Shown: positions 1-48,741 of the stretch, in pieces
Numbering within the stretch: position 1 is the stretch's first letter
Layout: each line of letters begins with the position of its first letter
Assembly: GCA_902200405.1 (NCBI GenBank)
Contig: CABIKN020000034.1
Location: 1-48,741 of the forward strand
Length of the DNA stretch: 48,741 bases
DNA from: Candidatus Roizmanbacteria bacterium
GTDB taxonomy: Bacteria > Patescibacteriota > Microgenomatia > UBA1406 > GWC2-37-13
Direction: 5' to 3'
Notes under the pieces: generated by a model
Seen by the model: only the letters and a program-made list of their open reading frames with translations
Database searches by the model: none
What the model was told of the DNA's origin: nothing
Position numbers and translations under genes: made by a program

Positions 1-294
1 GCCTCCCTCAGTCGGTCGGCGGATACTAAGGTACTATTATAGTCGCCCGCCCAACTCGACTCCCACACATCAGAGAACTATCAGCCCTCGCTCCCGCCCG
101 ACTGAATCGGGATCCGCTCGGGCTTCTTTCCGCCTCCGCTTCGCTCCGGCGGTTTTCACCCCCTCCCGATTTTTGAAACCGGCATTTTTTATAATTTTAA
201 TTAATTTGATAAAGTTTCTTTACGTTCTATTTTCAAATCAATGTAGGAAAAACAAGAGTATTACACGTTCTCTCCAAAAGGGGCAAAGATTTAT
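1..294. other. Non-coding stretch with GC-rich, hairpin-rich block at 1-175
   Basis: I see no credible gene here. The first 175 bases are clearly more GC-rich than the rest of the window and contain hairpins: a CCGCC/GGCGG stem at about 140-162 and a cccga/tcggg stem near 98-112. From about 176 on the sequence is ordinary AT-rich intergenic DNA. The block does not match an RNase P, SRP, tmRNA or rRNA signature that I can recognise. It may be a palindromic repeat cluster or an unrecognised structured RNA. Confidence 0.4.
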
Positions 295-726
295 TTATCT
301 TTTGAATGATTGTTTCGCTCGAGAAGCTAAAACTCCTTGACCCAAATGATAACCCCAAGGTTTTAATCTTAATAAACCATAATAAGCACCAATGTCAGAA
401 AATTCACTAGCGAGTTGATCCAAGATTACATCTTCATTTATTCCTTGTTTACCAAGTTCGGCTGTTCTGTCATAGAAATACTTTGTTTTTGCTAACACCG
501 TTTTTGGAGGAGCTGATAATGCACGAAATTGCTCTTCAACACTTGGAAGATGTTTTTCTAAAAATTCCTTCTCTCCCTCTGACAAATTACCAGATAGGGC
601 TTTTCTTGTTGCCTCTAGTTCTGTCTGAGTTTCATTAAATATTTTTTTGACATCTTTTTCGGTCAAACCAAAAACATCATTTTTTATGATAGGTAGGCTT
701 TTTTCTGCTGTTGTTTCTTCTGCCAT
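295..726 (-). CDS. Hypothetical soluble protein, helical
   Basis: A 143-residue protein that I do not recognise. It is charged and mostly helical, with an acidic N-terminal part (about residues 1-75) that could form a coiled coil and a more basic C-terminus rich in Gly, Tyr and Arg. There is no signal peptide or membrane segment. The start is well supported: a TATAAT box on the minus strand (738-733) lies exactly 6 nt before the ATG, with TTGACT 16 nt further upstream, so the mRNA is probably leaderless. It lies 30 nt downstream of the small HTH gene at 757-981 but has its own promoter overlapping that gene's 3' end. Function unknown. Confidence 0.6.
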   Translation of the reverse strand: MAEETTAEKSLPIIKNDVFGLTEKDVKKIFNETQTELEATRKALSGNLSEGEKEFLEKHLPSVEEQFRALSAPPKTVLAKTKYFYDRTAELGKQGINEDVILDQLASEFSDIGAYYGLLRLKPWGYHLGQGVLASRAKQSFKR

Positions 727-732
727 GCTTTT

Positions 733-760
733 ATTATAATAAAATTAATTTTAAAGTCAA
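733..760 (-). promoter_or_regulatory. Promoter of the 295-726 gene (leaderless type)
   Basis: On the minus strand a -35 TTGACT (760-755), a 16-nt spacer and a perfect TATAAT (738-733) are followed by 6 nt and the ATG at 726. The predicted transcription start coincides with the start codon. The -35 box overlaps the stop codon region of the upstream HTH gene. Confidence 0.7.
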
Positions 761-981
761 ATTTTTTTAAAATATTTTTTAATTAACTCTTTTAATTCAT
801 TACTTATTCTCCATTGTTTTTGATATTTAATTTTAAAGTCAACATGATTAGATAAAACAGCTGCACGGCTTCCGGTAATTCCCATTATTTTCCCAATCTC
901 TTTGAAAGTCAAATTCTTTCGACGAAGTTCCCAGGCCTGATAATATCTTTTCAGATTTCTTGCCATAGGTCTATATAACAA
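757..981 (-). CDS. Small helix-turn-helix protein (sigma region 4-like)
   Basis: A 74-residue basic protein. Residues about 22-50 (LTFKEIGKIMGITGSRAAVL) look like the helix-turn-helix of sigma-70 region 4 or a MarR/LuxR-like DNA-binding helix pair, so it is probably a small DNA-binding regulator. I chose the TTG at 981 because a GGGGAG Shine-Dalgarno sequence (993-988) lies 6 nt upstream of it. An in-frame ATG at 966 is the alternative start, giving 69 residues. The gene follows a highly structured leader at 982-1127 whose pairing could hide this ribosome-binding site. Target genes are unknown. Confidence 0.5.
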   Translation of the reverse strand: MLYRPMARNLKRYYQAWELRRKNLTFKEIGKIMGITGSRAAVLSNHVDFKIKYQKQWRISNELKELIKKYFKKI

Positions 982-1127
982 ACAAAGCTCCCCGTCAGCC
1001 GGAATCCTTTCGGATTCCCATAACCCTTTCGAGTTACGACCACGTTAGGTTAACTGAACAGGGAGCTCCTGTTTCCTAACGTGGATTATCTTCTTCCATG
1101 CTTAAATTACTTTAAGTTTAGGAAGAC
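982..1127 (-). ncRNA. Candidate structured 5' leader able to sequester the SD of the HTH gene
   Basis: Read on the minus strand, four stems follow each other. They are TCTTCC/GGAAGA enclosing CTTAAA/TTTAAG (1126-1092); a perfect 10-bp stem CCACGTTAGG/CCTAACGTGG (1084-1040) enclosing AACAGG/CCTGTT with loop AGCTC; TAACTC-GAAA-GGGTTA (1036-1021); and GGAATCC-GAAA-GGATTCC (1018-1001 region). The loop strand AGCTCCC (1067-1061) is exactly complementary to GGGAGCT (992-986), which contains the Shine-Dalgarno of the next gene, so a pseudoknot could block translation. It does not match a riboswitch class I know. The stems are seen in the sequence; function is inferred. Confidence 0.5.
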
Positions 1128-1137
1128 CTATTTTTTA

Positions 1138-1392
1138 TTATTTTAAATCTTTTTTTATTTCTTCAAATTCCTTTTTATCAATTTCTCCTTTGGCGTAACG
1201 TTCTTTTAGAATTTCAAGCGAAGAATTTCCTTTTTCGTGTCCGTCATGCTCATGATCGTGTCCGCACATATGTCCTCTTCCGTGACTTCCCTTTATTAAG
1301 GAAATAATTATCCAGATTACAACACCCCAAAATATCAGCATAAATATCCAACCCATTCCAAAGCCTCCCCAACCTCCATAATATCCCATCAT
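1138..1392 (-). CDS. SHOCT-domain small membrane protein with His-rich linker
   Basis: An 84-residue protein. A Gly/Trp/Met-rich N-terminus leads into one transmembrane helix (about residues 14-33), then a histidine-rich linker (GHMCGHDHEHDGHE, about 41-54) that could bind metal ions, and a C-terminal SHOCT domain (about 58-84, LEILKERYAKGEIDKKEFEE), a short helical hairpin common at the ends of bacterial membrane proteins. A strong Shine-Dalgarno AGGAGGTG lies 8 nt before the first ATG. It sits 29 nt downstream of the DUF302 gene in a minus-strand run with DsrE-like and ParB-like genes, a company often seen in sulfur- or metal-stress clusters. Exact role unknown. Confidence 0.8.
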   Translation of the reverse strand: MMGYYGGWGGFGMGWIFMLIFWGVVIWIIISLIKGSHGRGHMCGHDHEHDGHEKGNSSLEILKERYAKGEIDKKEFEEIKKDLK

Positions 1393-1421
1393 AGAAATTT
1401 CACCTCCTTCGTATTCACGTT

Positions 1422-1805
1422 TTATTTACTCGCGTCTATAATTTTTCTAATAATTGCGTCAACTTCGATCGGTAGATTGCCAAGGTTGGCTTTTGGAAAA
1501 AATTGGGAAAGAATTAAGGGTCTCATTCCCGAAATATATATCTGTCCGTCTTTCTGATAGACATTAATCTTACAAGGCAAACATAAGCCGATTTTAATAT
1601 CAGCCTTAAGTACCGCATAAGCGCTTTTAGCATTACAAATCTCAATAATTTTGAAAGGTTCGATCTTAAAGTCTTTCTCTTTCAAGGTTGCCGAAACGTC
1701 GTGGACATAAAGGACCCGAAAACCGGCAGTTTTTGTTTCTTTTCCAACTGCGGCAACTGCCTCATCAAAAGATTTTTCAGTTGTGACCGTATAATCAAAA
1801 TCCAT
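1422..1805 (-). CDS. DUF302 family protein
   Basis: A 127-residue soluble protein of the DUF302 family: it starts with the typical YTVTTEKSFDEAVAAV strand-helix unit and has the central segment EPFKIIEICNAKSAYAVLKADIKIGLCLPCKINVYQKDGQIYIS, followed by the usual helical end. Length fits the single-domain family members. The family has no proven reaction; it is often found beside redox, sulfur or metal-handling genes. Here it lies between the SHOCT protein and a DsrE-like protein, only 11 nt after the DsrE gene, and so is probably co-transcribed with both. Two cysteines in GLCLPC could be redox-active or bind metal (inference). Confidence 0.85.
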   Translation of the reverse strand: MDFDYTVTTEKSFDEAVAAVGKETKTAGFRVLYVHDVSATLKEKDFKIEPFKIIEICNAKSAYAVLKADIKIGLCLPCKINVYQKDGQIYISGMRPLILSQFFPKANLGNLPIEVDAIIRKIIDASK

Positions 1806-1816
1806 ATGATTTCTTT

Positions 1817-2140
1817 TTAAAAAGTAATAACTTTGTCGTTTTCAGCAATGAGTCTATATAAATCTTCTATTCCTCCTTCGGGACATTCGCGGCTGTCTTT
1901 TTGATCCCTAATCATCATACAGGTACCGCAGGCAATAATGGTAGCATTTGGCGACTCCAGGAATTTTTCTACCTGTTTGTTGATATTAAATTTATCCGAA
2001 CTATTCTTGGCATACTCGACGCCTTGACCGGTTAGAAAAACACTCACAATATCTCCTTTACTGATAGATAAATTTGCTAATCTGAAAGCATTCCAATTTG
2101 TCTCCGCCTGATTTGTTGATAGTAATATGGCCAATTTCAT
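1817..2140 (-). CDS. DsrE/DsrF-like sulfur-relay family protein
   Basis: A protein of about 107 residues with the DsrE fold: MKLAILLSTNQAETNWNAFRLA at the N-terminus, an alpha/beta core (ISKGDIVSVFLTGQGVEYA), and a central ATIIACGTCMMIRD strand-loop with two cysteines where family members carry the sulfur-accepting Cys. A third Cys lies in RECPEGG. I start it at the ATG at 2140 because that begins exactly at the first beta strand of the family. A TTG at 2182 would add 14 residues and overlap the upstream stop by 4 nt (translational coupling), so it cannot be excluded. It probably forms an operon with DUF302 and SHOCT genes. Confidence 0.8.
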   Translation of the reverse strand: MKLAILLSTNQAETNWNAFRLANLSISKGDIVSVFLTGQGVEYAKNSSDKFNINKQVEKFLESPNATIIACGTCMMIRDQKDSRECPEGGIEDLYRLIAENDKVITF

Positions 2141-2178
2141 AATTTTATTATAACTTATTTGTAAGGATAAAAAATTAA

Positions 2179-2541
2179 TCAACCCATGCTTCCTCTTAGC
2201 TCACTATTAATTTTTGAGACGATTAGATTGAATCCAAAACGAAGACCAATTGTCCAAATTCCCTTGACAAAAAATGGGATTTCCCCCCCCTCAATACAGG
2301 CTAAACCTAATCGATGATTTCCGTCACCAGCCGTATAAATTAAACCATGCTTTTCCAAAGAAACCCAACCCTTTGGAGGATCGTCATAAATATCAGGGAT
2401 TCCATTCATAGCATTCATTAACTTTTTCATATCAATTCCGCCTTGAGTGGTATAGAGTCTTTTTCTGTTTAACAACGCATGAGGATTTACCATTACGGTT
2501 TGGCCAATAAGTTTTTCAATTTGGAAAGGTGTTTCGGTCAT
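2179..2541 (-). CDS. ParB/sulfiredoxin-fold domain protein
   Basis: A 120-residue protein with a ParB/Srx-like core. The motif YTAGDGNHRLGLACIEGGEIPFFV (residues about 70-93) corresponds to the D-G-x-H-R motif of ParB-type and SerK-type proteins, preceded by the expected 'what to look for' strand and by MVNPHALLNRKRLY. No HTH follows, so it is unlikely to be a chromosome-partition ParB; short proteins of this fold can be nucleases, kinases or CTP-binding switches. It is the first gene of the minus-strand cluster that continues with DsrE, DUF302 and SHOCT. Function unassigned. Confidence 0.6.
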   Translation of the reverse strand: MTETPFQIEKLIGQTVMVNPHALLNRKRLYTTQGGIDMKKLMNAMNGIPDIYDDPPKGWVSLEKHGLIYTAGDGNHRLGLACIEGGEIPFFVKGIWTIGLRFGFNLIVSKINSELRGSMG

Positions 2542-2609
2542 AATAAAGATTTTTTAATTTAATTTTTAGAAAATAATTATAGCATAATATCAGTCTAAAC
2601 CAATAATAA

Positions 2610-2639
2610 TTCACAAATAAGTTGGAAAAGTGCTAAAAT
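2610..2639 (+). promoter_or_regulatory. Promoter of the restriction island (leaderless type)
   Basis: TTCACA (2610-2615), an 18-nt spacer and an extended -10 (TGC then TAAAAT, 2634-2639) are followed by exactly 6 nt and the ATG at 2646. The first gene of the defence island is therefore probably translated from a leaderless transcript. Confidence 0.55.
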
Positions 2640-2645
2640 ATAGAC

Positions 2646-3563
2646 ATGCCGCTTTTTAAACTACAAAATGACAACTTAGAGCCGATTGTTTCCAAAGATT
2701 TTAAAGAAAAAACCCTTCAAAGTATTACAGAAAAAAATTTAAATAAAATATTTAACTTAAAATTCGTATCTACTGAATTTGCTTTACATAATTTTAGAAT
2801 TGATACCTTAGCCTTCGATGAAGAAAATTCGTCTTTTGTTATTATTGAATATAAAAAGGATAGAAGCTTTAGTGTGATTGATCAGGGATATTCTTATCTA
2901 TCTCTACTTTTAAACAATAAAGCCGATTTTATTTTGGAATATAACGAAAAAAATAATAAATCTTTAAAGCGGGAGGATGTAGACTGGACACAATCTAGAG
3001 TAATATTTGTTGCAAAAGATTTTACTTCGTACCAATTGAATGCAATAAACTTTCGAGATTTACCAATAGAACTATGGGAAGCAAAACTTTATCAAAACGA
3101 TATTTTTCTGTATAACCAACTTAAATCTCCAGATACAAATGAATCTATAAAAACTGTTTCCAAAAGTAAAACCATAGAATCTGTCAGTCGAGAGGTAAAA
3201 AAATATACAATATCTGATCATTTTAAAGAAGGTTGGGAAACTTCAAAAGAAATTTATGAAATATTAAGAGATAGAATACTAGAAATAGACTCTCGAATTG
3301 AGGAAAAATTTAATAGAAATTTCATTGGATATAAATTAGGCTCAAATAATATTTGTACAATTCACACAAGACAAACAAAATTGAGCGTTTCTTTGATAAG
3401 AGTTGATAAGGAGGATTTAAAAGATCCTGATAAAAAAATAAAAGAAATACCATGGAAAAAACTCGAATGGGGAAAACAATGTAAAGTTATTGTTGAAAAT
3501 AAACAAGATTTAGATTATACGATGTTTTTAATTAAACAAGTTTATGAAAAGTTTTATAAATAA
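2646..3563 (+). CDS. PD-(D/E)XK nuclease-like protein with C-terminal DUF5655 domain
   Basis: A 305-residue protein. The N-terminal half contains the restriction-endonuclease-like core: RIDTLAFDEE (acidic residue about 53) followed by SSFVIIEYKKD, with E68-Y69-K70 as the E-x-K half of a PD-(D/E)XK site. The C-terminal part (about 185-305, SDHFKEGWETSKEIYEILRDRI to the end) fits DUF5655, a domain often joined to predicted restriction enzymes. It lies 9 nt before hsdR on the same strand, and so is probably the first gene of the type I restriction operon. It may be a stand-alone type IV-like nuclease or an accessory subunit. Catalytic assignment is from motif only. Confidence 0.7.
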   Translation: MPLFKLQNDNLEPIVSKDFKEKTLQSITEKNLNKIFNLKFVSTEFALHNFRIDTLAFDEENSSFVIIEYKKDRSFSVIDQGYSYLSLLLNNKADFILEYNEKNNKSLKREDVDWTQSRVIFVAKDFTSYQLNAINFRDLPIELWEAKLYQNDIFLYNQLKSPDTNESIKTVSKSKTIESVSREVKKYTISDHFKEGWETSKEIYEILRDRILEIDSRIEEKFNRNFIGYKLGSNNICTIHTRQTKLSVSLIRVDKEDLKDPDKKIKEIPWKKLEWGKQCKVIVENKQDLDYTMFLIKQVYEKFYK

Positions 3564-3572
3564 AGTTTAACT

Positions 3573-5948
3573 ATGCCAAAAATAAACGAAGCAACCGACA
3601 CAGATTTAAAAGTAATTGACGAGTTAAAACAACTTGGATGGCAAGTTGGAGATACCCTACTTTATCAAAAAGAATATATTCTAACTCCTGAACAACAAAA
3701 AATATTTGAAGAAAGAAAAAGTATAAAACCAGACATAACGCTGACCGATCTAAATGAAAATATAATCGCGGTAATTGAAAATAAATTTGAAGATGAGAAA
3801 AAAGCATTAGCAAGACTACGGACACTTTATGCAACTGTCTTAAAACCAAGATTTTTGTATGCTTGCTCACCCGAAAGAATTCTTTTTTATGACACCGAAT
3901 GGAAGGGGCTCGAGGCGGGAGAATTTAAGCGAGTTGATTCTTTTATGGCTCTTGAGGAAATGCTTGTAAAAAAAGAGCAAGCCAAAAAAATTAACTTAGA
4001 CAGAGAAATATTTATCGATAAAAATATTGCCGGAGGAATTAACCCAAGTTGTGGAAAAGAAACCTACTATCAAATCGAGTGTATCCAGGCTTTAATAAGC
4101 AAATTTAAAGAAGGCAAACAAAAAATGTTAGTTCACATGGCTACTGGCTTAGGAAAGACAAGAACTATGGTTGCTTTCACAAAAGCATTGCTCGAACATA
4201 ATATGGCTAGACGAGTTTTGTTTGTAGTAGATCGGGTGATGTTAGCGGAACAAGCTTTAAACGATGGATTTTCACTTATTAGTAAAGAATTTTCCGCAGT
4301 CCGCATTAACACTTCAAATTATAGGCAGTATAAAAATGCACAAGTACACATCGTTGTAATTGATACTTTAGAAAATATTTATCAAGATTTTTCAAATTCT
4401 TTTTATGATTTGATAATTGTTGACGAATGTCATCGTTCTATAAATATTAATCGTAAGTTGATATTTGATCATTTTTTATGTCCTAAAATTGGATTAACTG
4501 CAACACCTAAAAAAGCAATTTCTGCAAAAGGCAAAGACATTTCGGAAGAAGATCTTGCAATCTTAGATACTTATAAAATGTTTGGGTGCGAGACAGGAGA
4601 GCCGGATTATCAATTTGATTTAGGCAGAGGAATTAATGAAGGGTTTTTAGCACCATATACAGTTTTGTCAATTGAAACGGAACTCACAAAATTAGCCCGT
4701 GAAAAAGGTGTGGAATTTTCTTATGTACTCGACCCTGATGAAAGAAAAAAAATTGAACTTAATCAGTCAAAAAAATTAATGCTTGAACAACTTGAACGTA
4801 AATATATTTCTGAAGATAGATGTCTGAGAATTGCCGAAGAACTTAAAACAAATACCGTATATGGAGAAAAAGTAATTCTTTTTGGAGTCAGTCAGGCCCA
4901 CTGTACTTTGCTGGCTAAGGCAATAAATAAAGTGTTTGCAACTCCAAATGACGAGACAAGCCCTCGTTACGCGGAGGCAATTATTTCTGATAATAACGAT
5001 TTAAACGCAACTTTTAAAAAATGGTTTAAGGATATAAACCATAAACCTTTTATAGCAGTTTCAGTAGATATCTTGGGAACTGGAGTAGATATCCCTTGCG
5101 TTCGCTATATTTCCTTTGCAGTCTTGACTAAATCTGTTGGTAAATATATTCAAATGTTGGGTCGAGGAACTCGACTTGATCCAAAATCGGGAAAATTTAG
5201 TTTTAAGGTTTTAGATTTTGTTGGCCTTTGTAAATTGATGGACGATAATGGAAAAGGAACACCAAAAGAAAATACGGAAATTGTAAAAGGCAAAGGTAGA
5301 GGTGGCATCGGTCCGGGACCTGGACCAGGGCCAAAAGGAGATTGGTTTATAATCGATAATCCTGACCCAACACATTTAATCCAAAGAGTGTATCTACATG
5401 GAGATAAGGTAAAAGTAATTGATAATATCCCAATTGAAGAAGCAAGAAAATTGTTTGAAGAAGAATTACAAAAAGCAAACAAACCTGAGATTGTTAGTAT
5501 AAAAAAGAAGGTTGAAAAAGATAAGACTTATGAACCAAGCGAAAAAGAAGTTGACGATATTAAACAATGGGTGAAAAATCCGGCTGTATATTTAGACGAA
5601 GGACAATTACAAAAAGTTTATGGATTTGAACAAGGATCAATTTGGGATTTTTTTCTCCATGCTTTAAAAATTAAAAAAATACCTACACCAAAGGAAAGAA
5701 TTGAAAACGGGTTTGAGTCGTATATCAAAACATATGATTTTAATGATGAACAAATAAGGATTTTAAGGGACTTGAAAGACATTGTTTCAGAAAATATTGT
5801 TGAGAAAAGAAAATTGACCGCAGAGGAAATATTTAATAATCCAGTTTATAACAGAATTATTGGAGCAGATTATCAAGAAGTTAATGAGGTATTTGAAAAT
5901 AAACTACCTCATGTTTTTGAAGAATTACAGGCAAATTTTAAGGTATAA
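3573..5948 (+). CDS. hsdR: Type I restriction enzyme, R (motor and nuclease) subunit
   Basis: A 791-residue HsdR. It has an N-terminal PD-(D/E)XK nuclease (PDITLTDL at about 53-60, IAVIENKFED with E69 and K71), then an SF2 helicase: Walker A MATGLGKT (about 189-196), DECH box (about 284-287), GLTATP motif III, and an RGTR motif VI (MLGRGTRLD). A Gly-Pro run (GGIGPGPGPGPKG, about 572-584) links the motor to the C-terminal EcoEI-type domain that binds the methylase. The subunit translocates DNA using ATP and cuts unmodified DNA at a distance. The partner M-S fusion starts 5 nt downstream. Shorter than EcoKI HsdR, as usual for EcoEI-like enzymes. Confidence 0.92.
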   Translation: MPKINEATDTDLKVIDELKQLGWQVGDTLLYQKEYILTPEQQKIFEERKSIKPDITLTDLNENIIAVIENKFEDEKKALARLRTLYATVLKPRFLYACSPERILFYDTEWKGLEAGEFKRVDSFMALEEMLVKKEQAKKINLDREIFIDKNIAGGINPSCGKETYYQIECIQALISKFKEGKQKMLVHMATGLGKTRTMVAFTKALLEHNMARRVLFVVDRVMLAEQALNDGFSLISKEFSAVRINTSNYRQYKNAQVHIVVIDTLENIYQDFSNSFYDLIIVDECHRSININRKLIFDHFLCPKIGLTATPKKAISAKGKDISEEDLAILDTYKMFGCETGEPDYQFDLGRGINEGFLAPYTVLSIETELTKLAREKGVEFSYVLDPDERKKIELNQSKKLMLEQLERKYISEDRCLRIAEELKTNTVYGEKVILFGVSQAHCTLLAKAINKVFATPNDETSPRYAEAIISDNNDLNATFKKWFKDINHKPFIAVSVDILGTGVDIPCVRYISFAVLTKSVGKYIQMLGRGTRLDPKSGKFSFKVLDFVGLCKLMDDNGKGTPKENTEIVKGKGRGGIGPGPGPGPKGDWFIIDNPDPTHLIQRVYLHGDKVKVIDNIPIEEARKLFEEELQKANKPEIVSIKKKVEKDKTYEPSEKEVDDIKQWVKNPAVYLDEGQLQKVYGFEQGSIWDFFLHALKIKKIPTPKERIENGFESYIKTYDFNDEQIRILRDLKDIVSENIVEKRKLTAEEIFNNPVYNRIIGADYQEVNEVFENKLPHVFEELQANFKV

Positions 5949-5953
5949 AAAAT

Positions 5954-8947
5954 ATGGGAAGATCAACTGTGCACTATGCGGACAATGAAACGAATAATGT
6001 TTTAAAGAGATTACATAACAAATTAAGACCTGCGGGAACTCCTGTTGAGCGGGTTGAATATATTATTGAATTATTACTCCTTCGGATTTTTGAAACAAAG
6101 ATCAAACAGGATAAGGCGTTTGCTCCGCTGAGAAAATTATTTGATGGAGAAAATTACAAGTTATTATTTTCTCACTTATTAAGTTTAACGGGAGAGCAGA
6201 TATTATCAGAACTAAATAAGAATGTATTCCCTTTTTATTCGACGATATTAACCAAAACAAGAAGTGTGATTACCGGAAATTTACCAACAAAAATGCAAGA
6301 TCAACTAGTACTAATGGAAGAGGTATTTGCCAATTCAAATTTTACAAACAATGTAAAAGGTGGAGTAATTGCTGAAGTTATTGGACTAGTTAATGAAATA
6401 GATGAAAAATGGATACTAAAAACAGATTTACTGGGGGACGCAATTGAATCTGCACTTTCGGAAACAGGAGGAACAAAAGACTTGGGATTATATAGAACTC
6501 CAACTCATATAAGACAGATGATGGTAAAAATGGTTGATCCAAATTTTAATGATTCAATATTTGATCCTGCTTGCGGAACAGCAGGTTTTTTATTTGATGC
6601 CTATGAATATGTAATTGAAAAAGCAAAGCAATTAAGAAAAATTCCCAGTGAAAATGTGGCGAATCAATTTTATCGAACCGGTATTGGTGGAATAGAATAT
6701 TCGGGAAGAATTAGAAAAATGGCTGCAGTAAATATGTATATTCGAGGACTTAACCCCCATAATATTCAACAAGGAGATTCTTTAAAACTTTATGACCCAG
6801 CTCGCGACCATGAAAGTAAAAGTATTGTGATTGCCAATCCTCCTTTTGGAGCAGAAACTGACCAACCTGCTTATCCAAATGTTTGGGAAGAATACTCCAA
6901 AGAACCAGAAACTACGATATTATTTGTGAAACTAATGTTTGATCTTCTAAAACAAAACGGACGATGTGCAGTGATAGTCTCGGAAGGATTTTTGACTTGG
7001 GGTCAAAACAGTGCTTGTGCTTTACGAAAGATTTTACTGAACGACGCAAATTTACGGGCAGTGATTAGTCTACCTCAAGGAGTATTTGTAAGTAAAAGTG
7101 GGCAGGGAGCAAAAACTTCAATATTATATTTTGAAAAAGGAACACCAACGGATTTTGTCTGGTATTACAAGATTGAAAATGATGGTTTTTCAATGGGGAC
7201 AAATCGAAAAGAAATAAACGGTAGTCAGATCCCTGAACTTTTAGAAATTTTTAAGGAAATTAAAAAAGGAAAAAAACCAAAGGTTACCAAACATAGTTTT
7301 TGTATATCAAAGGAACAAATAGAAACGCTTGATCCGAGAATAGTTGAAAGAATAAAGAAAGAAGTTAGCGAAAAAATAAAAGAAAAAAATGAGAAGAGAC
7401 GAGAAAAATTGGAAGTGGAATTATATAAAAAACTTGTTGAAAAAAAGATCAGCAATAAAATGTTTGATGAAAAAAAATGGCAGTTTGAAAATATCGTCGA
7501 GGGACAAATAGATAATGAAGTAGCAAAGGCAATTGAAAAAGCGCATACATACCATTTTAATCTACAAAACTATCGAAGCAATTTATCTTATGACCAAATA
7601 AAAGATTGGCAAGAAACTTTAAAAAGCGTTGAAATAATAAATGGCTCTAAGATAGAAAAAAAATACCAGGAATTACAAAAGGCTCAACCAAAAAATGCTC
7701 TACAATTACTTACTTCGTTTGATCCTCATAATAATTTACACATGGATATTGCCAGAGAATATTTAAGCAAGTTTGATAAAAAGATTTTGAGCCAAAATAA
7801 AAAACTACAAAAATTAGAAGAGATTTTGCGAAAAGGATTTCAGTATCCTTTAGTTGAACTAAACAGTTTGATTAAACCTAAGTTTGAAAAAATAAAAAAA
7901 GATGACTTTAAAGGAAATTTTGATGTTGTTGAAAAAATTTCTTTTGGATTAGGCAAAGTCTATTTACGTGAAAAAAGAGAAACTGGAATGGATTTATATA
8001 AAGCAGAAGCTGGGGATTTAATTACTTCAAAAATTAATGTTCATCAAGGAGCAGTAGCTTTAAGCCCCTCTGATTTAGTTTGTTCAACACATTATCAAAT
8101 TTATTCAATTAATCAGTCAGAGGTAAATTCAAAATATCTATTACTAATGTTAAGATCAAAAAAATTTCTTGAAAATATTAATATCGTAAAAGCTGGCGGA
8201 ATAAAAAATGAAGCAGGATCAGAATTTTTAGGAAAATTTAAAATACCACTACCCTTACTTGAAACACAAAATGAAATCGTGGAAAAGATAGAAAAACAAA
8301 AACAGATTATTGAAGGAGCGGAGAGAATTGAGGCAGTTAGAGATATTGATTTTGACTTATTTGATAACTTTGAAAAAAAACATATTGACGATTTTGCTGA
8401 GTTAAACCCAAGAAAAGAAATAAACATTTCAGATGATAAGTTAGTTTCTTTTATCCCAATGGAAGCAGTCGATGATGTTTCTGGTGCGATTATTAATTCT
8501 CAAGAAAGACAATTAAAAGAAGTAAATAAAGGCTATACAAACTTTAAGAATGGCGATGTTATTTTCGCAAAAATTACTCCTTGCATGGAAAATGGTAAAA
8601 CTGCTTTTGCTGAAAACTTGAAAAATGGTATAGGATTTGGTTCAACAGAATTTCATGTCTTTCGTGCCAAACCTGAAAAAGCATTGCCAAGGTTTATTTA
8701 TTATTTTTTAAGAACAAAAAAGTTTAGGCAATTGGCAAAAGAAAAAATGACTGGATCGTCTGGACATAAAAGAGTTCCTGAAATATTTTTGAAAGAATAT
8801 AATTGGCCACTCCCTCCACTCGATATTCAGCGTCAAATAGTAGAAAAACTTGATAAACAAATGCAGGCGCTTGAAGGAGTACGACTTCTCAAATCTGAAG
8901 CAGAAAAAAGAATCGAAGAAATTTTGGAGAAAGTGTGGGGAGAATAA
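5954..8947 (+). CDS. hsdM: Fused type I methyltransferase-specificity protein (HsdM-HsdS)
   Basis: A 997-residue fusion. Residues about 1-480 form the HsdM part: helical N-domain, SAM-binding FDPACGTAGFL (about 203-213), and catalytic NPPF (295-298), which marks N6-adenine methylation. A charged helical linker (about 450-620, many Lys/Glu) is followed by two HsdS-type target-recognition domains (about 633-800 and 808-985), each ending in a conserved coiled-coil helix (IVEKIEKQKQIIEGAERIE; IVEKLDKQMQALEGVRLL). Two different TRDs predict a bipartite recognition sequence. The fused chain would act with HsdR, giving M-S in fixed 1:1 ratio per chain, unlike the usual separate subunits. TRD specificity cannot be read from sequence. 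Confidence 0.9.
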   Translation: MGRSTVHYADNETNNVLKRLHNKLRPAGTPVERVEYIIELLLLRIFETKIKQDKAFAPLRKLFDGENYKLLFSHLLSLTGEQILSELNKNVFPFYSTILTKTRSVITGNLPTKMQDQLVLMEEVFANSNFTNNVKGGVIAEVIGLVNEIDEKWILKTDLLGDAIESALSETGGTKDLGLYRTPTHIRQMMVKMVDPNFNDSIFDPACGTAGFLFDAYEYVIEKAKQLRKIPSENVANQFYRTGIGGIEYSGRIRKMAAVNMYIRGLNPHNIQQGDSLKLYDPARDHESKSIVIANPPFGAETDQPAYPNVWEEYSKEPETTILFVKLMFDLLKQNGRCAVIVSEGFLTWGQNSACALRKILLNDANLRAVISLPQGVFVSKSGQGAKTSILYFEKGTPTDFVWYYKIENDGFSMGTNRKEINGSQIPELLEIFKEIKKGKKPKVTKHSFCISKEQIETLDPRIVERIKKEVSEKIKEKNEKRREKLEVELYKKLVEKKISNKMFDEKKWQFENIVEGQIDNEVAKAIEKAHTYHFNLQNYRSNLSYDQIKDWQETLKSVEIINGSKIEKKYQELQKAQPKNALQLLTSFDPHNNLHMDIAREYLSKFDKKILSQNKKLQKLEEILRKGFQYPLVELNSLIKPKFEKIKKDDFKGNFDVVEKISFGLGKVYLREKRETGMDLYKAEAGDLITSKINVHQGAVALSPSDLVCSTHYQIYSINQSEVNSKYLLLMLRSKKFLENINIVKAGGIKNEAGSEFLGKFKIPLPLLETQNEIVEKIEKQKQIIEGAERIEAVRDIDFDLFDNFEKKHIDDFAELNPRKEINISDDKLVSFIPMEAVDDVSGAIINSQERQLKEVNKGYTNFKNGDVIFAKITPCMENGKTAFAENLKNGIGFGSTEFHVFRAKPEKALPRFIYYFLRTKKFRQLAKEKMTGSSGHKRVPEIFLKEYNWPLPPLDIQRQIVEKLDKQMQALEGVRLLKSEAEKRIEEILEKVWGE

Positions 8948-8952
8948 CATTT

Positions 8953-10068
8953 ATGGATATAAACTTGTTTAAAAATATCTTTGAAAAAATAAAAATAAAG
9001 TTTGATTTCAAAAAGGTTAATTCGCCATCCTTGAAAATAGAAAATAAAGCCGAAGGTGTTGAAACACAAATAGGTCAGTTAAATATCCAACAAGGATTAA
9101 CTTATTCAGAAGTAAAAGATTTGGTAACTTCTGTTATTGATCAAAAACTTATTGCTTTTAAAGATGAAGCAAAAGTTATTTATGACCAAAGAACAGAAAA
9201 ATTTAAAAAGTTAATTACAGACAAGATAAAAAATCTTCCAGAAGAAGAAATAGCTAAACTAAAAGACCCCGATACTCAACTTACACTCATTGAAGCTGCA
9301 AAAATAAGTGGACGGAAACAAAACGAAGAATTGCGGAATTTACTGGCAAATTTGGTAGTAAGTAGAATTAAAAATGATAAATCAGGAAAAGAGGAATTAA
9401 AAAATATAGTTTATAACGAGGCAATTTTAACTGTTAATAAATTGACAGTAGATCAGTTGAAAATTATTACTCTTTGTTATTTATTAAAAGATACTTCCTA
9501 CGGCGGTATTGTCTCTTGGAATACTTTTAATAATTATTTAAATACTCACATAAAACCATTTTTAGGTTTTAAAAATACTAATGCAGAATTTCAGCATATT
9601 GAATATGCTGGTTGTGGAAGCATAGGAATCGGTAGCTGGGATTTGATAAATATTTATAGACTTCAGTACTCTTTCTTGTTTTTAAATTCGGTCGAGAAAA
9701 AAGAAATTGACGAATTAAATTTACAAGAGAATGTAAAGCAAGAAATTGTTGTATTAGACACGAAAGAAGATAAATACCTAATAAGATTTATGAATAAAGG
9801 TATTCTTGAAAAATACTTGAAGAAAAAACAAGTTAATGAAGAAATTGCCAAAAAACTTGGATTAATTTATGAGAGCCACATAAAAAATAATGACGATGTA
9901 AAAAAGAAAATTTTAGATGAAACCGAGATTGGAAAAGAATTACTAGATTTATGGGAAAACTCAAATCTAAAACATTTATCTTTAACATCTGTTGGAATTG
10001 TAATCGGAGCAAGTTATTTTGAACAAGTTACTGGTGAAAAAATAGATATAGGTATTTGGATAAATTAG
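8953..10068 (+). CDS. LPO_1073/Vpar_1526-like defence-associated protein
   Basis: A protein of 371 residues resembling the LPO_1073/Vpar_1526 family, which I recall from its NIQQGLTYSEVKDLV segment (about 44-58), the helical DPDTQLTLIEAAKISGRKQNEELRNLLANLVV region and the NEAILTVNKLTVDQLKIITL stretch. It is soluble and mainly helical, and no catalytic motif is evident. I start it at ATG 8953, 5 nt after the hsdMS stop, with GGGAGA as ribosome-binding site; a GTG at 8935 overlapping hsdMS is the alternative. Position inside the restriction operon suggests an accessory or sensing role in defence. Biochemical function is unknown to me. Confidence 0.6.
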   Translation: MDINLFKNIFEKIKIKFDFKKVNSPSLKIENKAEGVETQIGQLNIQQGLTYSEVKDLVTSVIDQKLIAFKDEAKVIYDQRTEKFKKLITDKIKNLPEEEIAKLKDPDTQLTLIEAAKISGRKQNEELRNLLANLVVSRIKNDKSGKEELKNIVYNEAILTVNKLTVDQLKIITLCYLLKDTSYGGIVSWNTFNNYLNTHIKPFLGFKNTNAEFQHIEYAGCGSIGIGSWDLINIYRLQYSFLFLNSVEKKEIDELNLQENVKQEIVVLDTKEDKYLIRFMNKGILEKYLKKKQVNEEIAKKLGLIYESHIKNNDDVKKKILDETEIGKELLDLWENSNLKHLSLTSVGIVIGASYFEQVTGEKIDIGIWIN

Positions 10069-10161
10069 AAATAATTGATTTAACGAATTATTTACAAGAG
10101 TCTTTAATAAGTTACTTGAAAAAAAGTTAAATTTTTGGGATAAAAAATTTTATGAAAATGT

Positions 10162-11529
10162 ATGGAAAATATTTACTACAAAACTATTTTAGATTTCTTT
10201 GGGCAAAAATGGTTTGATTATAACTGGAGAGAATTTACAAATAAAAGGCAAAAATATTCAAAAATTTCACTTAATAAAGAAATTACTATTTTGGAATTAG
10301 GATTACATCCATTATTAAGGGAAATTTTTCGTTATCAAAAAGAGCTAACTAACAATAAATTAAACTTTGACAAAATACCTGCAAAAACTAGTTCAGATTT
10401 TATTTTATCTCACTTGGGAAGAGATCTGGAATTATTATCAAATGAGATAAAAGAGAGAGGAAAACATATTAAGAAAGATTTACAAAACCCAGTTACTTAT
10501 GAAAATCACAGATTCAATTTAATGGTTGCCGCTGGTTATAAACTATTGGGTTTTTCAGTTCAGTTTGTCCCTTCAAAGTCATCAAAAGGGAAAACTCCTG
10601 ACTTACTAATAAATGATAAATATTTTATAGAAAATAAACAAAGGAACCAACATGAATCAGACAAGCCTCGTTATGAATTTTTTGGAGAACTCGTTGAAAC
10701 TTATCTTGAAATCCTCAACAAGAAACAGGATAGAGATTTATTTATAAATATTGAAGTATTTGGTGATATAAATTTACATAAAGAAGAAATTCGTAACGCA
10801 TTAAATAAAAAAATATGGAGGAATCAAAATTTGATTGCTACAAAAACCCTTAAAATATCTTATTCGAAATTATCTGGTTTTCCTGTTTTTTTAAAAATAT
10901 TAAAAGAAGCTGGTCATTTTCAAAAAGTTCCAGTTTTTACAAGGACAGAAGATTCATTTATTGCATCTGATCCTCATCTGCAAAATGTCATTATGTTAAA
11001 TAAGGTAATTGACCAGAAAGAGTTATCTAAGGGCGTTTATGATTTATTAGAAGATGCAAATAGTAAAAACAAAGATAACAAAAAACTAATTACATATTTT
11101 GATATTGGAAGAGCGCCAAGTGACTGGGTAGCAACCTTATCAGATTATATTTATAAACATGGAGGCATTGATAAATATCAGAACATAGATATGTTTGTTA
11201 TATGTCAAACACCAATACAATTGAAAGGTAATTTAAGCGAAATAAAACCAAATTTTAATTTAATCGGAAATACAACTCATATAGATATACCAGACAAACT
11301 TAACTTTTTTGGCTTTCAAGGTTATACAGGTATGGATAAATATTTTATTAAAGGTTTTTTAAATCCTTCAAAATTAATCAAGGGGTCAAAATATCTCGAT
11401 TGTTTTTCTTGTGGTTATAAAATGATTGGAATTGCTACAAATTTAAATGCAGGAGAAAAGCTTTCTCAAGTAAATATGCCGTGTCCTCAATGCGGTAAGC
11501 CGATGGATATGATAATTAAAGATCTATGA
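10162..11529 (+). CDS. Unrecognised nuclease-like protein with C-terminal zinc ribbon
   Basis: A 455-residue protein without a family that I recognise. Residues about 125-165 (GYKLLGFSVQFVPS, then TPDLLINDKYFIENKQR) look like the core of a PD-(D/E)XK nuclease: D147 after a Pro, a beta hairpin, then E157-N158-K159. The C-terminus has two CxxC pairs (C414/C417 and C441/C444, CFSC and CPQC) forming a probable zinc ribbon. It ends the restriction operon, about 90 nt after the LPO_1073-like gene, and may be a stand-alone effector or a partner of that protein. A 'type I plus extra nuclease' cassette is the working interpretation; the catalytic residues need structural support. Confidence 0.55.
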   Translation: MENIYYKTILDFFGQKWFDYNWREFTNKRQKYSKISLNKEITILELGLHPLLREIFRYQKELTNNKLNFDKIPAKTSSDFILSHLGRDLELLSNEIKERGKHIKKDLQNPVTYENHRFNLMVAAGYKLLGFSVQFVPSKSSKGKTPDLLINDKYFIENKQRNQHESDKPRYEFFGELVETYLEILNKKQDRDLFINIEVFGDINLHKEEIRNALNKKIWRNQNLIATKTLKISYSKLSGFPVFLKILKEAGHFQKVPVFTRTEDSFIASDPHLQNVIMLNKVIDQKELSKGVYDLLEDANSKNKDNKKLITYFDIGRAPSDWVATLSDYIYKHGGIDKYQNIDMFVICQTPIQLKGNLSEIKPNFNLIGNTTHIDIPDKLNFFGFQGYTGMDKYFIKGFLNPSKLIKGSKYLDCFSCGYKMIGIATNLNAGEKLSQVNMPCPQCGKPMDMIIKDL

Positions 11530-11569
11530 CAAAATTTAAATAAGAACAAGATAAAGTAGAAAATTAACC

Positions 11570-12085
11570 TTATTTCCAAATCCCCAACTTCATTTCTTTA
11601 GCAGATTTTTCCGCTGACAATAACTCATCCTGATATTTTATCTTGGCTCTTTTTTCATAAAGGACAACTCGGGCAAGTCCATTTCTCACTAACTCAATAT
11701 TAAGATTAACTCCGTCAATAAACACATAACCTAAAGACCTACCAAACTTATCAACTTTATAATTCTCTTCTTGCTCAAAACTGATTTCTTTTCCTAGGAC
11801 TAAATTTTCAGTAAAGGATTTTGCCTCTTCAAAAAACGGTTCCTTAACTTCGGGAGCATTAACACCATAAAGCCTAAAAGTTTTTCCATCACTTAATTTC
11901 AAAGTGTCTCCGTCGCCAACTTCGATAACAGTTATTGGACTAATATTAGTGGAAGCTCCGTTTGGTAAAGTTAATTGGGTCTTAATCTTTTGTTTCTCAA
12001 AGTAACTTCCACCAAAGAAAGACAGAACCACCAGAACTAAAACTAGAAAATACAAAATGATTTTATTTTTCTTTTTCTTTTTCAT
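11570..12085 (-). CDS. Staphylococcal-nuclease-like (SNase) protein, membrane-anchored
   Basis: A 171-residue thermonuclease homologue. It has a Lys-rich N-terminus and one membrane segment (about 8-26), a linker, then the SNase domain: VIEVGDGDTLKLSDGKTFRLYGVNAPE (about 53-79) with the catalytic Asp/Arg region, and YKVDKFGRSLGYVFIDGVNLNIELVRNGLARV (about 108-140). It is predicted to cut nucleic acids outside the cell with Ca2+, possibly feeding a host-dependent cell with nucleotides. Its ATG overlaps the stop of a small AbrB-type gene (ATGA), so both are co-translated and the AbrB protein may regulate it. Confidence 0.88.
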   Translation of the reverse strand: MKKKKKNKIILYFLVLVLVVLSFFGGSYFEKQKIKTQLTLPNGASTNISPITVIEVGDGDTLKLSDGKTFRLYGVNAPEVKEPFFEEAKSFTENLVLGKEISFEQEENYKVDKFGRSLGYVFIDGVNLNIELVRNGLARVVLYEKRAKIKYQDELLSAEKSAKEMKLGIWK

Positions 12086-12246
12086 TTGTCTTTCGCGTCT
12101 CGAATAATAATCTTCTTTCCTCTTTCGTCTAATTCAAATTCAAGATTCTGATTTTGTCTCCAACCTAAAGCTTTCAAGAACTCACGAGGGATAGTGATAA
12201 CTTTGGAGTATTTACCTGATGAAGTAATTTTGCGAATTATTTTCAT
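12082..12246 (-). CDS. AbrB/MazE-type SpoVT-AbrB DNA-binding protein
   Basis: A short gene of 54 residues: MKIIRKITSSGKYSKVITIP, then REFLKALGWRQNQNLEFELDERGKK and a short charged tail. This is the complete swapped-hairpin AbrB fold seen in MazE antitoxins and AbrB regulators (strand, SGKYSKVITIPREF turn, LGW, two strands). The stop overlaps the start of the SNase gene by 4 nt, so the two genes are translationally coupled. It probably regulates its own operon. It is not followed by a recognisable MazF or PIN toxin; the SNase occupies that position, which is unusual for a toxin-antitoxin pair. Confidence 0.8.
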   Translation of the reverse strand: MKIIRKITSSGKYSKVITIPREFLKALGWRQNQNLEFELDERGKKIIIRDAKDK

Positions 12247-12560
12247 GATGATTTTATTTTACACTTTACTATTTCTAAAATCCAATAACCTGAACATTGC
12301 CGGTCGGATTACTTACTAAAAAGCAAAATAGAGAATAACCGACCGGAACACACAAGCGGTTAACAAACAAGTTCCCCTCTCCGCCTGCCGGAGGAGGAGA
12401 GGGGCTGGGGGTGAGGAAGTTAAAATTGGTCGATCTGAAAATGCCGCTCGATTGCGGGTGAAGGATTAACTTAATGGTTAACAAGCCCGCAATGGAGCGA
12501 GTCCCAATAACATTATTCCTACCCAACTATAGAAACAAACCACAACCATATCTCTCTGAG
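12247..12560. repeat. Intergenic stretch with three nested inverted repeats
   Basis: No gene is convincing here. Three stems can be seen: CCGGTCGG (12300-12307) with CCGACCGG (12339-12346); CCCCTCTCC (12374-12382) with GGAGAGGGG (12396-12404), a sequence type that recurs in many bacterial intergenic regions; and CGCTC plus ATTGCGGG (12445-12458) with CCCGCAAT plus GAGCG (12486-12499). None has a T run, so they look like palindromic repeats rather than terminators. A spurious open frame through them is Pro-rich and is left out. The left end of the IS3 element follows. Confidence 0.6.
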
Positions 12561-12586
12561 TGCAAGGTACCCAATTCTTTAATCAA

Positions 12587-13411
12587 CTAGTGTAAAGGTT
12601 TCTTAAAACGATTCCGAAAATTTACAGGTGTTGTTTTTATACTCCTGTGCATTCGTCTGTTGTTGTAATAATAAATGGTTGAATAAATATTTTCAATCAG
12701 TTCTCCAATTTCTTCAAATCGATTTAAATATCCAATCTCGAGTTTAAAAGTTGAAAAGAAACTTTCCTGAAAACCATTTTCCCAAGGAGATGATTTTCTA
12801 CTCATAGATATTATGATATTTTTTGACTTTACAAAATTGACAAACTCAATTGAATCATACTCTGATCCCTGATCGGAATGAATATATTTTGGAATGACCC
12901 CTGTTTTGTTTAAAGCGTCAATGAATGCTCCCAGTACTAACTGCTTGTTGTGATACCTTGAAATATTAATCCCGATTATTTCTCTCGTACATAAATCCAT
13001 GACAACGGCCAGATAGATAAATTTTCCCTGATATTTAAGGTAGGTGAAGTCAGTAACCCAGACAATATTGGGAATAATTGGACAGAACTTTTCAATCTCA
13101 TTTTTAAATGAAGTCGCCGGTTTGTTTAAATCATCTTTTTTGATAAATTTCTTGACTCGTCTCCTATACGGCTTAATCCCAAACTTTTTCATGACTCTGA
13201 GTATCCTTTTTTTATTGAGTTTTAATTCTCCCGCTATCCTTTTATGACCATAGGCTTTATGGTCAGTTAGAACCGACTCAATCTGCCGTTTAACCTCCTC
13301 ATCAATCGCCGGTTGTTTGTGGGTATAGTAAAACATTGCCCTTGAAACACCAAGCTTACGAGCTAACTCTGATTTGTTGACTTCAGGATAATTATGAACG
13401 ACTGTTTGCAT
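12587..13411 (-). CDS. IS3-family transposase OrfB (DDE integrase core)
   Basis: A 274-residue OrfB. An HTH_21-like region (about 30-90) is followed by the rve integrase core with the full catalytic triad: D in VWVTDFTYLKYQ (about 120), D in IHSDQGSEYDS (about 180), and E in ENGFQESFFSTFK (about 215). The stop codon lies inside the left inverted repeat. Its ATG at 13411 overlaps the end of orfA by 20 nt. The orfB frame is +1 (equivalently -2) relative to orfA, not the -1 usual for IS3; downstream of an A9 run this may mean re-initiation at the ATG or an unusual slip. Apparently intact. Confidence 0.93.
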   Translation of the reverse strand: MQTVVHNYPEVNKSELARKLGVSRAMFYYTHKQPAIDEEVKRQIESVLTDHKAYGHKRIAGELKLNKKRILRVMKKFGIKPYRRRVKKFIKKDDLNKPATSFKNEIEKFCPIIPNIVWVTDFTYLKYQGKFIYLAVVMDLCTREIIGINISRYHNKQLVLGAFIDALNKTGVIPKYIHSDQGSEYDSIEFVNFVKSKNIIISMSRKSSPWENGFQESFFSTFKLEIGYLNRFEEIGELIENIYSTIYYYNNRRMHRSIKTTPVNFRNRFKKPLH

Positions 13412-13670
13412 AGTTTCTATTTTTTTTTAATTTTTTAATCTCAAGTGTTAATTGTCCGATGAGTACCAGCATATCCTGATTTTGTTTCCGGAGATGGGCA
13501 AAGTCGTGATAGGAGAGAGTCTTATCTAGATTATGATTTAACCATGTGTAGATTGTTTTACTTGATACTCCGTGATCTTTTGAAGCCTGAGTAACTGAAA
13601 CGCCGTCGTTTTTAATACGAGACAAAATCTGATCTTTTAATTCCTTCGGAATGACTCTAAAGGTACCCAT
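13392..13670 (-). CDS. IS3-family transposase OrfA (HTH)
   Basis: A 92-residue OrfA with an N-terminal Tn3/IS3-type helix-turn-helix (IPKELKDQILSRIKNDGVSVTQASKDHGVSSKTIYTWLN, about 6-46) and a C-terminal leucine-zipper-like helix (about 56-85) used for multimerisation. It binds the terminal inverted repeats. The last codons run over an A9 stretch (minus strand, near 13427-13419), where frameshifting to make an OrfAB transposase would be expected. Confidence 0.9.
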   Translation of the reverse strand: MGTFRVIPKELKDQILSRIKNDGVSVTQASKDHGVSSKTIYTWLNHNLDKTLSYHDFAHLRKQNQDMLVLIGQLTLEIKKLKKNRNYANSRS

Positions 13671-13752
13671 AAGTGTTTGACCGGCATTGGCAACTGTTAA
13701 AAAAAGCCAATCCCAGTTTACACTAACTGATTAATTTTTAGGGTACCTGCCA

Positions 13753-13903
13753 CGAAGAGGTAAAAAACTTATCAGAAAGTGAAATTCAAGCGATTATTGA
13801 TTGCTTCAATGGCATTATTGAGGTTGGTTTGCAACAATTTGAAAGACAATATAAATTTAAAAGTATAAACAAACTTAGCAATGATAAACAAAACATTGTA
13901 TGA
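13753..13903 (+). pseudogene. 3' remnant of an ORF cut by the IS3 element
   Basis: An open frame reads from the IS right boundary: EEVKNLSESEIQAIIDCFNG, then about 30 more residues ending KQNIV and TGA at 13901. There is no start codon: an in-frame TAG lies within the IS end (13739-13741). The amino-acid texture is that of a real protein, and the TGA is 7 nt before the recombinase ATG, so it was probably the upstream operon partner of the recombinase before the IS inserted. I do not see its 5' half on the left side of the IS. Confidence 0.6.
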
Positions 13904-13910
13904 TAAAACC

Positions 13911-15428
13911 ATGATGAAGAAGGCATACGCTTACCTAAGAGTAAGCTCAGAGGAGCAAATATCGAACTTTAGCCTCGATAACCAAAAAGATTATTGCCTA
14001 CGTGAATCACTACGACAGGGATATGAGATTGTCAAAATTTATAGAGAAGAAGGCGCAAGTGCTAAAACACTTAATAGACCAGAACTGCTTCAATTGTTGG
14101 AAGATAGCAGGACAAATCAAAAGCAAATCTCAGCCGTATTTATATACAAAATAGATCGTATATCACGCGATACCTACTATTTTCTCGCTATTAAACGAAA
14201 ACTAGCACAATATGGTATACGAATTATTTCGGTAACAGAACCAGTTGAAGATACTCCAACAGGAGAATTTCTAGAAACTCTACTTGCAGCCAGTGCCAAG
14301 CTGGATAACGCCACCAAAGGTCTTCGCTCAAAAGACGGCATGAGAAAACGACTTGAAGCTGGCTGGGCAAATGGCAAAGCAACAGTAGGGTATCTCAACG
14401 TTACAAGGGACGATAAGCAAATTATTGAGCCAGCTCCCGAGCAATTCGAAAGTGTTAAGAAAGCATGGGAAGAAATGGATACGGGAATCTATACACTGGA
14501 TACAATTATTCCAATAATGCAAAAACTAAACATAAAAATAAAATACAAGAGTAGACTTATTTCTATTACACGAAGTCAGCAAACGCATAGAATCTTTCGA
14601 GACAAATTTTACGCTGGGTATGTAGTCAGCAAAAAGTTTGGTATTGATAAGGTGGGTAATCATGTTCCAATGATTGATGAAGACATGTTTTATCGAGTGC
14701 AAGGAATACTTGATGGACGATCTCGTACGGCCGATATCAAATACCAACGGCAAAACCCGATATTTCCATTACGAGGTCAGGTATTGTGTGGTAAGTGCGG
14801 TAAACTATTTACCGGTGCAATTACAAGAAAGAGAAATGGTTTAACGTATCCATATTATTATTGCAGTAGTGGTGAGCATTACAGCCCTACTATTAATAAA
14901 GAAAACTTTGAAAGCGAATATCTACAATTTATGAGTCAAGCAGAACCAAAAAAGGAAATGGTTGCCTTATTCTCTGAAATGGTAAAGGAGAAATGGGAAG
15001 GAAGATATTCACATTTAGCTATTCAACAAAAATCAGTCGATCAGGAAATAGAAGCACTCCATGAGGTGAGAAGAAGGCTAGGTCAAAAACATTTACAAGG
15101 GATTTATTCTGATGAAATGTTCCAAGAACAGCTTCAGATGATAGAAGATCAGATACTTGTTAAAAAGACAATTAAAAGCGAGGCAAAACTTCAGGAAGTC
15201 GATATAGATATTCTTGTCAATTTTATGAATAACTTTCTCTGGAATGTAGGAAAAGCGTGGCAAGAAGGTACGTTACAGGAGCGTAAATTGCTTACTGGTT
15301 CGATTTACCCCGAAAAGATCATTTATGAATATCCTGGATTTCGAACCACTAAATTAGGTTATCCTTTCAACCTAATCAAGCAGTTTGAGGGTACTCATAC
15401 CCCGTTATGGGTGGCCGACGGGATTTGA
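13911..15428 (+). CDS. Large serine recombinase (site-specific integrase)
   Basis: About 505 residues. The N-terminal resolvase domain starts AYAYLRVSSEEQ with the nucleophile Ser at about residue 12 and the typical DNQ, KIDRISRD and TPTGEFLETLLAASAKLDN motifs. Then follow the Recombinase domain (about 155-275), a zinc-ribbon region (RGQVLCGKCGKLF and YYYCSSG, about 295-335) and a coiled-coil tail. I choose the ATG pair at 13911/13914 because the family begins KKAYAYLRVS; an upstream ATG at 13881 would overlap the preceding remnant. The last codons run into a tRNA gene on the opposite strand, as expected if the element integrated at that tRNA. It probably moved all or part of the island to the left. 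Confidence 0.92.
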   Translation: MMKKAYAYLRVSSEEQISNFSLDNQKDYCLRESLRQGYEIVKIYREEGASAKTLNRPELLQLLEDSRTNQKQISAVFIYKIDRISRDTYYFLAIKRKLAQYGIRIISVTEPVEDTPTGEFLETLLAASAKLDNATKGLRSKDGMRKRLEAGWANGKATVGYLNVTRDDKQIIEPAPEQFESVKKAWEEMDTGIYTLDTIIPIMQKLNIKIKYKSRLISITRSQQTHRIFRDKFYAGYVVSKKFGIDKVGNHVPMIDEDMFYRVQGILDGRSRTADIKYQRQNPIFPLRGQVLCGKCGKLFTGAITRKRNGLTYPYYYCSSGEHYSPTINKENFESEYLQFMSQAEPKKEMVALFSEMVKEKWEGRYSHLAIQQKSVDQEIEALHEVRRRLGQKHLQGIYSDEMFQEQLQMIEDQILVKKTIKSEAKLQEVDIDILVNFMNNFLWNVGKAWQEGTLQERKLLTGSIYPEKIIYEYPGFRTTKLGYPFNLIKQFEGTHTPLWVADGI

Positions 15429-15484
15429 ACCCGCAACTTTCAGCTTCACCGGCTGACGCTCTATCCAGTTGAGCCACGGTCACC
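15410..15484 (-). tRNA. tRNA-like gene with abnormal anticodon loop (probable attachment site)
   Basis: On the minus strand a cloverleaf folds: acceptor GTGACCG/CGGCCAC (one A-C mismatch), D arm GCTC-AACTGGATA-GAGC, anticodon stem TCAGC/GCTGA, T arm GCGGG-TTCAAAT-CCCGT. The anticodon loop is CGGTGAA: position 33 is G rather than the nearly invariant U, and positions 34-36 read GTG (His). An extra 5' G opposite C73 also fits His. However, the D-arm and anticodon-stem sequences look like tRNA-Arg(UCU). No promoter is evident and a minus-strand terminator lies upstream. It may be a degenerate copy produced by integration. The recombinase ORF ends inside its 3' half. Confidence 0.6.
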
Positions 15485-15595
15485 AAATACCCTCCTACGT
15501 TCAGGTTCGTCTCGTGGTCTACGTCCACGCAGCCGAAACTTCACTTCGGCGGGTCTAGAGTCTGTAATCCGATTGAATCGGAAACAGACTCTACG

Positions 15596-15617
15596 AAAAA
15601 ACCCCGCTTGGGCGGGG
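15596..15617 (-). terminator. Rho-independent terminator, minus strand
   Basis: On the minus strand CCCCGC-CCAA-GCGGGG is followed directly by six Ts (15601-15596). There is no annotated minus-strand gene immediately to its right, so it probably insulates the tRNA-like gene or marks the border of the integrated island. Confidence 0.7.
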
Positions 15618-15816
15618 TAGGGTAATAATTTTAATTATTAATTTATTACATAATTGGCGACCCCGCCTGAGGCGAGGTATGATGAGAAATAGTAAATTTA
15701 TATATTAACATGTTAACATGATAATACATAGTATTTAAAAAGTCAAATGTATTTCATAAATTTATTCATTAATATTCCTGACTTTATACTTGACTTTTAT
15801 GCTACTCAATAATTAT

Positions 15817-15824
15817 GATATAAT
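15817..15824 (+). promoter_or_regulatory. Extended -10 promoter, leaderless
   Basis: TGA followed by TATAAT (15819-15824) lies exactly 6 nt before the ATG at 15831, so transcription should start at the start codon. A good -35 box at normal spacing is not visible, consistent with an extended -10 promoter. Confidence 0.65.
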
Positions 15825-15830
15825 CTAAAT

Positions 15831-16037
15831 ATGAAAAACTATGTTGATTTAACAGCAATTCAAAAAAAATATAAAGGTTCTTGGGTTGCTCTAAACGACG
15901 AACTAAATCTTGTCATTTCTTATGGGAGAGATGCCGATTCTGTTTTAGAAAGAGCTACCAAAAAAGGATATAAATCTCCTACCTTATTCAAGGTTCCTAA
16001 AGAGATAATTCCTTACTTTGGAGCTTCTTTTATATGA
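15831..16037 (+). CDS. DUF5678 domain protein
   Basis: A 68-residue protein matching the DUF5678 pattern: YKGSWVALNDELNLVISYGRDADSVLERATKKGYKSPTLFKVPKE, ending with PYFGASFI. Its stop overlaps the ATG of the retropepsin-like gene by 4 nt (ATGA), so the two are translationally coupled. Pairs of DUF5678 and a retropepsin-like aspartic protease recur in my memory of CPR and cyanobacterial genomes; a two-gene module (for example protease plus partner or substrate-binding subunit) is likely, but no function is established that I know of. The promoter directly abuts the ATG. Confidence 0.75.
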   Translation: MKNYVDLTAIQKKYKGSWVALNDELNLVISYGRDADSVLERATKKGYKSPTLFKVPKEIIPYFGASFI

Positions 16038-16435
16038 AGCATCGATACAAGTACGCTAAATTTGGATCTTATTTTAGACCAGTTATTCAAGTTACTTTAA
16101 GACATAATAATAAAGAATTTAAATATTTAGCCCTTATTGATTCGGGCGCAGATCTTAATATTTTTCATGCAAATCTTGCTTCTATTTTGGGAATAGATAT
16201 AGGAAAATTAAAAACTCATTCTTTTGAAGGCATAAAAAAAGAAGCTTCAGCTTTAGGCTATTTGAGTGTTATAGAAATTGGAATCGATGATATTTTCTTT
16301 AATACTCCAGTAGTATTTTCAAATGACATTTCAGATAGTGGCTATGGAATTTTAGGTCAGCAAGGTTTTTTTGATCATTTTCGAGTAAAGATGGATTATA
16401 AGGGTAAAGATATTGAGTTAAAATCAAATAAATAA
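16034..16435 (+). CDS. Retropepsin-like aspartic protease
   Basis: A 133-residue single-domain aspartic protease homologue. The active-site motif is ALIDSGADLNIFHANLASILGID (about 34-56; D-S-G-A), followed by the flap-like segment and the hydrophobic GYGILGQQGFFDHFRVKMDYKGK (about 100-122), the second signature of retropepsins (I-L-G-x-x-x-F). Such proteins dimerise to build one active site, like retroviral protease. No membrane segment, so cytoplasmic. It overlaps DUF5678 by 4 nt. Substrate unknown; regulated proteolysis or a toxin-like role are possible. Confidence 0.8.
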   Translation: MKHRYKYAKFGSYFRPVIQVTLRHNNKEFKYLALIDSGADLNIFHANLASILGIDIGKLKTHSFEGIKKEASALGYLSVIEIGIDDIFFNTPVVFSNDISDSGYGILGQQGFFDHFRVKMDYKGKDIELKSNK

Positions 16436-16439
16436 TAAT

Positions 16440-16727
16440 ATGAATACCTTTCAACCATATAAACCAAAAAACGAAAAGGAAAAATTTTTAGCTAAGGCCT
16501 TTTTAAAGTTAAAAAATGAACAGGACATGGCTAATTTCCTTCGCGATCTATTAACAATAAAAGAATTGGAAGAATTTTCTAATCGTTTAGAAATGGCGAG
16601 ATTATTAAAACAAGGAATGTCATATAAAGCTATCGCCAAAAAACTTAAAGTATCAACAACTACGGTTACGCGCACTGCTCATTGGTTATTTCACGGATGC
16701 GGGGGCTATGGAAAAGTGATAAAATAA
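16440..16727 (+). CDS. YerC/YecD family TrpR-related regulator
   Basis: A 95-residue protein of the TrpR-fold YerC/YecD family: FLRDLLTIKELEEFSNRLEMARLLKQGMSYKAIAKKLKVSTTTVTRTAHWLFHGCGGY. The helix-turn-helix (about 56-78) is intact, but the Trp-binding Arg-Gly-Ser of true TrpR (TRGS) is replaced by TRTA, so it should not respond to tryptophan. This contrasts with the true TrpR at 36223-36477. It sits 4 nt after the protease gene, and its 3' end lies just before the ECF sigma gene. Target genes unknown. Confidence 0.85.
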   Translation: MNTFQPYKPKNEKEKFLAKAFLKLKNEQDMANFLRDLLTIKELEEFSNRLEMARLLKQGMSYKAIAKKLKVSTTTVTRTAHWLFHGCGGYGKVIK

Positions 16728-16732
16728 TAGAT

Positions 16733-17287
16733 ATGGAGATTGATTTAGAGGAAAAAAAGTTGTTGGAAAAAATAATAAAAAAAGACGAGAAGGCGCTTTT
16801 TTTTGTTTATAAAAAATATCAGCCTTCAATCTTTAACTTTGTAAAATCACAGATAAATAATTATCAAACCGCTGAAGAATTGACTCAAGATATTTTTTTA
16901 GATTTTATAGAGGCACTTCGTGATTTCAGATTTCAATCATCGCTTAAGACATTTATATTCTCAATTGCCCGTCACAAAGTAATTGATCAAATCCGAAAGA
17001 AGAAAATTAAAAGTATTTTATTCTCACATCTTCCCTCATTTATTGTTGAAAGCTTAAAAGTAGTTTTTATTGATGAAGAGATTGATAAAAAAGAACTAAA
17101 AGAAAAAATAGAAAAAATAATTAACTCGCTTCCGAATGATTATCAACTGATATTACGACTAAAGTATATTGAAGGAATCAAAATGAAGGATGTTTCGGAA
17201 AAATTAAAAATGAATTTTAAGGCAACAGAGAGTTTGCTTTTTCGAGCCAGAAAAAGTTTTATTAAGGTTTTCAATAATGAAATATGA
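16733..17287 (+). CDS. ECF-type sigma-70 family RNA polymerase sigma factor
   Basis: About 184 residues. Region 2 (ALFFVYKKYQPSIFNFVKSQINNYQTAEELTQDIFLDFIEALRDF, then FIFSIARHKVIDQIRKKK) covers about 20-90; a longer linker and region 4 (INSLPNDYQLILRLKYIEGIKMKDVSEKLKMNFKATESLLFRARKSF) cover about 130-180. I start it at ATG 16733 because upstream in-frame starts would overlap yerC and add unrelated residues. The stop overlaps the following membrane gene by 4 nt, the usual arrangement for an ECF sigma and its membrane partner. It would direct transcription in response to an envelope or stress signal. Confidence 0.88.
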   Translation: MEIDLEEKKLLEKIIKKDEKALFFVYKKYQPSIFNFVKSQINNYQTAEELTQDIFLDFIEALRDFRFQSSLKTFIFSIARHKVIDQIRKKKIKSILFSHLPSFIVESLKVVFIDEEIDKKELKEKIEKIINSLPNDYQLILRLKYIEGIKMKDVSEKLKMNFKATESLLFRARKSFIKVFNNEI

Positions 17288-17517
17288 AAAATATTAATTT
17301 TCGAATGAAGCAAAAGATGAACGAAGTGTTCTCAGTTGAGCCAAATGAATTAGGAGTTAGTTTTTTGACAAATTATTTTAAAAAAATTACAGCATATTTA
17401 AAAATAATGCCGTTTGTATATATAATTCCGGTTACTTTTTTAATATCAATTTTTTTGTATTTTATTTTAGGTAGATTCTTGATTAAATTAGTCACTGTCC
17501 TGCAATATGGATTTTAA
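17284..17517 (+). CDS. Small membrane protein coupled to the ECF sigma gene (possible anti-sigma)
   Basis: A 77-residue protein with a soluble N-terminal part (about 1-38, KQKMNEVFSVEPNELGVSFLTNYF) and one long hydrophobic helix (about 43-70). It overlaps the sigma gene by 4 nt and the next membrane gene by 11 nt. It lacks a recognisable zinc anti-sigma (HxxxCxxC) motif. By position it may tether or inhibit the sigma factor; sequence alone does not show this. Confidence 0.6.
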   Translation: MKNINFRMKQKMNEVFSVEPNELGVSFLTNYFKKITAYLKIMPFVYIIPVTFLISIFLYFILGRFLIKLVTVLQYGF

Positions 17518-18127
17518 AAAAATATTAGTAAATATTTTATCTTCTTTTTTGATTGTAATTAATCGATTTATTGGACTTATTTTTAATCCTTACAAAACAA
17601 TGCGCCACATTAGTGAAGAGAAAGATATTTATCAGCCAACACTTATTATTACGGTTATCTTTATCTATTTTAAATTTATTTATTATTTACGAGATAAGAT
17701 TTATCCGGCAACATTTGTTTATATTTTGTTTATTATTAATTTTTTATTAACAGTAGCTTTTTTTTATTTACTATCAAAATTATTTACTAAAAACAAAAAA
17801 GAAATAAAGCTTTCAAGTTTTATTTTCACTTTTGTTTACTCCTTATTTCCCACTTTAATATGGTTTTTATCAACTTCGATTTTATATATTTTTCTTCCGC
17901 CACCAAGAACTTTTTCCCTGATGGGTAAGGGCTTCAGTATTTTTTTTATAGCCTATTCGCTAAGCTTATTGATTTGGAAATTGATTCTTGTCTACTTAGC
18001 AGTTAGATTTTCCTTAAAGCAGAATTTTTTCAGAATTATTTTTATGTTAATTTTTTATTTAATTTGGTTTATCCCGTATTCGATATTTTTGTATCAGTTT
18101 AAACTATTTCGAATTCCGTTTATTTAA
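17507..18127 (+). CDS. Yip1-like polytopic membrane protein
   Basis: A 206-residue integral membrane protein with about five hydrophobic helices (about 10-30, 48-65, 75-95, 108-130, 145-170, 180-198). The segment LIFNPYKTMRHISEEKDIYQPTLIITVIF near the N-terminus is typical of Yip1-domain proteins (an amphipathic NPxxxM motif before the first core helix). It is the last gene of the ECF sigma cluster. Probable role in membrane or stress physiology; no catalytic motif seen. Confidence 0.65.
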   Translation: MDFKKILVNILSSFLIVINRFIGLIFNPYKTMRHISEEKDIYQPTLIITVIFIYFKFIYYLRDKIYPATFVYILFIINFLLTVAFFYLLSKLFTKNKKEIKLSSFIFTFVYSLFPTLIWFLSTSILYIFLPPPRTFSLMGKGFSIFFIAYSLSLLIWKLILVYLAVRFSLKQNFFRIIFMLIFYLIWFIPYSIFLYQFKLFRIPFI

Positions 18128-18140
18128 AGATGTATATTTA

Positions 18141-18169
18141 GTCTGGATCCCCGTCTTCACGGGGATGAC
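18141..18169. repeat. Half copy of the REPIN-like repeat
   Basis: A single hairpin: GTCTGGATCCCCGT, loop, ACGGGGATGAC. It matches one arm of the about 95-bp double-hairpin repeat found at 23408, 30570 and 48371. It lies between two convergent genes and may work as a weak terminator. Confidence 0.8.
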
Positions 18170-18183
18170 AACAAGAAAATAGT

Positions 18184-18699
18184 TTATATTAACTTTATAA
18201 TTTCCTTAACCCACGGAGCCACTTTGTATTTATTAATTTCTTCTTTACTAACCAACTCAAAACCATAGGCAAAATTGGGATTTGGATTTGGCAGGTCTTT
18301 TAATTCGGCAACATAAATATAATCAATTTCATGCTCTGTAAAGACACTATTGAGATCCTTGGCTTTATAGTAAAATTTTCCTAAATATTTTGGAATATTT
18401 TTAATTCCTGATTGATCGATATTCCATTCACGTTTTAATGTATCGTTTATCGCATCTTCATCTGTCTGCAGAACATCATTAATGTAAATTTGATGAGAGG
18501 AAAAAGTTAGATCAAAAAATCCGTCAAAAGCCAAATGTTTTCGGTGTTGAAGAACTATTCTGTTCTGATAAGTTAGTATCATTGTAAACCCGCGATGAAG
18601 AATTCCTTCTTTATGAGCTTGCCATCGCTCAATTTTTCCAAGAATATTATCATCTTTATCAACCTTGGCAAGAAATAGCTCTTTTTTATAATAATCCAT
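18184..18699 (-). CDS. idi: Isopentenyl-diphosphate isomerase type 1 homologue (Nudix), catalytic Cys replaced
   Basis: A 171-residue Nudix protein aligning with type 1 IDI: WQAHKEGILHRGF (His pair of the metal site), the VLQHR strand, a degenerate Nudix box DEDAINDTLKREWNID, EHEIDYIYVAEL (the catalytic Glu region) and APWVKEI near the end. At the place of the essential Cys of E. coli IDI (NSVCGHP) it reads LTFSSHQ, Ser for Cys. It would interconvert IPP and DMAPP, which the mevalonate pathway needs, but the Cys-to-Ser change makes activity uncertain. Its promoter TATAAT (18712-18707) is 7 nt before the ATG. It is divergent from the HMG-CoA reductase gene. Confidence 0.75.
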   Translation of the reverse strand: MDYYKKELFLAKVDKDDNILGKIERWQAHKEGILHRGFTMILTYQNRIVLQHRKHLAFDGFFDLTFSSHQIYINDVLQTDEDAINDTLKREWNIDQSGIKNIPKYLGKFYYKAKDLNSVFTEHEIDYIYVAELKDLPNPNPNFAYGFELVSKEEINKYKVAPWVKEIIKLI

Positions 18700-18758
18700 G
18701 TGTCTAATTATACAATACGAACCGAATGATTCTTATAATTAACTCGACTAATGAATAT

Positions 18759-19865
18759 ATGAACCTCAAAGATTTTAAAACTACAAAAGAAAGACGGGAG
18801 TTTTTGGAAAAAGAACTCAAAATAAAGTTGGATACGATTAAAAGCTTTCATGATGATAAAGAGGCTGTTCACTGTGAAAATCTAATCGGATCAACAACAG
18901 TGCCTTTAGGAGTGGCTGGTCCCCTGCGAGTAAACAAAAAAAACTATTTCATTCCCCTCGCAACGACTGAGGGGGCGCTGGTTGCATCAGTTAGTCGAGG
19001 ATGTAAGGCAATTAATTTGTCAGATGGGGCAATATCATTTGTTGAAAATGTTGGAGTGACTCGTGGTCCGGTTTTTGAAACGTCAGGGCTAAGAGAAAGT
19101 ATGGAGTTAAAAAAATGGCTTGATAACAATTTTAATCTTCTTAAAGTCGAAGCAGAAAAAACCTCTTCTCATTTGAAATTAAAAAAATTAGGAACAAGAA
19201 TTACCGGAAATTATGTTTATATAAGATTTTATTTTGATACCGGTGAGGCAATGGGAATGAATATGGTAACGATTGCCACTGACTCGATTAATCGATTAAT
19301 CGAAACAAAAACCAAAATAAAATGTTTATCAGTAAGTGGTAATTTTTGCATTGATAAAAAACCGGCTTGGTTAAATTTTATTAGTGGTCGGGGTAAGCGA
19401 GTTTGGGCAGAGGTAATTTTAAGAAAAGAAGTTGTTCGAGAAATCTTAAAAACAACACCGGAAAATTTTTTTGAAGTTTGGCTGTCTAAATGCATGATTG
19501 GTTCTGCTATGAGCGGTTCTTTGGGGTTTAATGCTCATTTTGCCAATGTTGTTGCAGCTTTTTTTGCCTCCACCGGTCAAGACTTAGCCCACACGGTTGA
19601 GGGAAGTATGGGGATGACGACCGCTAAAATTTTAGAAAATGGAGATCTATATGTCTCAGTTTATTTGCCATCTGTAGTGCTTGGAATAGTTGGGGGTGGA
19701 ACAAAACTAAAAATTAAACAAGAAGCGCTCTCAATCATTGGTGCAAAAACATCGCTTGAGTTAGCGGAAGTTTTGGGAGGAGCTGTTCTTGCCGGGGAAA
19801 TATCACTCCTGGCGTCGCTCGCGGAAGGAACATTGGCATGTGCACATAAAAAACTTGGCAGGTAA
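18759..19865 (+). CDS. hmgA: HMG-CoA reductase (class I type)
   Basis: About 368 residues. The motifs are the catalytic Glu region PLATTEGALVASVSRGCKAI, NADPH-binding DTGEAMGMNMVT, catalytic Lys region GNFCIDKKPAWLNFISGRGK, Asp in TGQDLAHTVEGSMGMTT, and the C-terminal His in LACAHKKLGR. It reduces HMG-CoA to mevalonate with two NADPH, the committed step. I start at ATG 18759 rather than 18726. A mini-ORF ATG-AAT-ATA-TGA at 18751 overlaps this ATG, and TATAAT lies at 18734-18739. It opens a plus-strand mevalonate cluster running to 26992. Confidence 0.93.
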   Translation: MNLKDFKTTKERREFLEKELKIKLDTIKSFHDDKEAVHCENLIGSTTVPLGVAGPLRVNKKNYFIPLATTEGALVASVSRGCKAINLSDGAISFVENVGVTRGPVFETSGLRESMELKKWLDNNFNLLKVEAEKTSSHLKLKKLGTRITGNYVYIRFYFDTGEAMGMNMVTIATDSINRLIETKTKIKCLSVSGNFCIDKKPAWLNFISGRGKRVWAEVILRKEVVREILKTTPENFFEVWLSKCMIGSAMSGSLGFNAHFANVVAAFFASTGQDLAHTVEGSMGMTTAKILENGDLYVSVYLPSVVLGIVGGGTKLKIKQEALSIIGAKTSLELAEVLGGAVLAGEISLLASLAEGTLACAHKKLGR

Positions 19866-19985
19866 GTCAAAATTCAAAAATCAAAAGTCAAAAATTAAAA
19901 TAAAAAGTCAAAAGTATTAAAACTTTTTAATTTTGAATTTAAATTTTGACTTCTAACTTTTAACTTTTTAATTTTTTTTAGAATT
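19866..19985. repeat. AT-rich imperfect inverted repeat between hmgA and HMG-CoA synthase
   Basis: The 120-nt gap holds repeated tcaaaag/aaaatta units on the left and tttgact/taactttt units on the right, which can fold into a long imperfect hairpin. Such low-complexity AT-rich gaps are common in draft-like AT-rich genomes. It may act as a terminator or processing site between hmgA and the rest of the cluster. Confidence 0.45.
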
Positions 19986-21008
19986 ATGATAGGCATAGTC
20001 TCATACGGTTTTTACGTACCAAAATATAGAATTAAGACAGAAGAAATTGCTAAAGTCTGGGGAAAAAATCCCACCGACGTCAAAAAATCCTTATTGATTG
20101 ATGAAAAAGCAGTCGCAGGGGTTGATGAAGATTCTTTAACGATGGCCTTTGAGTCAGCCTCTTCAGCGCTATCTTCAGTTGATGTTGATCGAAATAAAAT
20201 TAAAGTTGTTTTGTTTGGTTCAGAAACTCATCCTTATGCCGTTAATCCTGCTTCAACTATACTTGCAGAATTTTTAGGAATAGAAAAAAATTATTTAGCT
20301 TATGATACGGAATTTGCCTGTAAGGCGGCAACGGGGGCGCTAATTTCTGCCCAGGCTTTGATAAAATCTAGGTTTAGCGATTATGCTTTAATTACCGGTT
20401 CTGATAAAGGAATGGGAAAGACCCATGACGTCCTAGAATATACGGCTGCTTCAGCCTCAGTTTCACTGCTTTTAGGAAAAGATGATTTAATCCTGGAAAT
20501 TGTAGATTTTGAGACTTTTTCGTCTGACACACCGGATTTTTGGCGAAGAGAAGGAATGCGCTATCCTTCTCACGGAGGCAGGTTTACCGGAAAACCGTCT
20601 TATTTTTATCACATTGAGAATTCAGCCAAAAGTTTATTTAAAAAAACAGGCCTTGCGCCGAAAGATTTTTCTTACGGCGTTTTTCATATGCCTAATGGTA
20701 AATTTCCAGTTCAAGTGGCAAAATCCCTAGGTTTTTCTGAGGCTCAAATAAAAGATTCTTTGACAGTCAATTATTTAGGAAACTCCTATACGGCGTCAGC
20801 ATTAATCGGTTTGATGGTAGTTTTGGAAAAAGCAAAAGCCGGGGATCTTATTTTTCTCTGTTCGTACGGAAGTGGCGCCGGGTCAGATAGTTTTGTTTTA
20901 AGGGTGACTAAAAATCTAGAAAAAAATATAAAAGAATTTACAAAGATAATTAAAGAAAAAAAATACATAAGTTATCCAACTTATTTAAAATTTATGGAAA
21001 TGATATGA
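19986..21008 (+). CDS. mvaS: Hydroxymethylglutaryl-CoA synthase (archaeal type)
   Basis: A 340-residue HMG-CoA synthase: IGIVSYGFYVPKYRI start, catalytic Glu region VDEDSLTMAFESA, nucleophilic Cys in DTEFACKAATGALISAQ (about 112), catalytic His in FHMPNGKFPVQ (about 235), and the GNSYTASALIGL segment. It condenses acetyl-CoA with acetoacetyl-CoA. The length and gene order (synthase, thiolase, DUF35) match the archaeal complex in which thiolase passes acetoacetyl-CoA directly to the synthase. The stop overlaps the thiolase start by 4 nt. Confidence 0.93.
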   Translation: MIGIVSYGFYVPKYRIKTEEIAKVWGKNPTDVKKSLLIDEKAVAGVDEDSLTMAFESASSALSSVDVDRNKIKVVLFGSETHPYAVNPASTILAEFLGIEKNYLAYDTEFACKAATGALISAQALIKSRFSDYALITGSDKGMGKTHDVLEYTAASASVSLLLGKDDLILEIVDFETFSSDTPDFWRREGMRYPSHGGRFTGKPSYFYHIENSAKSLFKKTGLAPKDFSYGVFHMPNGKFPVQVAKSLGFSEAQIKDSLTVNYLGNSYTASALIGLMVVLEKAKAGDLIFLCSYGSGAGSDSFVLRVTKNLEKNIKEFTKIIKEKKYISYPTYLKFMEMI

Positions 21009-22156
21009 ACAACATTATTGGCTATTACACAACACAATTTGGCGAGCTTTGGGAAAAATCACTTTTTGATTTGGTCGAAGAGGCGATCTTTGGCGTTTTA
21101 AAGCAAACTAATTTAGAAAATAAACAAATTGATGCAGTTTTTTTTGGAAATATGTTAGCAGGAGTTTTAGAAAATAACCTGCACTCAACATCAAAAATAG
21201 CTGAAATTTTAAAAATCAATATTCCTATTTTCCGGGCGGAAGCGGCTTGCGCTTCAGGTGGGGCTGCTTTTAATTTGGCAAAAACTTATTTAGAGGCCAA
21301 TAGTAATAAAAACGTCTTAGTGGTTGGAGCGGAAAAAATGACTGACTATTCACCGGAGGAGGCAATTACAGGTTTGTCCGCCGCGGCCTCTGGTGAAGAG
21401 CAAGAAGCAGGTCTCACTTTTCCAGGCCTTTATGGAATGATAGCAAACTATTATTTAGAAAAATATCACTATACAGAAAAAAACTTGAGCTATGTTTCCG
21501 TGAAAAACCATTTTCATGGAAGCCTAAATGAAAAGGCACACTTTAGAAAAAAAATTACAATTAAGGATGTTTTACAAAGTCCTTATGTTGCATATCCATT
21601 AAAAGTTCTAGATTCATCACCTATTTCTGATGGGGCAGCGGCTGTTATTTTAACAAATAATTATGACATGATAAAAAAACAGAAACACTCAGCTATAGTT
21701 TTAGCATCTGAAGTAATAACGGACACAATCTCATTAAAAGAAAGAAAAAATCTAGATGAAATTTTAGCAACAAAAATGGCCGCAGATGTGGCTTTTAAAA
21801 AAGCAAAAATCAATCGACGTGATATTGGAATTGCCGAAGTTCATGATTGTTTCTCAATAGCCGAAATTTTGGCAATGGAAGATTTGGGATTTTGGAAAAA
21901 AGGAACAGGCGGACAAAAGATTATGGAAGAGTCTACGATGTTTGGGGGTGGGGGAAATTTGGTTGTAAACACTTCCGGTGGATTAAAAGCGGCTGGACAT
22001 CCGGTTGGAGCAACAGGAATAAAACAGATAGGCGAAATATTTTTACAATTAACAAAACAAGCAGAAAAGAGACAGGTAAAAAATGCTAAATACGGTTTAG
22101 CTCACAATGTTGGTGGATCTGGCGGTACTGCCGTGGTTACAATTTTAGGCGTTTAA
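21005..22156 (+). CDS. Acetyl-CoA acetyltransferase (archaeal-type thiolase)
   Basis: A 383-residue thiolase. The acylated Cys is in RAEAACASGGAAFNLA (about 85), the His in GGLKAAGHPVGATG (about 340), and EVHDCFSIAEILAMEDLGF is typical for the SCP2/archaeal branch. The C-terminal motif reads LAHNVGGSGGTAVV, lacking the second Cys of biosynthetic thiolases, as in archaeal enzymes. It makes acetoacetyl-CoA from two acetyl-CoA. It is coupled to mvaS by a 4-nt overlap and is 1 nt from the DUF35 gene, supporting a three-protein channelling complex. Confidence 0.92.
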   Translation: MNNIIGYYTTQFGELWEKSLFDLVEEAIFGVLKQTNLENKQIDAVFFGNMLAGVLENNLHSTSKIAEILKINIPIFRAEAACASGGAAFNLAKTYLEANSNKNVLVVGAEKMTDYSPEEAITGLSAAASGEEQEAGLTFPGLYGMIANYYLEKYHYTEKNLSYVSVKNHFHGSLNEKAHFRKKITIKDVLQSPYVAYPLKVLDSSPISDGAAAVILTNNYDMIKKQKHSAIVLASEVITDTISLKERKNLDEILATKMAADVAFKKAKINRRDIGIAEVHDCFSIAEILAMEDLGFWKKGTGGQKIMEESTMFGGGGNLVVNTSGGLKAAGHPVGATGIKQIGEIFLQLTKQAEKRQVKNAKYGLAHNVGGSGGTAVVTILGV

Positions 22157-22157
22157 T

Positions 22158-22457
22158 ATGATTTCACCGGTAAAAGTTTGGCGTAGACAAAAAGAAATAA
22201 GAAAAATTTTGGGCAAGAAAGGCAAAATTTTGGTATGGACAAAAATATTTACGCCGGGTGCGGATTTTAAAAAATATGCTCCCTATCCAGTTATATTGGT
22301 TGAGTTGGAAAACAAAGAAAAAATTTATGGACAGTTGGTTGATTATGAAGAAAAAGATTTAAAAATAGGCAAAGATGTAATTTCTATTTTGCGTAAGGTT
22401 CGTTCGTCAACAGACGAAGGAGTAATTGCCTATGGGGTAAAATTCAAACCTTTATGA
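22158..22457 (+). CDS. DUF35 OB-fold scaffold protein lacking the zinc ribbon
   Basis: A 99-residue protein equivalent to the archaeal DUF35 partner of thiolase and HMG-CoA synthase. The OB-fold part is clear (GKILVWTKIFTPGADFKKYAPYPVILVELENKEKIYGQLVDYEEKDLKIG, with IAYGVKFKPL at the end). The N-terminal rubredoxin-like zinc ribbon found in archaeal members is absent: there is no cysteine in the whole protein, only a basic helix VKVWRRQKEIRKILGKKGK. It should hold the two enzymes together. It overlaps the following kinase gene by 4 nt. Confidence 0.8.
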   Translation: MISPVKVWRRQKEIRKILGKKGKILVWTKIFTPGADFKKYAPYPVILVELENKEKIYGQLVDYEEKDLKIGKDVISILRKVRSSTDEGVIAYGVKFKPL

Positions 22458-23392
22458 AAATCTCATATTCGGCCCCAGCAAAAGTTATTTTATCAGGCGA
22501 GCACGCAGTTGTTTACGGAAAACCGGCCTTAGTTTCCGCAATTAACCTTCGATTAAAATTCACAGTTACCAATTTGGCGCGACCGCGCCAAGATAGTAAT
22601 TTAGATAAAGGAATACTATTTATTAGCAATAAGGTAAAAAATTTTCTTAAAGAACAAAGAATTCAATTCGTTGATAAATTATTTGATTATAAAATAGAAT
22701 CAGAAATTCCAATCGGTCGGGGGTTGGGATCATCGGCAGCTTTATCGGTCGCATCGGTCGCAGCTTTTTTAGAATTTTATGCGGGACGACAGTTTGATAA
22801 AGAATTAATAAATAAGATGTCGTTTGAAATCGAGAAATATTTTCATAAAAGTCCCTCAGGAGTTGATAATTCCGCTGTATGTTTTGGAGGAATATTTATC
22901 TACCGTAAAACATCTAGTCTTTCTAAAAATATAAATAATCTTGATTTTAAGATTCCAAAAAATATTGATGAAAAATTATTTTTAATAGATAGCGGAAAGC
23001 CAAAAGAGACAACGGGAGAGATGGTTGAATCAGTCAAGTCAGTTAAATCAGTTGAATCAGTTAATGATATTTTAAACAAAATAGAACTTGAAACAAAAAA
23101 TATTGAAGTTGCAATTAAAAATCAAGATATTAATTTGTTTAAGGATTGTTTAGTAAATAATGAGAGATTGCTTGAAGAACTGGGAGTGGTTTCAGAAAAA
23201 ACAAAAGAACTTCTTTTTAGTTTGCACAAGTTTGGAGTTGGTAAAGTTACTGGAGCAGGAGGACGAGAAACTAACTCAGGATTTATATTATTTTTTGCAG
23301 AAAATAAAAAAGGATTAAATGATTATTTAATAAATAATAAAATAAATTATTGTCAGTTTATTCCAGATTATCAAGGATTAATTTGTATTTAA
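22454..23392 (+). CDS. mvk: GHMP kinase, mevalonate kinase family (first copy)
   Basis: A 312-residue GHMP kinase: SAPAKVILSGEHAVVYGKPALVSAI at the N-terminus, the ATP-binding PIGRGLGSSAALSVA loop (about 87-100), SPSGVDNSAVCFGG, and the C-terminal GAGGRETNSGF motif. It most likely phosphorylates mevalonate. Residues about 191-205 are encoded by four tandem 9-bp repeats (23024-23059), giving VESVKSVKSVESV in a surface loop. A second, related kinase follows, so the split of mevalonate kinase and phosphomevalonate kinase activities between the two is uncertain. Confidence 0.85.
   Translation: MKISYSAPAKVILSGEHAVVYGKPALVSAINLRLKFTVTNLARPRQDSNLDKGILFISNKVKNFLKEQRIQFVDKLFDYKIESEIPIGRGLGSSAALSVASVAAFLEFYAGRQFDKELINKMSFEIEKYFHKSPSGVDNSAVCFGGIFIYRKTSSLSKNINNLDFKIPKNIDEKLFLIDSGKPKETTGEMVESVKSVKSVESVNDILNKIELETKNIEVAIKNQDINLFKDCLVNNERLLEELGVVSEKTKELLFSLHKFGVGKVTGAGGRETNSGFILFFAENKKGLNDYLINNKINYCQFIPDYQGLICI
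23024..23059 (+). repeat. Four tandem 9-bp repeats inside the mevalonate kinase gene
   Basis: Units GTTGAATCA, GTCAAGTCA, GTTAAATCA and GTTGAATCA follow each other in frame and encode VES-VKS-VKS-VES. The array is multiple-of-three, so changes in copy number would keep the frame. Confidence 0.8.
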
Positions 23393-23407
23393 CAATATGA
23401 TTTGATT

Positions 23408-23502
23408 GTCATCCCCTTGAAGAAGGGGATCCAGTCTATAATTACATATTTAAAAACAAATAAGGTGATTTTAGTCTGGATTCCCGCCTACGCGGGAATG
23501 AC
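23408..23502. repeat. REPIN-like double-hairpin repeat, full copy A
   Basis: It starts GTCATCCCCTTGAAGAAGGG and ends GCGGGAATGAC, with two hairpins in opposite orientation separated by an AT-rich spacer of about 38 bp (attacat... aataaggtgat). The outer ends GTCAT/ATGAC form inverted repeats. It lies between the two GHMP kinase genes, and an open frame through it would give a false 39-residue N-terminal extension to the second kinase. Confidence 0.85.
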
Positions 23503-23518
23503 ATATTTTATTATTAAT

Positions 23519-24391
23519 ATGGGTATAAAGGTTGAGGCATCGGCTCCGGGAAAATTAATGCTTTTTGGCGAACACGCTGTAGTTTACAACTATCCGTGTA
23601 TTGTTACTACAGTTTCTTCAAGAATTTATGTTGAGGTAGAAAAAACATCAGGATTATTAAAAATTGACGCGCCGCAAGTCAAGAACGTCCGTTTTGTTGA
23701 AGAAACGCTTAAATTATTTAGTCAAAAATATAAAGTTGATAACAAAATTTTAGTAAAAACATATAGTGACTTTTCTTCACAATATGGTTTTGGATCGTCA
23801 TCAGCAGTCACCGTTGCTACAATCCATGCACTAGGCAAACTTTATAAAATCAAAATTTCAAAACAGGGGATTTTTGATTTAGGGTATAAAGTAGTACTAA
23901 ATGTTCAAGGGGTAGGAAGTGGATTTGATATTGCCTCAGCTATTTATGGAGGAACGATTTATTTTGTTACTGGTGGTAAAAAGATAGAACCGTTAACCGT
24001 CAAAAATTTGTCTTTGGTAATAGGATATTCTGGAGTTAAAGCAGACACTAGTAAATTAGTAAAAAATTTAAAACCGGATTTTAAAATTTTTGATCAAATA
24101 AAAAAAATAGTTGAAGATGTGAAGATATCTTTACTCAAAAGTGATTGGAAAACAACAGGAGAGTTAATGAATCAAAATCATCAGCTTCTACAAAAATTGG
24201 GAGTCAGCACACAAAAGCTAGATAAAATGTGTGAGGCTGCGATTACTTCTGGTGCATTAGGCGCAAAGTTGTCCGGAGCGGGTGGGGGGGACTGCATGAT
24301 TGCGTTAGTTTCAAAAGCTAAAAAAGAAGATGTTGAAAGTTCAATTGTTAATGCAGGCGGAGAAATTATTAATGTTAAAATTAATGTATGA
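23519..24391 (+). CDS. GHMP kinase, mevalonate kinase-like (second copy; candidate phosphomevalonate kinase)
   Basis: A 290-residue GHMP kinase: EASAPGKLMLFGEHAVVYNYPCIVTTV, ATP loop SQYGFGSSSAVTVATIHALG, VLNVQGVGSGFDIASAIYGG and GAKLSGAGGGDCMIALV. By sequence it resembles mevalonate kinase, but with another kinase just upstream and mvaD just downstream (4-nt overlap) it may supply the phosphomevalonate kinase step. I start at ATG 23519; the upstream in-frame extension is repeat-derived. An alternative is that one copy acts on mevalonate 3-phosphate or another isoprenoid phosphate. Confidence 0.8.
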   Translation: MGIKVEASAPGKLMLFGEHAVVYNYPCIVTTVSSRIYVEVEKTSGLLKIDAPQVKNVRFVEETLKLFSQKYKVDNKILVKTYSDFSSQYGFGSSSAVTVATIHALGKLYKIKISKQGIFDLGYKVVLNVQGVGSGFDIASAIYGGTIYFVTGGKKIEPLTVKNLSLVIGYSGVKADTSKLVKNLKPDFKIFDQIKKIVEDVKISLLKSDWKTTGELMNQNHQLLQKLGVSTQKLDKMCEAAITSGALGAKLSGAGGGDCMIALVSKAKKEDVESSIVNAGGEIINVKINV

Positions 24392-25347
24392 AAGCAACAG
24401 CAGTAGCCCCGTCAAATATAGCATTCATCAAATATTGGGGTAGAAAAAACGAAGAATTAAAACTACCGGCTAATGGAAGTATCTCAATGAATTTAAGTAA
24501 TTTATTGACTACGACGACAGTTGAATTTAGTCCAGATTTTAAAGAAGATTCGGTAACTATTAATAATAAAAATAATCCGAAAGAATCGGAACGGGTAATC
24601 AAGTTTTTAGAATTGATTAGAAAAAGAGCCAATATTTTTCAAAAAGCGAAAGTTGTTTCAAATAATAATTTTCCCGATGGAACAGGTCTTTCATCCTCGG
24701 CTTCCGGTTTTGCGGCGCTAACTTTAGCCGCCACAAAGGCAGCAGGACTAAATTTAAATGAAAAAGAACTGTCTATTTTGGCGCGTCAAGGATCGGGGTC
24801 TGCCTGTAGATCTATTCCTGATGGTTTTGTCGAATGGGTTGATGAGGAATCTAAATCTATTTATTCTCCAGATTATTGGGATATTATTGACGTTGTAGCG
24901 ATTATTAGCATTGAAAAAAAAGACATTCCATCAACTGATGGTCAAAAATTAGTTTCGACGAGTCCTTTTTTTCAAACAAGACTAAATAACATAAATGAAA
25001 AAATAATCCGATTAAAAAAAGCATTAGAAACAAAAAATTTTACCGAATTTGGAAAAATAGTTGAGAATGAGGCATTAGAGCTTCATGCAATTATGTTGAC
25101 ATCAACTCCGTCCCTGATCTATTGGCAACCGGAAACAGTTATGTTAATGAAATTGGTAAAAAAATGGAGAAGCGAAGGTCTTGAAGTATATTTTACTTTT
25201 AATACAGGCCAGGACATTCATTTGATAGTTGAGGAAAAAAAAATTGACCAGTTAACCAGAAAACTTAAAGAGTTAAAAGAAGTTAGGAAGATCATAATTA
25301 ATAAGCCGTCTGTGGGTGCAAGGTTGGTTGAAAAACATTTATTTTAA
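24388..25347 (+). CDS. mvaD: Diphosphomevalonate decarboxylase
   Basis: A 319-residue MvaD: ATAVAPSNIAFIKYWGRKNEELKLPANGSISMNL start with the Lys-Tyr-Trp-Gly-Arg motif, NNFPDGTGLSSSASGFAALTLA (P-loop and substrate Ser/Asp), and GSGSACRSIPDGFVEW. The family-defining Asp is in FNTGQDIHLIV near the end. It converts mevalonate diphosphate to isopentenyl diphosphate using ATP. It overlaps the preceding kinase by 4 nt and is followed after 2 nt by the cis-prenyltransferase gene. Confidence 0.93.
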   Translation: MKATAVAPSNIAFIKYWGRKNEELKLPANGSISMNLSNLLTTTTVEFSPDFKEDSVTINNKNNPKESERVIKFLELIRKRANIFQKAKVVSNNNFPDGTGLSSSASGFAALTLAATKAAGLNLNEKELSILARQGSGSACRSIPDGFVEWVDEESKSIYSPDYWDIIDVVAIISIEKKDIPSTDGQKLVSTSPFFQTRLNNINEKIIRLKKALETKNFTEFGKIVENEALELHAIMLTSTPSLIYWQPETVMLMKLVKKWRSEGLEVYFTFNTGQDIHLIVEEKKIDQLTRKLKELKEVRKIIINKPSVGARLVEKHLF

Positions 25348-25349
25348 AT

Positions 25350-26027
25350 ATGAACAGTAATCATCTTCCAAAACACGTGGCAATTATTCCAGACGGTAAT
25401 CGTCGTTGGGCAAAAGAAAAAGGACTTCCATCTGTTGAAGGACATCGATACGCAGCTCAAACGACTTTTCCAAATTTAGCTAATGAGCTGGCGAGACTCG
25501 GTGTAAAATATTTTACTTTTTGGGCCTTATCAACAGAAAATTTAACTGGTCGAAGTAAAGAAGAGCTAGATAATATATTTGATCTGATTAGATTTTTTTT
25601 AAAAAATAAATCGAAGGAATTTAAAAAAAAGGAAACAAGATTTAAGACAATTGGTGATTTAACCAGGTTACCCAATGATCTCCAAAATGAAATTTTTAAA
25701 ATTGTAGAGGATACCAAGAAAAATAAAAAAATGACCGTAATATTGGGACTAAATTATGGAGGAAGAGATGAAATAATTAGAGCAGTAAAAAAAGGTAATA
25801 ATTTGACTAAAGAAAATTTTTCAAATTATTTGGACACAGCAGGAATTCCCGACCCTGATTTAATAATTAGAACTGGTGGGGAAAAAAGATTATCAGGCTT
25901 TATGCTTTGGCAGAGTGAATATAGCGAACTATATTTTTCGGATTTATATTTTCCTGACTTTACTGCATGGGAATTAGAAAAAGCTATTAATAGTTATTCT
26001 GAACGTCAAAGACGCTTTGGCAAATGA
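25350..26027 (+). CDS. uppS: Isoprenyl (undecaprenyl-type) diphosphate synthase, cis
   Basis: A 225-residue cis-prenyltransferase: HVAIIPDGNRRWAKEKGLPSVEGHRYA (catalytic Asp, Arg triad), FWALSTENLTGRSKEE, LGLNYGGRDEIIRA, and the C-terminal RTGGEKRLSGFMLWQSEYSELYF signature (RTSGE in most bacteria). It builds the lipid carrier for cell-wall synthesis from IPP and an allylic primer made by the next gene. It overlaps the trans-prenyltransferase gene by 4 nt, placing carrier-lipid synthesis in one transcription unit with the mevalonate pathway. Confidence 0.93.
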   Translation: MNSNHLPKHVAIIPDGNRRWAKEKGLPSVEGHRYAAQTTFPNLANELARLGVKYFTFWALSTENLTGRSKEELDNIFDLIRFFLKNKSKEFKKKETRFKTIGDLTRLPNDLQNEIFKIVEDTKKNKKMTVILGLNYGGRDEIIRAVKKGNNLTKENFSNYLDTAGIPDPDLIIRTGGEKRLSGFMLWQSEYSELYFSDLYFPDFTAWELEKAINSYSERQRRFGK

Positions 26028-26992
26028 AATTACTTTTAGATTTTAAAAAACAATTTGATAAAGAAATAAATATCTATTTAGATAAAAAAATAAAGTCAGC
26101 GGACAAAATAGATAGAAAAGGCGGTGATTTATTAAAAATAATAAAAGAGTTTATTAATATCGGCGGTAAGAGATCGCGGCCAGCAATTTTTTATTATGCT
26201 TTTTCAAGTTATTCTTCCCAAAATTCAGCAAAAGTTTTGAAACTTTCTTTTATCTTTGAACTGTTTCATAGTTTTGCTTTGATTCACGACGATATCATTG
26301 ATAATTCCGATTTAAGAAGAGGAAAACCGACTGTTCATAAAAAATATAATCTCTCAACAGCAATTTTAGCTGGTGATTTGGCCTTAATGTTAGCTGATGA
26401 AATATTTACTCAAGAAATAAATGAACAAGAAATTATTGATTTATACAATGAATTTAAACAAGAACTTTTGATTGGTGAATATCTAGATACGATTAAAATC
26501 AAAGATGTAGACAAAATTATGGAACTTAAAACCGCTAGATATTCTTTCGTTAAACCAGCTATGATTGCTTTTAGTCTGGCTCAAGTTGATAAAAACGAAG
26601 TCAAAAAATGGGAAGAAATTTTAAGAGAAACTGGTATTTTATTTCAAGAAAAAGATGATTATGATGGAACTTTTAGTAATGAAAAAACATTGGGTAAACC
26701 AACTGATTCTGATATAAAAGAAGGAAAAAATACTTTGCTTGTTGAAAAGTTTTTAGAAAAATCTAATGATATAGAAAAAAAACGTTTTCATTCTTTTTTT
26801 GGAAAACAAAACTTAAAAAAAGAAGATTTAATTTGGTACAAACAAACTTTAATAAAATATAAAATAGACAAGGAAATAAAAAAACAAATAATTAATGAAT
26901 CAATTAAAATAGAAAAAAAACTTAATCTTTATTTTCCGGATAAAATATTAGCTAGGTTAATCAAAGAAATTTTAATTTATTTCCAATCTTGA
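26024..26992 (+). CDS. Polyprenyl (geranyl/farnesyl-type) diphosphate synthase, trans
   Basis: A 322-residue trans-prenyltransferase: GGKRSRPAIFYYAF, first Asp-rich motif LIHDDIIDNSDLRRGKPTVH, and second motif region FQEKDDYDGTFSNEKTLGKPTDSD. The second Asp motif reads DDYDG instead of DDxxD, one residue shorter, which is unusual. An aromatic residue (Phe) five positions before the first motif suggests a short product (C15-C20). It probably makes the allylic primer for UppS. Its 3' end overlaps rarA (opposite strand) by 16 nt. Confidence 0.87.
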   Translation: MKLLLDFKKQFDKEINIYLDKKIKSADKIDRKGGDLLKIIKEFINIGGKRSRPAIFYYAFSSYSSQNSAKVLKLSFIFELFHSFALIHDDIIDNSDLRRGKPTVHKKYNLSTAILAGDLALMLADEIFTQEINEQEIIDLYNEFKQELLIGEYLDTIKIKDVDKIMELKTARYSFVKPAMIAFSLAQVDKNEVKKWEEILRETGILFQEKDDYDGTFSNEKTLGKPTDSDIKEGKNTLLVEKFLEKSNDIEKKRFHSFFGKQNLKKEDLIWYKQTLIKYKIDKEIKKQIINESIKIEKKLNLYFPDKILARLIKEILIYFQS

Positions 26993-28185
26993 ATGTAGTA
27001 CTTTTTTCCCTTCAAATTCTTCGGCATATATTCTTGAATAATTTTTCGTCCAGTTTCGCGTTCGACTTTCCAAGGATAGCGGATATGGCCTTGACCAAAA
27101 CCAAGTGATCTCATCAATTTATTTGGAGCGTTTCGTAAATGAAGTGGAATTGGGTCGAGATTTAATTCATCAATGTCACCCATGGCGACCATGATTCCAT
27201 TAGTTGACGCGATTGATTTCTTGGCAGTTGCCAAATATGTTGCTGTTTGAGCTAAAATTAAACCTGCTTCCGGCCAGCCGATCATATGACAGGCCTGCAT
27301 GGCCGTTGTTGCCAAAACCAAAGCCGTTGGTTGAGCATTACCAATATCTTCGGAAGCAAAAATCACTAAACGGCGGGCGATAAAAATCGGGTCTTCACCG
27401 GCTTTGATCATTCGAGCTAAATAATGCAAGGTTGCATCGGGATTTGATCCTCTCATTGATTTGATAAAAGCTGAAATCGTATCGTAATGCCAGTCTCCTT
27501 TTTTATCATAAAAAATTGCTTTTCTTTGAACCGCTTCTTCGGCAATTTTAAGAGAGATTTTTTTTGAAAGGGAAGCAGAGAGTTCGACAGCATTAATGGC
27601 TGTTCTTCCGTCACCGTTAGAATTTTTAATAATATGTTCAACTGCTTCTTTTTCAAATTTATGTTTAGGATAAAATTTAATGGCCTTTTTGACAATTGTT
27701 TCAATTTCTTTCTCGGTTAAAGAGTAGAGAACATATATTTGGCTACGGGAGACAAGGGGAGCGATGACTTCAAAACCGGGATTTTCCGTCGTCGCCCCAA
27801 TCAAAGTGATCGTTCCGTCTTCAACGTAAGGCAGAAAAGCATCCTGCTGGGCTTTGTTAAACCTATGGATTTCATCGACAAACAAAACGGTCGTCTTTTG
27901 AAATAAACCGTAATTCTTTTTGGCTTCGGCAATAATTTTACGAACTTCTGCAACACCACCTCCGGCAACTGCCGAAAAAGAAACAAAGTTTGCTTCAATA
28001 TATTTGGCGATGATGCGAGCGAGGGTAGTCTTCCCAGTCCCCGGCGGCCCCCAGAAAACCATCGAAATAACTTTTTTATTTTCTATCATCCGGCGGATTG
28101 GTTTACCTTTCCCCACCAAATGTTCCTGCCCGACGAATTCATCAAGCGATTGCGGGCGAAGCTGCTCGGCTAAGGGAATGTCCAT
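26977..28185 (-). CDS. rarA: Replication-associated recombination protein A (AAA+ ATPase)
   Basis: About 402 residues: PLAEQLRPQSLDEFVGQEHLVG start, Walker A WGPPGTGKTTLARI (about 47-60), Walker B LFVDEIHRFNKAQQD, sensor region LIGATTENPGFEV with the arginine finger SRSQIY, and the C-terminal MgsA-type tetramerisation domain (AIFYDKKGDWHYDTISAFIKSMRGSNPDAT). It acts at stalled replication forks with SSB. I start at ATG 28185; a TTG at 28197 lies within the -35 region of an opposing promoter. No strong Shine-Dalgarno is visible. Confidence 0.93.
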   Translation of the reverse strand: MDIPLAEQLRPQSLDEFVGQEHLVGKGKPIRRMIENKKVISMVFWGPPGTGKTTLARIIAKYIEANFVSFSAVAGGGVAEVRKIIAEAKKNYGLFQKTTVLFVDEIHRFNKAQQDAFLPYVEDGTITLIGATTENPGFEVIAPLVSRSQIYVLYSLTEKEIETIVKKAIKFYPKHKFEKEAVEHIIKNSNGDGRTAINAVELSASLSKKISLKIAEEAVQRKAIFYDKKGDWHYDTISAFIKSMRGSNPDATLHYLARMIKAGEDPIFIARRLVIFASEDIGNAQPTALVLATTAMQACHMIGWPEAGLILAQTATYLATAKKSIASTNGIMVAMGDIDELNLDPIPLHLRNAPNKLMRSLGFGQGHIRYPWKVERETGRKIIQEYMPKNLKGKKYYIQDWK

Positions 28186-28190
28186 AGCTA

Positions 28191-28268
28191 TTGACAATTA
28201 ATCTTTAAATTTCTATAATGAGATCACTAAACATGGAGGGTATTCTAAACGAGTCCCCTCCGTTTTTT
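28191..28268 (+). ncRNA. Candidate tiny RNA: consensus promoter followed at once by a terminator
   Basis: On the plus strand TTGACA (28191-28196), a 17-nt spacer and TATAAT (28214-28219) form a perfect sigma-70 promoter. About 9 nt after the predicted start, GGAGGG (28235-28240) and CCCTCC (28256-28261) form a stem followed by G and six Ts (28263-28268). The transcript would be about 40 nt unless the terminator is read through, in which case it would run antisense to the NYN gene. A small ORF (28233-28304, MEGILNESPPFF...) crosses the terminator. It is either a small RNA or an attenuated antisense transcript. Confidence 0.5.
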
Positions 28269-28863
28269 ATGTCTCAAATTTTATTAACTCTCTCAGATAA
28301 TTAAAATCTCTAAAGTTTTTACCAGCTAACTGACGGATATCTCGAGCTGTTCTTTCACCTCGAGCTAAAACAGTAACTTTTTTGCCTTTTTCCATTAAAT
28401 ATTTTAAAACTATAGCAAAATCTCCATCACCAGAAAGAATTAAAACGTCAGAATAATCTTTTATGTATCTCATTAAATCAAAAGTCATATCTACATCACA
28501 GTTAGCCTTTTTGGAAATTCCACCATCAGGTGCGTGAAAGATTTTTACTGGCTTTAGTTCAAGTAGATAACCAAATTGAGCCAATTTTAAATAGAATTTA
28601 ATTCTAGCAATAAGTTTAAAATTATCTGCTTTCTTCTTTTCGAGGTAGATTATTAGTTTTTTAAGGTCAATTGGTTGCTTGTCCATAATTGAATACGGGA
28701 AACCATTAAGCTCGACTCCTCCGTAATAAAATACTTTTTTGACTTGATATTTTGCTTTAATATATTTTATTAGCCTCTTATAGTCTATTTTCCATCCCAG
28801 ACTTTTTTCTCCACCGTAGAATAAATTAGAAGCGTCAATAAATGCATATGTTGGTTTTTTCAT
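28267..28863 (-). CDS. NYN-domain (LabA/PIN-like) ribonuclease family protein
   Basis: A 198-residue NYN protein: PTYAFIDASNLFYG with the first Asp, YYGGVEL, CDVDMTFDLMRY with further acidic residues, VLILSGDGDFAIVLKYL, and GKKVTVLARGERTARDIRQLAGKNFRDFNYL. The conserved acidic cluster of PIN-like nucleases is complete, so metal-dependent RNA cleavage is likely. A promoter on the minus strand (TTGATT, 17-nt spacer, TAATAT) lies about 35 nt upstream, divergent from the cyclase gene. RNA processing or defence are possible roles. Confidence 0.87.
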   Translation of the reverse strand: MKKPTYAFIDASNLFYGGEKSLGWKIDYKRLIKYIKAKYQVKKVFYYGGVELNGFPYSIMDKQPIDLKKLIIYLEKKKADNFKLIARIKFYLKLAQFGYLLELKPVKIFHAPDGGISKKANCDVDMTFDLMRYIKDYSDVLILSGDGDFAIVLKYLMEKGKKVTVLARGERTARDIRQLAGKNFRDFNYLRELIKFET

Positions 28864-28927
28864 TTTGTAAACAATTGTTCACCTTAATATTAGAATAGTT
28901 ATTTTTGAAAATCAAGAGATAAATTAT

Positions 28928-28936
28928 TGATATAAT
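28928..28936 (+). promoter_or_regulatory. Extended -10 promoter, leaderless
   Basis: TGA plus TATAAT (28931-28936) lies exactly 6 nt before the ATG at 28943. An ATG at 28937 directly abuts the -10 box and would be upstream of the predicted transcription start, which decides in favour of 28943 as start. Confidence 0.65.
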
Positions 28937-28942
28937 ATGTTA

Positions 28943-29467
28943 ATGAAAATCATTGATCTATCTCAAACATTGTTTGATAAAATGCCGGTTTATCCTGGAG
29001 ATCCGGAAGTTATAATAAAAGAAATTCATACATTAGATAAAGAAGGGTGGAATTTAAGAAATATGACATTTACGACTCATATTGGTACACATGTCAACGT
29101 TCCTTATCATATGGTTAAAGAAGGAAAAAGATTAGACAAATTTGCTTTAAATAATTTTTTTGGTAAAGCAGAATTATATAAAGCGGGTATGAAGTTTTAT
29201 CATAATAAGGGAGTCATTTTTTCGGTCTGCAATATTGACAAAAAAATAGCTGAAGACTTAATCAAGTTTCCGCCAAAATTTATTGGTTTATCCGAAAAAT
29301 TTGAATTCGATATTGCGATTGAAAAATTACTTTTAGAAAAAGGAATAATTTCCTATGAAAATTTAACTAATACTGAAAAACTACCCCAAGAATTTACTTT
29401 CTACGGAGTTCCACTAAATATTAAAGAAAGCGACGGATCACCTGTGCGTGCGTTTGCTATTATTTGA
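28943..29467 (+). CDS. Cyclase family hydrolase (kynurenine-formamidase fold), metal motif altered
   Basis: About 174 residues: KIIDLSQTLFDKMPVYPGDPEVI start and the family motif as THIGTHVNVPYHMVKEGKRLDKF. The usual HxGTHxDxPxH is present except that Asp is replaced by Asn. The C-terminal half has FIGLSEKFEFDIAIEKLLLEKGIISYENLTNTEKLP and GSPVRAFAII, as in the family. These enzymes hydrolyse small amides or lactones such as N-formylkynurenine; the substrate here is unknown. The Asp-to-Asn change could weaken metal binding. Confidence 0.8.
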   Translation: MKIIDLSQTLFDKMPVYPGDPEVIIKEIHTLDKEGWNLRNMTFTTHIGTHVNVPYHMVKEGKRLDKFALNNFFGKAELYKAGMKFYHNKGVIFSVCNIDKKIAEDLIKFPPKFIGLSEKFEFDIAIEKLLLEKGIISYENLTNTEKLPQEFTFYGVPLNIKESDGSPVRAFAII

Positions 29468-29470
29468 TTA

Positions 29471-29530
29471 ACATTAGGCAGGATTAGGCAATATTCGGCA
29501 ACATTAGGCAAGATCTGGCAATATATGGTA
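29471..29530 (+). promoter_or_regulatory. Six tandem 10-bp repeats upstream of the Fic gene (candidate operator)
   Basis: Six adjacent units of exactly 10 bp: acattaggca, ggattaggca, atattcggca, acattaggca, agatctggca, atatatggta. The consensus is close to nNATTaGGCA. One unit equals about one helical turn, so bound proteins would line up on one DNA face. The array ends within the -10 box (TAAAAT, 29529-29534), which lies 6 nt before the ATG at 29541. This strongly suggests cooperative binding of a repressor, possibly the winged-helix end of the Fic protein itself. Confidence 0.7.
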
Positions 29531-29540
29531 AAATAATTCC

Positions 29541-30521
29541 ATGAAAGTTCCCCCAGATTATATAATCACTCCGGAAATATTAAATTTGATTAGTAAAGTT
29601 GATACGAACTTAATGTATTTGTTTTCACTTACAATTCCAAAAGAACTTAAACAAAAAATTCAAAGAATTAGTTTGCTGAAAAGTTCTCTGTTTTCCGCTC
29701 GTATCGAGGGTAATTCCGCAACGTTAGAAACACTTAATAAAAGCGAAAGTGACAAGGAAAAAAATAAAGAGATTTTTAATATTTTAAAAGCAAATAAGTT
29801 TCTTGAAAGAAAAGTAAAAAATAATTTTGAAGTATCTAAAAGATTCATTTATGGGCTACATTCGCTAGTAATGACAGGTGAAGAAGAAAAAACAAAGAAT
29901 TTTCGGAATGAAATGGGAGCGATTTTCAATCAATCTGGCATTGCTGTTTATCTCTCTCCGCCTCCAACACAAATAAATAGTTTAATTGATCAATTAATTA
30001 AATTTATAAATTCAAATATAGAAAAGTTTCCTTTAATATGTGCTTTAGTCTCACATTTAGTATTTGAAAAAATTCACCCGTTTATCGATGGTAATGGGCG
30101 GGTAGGCAGGCTTTTAATTTTTTCTATATTAAAAGCAAAAGGCTACGGCGAAGGTTATTTAATTTCTTTTGAAAAATACTTAGAGGAGAATAAAAGCGAC
30201 TACTATTATTATTTAGATCAAGGATACAAAAATACAGAAGACTATTTAGTTTTTATGTTGAATGCATTTTTGAAGGAATCGGAGGAATTGAAAAAACAAA
30301 TAGAATCAGCTCAAAACGGAAAAGAAACATTACTTCCACCACGTCAGGAAGAAATATATTTGATAATTAAAGAACATAAAATCGTTTCTTTTGACAATAT
30401 CAGGCGAAGGTTTTTAAAAGTTCCGGAGCGAACTTTGAGGTATGACTTAAAAAAATTGGTGGAAAAAGGATTAACGGTAAAAATTGGTGAAACGAGGGGG
30501 AGTTATTATAAGATTTTGTGA
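29541..30521 (+). CDS. Fic family protein with C-terminal winged helix
   Basis: A 326-residue Fic protein. The inhibitory helix motif is at the N-terminus (SARIEGNSATLETL, about 53-66; S-x-x-x-E-G-N, class II). The active site is HPFIDGNGRVGRLL (about 179-192). After a coiled linker, residues about 270-326 (RQEEIYLIIKEHKIVSFDNIRRRFLKVPERTLRYDLKKLVEKGLTVKIG) form a winged helix. It should transfer AMP to a target protein, inhibited by its own N-terminal Glu. The preceding 10-bp repeat array suggests autoregulation by the winged helix. A 26-bp perfect palindrome follows the stop codon. Confidence 0.9.
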   Translation: MKVPPDYIITPEILNLISKVDTNLMYLFSLTIPKELKQKIQRISLLKSSLFSARIEGNSATLETLNKSESDKEKNKEIFNILKANKFLERKVKNNFEVSKRFIYGLHSLVMTGEEEKTKNFRNEMGAIFNQSGIAVYLSPPPTQINSLIDQLIKFINSNIEKFPLICALVSHLVFEKIHPFIDGNGRVGRLLIFSILKAKGYGEGYLISFEKYLEENKSDYYYYLDQGYKNTEDYLVFMLNAFLKESEELKKQIESAQNGKETLLPPRQEEIYLIIKEHKIVSFDNIRRRFLKVPERTLRYDLKKLVEKGLTVKIGETRGSYYKIL

Positions 30522-30523
30522 TG

Positions 30524-30549
30524 GTCTTAATATATCGATATATTAAGAC
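30524..30549. repeat. Perfect 26-bp palindrome after the Fic gene
   Basis: It starts GTCTTAATATATCGA and reads identically on the other strand, centred on ATCGAT. It begins 2 nt after the TGA stop. It could be a bidirectional transcription terminator or a binding site for a dimeric protein. No T run follows beyond the short atatataaatt. Confidence 0.8.
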
Positions 30550-30569
30550 ATATATAAATTAACTTGATT

Positions 30570-30664
30570 GTCATCCCCTTGAAAAAGGGGATCCAGTCAA
30601 TAATTACATCATAAAAAACAGATAAGGTGATTTTAGTCTGGATTCCCGCCTTCGCGGGAATGAC
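30570..30664. repeat. REPIN-like double-hairpin repeat, full copy B
   Basis: A 95-bp copy starting GTCATCCCCTTGAAAAAGGG and ending GCGGGAATGAC, nearly identical to copy A at 23408, including the spacer 'aataaggtgattttagtctgg'-like segment. It sits between convergent genes (Fic and a minus-strand small secreted protein). Confidence 0.85.
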
Positions 30665-30674
30665 ACTTTTTTAA

Positions 30675-31118
30675 TTATGTAGTAGAGTAACTCATTTTTT
30701 CTAGCACTTCGTTATAGTTATCAATTACTATCCCTGGAATTATTTTTGATACAGTTTCTGAATATCCTAATTTTTTTAATTTGTTTTCAAAGTTTACAAA
30801 AATAGATTTGCCCAAAGTGCCTGAAGAATATTCAATCGGCCTATTATTATAGTCAAAAAAACTCATAAGAAAGTTTACTGTTGTAATAGAAGCTTGTTCA
30901 CATATTTTATTTGTTTGACCAACATTTCCATTTTTGTATGACATAAAAATATCTATTAATAATTCTCTTTGTTCTTTCTTCATTTGAGAAATAGAGAATA
31001 AGGCCTTTGTTCGTCTTTTTTTATCTGAACCCTGATTGGAAGCGGCTATTGCTCCCATTGTAAATGGGATTGCTAATAGGACAAATAAAACAGCAAAAAC
31101 CATAAAAACTATTTTCAT
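30675..31118 (-). CDS. Hypothetical membrane-anchored or secreted protein
   Basis: A 147-residue protein starting with a Lys and a long hydrophobic segment (about 3-25, IVFMVFAVLFVLLAIPFTMGAIAAS) that is either a signal peptide cleaved after AIA or a membrane anchor. The rest is soluble, with basic KKRRTKALFSISQMKKEQRELLIDIFMSYKNG and no known motif. It is the last gene of the minus-strand run beginning at trpR, 33 nt after the TrpRS gene. Function unknown. Confidence 0.65.
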   Translation of the reverse strand: MKIVFMVFAVLFVLLAIPFTMGAIAASNQGSDKKRRTKALFSISQMKKEQRELLIDIFMSYKNGNVGQTNKICEQASITTVNFLMSFFDYNNRPIEYSSGTLGKSIFVNFENKLKKLGYSETVSKIIPGIVIDNYNEVLEKMSYSTT

Positions 31119-31150
31119 ATTTTAATTAATATGCTATAAAGGTTATTTGA

Positions 31151-32689
31151 TTATAACAATCCCATTTTTTCTTTTACTTCTTGGACAGTTTCCCGGGCGA
31201 TTTTGCGGGCACGTTCGGCGCCGTCGCGGATCACTTCATCAACATATTTTGTGTCCTCGGCTATCTTAGCTCGTCGTTCTTGAAATGGTTTAAGATCGGC
31301 GAAAATAGCTTCTGATAGCTCTTGTTTCATTTGGCCATATTTGATGCCAGTTGTTATATAAATTTTTTCGTAGTATTTTCGTTTTTCTAATCCTTGAAAT
31401 AACTCTACAAATTCAAATAATGCCGCAACACCTGAAGGAATTTTGCCAACAAGTTCAGAATATTTTTCTTTTCCTTCATATGTTTTTGGATCGATACCTT
31501 TTGGAGGAGGACCCATAATTCCCTTTCCAGAATCAGTAGGTACTTTTGCAATTTTTTTCTTAATTTCATCTAAATTATCAGTTAGATTAATATAACTGTT
31601 TTCAACAGACTTGCTCATTTTTCCTTCTCCTGTGAGAGAGGGGATATATTCACCTTTGGTTGCAAATCTTACAGGTTCGGGAAAGTCAGTTCCATAAATT
31701 TGGTTCATTTTTCTGGCAATTTCGCGAGCGACTTCCAAATGTGGTTCTTGGTCTATACCAACTGGTACTAATCCAGCTTTATAAATCAAAATATCAGATG
31801 CCATCAAAATCGGATAGTTCAAGAGAGCCATCGTGTTGGCTTGTGGATGTTGTTTGACTTTTTCCTTGTAAGTTGGCAGATGCATCATTCTGGCAATCGT
31901 TTCAACGGTTGAAAAATAAAAAGCCAGCTCAATGTGCTCGGGAATATCGGATTGATAGATGATGATGCTTTTTTTTGGATCCAAACCAGCTGCTAGATAG
32001 TCAATAATAATCTCGCGCTTGTTTGCCCGAAGTTCATCCGGTTTAAACGGGGTCGTGATCGAGTGGATATCAACGACACAATAAACAGTCTCATATTTTC
32101 CGGTTTTCTCAAGTTCAAGAAAACCTTTAACTGCTCCTAAATAATTACCAAGATGGAGGCGGCCAGTGGCTCTAATTCCTGAAAAGACTCTCTTTGTTGT
32201 CTTAAGGTTTGTCACTACTTCTTCGATTTCAGACGTCACATCAACAACCTGAATGCCTGGAAGTTTTTTTAAATCCTCAGATTGACACTGAAACGTGCTG
32301 GTTAAACTTCCCGTTCCGCCTAAAATCGTTTTTTTTCCAAAAACTTTTTTATCAATATAGGTTTTGATCCCAGGAACATAAAATCTAGCCGTACCGATCT
32401 CAAGTTCGGTTATTTTATTAAATTCTTCCGGAGTAGCGATCCTTAGCATCTCAACTCCTAACAGCTTTTTTATTTTTTTAAATGAGATCTTGGTCACATC
32501 CCGTCTAAGGACAGCAATAAAATTATCATCGGCCTTCATTATCAAAGTGGCCACACTGTCATTTAATGTATATCCTAGTTGAGCTACAACATCAGCGGCC
32601 TCAACTAAAGAGTCGTGTTCAAGGATTTTATTTTTTATTCCCATCTCAGTCATTATTTTCGAATAGCCGAGAGATATTTGATCGATCAT
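31151..32689 (-). CDS. trpS: Tryptophanyl-tRNA synthetase with N-terminal YbaK/ProX editing-type domain
   Basis: A 512-residue fusion. Residues about 10-155 are a YbaK/ProX-type aminoacyl-tRNA deacylase domain (IKNKILEHDSLVEAADVVAQLGY, VATLIMKADDNFIAVL, VFGKKTILGGTGSLTSTFQ). Residues about 165-512 are class I TrpRS with GRLHLGN (176-182, the HIGH motif), VPVGIDQEPHLEVAREIA and GEGKMSKS (354-361). It charges tRNA-Trp and may hydrolyse a wrongly charged tRNA. TrpRS normally has no editing domain, so the fusion is unusual. A TATAAT box (32703-32698) lies 8 nt before the ATG, so it can be expressed apart from the upstream trp genes. Confidence 0.92.
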   Translation of the reverse strand: MIDQISLGYSKIMTEMGIKNKILEHDSLVEAADVVAQLGYTLNDSVATLIMKADDNFIAVLRRDVTKISFKKIKKLLGVEMLRIATPEEFNKITELEIGTARFYVPGIKTYIDKKVFGKKTILGGTGSLTSTFQCQSEDLKKLPGIQVVDVTSEIEEVVTNLKTTKRVFSGIRATGRLHLGNYLGAVKGFLELEKTGKYETVYCVVDIHSITTPFKPDELRANKREIIIDYLAAGLDPKKSIIIYQSDIPEHIELAFYFSTVETIARMMHLPTYKEKVKQHPQANTMALLNYPILMASDILIYKAGLVPVGIDQEPHLEVAREIARKMNQIYGTDFPEPVRFATKGEYIPSLTGEGKMSKSVENSYINLTDNLDEIKKKIAKVPTDSGKGIMGPPPKGIDPKTYEGKEKYSELVGKIPSGVAALFEFVELFQGLEKRKYYEKIYITTGIKYGQMKQELSEAIFADLKPFQERRAKIAEDTKYVDEVIRDGAERARKIARETVQEVKEKMGLL

Positions 32690-32709
32690 ATTTATTTATT
32701 ATATAACTT

Positions 32710-33588
32710 TTAACTATTATTAATTACGAAAATACTTCCAATAACTAAAATTGCTCCAACAACTTGATTGATTTGCAAAAATTCATTTAAGAAAATAATC
32801 GATAGTATAATACTACTTATTGGTGCGACCGTTGTAAATATTCCTGCAACTGTTCCACTGACCTTTTTTTGACCTTCAAACCAAAGAAGAAAAGAGATAA
32901 AAGATAGGAAAATACCGTAATATGCAATAACTAAAAACTGAAAAATACTCAAATTTAATGCTGTATTTAAAAAAGACGTGTTAATAACAAAAGGAGCAAA
33001 TAGTAAAGTGCTAAAAAATATAACATAAGCGGATTGTTTAAAAGAGTCAACTCCTTTACTTAGAAACTTAGATAAAATTACAAAAATAGCTTGACCTACA
33101 ACGCTTAACAATATTAATATTTGGCCAATAATTATTTGAATATTTAGATTTAAATTCATTAGATTAGAATTTAAATTAATTATTATCAATCCTAGTACTG
33201 ACAAAAAAACTCCAATAATTTTTCTTTTAGAAAGTTTTTCTTTCAAAAATATAAAAGCCAAAATTCCAATGATTGCTGGTGAAAGACTAGAAATTATTCC
33301 TGCTTCACTTCCAGAGATATATTTAATACCCGTTAAAAAAAATATTCGATATAAAAATGTTCCAAATAACGCTTGAAAAAAAGTTACCAATAAATCTTTT
33401 CTAGAAATATTTAATAAATCTTCCTTTCCTTTAAATATAAAAAAACATAAGGAAGCTATAACCAAGCTCATAAATGATACATAAATTACAGATAAATTTA
33501 TCAAATATTTTCCAACCAATACAGCACTTCCAACAAAAATCATACTCAAAGTTAGCTGAAAATATGAAAATATTTTTTTATTATTCAT
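32710..33588 (-). CDS. EamA/DMT-family transporter
   Basis: A 292-residue membrane protein with about ten transmembrane helices and the internal two-fold repeat of EamA domains (SGSEAGIISSLSPAIIGILAFIFLKEKLSKRKIIGVFLSVLGLIIIN in the first half, VSGTVAGIFTTVAPISSIILSIIFLNEFLQINQVVGAILVIGSIFV in the second). Such transporters move amino acids or other small metabolites. It overlaps the ParB-like gene by 4 nt and lies in the minus-strand trp cluster upstream of trpS, so an aromatic amino acid or indole substrate is a reasonable guess, no more. Confidence 0.88.
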   Translation of the reverse strand: MNNKKIFSYFQLTLSMIFVGSAVLVGKYLINLSVIYVSFMSLVIASLCFFIFKGKEDLLNISRKDLLVTFFQALFGTFLYRIFFLTGIKYISGSEAGIISSLSPAIIGILAFIFLKEKLSKRKIIGVFLSVLGLIIINLNSNLMNLNLNIQIIIGQILILLSVVGQAIFVILSKFLSKGVDSFKQSAYVIFFSTLLFAPFVINTSFLNTALNLSIFQFLVIAYYGIFLSFISFLLWFEGQKKVSGTVAGIFTTVAPISSIILSIIFLNEFLQINQVVGAILVIGSIFVINNS

Positions 33589-33977
33589 GTCAATAATTTT
33601 TTTAATTCATAATTTATATTTCTTGGTCTGTTCTTGATAAGGTGACGAGTCGTTTTTGAGGAAAAGATTTTTCCGCTTAAACAATAATCAATTACCGACT
33701 GCTTAATATTTAAGAATTTAAATTCGTGTCTTCGCAAAGTCACCCGGATATTTTTGTTTTGATAATCTACCAGATAGGCAGGTATTTTATTAGCGCCTAA
33801 TTGTTTAAGGGCGGCCACCCGGTGATGGCCATCGAGAATTATAAAATTATCTCGATCAACAATCACCGGATTTTTTAAATATCCTCGAATTAACAAATCG
33901 TATTTAACAAGTTTGAGCTGCGATATTGAAATCATTTCATGATTTATTAGTTTTTTTATATTTATTAATGTGATCAT
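33585..33977 (-). CDS. Short ParB/SerK-fold protein
   Basis: A 130-residue protein with the ParB/Srx core: LVKYDLLIRGYLKNPVIVDRDNFIILDGHHRVAALKQLGANKIPAYLVDYQ, with the DGHHR motif at about 49-53. There is no partition-type HTH. The fold is shared with archaeal free-serine kinase SerK, which makes O-phosphoserine, and with SbnI. In a cluster with a TrpB2-type synthase, some of which use O-phosphoserine, this is suggestive. However, the protein is much shorter than SerK. It overlaps the EamA gene by 4 nt. Confidence 0.6.
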   Translation of the reverse strand: MITLINIKKLINHEMISISQLKLVKYDLLIRGYLKNPVIVDRDNFIILDGHHRVAALKQLGANKIPAYLVDYQNKNIRVTLRRHEFKFLNIKQSVIDYCLSGKIFSSKTTRHLIKNRPRNINYELKKLLT

Positions 33978-33979
33978 AG

Positions 33980-34032
33980 GTCTGGATTCCCGCCTCCCCT
34001 TCGATGGAACTCAGGGTAAACGCGGGAATGAC
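33980..34032. repeat. Half copy of the REPIN-like repeat with extra loop sequence
   Basis: GTCTGGATTCCCGC at the left and GCGGGAATGAC at the right form one arm of the dispersed repeat, with about 27 extra bases in the loop (ccccttcgatggaactc...). It separates the racemase gene from the ParB-like gene. Confidence 0.7.
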
Positions 34033-34033
34033 G

Positions 34034-34735
34034 TTACTTTTTATAATAATAATCCACAATTGCTTCAGCTAAAACCTCATCTGAATCTATAGTTTTCCCA
34101 TTCAGCGCTTCATAGTTTATTGCCTGAGGTAATTCAGTGCAACCTAGAATAATATTCTCGGCACCATAATCATACATACTATGCAATAGGGAGACGTATT
34201 CTTTTTTTAGAAAAAGATTATTTACTCCTGCGAGTACATCTCTGATGATTGATTCGGAAATTTCTAACTGTTTACTATTAGGCAGAATTACTTTCACTCC
34301 ATATTTCTTTAATTCTTTTTCATATAATCCAGATTTAACAAGAACAGGACTACCAAGCAAACCGACAGTTTTTATTTTTTGTTTAGAAACTTTCTTACTA
34401 ACTTCTTCAATGATGGAAATAAAATCGGTTTTAACATGTTTTTCTAATTCATGAATTAATAAATGAACAGTATTGCTACCAATTGCTAATTTTGTTGCCC
34501 CCGCAGCTTCGAGGGTTTTAGCTGATTTGATAAGCATTTTTTTTGCCTCAGGGACACGTTTTTTATTGTTTATAAAATCAGGGATAGGTAATGATTCAAA
34601 TATTAGATATGGAAAATCATCATTATTTTTTGCTCCATATTTAGCTTGAGAAAATTTAATAATTTCTTTATAAATAAAATTAGTTGATTGTGGACCAACT
34701 CCGCCAATAATACCGATTTTTTTAGTGTTTTTCAT
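34034..34735 (-). CDS. Aspartate/glutamate racemase family protein with one catalytic Cys replaced
   Basis: A 233-residue protein: KKIGIIGGVGPQSTNFIYKEII start, ATKLAIGSNTVHLLIHELEK (about 77-96) where the first catalytic Cys of the family (CNTxH) is Ser, and ENIILGCTELPQAI (about 196-209) where the second Cys is present. Two cysteines are needed for classic two-base racemisation, so the enzyme may be one-directional, act on another substrate, or be a hydrolase/isomerase of the superfamily. It lies 20 nt downstream of trpB in the trp cluster, so is probably controlled by the trp attenuator. Confidence 0.82.
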   Translation of the reverse strand: MKNTKKIGIIGGVGPQSTNFIYKEIIKFSQAKYGAKNNDDFPYLIFESLPIPDFINNKKRVPEAKKMLIKSAKTLEAAGATKLAIGSNTVHLLIHELEKHVKTDFISIIEEVSKKVSKQKIKTVGLLGSPVLVKSGLYEKELKKYGVKVILPNSKQLEISESIIRDVLAGVNNLFLKKEYVSLLHSMYDYGAENIILGCTELPQAINYEALNGKTIDSDEVLAEAIVDYYYKK

Positions 34736-34755
34736 ATTTTTTTCATTTTTTTGAT

Positions 34756-36063
34756 TTATAATTTATTATGCAAAAACTTATCATAACCGTTTAGATCCAA
34801 TAACCCGTGGCCGGAGAGGTTGAAAAGAATGACTTTTTTCTTTCCCTCTTTTTTGGCTCTGACGGCCTCGTCCATCGCTGCTTTGATGGCATGAGTTGAC
34901 TCCGGGGCGGGAATTATTCCCTCACAACGGGCAAAATCAACTCCGGCCTGGAAAACCGGATTTTGCTCATAGGCAACCGCCTCCATCAATTTTTCGTGAT
35001 ACAAAAAAGAAATTTGAGGGGCCATACCATGGTAACGTAACCCTCCGGCGTGAATGGGCGACGGGACAAAGCCGCTGCCTAGAGTATGCATTTTTAACAA
35101 AGGCGTCATCTGTGCTGTATCTCCAAAGTCATATTCATACTTGCCTTTTGTTAACGATGGGCAGGAAGCCGGTTCGACTCCAACAAATCTGGTTTCGTTC
35201 TTGCTTTTTAATTTATCAGCCATAAAAGGAAAAGCAATTCCAGCAAAGTTACTTCCTCCTCCAACACAACCAATAATAATGTCAGGATATTCCCCGGCTT
35301 TTTCCATCTGTTTTTTCGCCTCAATCCCAACAACTGTTTGGTGAAGTAAAACGTGGTTTAAAACACTTCCGAGAGAATATTTTGACCCCTTTGTCTTAAC
35401 GACTGTTTCAAGAGCCTCACTTATGGCAATTCCCAGGCTTCCGGTATGATTTGGATTGCTTGCTAATATTTTCCTGCCAAACTCAGTTTTGGTTGACGGA
35501 CTGGCAGTAACATCGGCCCCATATAGTTGCATAACAATTTTTCGATATGGCTTTTGATCATAGGAAACCCGAACCATAAATATCTGGCACTTTAAGCCAA
35601 AAAAATTACAGGCCAAACTTAAAGCGGACCCAAACTGTCCGGCACCGGTTTCTGCAATCAAAGTTTTTGTCCCTTCCTTTTTGTTGTAATAAGCTTGAGC
35701 GATTGTTGTGTTCAGTTTATGCGCTCCAGTTGGGGAAGCACCTTCATATTTATAATAAATATGGGCTGGTGTATCCAAAAACTTTTCCAAACGATAGGCT
35801 CTAATCAAAGGTGTTGGACGATAAAGTTTATACAACTCCCTAACTTCCTCTGGAATAGCGATTTTTTCCTCGAGAGAAACCTCCTGTTTTATTAATTCCA
35901 TTGGAAATATAGCTGATAAATCAGCCGGTCCAGCCGGTAACTTTGTCATTGGATTAAGTGGCGGATCTGGTAACTTTCCTAAATATTTTTTTAAATAATA
36001 GGAAATATTTAAATAATATTCTGGTATCTCTGACTCTGAAAGTGAAAAATTTGTGTGTTTCAT
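34756..36063 (-). CDS. trpB: Tryptophan synthase beta chain, TrpB2 type
   Basis: A 435-residue PLP enzyme. The long N-terminus (IPEYYLNISYYLKKYLGKLPDPPLNP) and TPLIRAYRLEKFLDTPAHIYYKYEGASPTGAHKLNTT, with PLP-Lys at about 116, are typical of TrpB2 rather than TrpB1. Other motifs are ETGAGQFGSALSLAC and the phosphate loop GCVGGGSNFAG. No trpA or other trp biosynthetic gene is present, so it probably makes Trp from salvaged indole and serine (or O-phosphoserine). It follows a trp leader-peptide attenuator and the trpR gene, so expression is predicted to fall when Trp is plentiful. Confidence 0.93.
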   Translation of the reverse strand: MKHTNFSLSESEIPEYYLNISYYLKKYLGKLPDPPLNPMTKLPAGPADLSAIFPMELIKQEVSLEEKIAIPEEVRELYKLYRPTPLIRAYRLEKFLDTPAHIYYKYEGASPTGAHKLNTTIAQAYYNKKEGTKTLIAETGAGQFGSALSLACNFFGLKCQIFMVRVSYDQKPYRKIVMQLYGADVTASPSTKTEFGRKILASNPNHTGSLGIAISEALETVVKTKGSKYSLGSVLNHVLLHQTVVGIEAKKQMEKAGEYPDIIIGCVGGGSNFAGIAFPFMADKLKSKNETRFVGVEPASCPSLTKGKYEYDFGDTAQMTPLLKMHTLGSGFVPSPIHAGGLRYHGMAPQISFLYHEKLMEAVAYEQNPVFQAGVDFARCEGIIPAPESTHAIKAAMDEAVRAKKEGKKKVILFNLSGHGLLDLNGYDKFLHNKL

Positions 36064-36091
36064 AATTTTGTAAATAAATTTGTAATAATAT

Positions 36092-36118
36092 AAAAAAATC
36101 CTCCGCTTGAAGCAGAGG
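36092..36118 (-). terminator. Attenuator terminator of the trp leader
   Basis: On the minus strand CCTCTGCT-TCA-AGCGGAGG (36118-36100; 8 bp with one T-G pair) is followed by A and seven Ts (36098-36092). It lies about 30 nt before the trpB ATG. Its 5' arm (CTGCTTCA, 36115-36108) can instead pair with TGAAGCAG (36147-36140) at the end of the leader ORF, forming the antiterminator. Confidence 0.85.
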
Positions 36119-36144
36119 TTAAGTCATTCAAAAAGACGCCTGCT

Positions 36145-36195
36145 TCACCAGAGGTTGCTTGTCCACCAATTGTTTGAATTTATTTTGTTTTTCAT
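36145..36195 (-). CDS. trpL: trp operon leader peptide
   Basis: A 16-residue ORF, MKNKINSNNWWTSNLW, with adjacent Trp codons at positions 10-11 and a third at the end. A GAGAG ribosome-binding sequence lies just upstream of the ATG. The TGA stop is the first part of TGAAGCAG, the strand that pairs with the 5' arm of the terminator. A ribosome stalled at the Trp pair leaves this strand free to form the antiterminator; a ribosome that reaches the stop covers it and lets the terminator form. This is the classic trp attenuation layout, placed in front of trpB. Confidence 0.88.
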   Translation of the reverse strand: MKNKINSNNWWTSNLW

Positions 36196-36212
36196 AGGGA
36201 CTCTCTTGTATG

Positions 36213-36239
36213 AGGTCCGTCCTCATTTAGGACGGACCT
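36213..36239. other. Strong hairpin across the trpR stop codon
   Basis: AGGTCCGTCC and GGACGGACCT form a 10-11 bp stem around the loop containing the trpR TGA (minus strand). There is no T run after it, so it is more likely an mRNA-stabilising or processing hairpin between trpR and trpL than a terminator. Confidence 0.6.
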
Positions 36240-36477
36240 TAGAAAACCTGCCTAATCTTAATTCTCTCGATCCTCGCGTCACTGTTGCGACTCCAACTTT
36301 TAATCTTCTGGCAATCTCTTGATGGGGGAGGCCTTTTTTTATTAATTTGACGATTTGTAAACGAGTGACTATTTCGTCAAATTCACCAGGTGTCAAAATG
36401 CCTTTTAAAAAATCAAGCATTTCGGCACTGGTTTTATTTTTCAAAAAAGCTTCGACCAACTCCCCTACTTTGTTCAT
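36223..36477 (-). CDS. trpR: Trp repressor
   Basis: An 84-residue TrpR: FLKGILTPGEFDEIVTRLQIVKLIKKGLPHQEIARRLKVGVATVTRGSRELRLG. Compared with E. coli TrpR, the ligand-pocket residues Thr44, Arg54, Arg84 and Gly85 are matched by T29, R39, R68 and G69, and the GIATITRGS recognition-helix region by GVATVTRGS. It should bind tryptophan and DNA. Its own promoter overlaps a trp operator (36485-36498), which predicts autoregulation. The ATG at 36477 lies about 4 nt after the predicted transcription start, with no Shine-Dalgarno. The next elements downstream are trpL and trpB. Confidence 0.92.
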   Translation of the reverse strand: MNKVGELVEAFLKNKTSAEMLDFLKGILTPGEFDEIVTRLQIVKLIKKGLPHQEIARRLKVGVATVTRGSRELRLGRFSKVRPK

Positions 36478-36484
36478 AATTGGT

Positions 36485-36516
36485 ACTAGTGTACTAGTAT
36501 GCTATTAAAATGTCAA
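36485..36516 (-). promoter_or_regulatory. trpR promoter with overlapping trp operator
   Basis: On the minus strand TTGACA (36516-36511), a 17-nt spacer and TACACT (36493-36488) form a promoter. Across the -10 box lie two ACTAGT half-sites separated by 2 bp (36485-36490 and 36493-36498, in the context GTACTAGTGTACTAGTAT). This is almost identical to the E. coli TrpR operator core ACTAGTTAACTAGT. Binding there would block RNA polymerase. Confidence 0.88.
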
Positions 36517-36524
36517 GGGATAAT

Positions 36525-38738
36525 TCATAGTCTGATATTTTGGTAGGGTTCATTTTCATGTGAACAGTCGACACAGTATATTCCGAACATATCTTTTATG
36601 ATAGTTTTTTCTTTCATCTCAACTTCGGGCCAGTTTGCCGGAGCCAATTTATCATCTTTAGTAATAGCAACAGTTTGTTTGGAAATATGCGGTTCATTTG
36701 GTTCCGTTCCTTTGACAAAATATTCAAATCGCGGCGAGCAACTTTCAGTCCCGTCATCTTTTTTGACCATTAAATCTCCGGAATCCCAGCAAACCTGTCT
36801 ACCAACGACCGTTTCCGGTCGAATCGGCCAAAGATCAGGTTGAGTTTTTAACAGATATTTCATAACCCGATTCCAAATAGGAGCTGCACCAGTAACACCT
36901 GAAGCAAGATAAGGATTCATTGGAGAGTTATCATTATTACCTACCCAAACCGTGGTCATAAAATTTGGAGTATAGCCAATTGTCCAGTTATCCCGTTTAT
37001 CATCTGTTGTCCCTGTTTTTACTGATACAGCTCGACCTGGAACAACAAGTAATGAGCCTGCACCAAAAGCTTGAGAGCGAGCATTATCATCAAGCAAAAT
37101 ATGAGAAATAATGAAAGCGGTTTCCTCTGAAATAGGTTTTTTTCCGCCGATTGAAAAAAAACTAGGGTAGTTTAAAGGTTTTTTAATATTGGCAATAAAG
37201 TTTGGGCTCTTAAATTCGTATAAAACTTTGCCAAATTTATCTTCAATTTTTAATATTGGATTAAGTTCTTTGACAACTCCCCGGTTGGCAAAGCTGGAAA
37301 AGGCAGTTGCCATTTCAGTCATTTTTACTTCTCCTCCGCCAAGGGTGAGAGAAAGTCCGTAATTTTTTGGGTCCTTAAAGCTATTTATGCCAAAAGCAGA
37401 AGACGAAGCTACAAATTCTTTAACTCCATTTAAAGCAAGCATTTTGACGGCGGGAATGTTAAAAGAATTTCCAAGGGAAAATCTTAATGCCTGCGGTCCG
37501 TGAAATTTACCATCGTAATTAACAGGGCAATATCCTTTCGGTTGTCCACCGCCTACAAAACAAGTAGGTGAATCTATAAAAACTGTCCCGGCTGTGACCA
37601 ATTTTCGCTCAATTCCGATTGCATAATTAATTGGTTTGATTGAAGAACCAGGCTGTCGATCTGAAGTTGTGACATTAAAAGTGCCACTAGCGGTCGCAAA
37701 ATAATCAACTGATCCAAGCATAGCTAAAATTTCGCCTGTTGGCGGTCGAGTTACTAAAACAGCGCCGTTTGTGACATCAAGTTCTTTAGCGTCTTCAATT
37801 TCTTCCTTAAGTATTTTTTCTGCTTCTTCTTGAATATCTAAGTCTAAAGTAGTTGTGATTTTTAATCCGCCTTCCTCAATTTCTTTTGTAGTGTATTTCT
37901 GTTCCAGCAAATTTTTTATATAGAAAACAAAGTGAGGTGCTTTAATTTTTTCTTCAAATGGTTTGACGACAATTTTAGTTTTAATAGCTTTTTCATAAGA
38001 ATTTTTATCGATATATTTTTGTTGGAACATGGCCTTCAAAACTTCGTTACGTCTTTTTAGAGCCAAATCCGGACTATTGTAGGGGGAATATTGCGAAGGG
38101 GCCTGTGGTAGTCCGGCAATAAATGCGGCCTCTTCTAAATTGAGCTTTTTAGCTGGTTTACCAAAGAATCTTTGAGCCGCTTCCTCAACGCCGTAAACTG
38201 CTCCTCCATAAGGAATTTGATTTAAATAAAGTTCAAGAATTTCATTTTTTGAAAATATCTTTTCAGTCCAAATGGCCAAAACAATTTCTCTGATTTTTCG
38301 TTGAATTGTTCTTTCCGGCGTAAGAAGTGCCGACTTTACTAATTGTTGGGTAATCGTTGAGCCACCTTGAAGTTGTTGTCTAAAAAGGGTGTCTTTGATG
38401 GCTCGGAGCATCCCTCCAAATATTGAGATACCGTTATGTTGGTAAAAATTTTTGTCTTCAATGGAAATCGAAGCTTGGGCAACATATTTTGGTAAACCAT
38501 CAATTTTTACAGGGCTTCTTTTTTGTTTTGAATAAAGTTGGTAAAGAAGTTTCCCGTTTCGATCTAAAATATGAGTTGACAACGGGGTCGCTTTGTAATT
38601 TTTTAAACTTTGAGGTGAGGGGAGTTTATAAAAGATAAAAAAATACACTATTAATATAAAAATCCCACTAAAAACAGGTAAAAATACTTTTTTATGTGTT
38701 TTTATCAAATTTAAATACTTATTAAGAAATTCTTTCAT
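36525..38738 (-). CDS. Class A penicillin-binding protein (PBP1A type)
   Basis: A 737-residue bifunctional peptidoglycan synthase. A cytoplasmic N-terminus and one membrane anchor (about 19-38) lead to the GT51 transglycosylase (about 65-240; catalytic Glu in SISIEDKNFYQHNG, and QGGSTITQQLVK), then the transpeptidase (about 320-640) with SxxK in RQPGSSIKPINYA (Ser about 365), SxN in LGNSFNIPAVK and KTG in VSVKTGTTDDKRD. A C-terminal tail has CVDC near the end. It polymerises and cross-links peptidoglycan outside the membrane, using the lipid carrier made by UppS. Its ATG overlaps the metG stop by 4 nt. Confidence 0.94.
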   Translation of the reverse strand: MKEFLNKYLNLIKTHKKVFLPVFSGIFILIVYFFIFYKLPSPQSLKNYKATPLSTHILDRNGKLLYQLYSKQKRSPVKIDGLPKYVAQASISIEDKNFYQHNGISIFGGMLRAIKDTLFRQQLQGGSTITQQLVKSALLTPERTIQRKIREIVLAIWTEKIFSKNEILELYLNQIPYGGAVYGVEEAAQRFFGKPAKKLNLEEAAFIAGLPQAPSQYSPYNSPDLALKRRNEVLKAMFQQKYIDKNSYEKAIKTKIVVKPFEEKIKAPHFVFYIKNLLEQKYTTKEIEEGGLKITTTLDLDIQEEAEKILKEEIEDAKELDVTNGAVLVTRPPTGEILAMLGSVDYFATASGTFNVTTSDRQPGSSIKPINYAIGIERKLVTAGTVFIDSPTCFVGGGQPKGYCPVNYDGKFHGPQALRFSLGNSFNIPAVKMLALNGVKEFVASSSAFGINSFKDPKNYGLSLTLGGGEVKMTEMATAFSSFANRGVVKELNPILKIEDKFGKVLYEFKSPNFIANIKKPLNYPSFFSIGGKKPISEETAFIISHILLDDNARSQAFGAGSLLVVPGRAVSVKTGTTDDKRDNWTIGYTPNFMTTVWVGNNDNSPMNPYLASGVTGAAPIWNRVMKYLLKTQPDLWPIRPETVVGRQVCWDSGDLMVKKDDGTESCSPRFEYFVKGTEPNEPHISKQTVAITKDDKLAPANWPEVEMKEKTIIKDMFGIYCVDCSHENEPYQNIRL

Positions 38739-40126
38739 AGCCTAGGAAACAAAGGTAATATTTTTCTAATTTTTCCGGTTGTGGCTTTTAAAATTTTTTC
38801 CGCTGTTTCTGGCAAAAATGGTTGCAATTCAAAGCCGACTTGGTTAATTTCGTTTAACGATTTTGTTAAAAATTCTTTTCGTTCTTGACTGGTTTTTTTC
38901 CATGGGGCAAAGTCGTCAGTTTGTTTGTTTAAGATTTTAATATTTCTCCAAATATTTTCCAAGATAAGATTAAATTGAAAGTTATCAAACAAGTGACTAG
39001 TGGCTAGTGAATAGTGACTAGTAGATACAATTTCTAATCTATCCTTTTCGGCAAGAGTGGTAATTCTCATAACTAAATTACCGAGTTCGTTGGCGAGGTC
39101 GGAGCTGTAAACTTCATTCATTCTTTTTTCGGAATAGTTACCATCGTCTGCAGAGGGAATTTCTCGAAGCAGGTAATAACGAACTGCGTCAACTCCGTAT
39201 TTTTTTATCAGATCAAAAGGATTGACAACATTGCCTAAACTCTTACTCATTTTTTGTCCGTCAACTGTCAGATATCCATGGGCCATAACAGCCTTAGGTA
39301 AGTCAAGGCCTGCTGAAAGTAAAAAAGCCGGCCAATAAATGGTGTGAAATCTAATTATTCCTTTACCGATGATATGAAGATCAGCCGGCCAAGTTTTTTC
39401 GTCAACGCCGGAACGATAAATATTTAGAGCGTCAAACCAAACATACATTCGCTGAGTTGGATCATTGGGGACGGGGACTCCCCAGTTTTTTGCCCTCTTA
39501 TTTGATCGGGAAATACTAATATCATGTAACGGTTCTTTCAAAAATGACAATACTTCATTTTTTCTGAACTCAGGATAGATTTTTAATTTATCGTTTGAAA
39601 TCAAATAAATTAACTGTTTTTGGTAAAACGAAAGCTTAAAAAAATAGTTGACTTCGGACACTTTGTCTAATTTTTTCCCCGGATGTTCAAAACATTCACC
39701 TTTTTCATTAAGTTCGTCCTCAGGGTAAAAAGTTTCACAACCAACGCAGTAAAGTCCTTCATAATTTTTTTTATAAATATCTCCTTTTTTTAAGCAAAGG
39801 TTCCAGAGTTCTTGGCTGGATTTGAAATGCGAAGGACTGGTTCCTTTTTGGAATACATCAAACGGAGTATTTAGTTTTTTCGTTAAATCTAAAAATAATT
39901 GGGCATTTTTGTCGACGAACTCTTGAGTTGGTACCCCGGCCTTTTCAGCCGCCTGAACATTTTTCAAAGCATTTTCATCTCCACCAGTTAATGCTGTCAC
40001 CTTATCACCAAGCAGCTTGTGATAACGGGCGACTACATCAACCTGGATAAATTCCAAAGCATGACCAATATGAGGAGGGGCGTTTACATAAGGAATTGCG
40101 GCAGTGATATAAAATTTCTTTTGCAT
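38735..40126 (-). CDS. metG: Methionyl-tRNA synthetase
   Basis: A 463-residue MetRS: AIPYVNAPPHIGHALEFIQVDVVARY (HIGH motif HIGH about 19-22), a one-knuckle connective peptide YCVGCETFYPEDEL, GRAKNWGVPVPND and the GQKMSKSLGNV motif (about 290-300). No C-terminal tRNA-binding domain. Near residues 370-385 an in-frame repeat-like insertion (minus-strand CACTAGTCACTATTCACTAG..., encoding STSHYSLATSHL) interrupts the alpha-helical domain. The promoter TATAAT (40138-40133) is exactly 6 nt before the ATG, so the mRNA should be leaderless. Confidence 0.95.
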   Translation of the reverse strand: MQKKFYITAAIPYVNAPPHIGHALEFIQVDVVARYHKLLGDKVTALTGGDENALKNVQAAEKAGVPTQEFVDKNAQLFLDLTKKLNTPFDVFQKGTSPSHFKSSQELWNLCLKKGDIYKKNYEGLYCVGCETFYPEDELNEKGECFEHPGKKLDKVSEVNYFFKLSFYQKQLIYLISNDKLKIYPEFRKNEVLSFLKEPLHDISISRSNKRAKNWGVPVPNDPTQRMYVWFDALNIYRSGVDEKTWPADLHIIGKGIIRFHTIYWPAFLLSAGLDLPKAVMAHGYLTVDGQKMSKSLGNVVNPFDLIKKYGVDAVRYYLLREIPSADDGNYSEKRMNEVYSSDLANELGNLVMRITTLAEKDRLEIVSTSHYSLATSHLFDNFQFNLILENIWRNIKILNKQTDDFAPWKKTSQERKEFLTKSLNEINQVGFELQPFLPETAEKILKATTGKIRKILPLFPRL

Positions 40127-40132
40127 AGGTAA

Positions 40133-40138
40133 ATTATA
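40133..40138 (-). promoter_or_regulatory. -10 box of metG (leaderless)
   Basis: TATAAT on the minus strand with exactly 6 nt to the ATG at 40126, placing the transcription start at the start codon. Confidence 0.65.
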
Positions 40139-40236
40139 GCTTAAAAATTATTTCATTGTTCAATTGCTACTAACCAATTTGTATCATCGATTAATCGGTA
40201 ATACGAATTGTACAATCGTTTAATCGATCAAACACT

Positions 40237-40539
40237 TTATCTTATTAATAATCCAACAGCGATCGATAAACTAATTATTAATATTAAATTTAAAATGTCA
40301 AAAAGCTTGAGAGAAAGTAAAGTTATTATCAAAAATATCGGTAAAGTAAGCGTAAATGTCAACTTTTTGTTTAGAAATATTTTAAGCATAAAAAAGAAAA
40401 AGGAGCTTACTAATATATTCATTATTAATATAATGGCTAAATTTGTTGGCGGTAAGATTAAGGAAAAAGTAGTAATTATAAATAAAATAAATAGTGGAAA
40501 TACAAATTTTTTCCAAAATTTGCCAGTTGCAAGTCTCAT
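40237..40539 (-). CDS. Small polytopic membrane protein, hypothetical
   Basis: About 100 residues with roughly four hydrophobic helices (FVFPLFILFIITTFSLIL, LAIILIMNILVSSFFFFML, LTLPIFLIITLLSL, ILNLILIISLSIAVGLLI) and the short LPPTN loop after the first. Small proteins of this layout recur in CPR genomes as far as I remember; function unknown. I choose this strand over the overlapping plus-strand frame because its helices are regular. ATG at 40539 lies 8 nt after a TATAAT shared in opposite orientation with rpsO. TTG at 40548 is the alternative start. Confidence 0.55.
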   Translation of the reverse strand: MRLATGKFWKKFVFPLFILFIITTFSLILPPTNLAIILIMNILVSSFFFFMLKIFLNKKLTFTLTLPIFLIITLLSLKLFDILNLILIISLSIAVGLLIR

Positions 40540-40547
40540 TGGTTTCA

Positions 40548-40555
40548 ATTATAAT
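40548..40555. promoter_or_regulatory. Shared symmetrical -10 box for divergent genes
   Basis: ATTATAAT contains TATAAT on the plus strand (40550-40555) and TATAAT on the minus strand (40553-40548). Each lies 8 nt from an ATG: 40564 (rpsO, plus) and 40539 (membrane protein, minus). It looks like a bidirectional promoter with overlapping -10 boxes. Confidence 0.55.
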
Positions 40556-40563
40556 AGGTAATT

Positions 40564-40944
40564 ATGGTTAAAGCGAAGACAGTTAAAAAGGTAAAAAAAG
40601 TAGAGAAGGTATTAAAATCTACGAAACCTGCTAGAGAAGTCAAAGCAAAAGTTGAAAAGGTTGAAGTCGCTCCAAAAGTGGTACTGGAAGATGATAAGCA
40701 AAAGATTATTGATAAGTTCGGACAGAAAAAAGGTGATACCGGTTCTCCAGAAGTTCAAGCAGCTCTTTTAAGTCTCAAAATAGATAAATTAGCTGAGCAT
40801 TTAGAGATTAATAAAAAAGACAATCATTCTCGACGTGGTTTGCTTAAAGTCATTGCTAAAAGACGAAGGATTCTTAATTACCTGCAAAAATTGGATGAGA
40901 AAAGATACAAGACATTAATAAAGGAAATTGGTCTGAAGAAATAA
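40564..40944 (+). CDS. rpsO: Ribosomal protein S15 with basic N-terminal extension
   Basis: A 126-residue S15. Residues about 42-126 are the normal protein (KQKIIDKFGQKKGDTGSPEVQAALLSLKIDKLAEHL, DNHSRRGLLKVIAKRRRILNYLQ). The first about 40 residues are a Lys/Val-rich extension (VKKVKKVEKVLKSTKPAREVKAKVEKVEVAPKVV) not found in E. coli S15 (89 residues). It binds 16S rRNA early in 30S assembly. It precedes pnp, the conserved bacterial order, with about 100 nt between them containing a short GCAAAC/GTTTGC hairpin. Confidence 0.95.
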   Translation: MVKAKTVKKVKKVEKVLKSTKPAREVKAKVEKVEVAPKVVLEDDKQKIIDKFGQKKGDTGSPEVQAALLSLKIDKLAEHLEINKKDNHSRRGLLKVIAKRRRILNYLQKLDEKRYKTLIKEIGLKK

Positions 40945-41050
40945 TTAAAAATTAGAAGGCTGGCGTGTTTACGAGTTAACAAGTTACGTCAAAAATAATT
41001 GACATATCTTGCAAACCCGCGAACCCGTTTGCCTCACACTTATTTTTCAT

Positions 41051-43141
41051 ATGAAAATATTAGAAAAATCGATTGAACTTGATGGACAGAAATTAACACT
41101 TCAGTTTGGAAAATTAGCACAAGCAGTTGACACTTCAGTTTATGCGACGCTTGGTGATACGGCTGTTTTAGTGACAGTTGCAATTGGACTGGAAAACCCT
41201 AATCTTGATTATTTTCCTTTATCGGTCGAATATGCAGAAAAACTTTATGCCGGCGGACTTATTAAAGGATCACGTTGGGTAAAAAGGGAAGGTCGTCCAT
41301 CTGACGAAGCCGTCCTAAACGGACGAATTATTGACCGATCTATCAGGCCTCTTTTTCCAAAAACATATAAAAAACAAGTTCAGGTTGTTATTACACTTCT
41401 ATCGATTGATGGAGTTAATGACCCTGGAGTTTTATCCGCTATTGCCGTATCGACAGCATTGTCAGTTTCTTCGATTCCTTGGGCTGGTCCAATTTCAACA
41501 GTTCGGGTTGGGTATGTTAGTTCTGCAGAAAAAAAAGAAAGTGCTTTCATTTTATATCCAACTGAAAACGAGCAAGAATTTTCTGACCTTGATCTGGTTG
41601 TTTCATCTTCAAAAGATAAAGTCCTGATGATCGAAACAAAAGCCAATATGATCAAGGACGAAATTATTCAAGAGGGAATTGAGATGGCAAAAATTGAAAA
41701 CAAAAAAATAATTGAATTTATTGAGGAAATAGTTAAAGAGATTGGCAAGAAGAAAGATGTTGCTCCTGAGGAAGTTGACTATTCTGAAATTACAAAACTA
41801 GTAAAATCGAAATATGCATCGCAAGTTCTAGAAGCGGTAAAGATTTCTGCATCTACAGCTGGCAGTGACAGTAAAATGATTAAGGAAATAGTCGATACTA
41901 TTTATGAAGAACTAGAAAAGAAATTTGACACAAAACAAATTTTGACAGCAATCACAAAATATAATTATGCCAACATTAAATCTGATATGTTGGATAAAAA
42001 AATAAGACCAGACGGAAGAAAATTTAATCAAGTTCGAGAATTAAGCGTCGAAGTTTCACTTTTACCACGCACTCATGGTTCAGCTCTATTCCAAAGAGGT
42101 CAGACTCAAGTTCTTTCAATTGCTACTCTTGGTTCAACAACACTCGAACAATTAATTGAAGGACCGGAAGGAATGGAATCAAAAAGATACATCCATCATT
42201 ATTCCGATGGGCCTTATTCTTATGGTCAGACAGGAAGAATGATAGGGCCTTCACGACGGGCGATTGGTCACGGAGCCTTAGCTGAAAAAGCAATTGAGCC
42301 AGTACTTCCATCAACAGAAGATTTTCCTTACGCTATCCGTGTTGTTTCGGAAGTTCTTTCCGAGAATGGATCTTCCTCGATGGGAAGTGTTTGTGGATCG
42401 TCTTTATCATTGATGGACGCAGGTGTGCCTCTAAAACAAGCCGTCGCCGGAGTAGCGATGGGAATTGTTACGAAGTCTGATGAGGAATACGCTGTATTAA
42501 CAGATATTGTTGGTTTAGAAGATTTTGCTGGAGAGATGGATTTTAAAATTGCCGGAACTACCGATGGCGTTACCGCTATTCAACTTGATGTAAAAAATAA
42601 AGGTTTGACCTCAAAGATGATAAAAGATATTTTTGAGCAAGGAAAAGTGGCCCGACTTACAATCCTTGAGGCCATGAATAAGATTATTTCTGCACCAAGA
42701 AAAGAAGTTTCCCGTTATGCGCCTAAAGTAGTTGTTTTGACTCCTCCTCCTGACAAAATTGGAGAAATTATAGGGCCAGGTGGAAAAAATATTCGGGCTT
42801 TGATAGCTCGCACTCAAACTGAGATCAACGTTGACGATGATGGTAAGGTCACTGTTTCCGGACTTGATCGAGCTAAGGTCGATGAAGCAGTTGCTCATAT
42901 TGGAAATATTACAAGAGAGATTCAGGTTGGAGAAGAGTTTGAGGGTGAAGTAAAAAGGATGTTGCCATTCGGAGCTTTTGTAGAAATGGTTCCTGGTAAA
43001 GAAGGTTTGGTCCACGTTTCAAAAATGGGAACAGGTTTTGTAAAACATCCGGAAGACGTTGTTAAATTAGGTCAAAAAGTAAAAGTCAAAGTCTATCAGA
43101 TCGATAACATGGGACGGGTGAATCTGCAAATGATTAAATAA
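41051..43141 (+). CDS. pnp: Polyribonucleotide nucleotidyltransferase
   Basis: About 696 residues: two RNase PH domains (ALGDTAVLVTVAIGLENPNLDYFPLSVEYAEK, GSRWVKREGRPSDEAVLNGRIIDRSIRPLFP; and RTHGSALFQRGQTQVLSIATLG, SENGSSSMGSVCGSSLSLMDAG), a KH domain (about 570-610, IGEIIGPGGKNIRALI) and an S1 domain (about 623-695, GEEFEGEVKRMLPFGAFVEMVPGKEGLVHVSKM). It degrades RNA 3' to 5' with phosphate. I start at ATG 41051, where the family begins. The protein ends directly after the S1 domain, without a degradosome tail. Confidence 0.95.
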   Translation: MKILEKSIELDGQKLTLQFGKLAQAVDTSVYATLGDTAVLVTVAIGLENPNLDYFPLSVEYAEKLYAGGLIKGSRWVKREGRPSDEAVLNGRIIDRSIRPLFPKTYKKQVQVVITLLSIDGVNDPGVLSAIAVSTALSVSSIPWAGPISTVRVGYVSSAEKKESAFILYPTENEQEFSDLDLVVSSSKDKVLMIETKANMIKDEIIQEGIEMAKIENKKIIEFIEEIVKEIGKKKDVAPEEVDYSEITKLVKSKYASQVLEAVKISASTAGSDSKMIKEIVDTIYEELEKKFDTKQILTAITKYNYANIKSDMLDKKIRPDGRKFNQVRELSVEVSLLPRTHGSALFQRGQTQVLSIATLGSTTLEQLIEGPEGMESKRYIHHYSDGPYSYGQTGRMIGPSRRAIGHGALAEKAIEPVLPSTEDFPYAIRVVSEVLSENGSSSMGSVCGSSLSLMDAGVPLKQAVAGVAMGIVTKSDEEYAVLTDIVGLEDFAGEMDFKIAGTTDGVTAIQLDVKNKGLTSKMIKDIFEQGKVARLTILEAMNKIISAPRKEVSRYAPKVVVLTPPPDKIGEIIGPGGKNIRALIARTQTEINVDDDGKVTVSGLDRAKVDEAVAHIGNITREIQVGEEFEGEVKRMLPFGAFVEMVPGKEGLVHVSKMGTGFVKHPEDVVKLGQKVKVKVYQIDNMGRVNLQMIK

Positions 43142-43168
43142 TTGATTTCTACGTTCTATATCGTTACA

Positions 43169-45283
43169 ATGAAAAATATGGCTAGACGTAAATCTTTATT
43201 TAAATTACCGTTTTTGAAAATCAAAATTAACAAGGGTACTATTTTAAATATTTTCGGCTTCATAATCTTTGGTTCGGGTTTGATCTCTCTTATTTCCTTT
43301 ATAAAAAGTTTTACCAATGAAGAAACTGGAAGAATTTTATTTGTGATAAATCAAATATTGGTATCAAAATTTGGCGGTTTATCAATTTTTATTCCTTTAA
43401 TTTTAATATTATTATCGATCCATTTTTTTAATACCAGAAAATTTAAATTTATCAAGCCAAATATCACTGGTGGACTGATAATGGTATTTATTTCTTTGAT
43501 CGGAATTTTTCAAACAGGGGAAATTGGCTCAGCTATATTTAATAATTTGAAAATAGACTTTTCGGTTGCTGGAGCAGTTATCATAATCGGCGTTATTCTC
43601 GTTATTGGTCTAGTACTCTTTCTTGATACTTCAATAGATGCTTTTTTAATTTTTATTTTTACAATTTTGAAATCTGTCATGTTGTTTATTAAAGATTATT
43701 TTTTAAGAACATTTTTTACTAAGGGAGATGAAAAATTAGGAAAGCATGATAATCAATTTATAGTTGATAGCAAAGTTGAAGAAAAGGCAAAAAAAACAAT
43801 AGTAGTCATGGAAAAGAAAGGCGAAATTACCATCAAACCATTAGCCCAATCAACAAACTCAACTTGGATTTATCCGCCTCTCAGTTTATTAGCTGATGTT
43901 TCCCAAAAAGAAGCTGATAGAGGGGACGTTAATTACAATGCTTCAGTGATTGAAAAAACTCTTGAATCTTTTGGAATTCGCGCTAGGGTAGCAGAAATAA
44001 ATAGAGGGCCAGCGGTCACTCAATATGCTTTACAAATTACTCAAGGGACAAAATTGTCAAGAATTACTGCCTTGTCTAATGATTTAGCGCTTGCTCTTGC
44101 TGCAACGACCGGACAGGTGCGACTCGAGGCGCCAATCCCGGGTCGAGCATTGGTCGGGATAGAAATTCCTAATAAAAGACCTGAAATTGTTACGGAAAAA
44201 CATTTATTATCATCTCCTGTTTTTACTTCTAATAATGATCCGTTACTGGTTCCTTTAGGGCTAGATGTTTCCGGCCAGCCTGTAGCCGCCTCAATTGCCA
44301 AGATGCCACATGCTTTGATCGCAGGAGCGACCGGATCAGGTAAATCAGTCCTTTTAAATGCTTGGATTTCAGCTTTTCTATTTCGAACCCGACCAGAAGA
44401 TTTAAGAATGATTTTAGTTGATCCAAAACGAGTCGAACTTTCAATTTATAATTCTATTCCACATTTATTAACCGAAGTTATAGTTGATGCAGAAAAAATT
44501 ATCTCAGCTTTAAAATGGACAGTTGGGGAAATGCAGTTAAGATATAAATTATTTGCCAAAGTCGGCGCTCGTAATATAGAAGGATATAACCTGATTTCCG
44601 GAATAGAAAAAAGACCCTATATTATTTTTGTTATTGATGAGTTAGCTGATTTAATGATATTTGCACCCGGAGAGTCGGAAGAGTTAATAACGCGGGTTGC
44701 TCAAATGGCTAGAGCCACAGGAATACATTTAATCTTAGCCACTCAAAGGCCTTCAGTCGATGTTATCACTGGTTTAATGAAAGCTAATATTCCAACCCGA
44801 ATTGCTTTTAACGTTTCATCAATGATTGATTCTCGAGTGATTATTGATATGCCTGGAGCTGAAAAACTACTGGGGAGAGGAGATATGTTGTTTTTACCGC
44901 CGGACAAAGCTAAACCAGTTCGTATTCAAGGACCGTATATAACGGAAAGTGAAGTCAATAATTTAGTTAACTTCCTTAAATCTCAAACTCCTGAAGTTCA
45001 TTACACTCAGGAAGTGACCGAACAGGCGCTTAATGTTAAAACAGCAGGAGGTGGTAGCTATGCTGTCAACGGTGGAGAAAACGATGTTTATTTCAATCAG
45101 GCAATCGAAATTATTATGCAACAGGATAAAGCGTCGGCTTCCTTGTTACAACGCCGTTTATCAATAGGTTATGCCAGAGCTGCCAGACTTCTTGATCAGT
45201 TGGAAGCGGCCGGATATGTTAGCCCAGCTGAAGGGGCCAAACAGAGAGCGGTAATTAGAAGGCAAAATATAAATCAGGAATAA
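43169..45283 (+). CDS. ftsK: FtsK/SpoIIIE DNA translocase
   Basis: About 704 residues. Four to five N-terminal membrane helices (about 20-190), a short linker, the FtsK alpha/beta motor (Walker A AGATGSGKSVLLNAWI at about 385-400, Walker B PYIIFVIDELADLMI, RPSVDVITG) and a C-terminal gamma winged helix (KASASLLQRRLSIGYARAARLLDQLEAAGYVSP). It pumps chromosomal DNA at the division septum. I choose ATG 43169 because a TATATC box (43157-43162) lies exactly 6 nt upstream; an earlier ATT/other start at 43142 is less likely. Confidence 0.94.
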   Translation: MKNMARRKSLFKLPFLKIKINKGTILNIFGFIIFGSGLISLISFIKSFTNEETGRILFVINQILVSKFGGLSIFIPLILILLSIHFFNTRKFKFIKPNITGGLIMVFISLIGIFQTGEIGSAIFNNLKIDFSVAGAVIIIGVILVIGLVLFLDTSIDAFLIFIFTILKSVMLFIKDYFLRTFFTKGDEKLGKHDNQFIVDSKVEEKAKKTIVVMEKKGEITIKPLAQSTNSTWIYPPLSLLADVSQKEADRGDVNYNASVIEKTLESFGIRARVAEINRGPAVTQYALQITQGTKLSRITALSNDLALALAATTGQVRLEAPIPGRALVGIEIPNKRPEIVTEKHLLSSPVFTSNNDPLLVPLGLDVSGQPVAASIAKMPHALIAGATGSGKSVLLNAWISAFLFRTRPEDLRMILVDPKRVELSIYNSIPHLLTEVIVDAEKIISALKWTVGEMQLRYKLFAKVGARNIEGYNLISGIEKRPYIIFVIDELADLMIFAPGESEELITRVAQMARATGIHLILATQRPSVDVITGLMKANIPTRIAFNVSSMIDSRVIIDMPGAEKLLGRGDMLFLPPDKAKPVRIQGPYITESEVNNLVNFLKSQTPEVHYTQEVTEQALNVKTAGGGSYAVNGGENDVYFNQAIEIIMQQDKASASLLQRRLSIGYARAARLLDQLEAAGYVSPAEGAKQRAVIRRQNINQE

Positions 45284-45300
45284 ATTCTACATTTTCAGTC

Positions 45301-45329
45301 TTGACAAAATTTTCTGTTAGTAGTATTGT
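45301..45329 (+). promoter_or_regulatory. pdxS promoter
   Basis: TTGACA (45301-45306), a 17-nt spacer and TATTGT (45324-45329) lie 15 nt before the pdxS ATG. The leader would be about 9 nt, without a clear Shine-Dalgarno. Confidence 0.65.
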
Positions 45330-45344
45330 ATCTTACACAAACTT

Positions 45345-46223
45345 ATGGTTAATCAGCTTGGAAGAAATTTAGCCCAGATGTTAAAAGGTGGAGTGATTAT
45401 GGATGTGGTGAATGCTGAACATGCCAAGATTGCCGAAAAAGCCGGGGCTGTAGCAGTTATGGCGCTTGAACGAGTGCCATCAGATATTCGTGCCGCGGGA
45501 GGAGTCGCCAGAATGTCTGATCCTACCAAAATTAAGGAGATTCAAAAGTCTGTTACTATTCCAGTTATGGCTAAGTGTCGTATTGGGCATTTTGTAGAAG
45601 CACAGGTTCTTGAGTTTCTTAAAGTTGATTTTGTCGATGAAAGCGAAGTATTAACTCCTGCTGATGAAGAATTTCATATTGACAAAACAAAATTTGAAGT
45701 ACCGTTTGTTTGTGGTTGCCGCGATTTAGGAGAAGCCCTTCGAAGAATTGAAGAGGGAGCCGCCATGATAAGAACAAAAGGAGAACCTGGTACTGGTAAT
45801 ATTGTTGAAGCCGTAAGACATATAAGAGCGGTAAACAAAGGAATTGACGAACTAAAAACATTACTGAAACAAAAAAAATCCGTAAAACTAAGAGAAAAAG
45901 CTAAAGAATATCGTGTTTCGTATGATTTAGTCCTGCAAGTTGCAAAATTAGGGAGATTACCAGTAGTTAATTTTGCCGCTGGTGGAATCGCCACTCCCGC
46001 AGACGCAGCTCTTTGTATGCAACTTGGTGTTGACGGTGTTTTTGTTGGATCGGGAATCTTTAAAAGTGATGATCCGGTAAAAATGGCAAAGGCTATTGTT
46101 GATGCTACCGCTCATTTTAATGATCCCAGCAAAATAGCCAAAGCAAGTGAAAATTTAGGCGAAGCCATGAAGGGTCTGGAAATTTCTACCTTAGAAACAA
46201 AAATGGCTGCACGTGGAATATGA
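45345..46223 (+). CDS. pdxS: Pyridoxal 5'-phosphate synthase subunit PdxS
   Basis: A 292-residue (beta/alpha)8 PLP synthase: [80 protein letters not shown] (catalytic Lys), [54 protein letters not shown]. It makes PLP from ribose 5-phosphate, glyceraldehyde 3-phosphate and ammonia delivered by PdxT. It overlaps pdxT by 4 nt. PLP is used by TrpB in this same window. Confidence 0.96.
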
Positions 46224-46816
46224 AATCACAAAAGACAGTTGGCATACTCGCATTTCATGGCGATGTTATAGAGCATATTGAAGCTACAAAAAACGCATCA
46301 AAAAATCTTCATTTAAACATAGAGGTTGTTCCTGTTCGTACCAAAGAGATTATTCACACGCTTGATGCTCTTATTATCCCAGGTGGAGAAAGTACTACTC
46401 TCCATAAGTTATGTGAAAGAGAAGGCATGTGGGAAAAGATGAAACAAATTAAGAATATATTTGGCACCTGTGCCGGAGCAATCATGCTTTCTAATCAAGT
46501 TTTCCACAAGACTCATGATCAAAAAACACTGGAATTAATGGATATAGAAATTGATCGTAATGCCTATGGAAGACAAACAGAGTCTTTTGAAAAAGATATT
46601 AAAACAAGTTTAGGTGACATTCACGCAGTTTTTATTCGAGCTCCCAGAATAATAAAAGTAAAAAAAGATGTAATGATACTGGCTAGAAATGATGGTGAGA
46701 TTATAGCTTGTGAACAAAAAATAAATAAAAACTATTATTTGGCTGTTTGTTTCCACCCAGAACTTACATCAACAATCTTTCATGAATATTTTATAAAGAA
46801 GGTTTACCAGATTTAA
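46220..46816 (+). CDS. pdxT: Pyridoxal 5'-phosphate synthase glutaminase subunit PdxT
   Basis: A 198-residue class I glutaminase: [32 protein letters not shown], the nucleophilic Cys (about 84) in [12 protein letters not shown], and the catalytic His-Glu pair in [15 protein letters not shown]. It cleaves glutamine and channels ammonia to PdxS. It is co-translated with pdxS (4-nt overlap) and is followed 70 nt later by glutamine synthetase, which supplies its substrate. Confidence 0.94.
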
Positions 46817-46886
46817 ATTTATTCTTGACATTTACATTAATTTATTGTAAATTTATCTTAATTATTTATTATTTTAATATAATTTT

Positions 46887-48323
46887 ATGGATAATAAGCC
46901 TTTGAGGTCTTTTTTAGAGATCCCCTATGATGAGCTAGCAGAGATGAATTTAATCGCTAAAAAAAAGAGAAAGGATAAAATTTCTGAAAAAGAATTGAAA
47001 GAATTTTATCTCAATTATTTAAAAAAAGAAAAAAGATTAAAGGCGGTCACGATTGGTTTTTCGGATCTTGAAGGTCGCTTTCACATGATCGACTACGATA
47101 AAAAATTCTTCCTTGATTCTTATGATAACATGACTTTTGACGGTTCATCAATCCGTGGTTTTTCCCGTCAGGCAGAGTCTGACCTGCGACTGGGGATTGA
47201 TTGGGGAGCTTTTTGGTGGTTGCCGACCGATGTATTTGGTCCCGGTAAAGTTTTGATGATGGGGAAGATTAATGGTCAAGACGAAAAACCATATCAAATG
47301 GATGCGAGAGGAATTCTGCAAAGTTATTTAGAGGCATTAAATAAAAAAAATCAATATACGGTTTATGTTGCTAACGAAGTTGAAGGTTTTCTAGTTAAAG
47401 GTATTGACGCAGAACAGTTATTTAATGAAAAAGTGGGTTTTGAATTGGTCTCAATGGGCGGCTATTATCATTCACTGCCGAATGATGTTTTAAGAAACTT
47501 TATTGATCGGGCTGCTGAAGCGCAACGAGCCATGGGTTTTGAAAATGAAAAAGATCACCCTGAAGTTGCTCCTTCACAGTTTGAACTAAATTATTCATAT
47601 GCCGATGCCATAATCGCGGCCGATCAAATCCAAATATATAAATTGATCTGCCGTCAGATTGCCCGCAATATGGGGATGACAGCTACATTTTTGCCAAAAC
47701 CGGTTATGGGTATCAATGGCAGTGGAATGCACACAAACATTTCTATTTTTAGTAAAGGCAGAAATCTTTTTCATGATCGATCCGGGCGGGGACAGTTATC
47801 AGATCTGGCATGGAAGTTTATTGACAAAATTTTATCCAATGCTAATGATATTTGCTTGATTTTAAACAGCAGTGTCAATGCTTACCGCCGACTTGACCCG
47901 CATTTTGAAGCTCCTAATGAAATAAAAGTTTCGGAAATTGATCGCGGGGCGATGATTAGGGTTCCTTTACATAATGAAAAGTCAGCCAGGATTGAAGTGA
48001 GAAGTGTTGGGACAGACGCAAACCCATATTTGCTAATTTATTCATTAATTAAAACTGGATTAGAGGGAGCGGTTGAAAAGGTTGATAAAGAAAAGCGACC
48101 GCGAGCGAGATTTTTACCTGGAGATATAAATACCGCTATAAATTATTTTCGCCAAAGTGATTTAATGGAAAAAATACTGGGAGCTGAGATGAAGAAGAAA
48201 TTCATCGAACTCAAGCAAAAAGCGGCTGACCGATCACCTGCTGATTTGGGTACTAAGGTAAAAAATTCCGAAGTCATCTATCACCATGAAGTCTATAACC
48301 AGATGCTTTGGAATGATTTTTGA
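46887..48323 (+). CDS. glnA: Glutamine synthetase, type I-like
   Basis: A 478-residue glutamine synthetase: beta-grasp domain (TIGFSDLEGRFHMIDYD, MTFDGSSIRGF), catalytic domain with VYVANEVEGFLV, RAAEAQRAMGFENEKDHPEVAPSQFELNY, MTATFLPKPVMGINGSGMHTNISIF, LNSSVNAYRRLDPHFEAPNEI and the RIEVRSVGTDANPYL segment. I do not see the Tyr-containing adenylylation loop of E. coli GlnA. It makes glutamine from glutamate and ammonia. A TATAAT at 46878-46883 lies 3 nt before the ATG; TTGACA near 46826 with TAAATT 17 nt later is an alternative, giving a leadered mRNA. Confidence 0.93.
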   Translation: MDNKPLRSFLEIPYDELAEMNLIAKKKRKDKISEKELKEFYLNYLKKEKRLKAVTIGFSDLEGRFHMIDYDKKFFLDSYDNMTFDGSSIRGFSRQAESDLRLGIDWGAFWWLPTDVFGPGKVLMMGKINGQDEKPYQMDARGILQSYLEALNKKNQYTVYVANEVEGFLVKGIDAEQLFNEKVGFELVSMGGYYHSLPNDVLRNFIDRAAEAQRAMGFENEKDHPEVAPSQFELNYSYADAIIAADQIQIYKLICRQIARNMGMTATFLPKPVMGINGSGMHTNISIFSKGRNLFHDRSGRGQLSDLAWKFIDKILSNANDICLILNSSVNAYRRLDPHFEAPNEIKVSEIDRGAMIRVPLHNEKSARIEVRSVGTDANPYLLIYSLIKTGLEGAVEKVDKEKRPRARFLPGDINTAINYFRQSDLMEKILGAEMKKKFIELKQKAADRSPADLGTKVKNSEVIYHHEVYNQMLWNDF

Positions 48324-48327
48324 GAAA

Positions 48328-48366
48328 TGTCCGCAAAAATCGGACAACTGAAATTAGCGGTTTTTG
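48328..48366 (+). terminator. Probable glnA terminator
   Basis: TGTCCG/CGGACA stem (48329-48347) lies within a larger CCGC/GCGG pairing, followed by TTTTTG at 48361. It starts 5 nt after the glnA stop. Confidence 0.55.
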
Positions 48367-48370
48367 TTAT

Positions 48371-48466
48371 GTCATCCCCGTGAAGACGGGGATCCAGTCT
48401 ATAATTACATTATTAAAAAACAAATAAGGTATATTTAGCTTGGATTCCCGCCTACGCGGGAATGAC
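48371..48466. repeat. REPIN-like double-hairpin repeat, full copy C
   Basis: It starts GTCATCCCCGTGAAGACGGG and ends GCGGGAATGAC, with the same AT-rich spacer (ccagtctataattacat..., caaataaggt) as copies A and B. It lies between glnA and a convergent truncated gene. Confidence 0.85.
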
Positions 48467-48550
48467 AGAGTAGGTGTAATTAAGTTAGTAACGTAATGCC
48501 AGAAAAGAATTGGAGAAAAAACTTGGGAGATCGATTGTGACGAAAAAGAA

Positions 48551-48741
48551 TTATTTAGCGTAATTTTCTAAATATCCACAGTTCTTACATATATATGCTT
48601 TTACATCTTTAGCATTTTCTACCCTAAAATATGCGAAAAAATCTTTTATTAGTTTTGTTCCCCATACAACAGACCCATTTGCAGAAGGAATTTTGCTATT
48701 TGTCCTATTTGTTAATAAGCCTTCTTCCATTTCACCGCTAC
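48551..48741 (-). CDS. C-terminal part of a zinc-ribbon protein (cut by window end)
   Basis: The last 63 residues of a gene running off the right edge: SGEMEEGLLTNRTNSKIPSA, then WGTK, KDFFAYFRVENAKDVKAYICKNCGYLENYAK and TAA at 48551. The CKNCGY pair near the end plus the MEEGLL segment (which normally follows a first CPxCG pair) fits the PF20097/DUF6487 type of small zinc-ribbon proteins. The first Cys pair would lie outside the window. Function unknown. Confidence 0.6.
   Translation of the reverse strand, partial: SGEMEEGLLTNRTNSKIPSANGSVVWGTKLIKDFFAYFRVENAKDVKAYICKNCGYLENYAK

Follow-up and report, generated by a model that had tools for sequence, protein, structure and literature searches.

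A probable trpL-type transcription attenuator between trpR and trpB2 in a Candidatus Roizmanbacteria genome, and related leaders in other CPR bacteria

The sequence analysed here (hereafter the window) is a 48,741-nucleotide stretch of the genome of an uncultured Candidatus Roizmanbacteria member of the Candidate Phyla Radiation (CPR), and the interval between its trpR and trpB2 genes very probably holds a transcription attenuator of the trpL type that acts through a translating ribosome, carried within a single TrpR-repressed transcript. An earlier note on this DNA had proposed a trp attenuator in front of a lone trpB2. The attenuator is supported by folds in which a ribosome masks part of the leader and by the conservation of its tryptophan codons and competing stems in relatives. 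The gene is not alone, however: trpR lies directly upstream, and genes for an Asp/Glu racemase family protein, a SerK-like protein and an EamA-family transporter lie downstream.

All parts of a classical attenuator can be read directly from the minus strand. The leader peptide ORF (36195 to 36145; ATG at 36195, stop TGA at 36147-36145) encodes MKNKINSNNWWTSNLW in 16 codons, with tryptophan at codons 10, 11 and 16, and begins 27 nucleotides beyond the trpR stop, from which it is separate. Strand 1, CCTCTG (36154-36149), is a weak partner of strand 2 and has strand 4 as an alternative partner. Strand 2, TGAAGCAG (36147-36140), begins at the leader stop codon itself, 21 nucleotides past the first Trp codon. 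Its exact complement, CTGCTTCA (36115-36108), lies within strand 3, CCTCTGCTTCA (36118-36108), which thus serves two structures: its positions 36115-36108 pair with strand 2 in the antiterminator, while 36118-36111 form the 5' arm of the terminator. The intrinsic terminator ahead of trpB2, CCTCTGCT-TCA-AGCGGAGG (36118-36100), has strand 4 (36107-36100) as its 3' arm and is followed by an A and a run of seven T (36098-36092), 28 nucleotides from the trpB2 start. The 16-codon ORF with its tandem and third Trp codons, and likewise the complementary strands and the seven-T terminator, had been placed correctly to the base in the earlier note. Rfam scans at gathering and at relaxed thresholds gave no match to a trp leader, nor any T-box (RF00230) match in the window. 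Elsewhere in the window, a LOOT RNA (RF03000) lies at 1001-1124 (minus strand; 77.4 bits, above the gathering score).

The transcript is expected to start at trpR (36477-36223, minus strand), which encodes an 84-residue Trp repressor family protein (PF01371, 65.1 bits against a cut-off of 27). Structures of E. coli TrpR align with the product (E about 5e-6), which scores under the cut-off of the TIGR01321 TrpR equivalog model. A putative promoter precedes the gene, with a -35 hexamer TTGACA (36516-36511), a 17-nucleotide spacer and a -10 hexamer TACACT (36493-36488); it matches the consensus at 10 of 12 positions in a scan that, taken alone, is no evidence of function. Overlapping the -10 hexamer is ACTAGTACACTAGT (36485-36498), by sequence a perfect E. 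coli-type trp operator in the trpR promoter. It shares its half sites with the trp operator of E. coli, ACTAGTTAACTAGT; it is the sole exact copy in the 1.18-Mb genome assembly, and even with one mismatch allowed only 0.01 matches are expected in the window. These elements point to dual control of the operon, by TrpR acting at the operator and by the attenuator. Two one-mismatch operator-like sites elsewhere in the genome, at 24047-24060 of the window and at G000:C16:194-207, are possible additional TrpR targets.

Other features of the trpR region deserve mention. The -10 hexamer ends 10 nucleotides ahead of the trpR ATG (36477-36493), which would make the trpR mRNA leaderless or almost leaderless. 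A perfect 11-bp palindrome, AGGTCCGTCCT-AAATG-AGGACGGACCT, spans the trpR stop codon (36213-36239); its 25-nucleotide core recurs unchanged at G000:C3:20757 and with a single difference at G000:C5:17333, and other palindromes occupy the equivalent place in three related loci (L002, L012 and L016). The palindrome looks like a small repeated element. The window has another TrpR-family gene (16440-16727, plus strand; PF01371, 67.8 bits), which we weighed as a candidate repressor and rejected as YerC-like; genes of its kind recur across the family.

Folding of the leader region yields several alternative structures. The 3:4 terminator has a predicted energy of -12.0 kcal/mol, the 2:3 antiterminator -9.5 kcal/mol and the 2:3 pairing combined with 1:4 -19.7 kcal/mol; the 1:2 stem has four pairs and only -2.7 kcal/mol, and is stronger in many relatives. 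In equilibrium folds with an assumed ribosome footprint reaching 12 nucleotides ahead of the A-site codon, a ribosome set at Trp-10 gives the antiterminator and one set at Trp-16 or at the stop codon gives the terminator, with Trp-11 borderline; this kind of fold is generally a weak test, as it missed the known switching of the E. coli leader. Under the same assumed footprint, strand 2 is free when a ribosome stalls at the tandem Trp codons, with the Trp-11 position borderline, and is covered when it reaches the stop. Both the masked folds and the permutation of matched pairs described below point to a mutually exclusive antiterminator that uses strand 3. When the folded leader region was tested against shuffles, the signal was weak (z -1.75), and a value of z -4.72 obtained with extra upstream sequence was dropped since the palindrome over the trpR stop produces it.

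We therefore propose the following mechanism, in which the parts are read from the DNA and the events are predicted from them. When tryptophan is plentiful, TrpR would repress at ACTAGTACACTAGT; where a transcript is made nonetheless, the ribosome would pass Trp codons 10, 11 and 16, reach the stop and cover strand 2, so that strands 3 and 4 pair as the terminator and transcription ends short of trpB2. When charged tRNA-Trp is scarce, the ribosome would stall at Trp-10 or Trp-11 and leave strand 2 free to pair with the emerging strand 3, which would block the terminator and allow transcription of trpB2 and, probably, of the genes downstream. As a counterpoint, a ribosome stalling at the third Trp (codon 16) would favour termination. 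Ribosome-free RNA favours the antiterminator, so translation of the leader seems to be needed for termination; given the weak 1:2 stem, an untranslated leader is predicted to read through, unlike in E. coli.

This preference for the antiterminator without a ribosome would also suit a switch that senses translation of the leader in general, for example through coupling to trpR translation, rather than charged tRNA-Trp, as would the overlap of the leader start with the trpR stop, often as ATATGA, in 16 of the 51 CPR loci compared. We consider such a switch unlikely, since it would require no Trp codons, whereas these codons are kept at a fixed distance from strand 2 and the neighbours are a TrpR-controlled promoter and tryptophan genes. 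The distance from the first Trp codon to strand 2 has a median of 21 nucleotides (interquartile range 18-22) and falls within 16-26 nucleotides in 91% of loci against 23% in shuffles, although the loci share ancestry and such statistics are not fully independent. The E. coli leader gives 20 nucleotides by a similar measure, with a longer strand 3; a control that took the E. coli terminator arm alone as strand 3 was discarded, having given the wrong spacing, as strand 3 in E. coli starts upstream of the terminator.

Relatives within the genus retain the arrangement while its sequence has changed. All same-genus loci with a readable region upstream of trpB2 have trpR, then a Trp-rich leader, then a terminator, and they differ in their flanks, their stems and their type of leader (NNWWTSNLW followed by the stop versus WWxxxYPRSGW..). 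The Trp codons and competing stems, whose conservation the earlier note had named as a test, are kept with altered stem sequences, and trpR and the operator are conserved as well. This bears on whether the window carries a former attenuator that is decaying in its lineage, with a terminator and antiterminator that no longer respond to tryptophan. The weak 1:2 stem and the read-through favoured by ribosome-free RNA would fit such decay, and trpR is followed by trpB without a terminator in some relatives (L155, L151 and L128); yet the window has kept its Trp codons, the position of the stop, and strands 2 and 3 intact, as have near relatives with other flanks (L003, L007, L012, L016, L111 and L029), which makes decay very unlikely.

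A ribosome-mediated attenuator is further supported by comparison across the CPR. A short ORF with near-tandem Trp codons (W..W) lies within 300 nucleotides behind trpR in 31 of 88 non-redundant CPR trpR genes, compared with a mean of 4.6 and a maximum of 11 in dinucleotide shuffles and with 5 on the reverse strand; behind YerC-type paralogues it is found once in 18 cases. Outside the genus of the window, loci with a terminator include 18 W..W leaders against 0.7 expected. A looser count that accepts any leader containing one Trp proved permissive (null 14.5 of 47); we therefore base the claim on near-tandem Trp codons, pairing and spacing. In the 51 loci, leaders pair with the 5' arm and loop of their own terminator at a mean of -12.9 kcal/mol, compared with -8.7 kcal/mol (sd 0.32) for swapped arms and a minimum of -10.1 kcal/mol in 5000 permutations. 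Both the spacing and the matched pairing hold among distant CPR with unrelated stem sequences. That the hairpin is a plain trpR terminator, with a coincidental Trp-rich ORF and complementary strand and a trpB2 promoter of its own, is extremely improbable: a terminator behind a small regulator gene is ordinary and a promoter-like site (9/12) lies just inside trpB2 at 36040-36013, but the 51 loci show leader Trp codons, matched pairing and the spacing far more often than chance would give.

The gene that the attenuator would control, trpB2 (36063-34756, minus strand), encodes a TrpB-like PLP enzyme of 435 residues, assigned to the TrpB2 class by its family score (TIGR01415, 638.1 bits; cut-off 518.85). 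Among solved structures it is nearest to tryptophan synthase beta chains, including 6hul and 4qys, and its closest named relatives are from Candidatus Roizmanbacteria. Three genes that probably belong to the same operon follow on the same strand: the Asp/Glu racemase family gene (34735-34034; PF01177); a compact SerK-like gene of 130 codons (33977-33585; NF053625, E 3.7e-20, far under the cut-off); and the EamA-family transporter gene (33588-32710; PF00892). The racemase gene is likewise downstream of trpB2 in L004, L006 and L111. In distant CPR it appears to have relatives directly behind trpR (L181, L182 and L207), once with a WW leader, hinting at a tryptophan-related role. The SerK-like protein matches both ends of the free serine kinase 5x0b, without its middle, and its gene also adjoins trpB2 in L008, L010, L035, L037, L038 and L039. 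O-phospho-L-serine is a reported substrate of TrpB2 enzymes (Busch 2014, cited in PMC11917138), and the SerK-like neighbour, though it lacks the SerK middle, could supply it.

The earlier note had found no trpA, trpC, trpD or trpE in the window, and for trpA, trpC and trpE this holds for the whole assembly, which is 93% complete: model searches found no TrpA, IGPS (TrpC) or chorismate-binding (TrpE-type) enzyme there, while each model detects genes in all 14 control genomes. We infer that TrpB2 makes tryptophan from indole taken up from outside. In another genome of the genus (G021), trpE-type, trpC, trpB1 and trpA genes lie on the contig that bears the end of its trpB2. Since this relative retains a fuller trp set, the locus in the window may be the remnant of a fuller operon.

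Beyond the genus, the trpR-leader-terminator arrangement precedes several different genes. These are trpB2 in L035 (Magasanikbacteria), L219 and L221; trpB1 in L191, as also within the genus in L029; TrpE-type genes in L160, L161, L204 and L244; trpS in L195 and L218; and a racemase gene in L207. Payload names are a reading of the translations, with TrpB and family-level TrpE hits from family searches. One genome (G016) has two trpR-leader-trpB2 loci (L004 and L111) with differing leader types. In 4 of the 51 loci (L005, L158, L171 and L208), the Trp codons are in the C-terminal tail of TrpR itself, just before the antiterminator and terminator. In L171, for instance, TrpR ends in RFSQRWWYSIYPRSGW followed by the stop, and the terminator segment CCGCTGCG is the partner of strand 2, CGCAGCGG; in L005, the leader pairing is no better than in shuffles. 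Leaders that overlap the repressor gene or are fused to it are a possible new variant. In L242, the last codon of TrpR is a Trp codon, and the CCTCCTTCAA that comes next could base-pair with TTGAAGGAGG, the likely ribosome-binding site of a trpS-like gene; this looks like coupling at the level of translation rather than transcription. Other loci have T-box sequences: a probable one upstream of trpB2 in L036 (Gribaldobacteria; 2637-2840; 51 bits, E 2.6e-10, under the gathering score of 93), and a T-box-like sequence downstream of trpR in L201.

The attenuator proposed here can be compared with three known systems. Like trpL of the E. coli trpLEDCBA operon, it has a short leader with tandem Trp codons at positions 10 and 11, a competing antiterminator and terminator, a strand 2 that starts at nearly the same distance from the first Trp codon (20 nucleotides in E. 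coli, 21 here) and an operator with the same half sites. Unlike trpL, it sits behind trpR within the same transcript, has trpB2 as its only trp gene, has a weak 1:2 stem with read-through favoured in ribosome-free RNA, and starts strand 2 at the stop codon itself; the stem sequences are unrelated. The nearest arrangement is trpRBA of Chlamydia trachomatis, in which trpR is linked upstream of trpB under a TrpR-controlled promoter. This organism salvages indole with a reduced genome, as the one studied here would, and a leader has been proposed in its trpR-trpB interval (PMC6504234, PMC7755916). However, chlamydial trpRBA keeps trpA, and an iron-dependent repressor acts within the trpR-trpB interval. 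The chlamydial TrpL, annotated with 59 residues and non-consecutive Trp codons, was judged a poor attenuator (PMC7755916) and is doubtful, whereas the window has clear tandem Trp codons and matched stems. The T-box riboswitch (RF00230) is likewise a sensor of charged tRNA, and in another CPR genome one probably lies ahead of the trpB2 of L036; sensing in the window would differ in relying on translation of a leader ORF.

Leader-peptide attenuation was described in 2010 as a mechanism known from Proteobacteria and Actinobacteria, to which Firmicutes had just been added (PMC2965389); in Chlamydia it remains putative (PMC7755916, PMC6504234). Our CPR-aimed literature searches, with sparse coverage of subscription papers, turned up no account of trp leader attenuation there. 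The mechanism is classical, and in this phylum apparently undescribed.

A broader reading, to which we give about even chances, is that Trp attenuators in CPR are appended to the repressor gene: one promoter-operator serves the whole unit, ribosomes pass from trpR to the leader, the payload is swapped between lineages, and termination requires coupled translation where the 1:2 stem is weak. If this is true, an attenuator with a weak 1:2 stem would read both the supply of tryptophan and whether trpR is being translated. The payload genes, including the racemase, the transporter and others of unknown function, are likely to be related to tryptophan. The same codon-to-stem spacing of 20-21 nucleotides across an uncultured, small-genome phylum suggests tight coupling of transcription and translation, for which trp leaders in CPR offer a handle from sequence alone. 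The genome examined here, which is without most of the tryptophan pathway, appears to retain two layers of tryptophan sensing on one gene.
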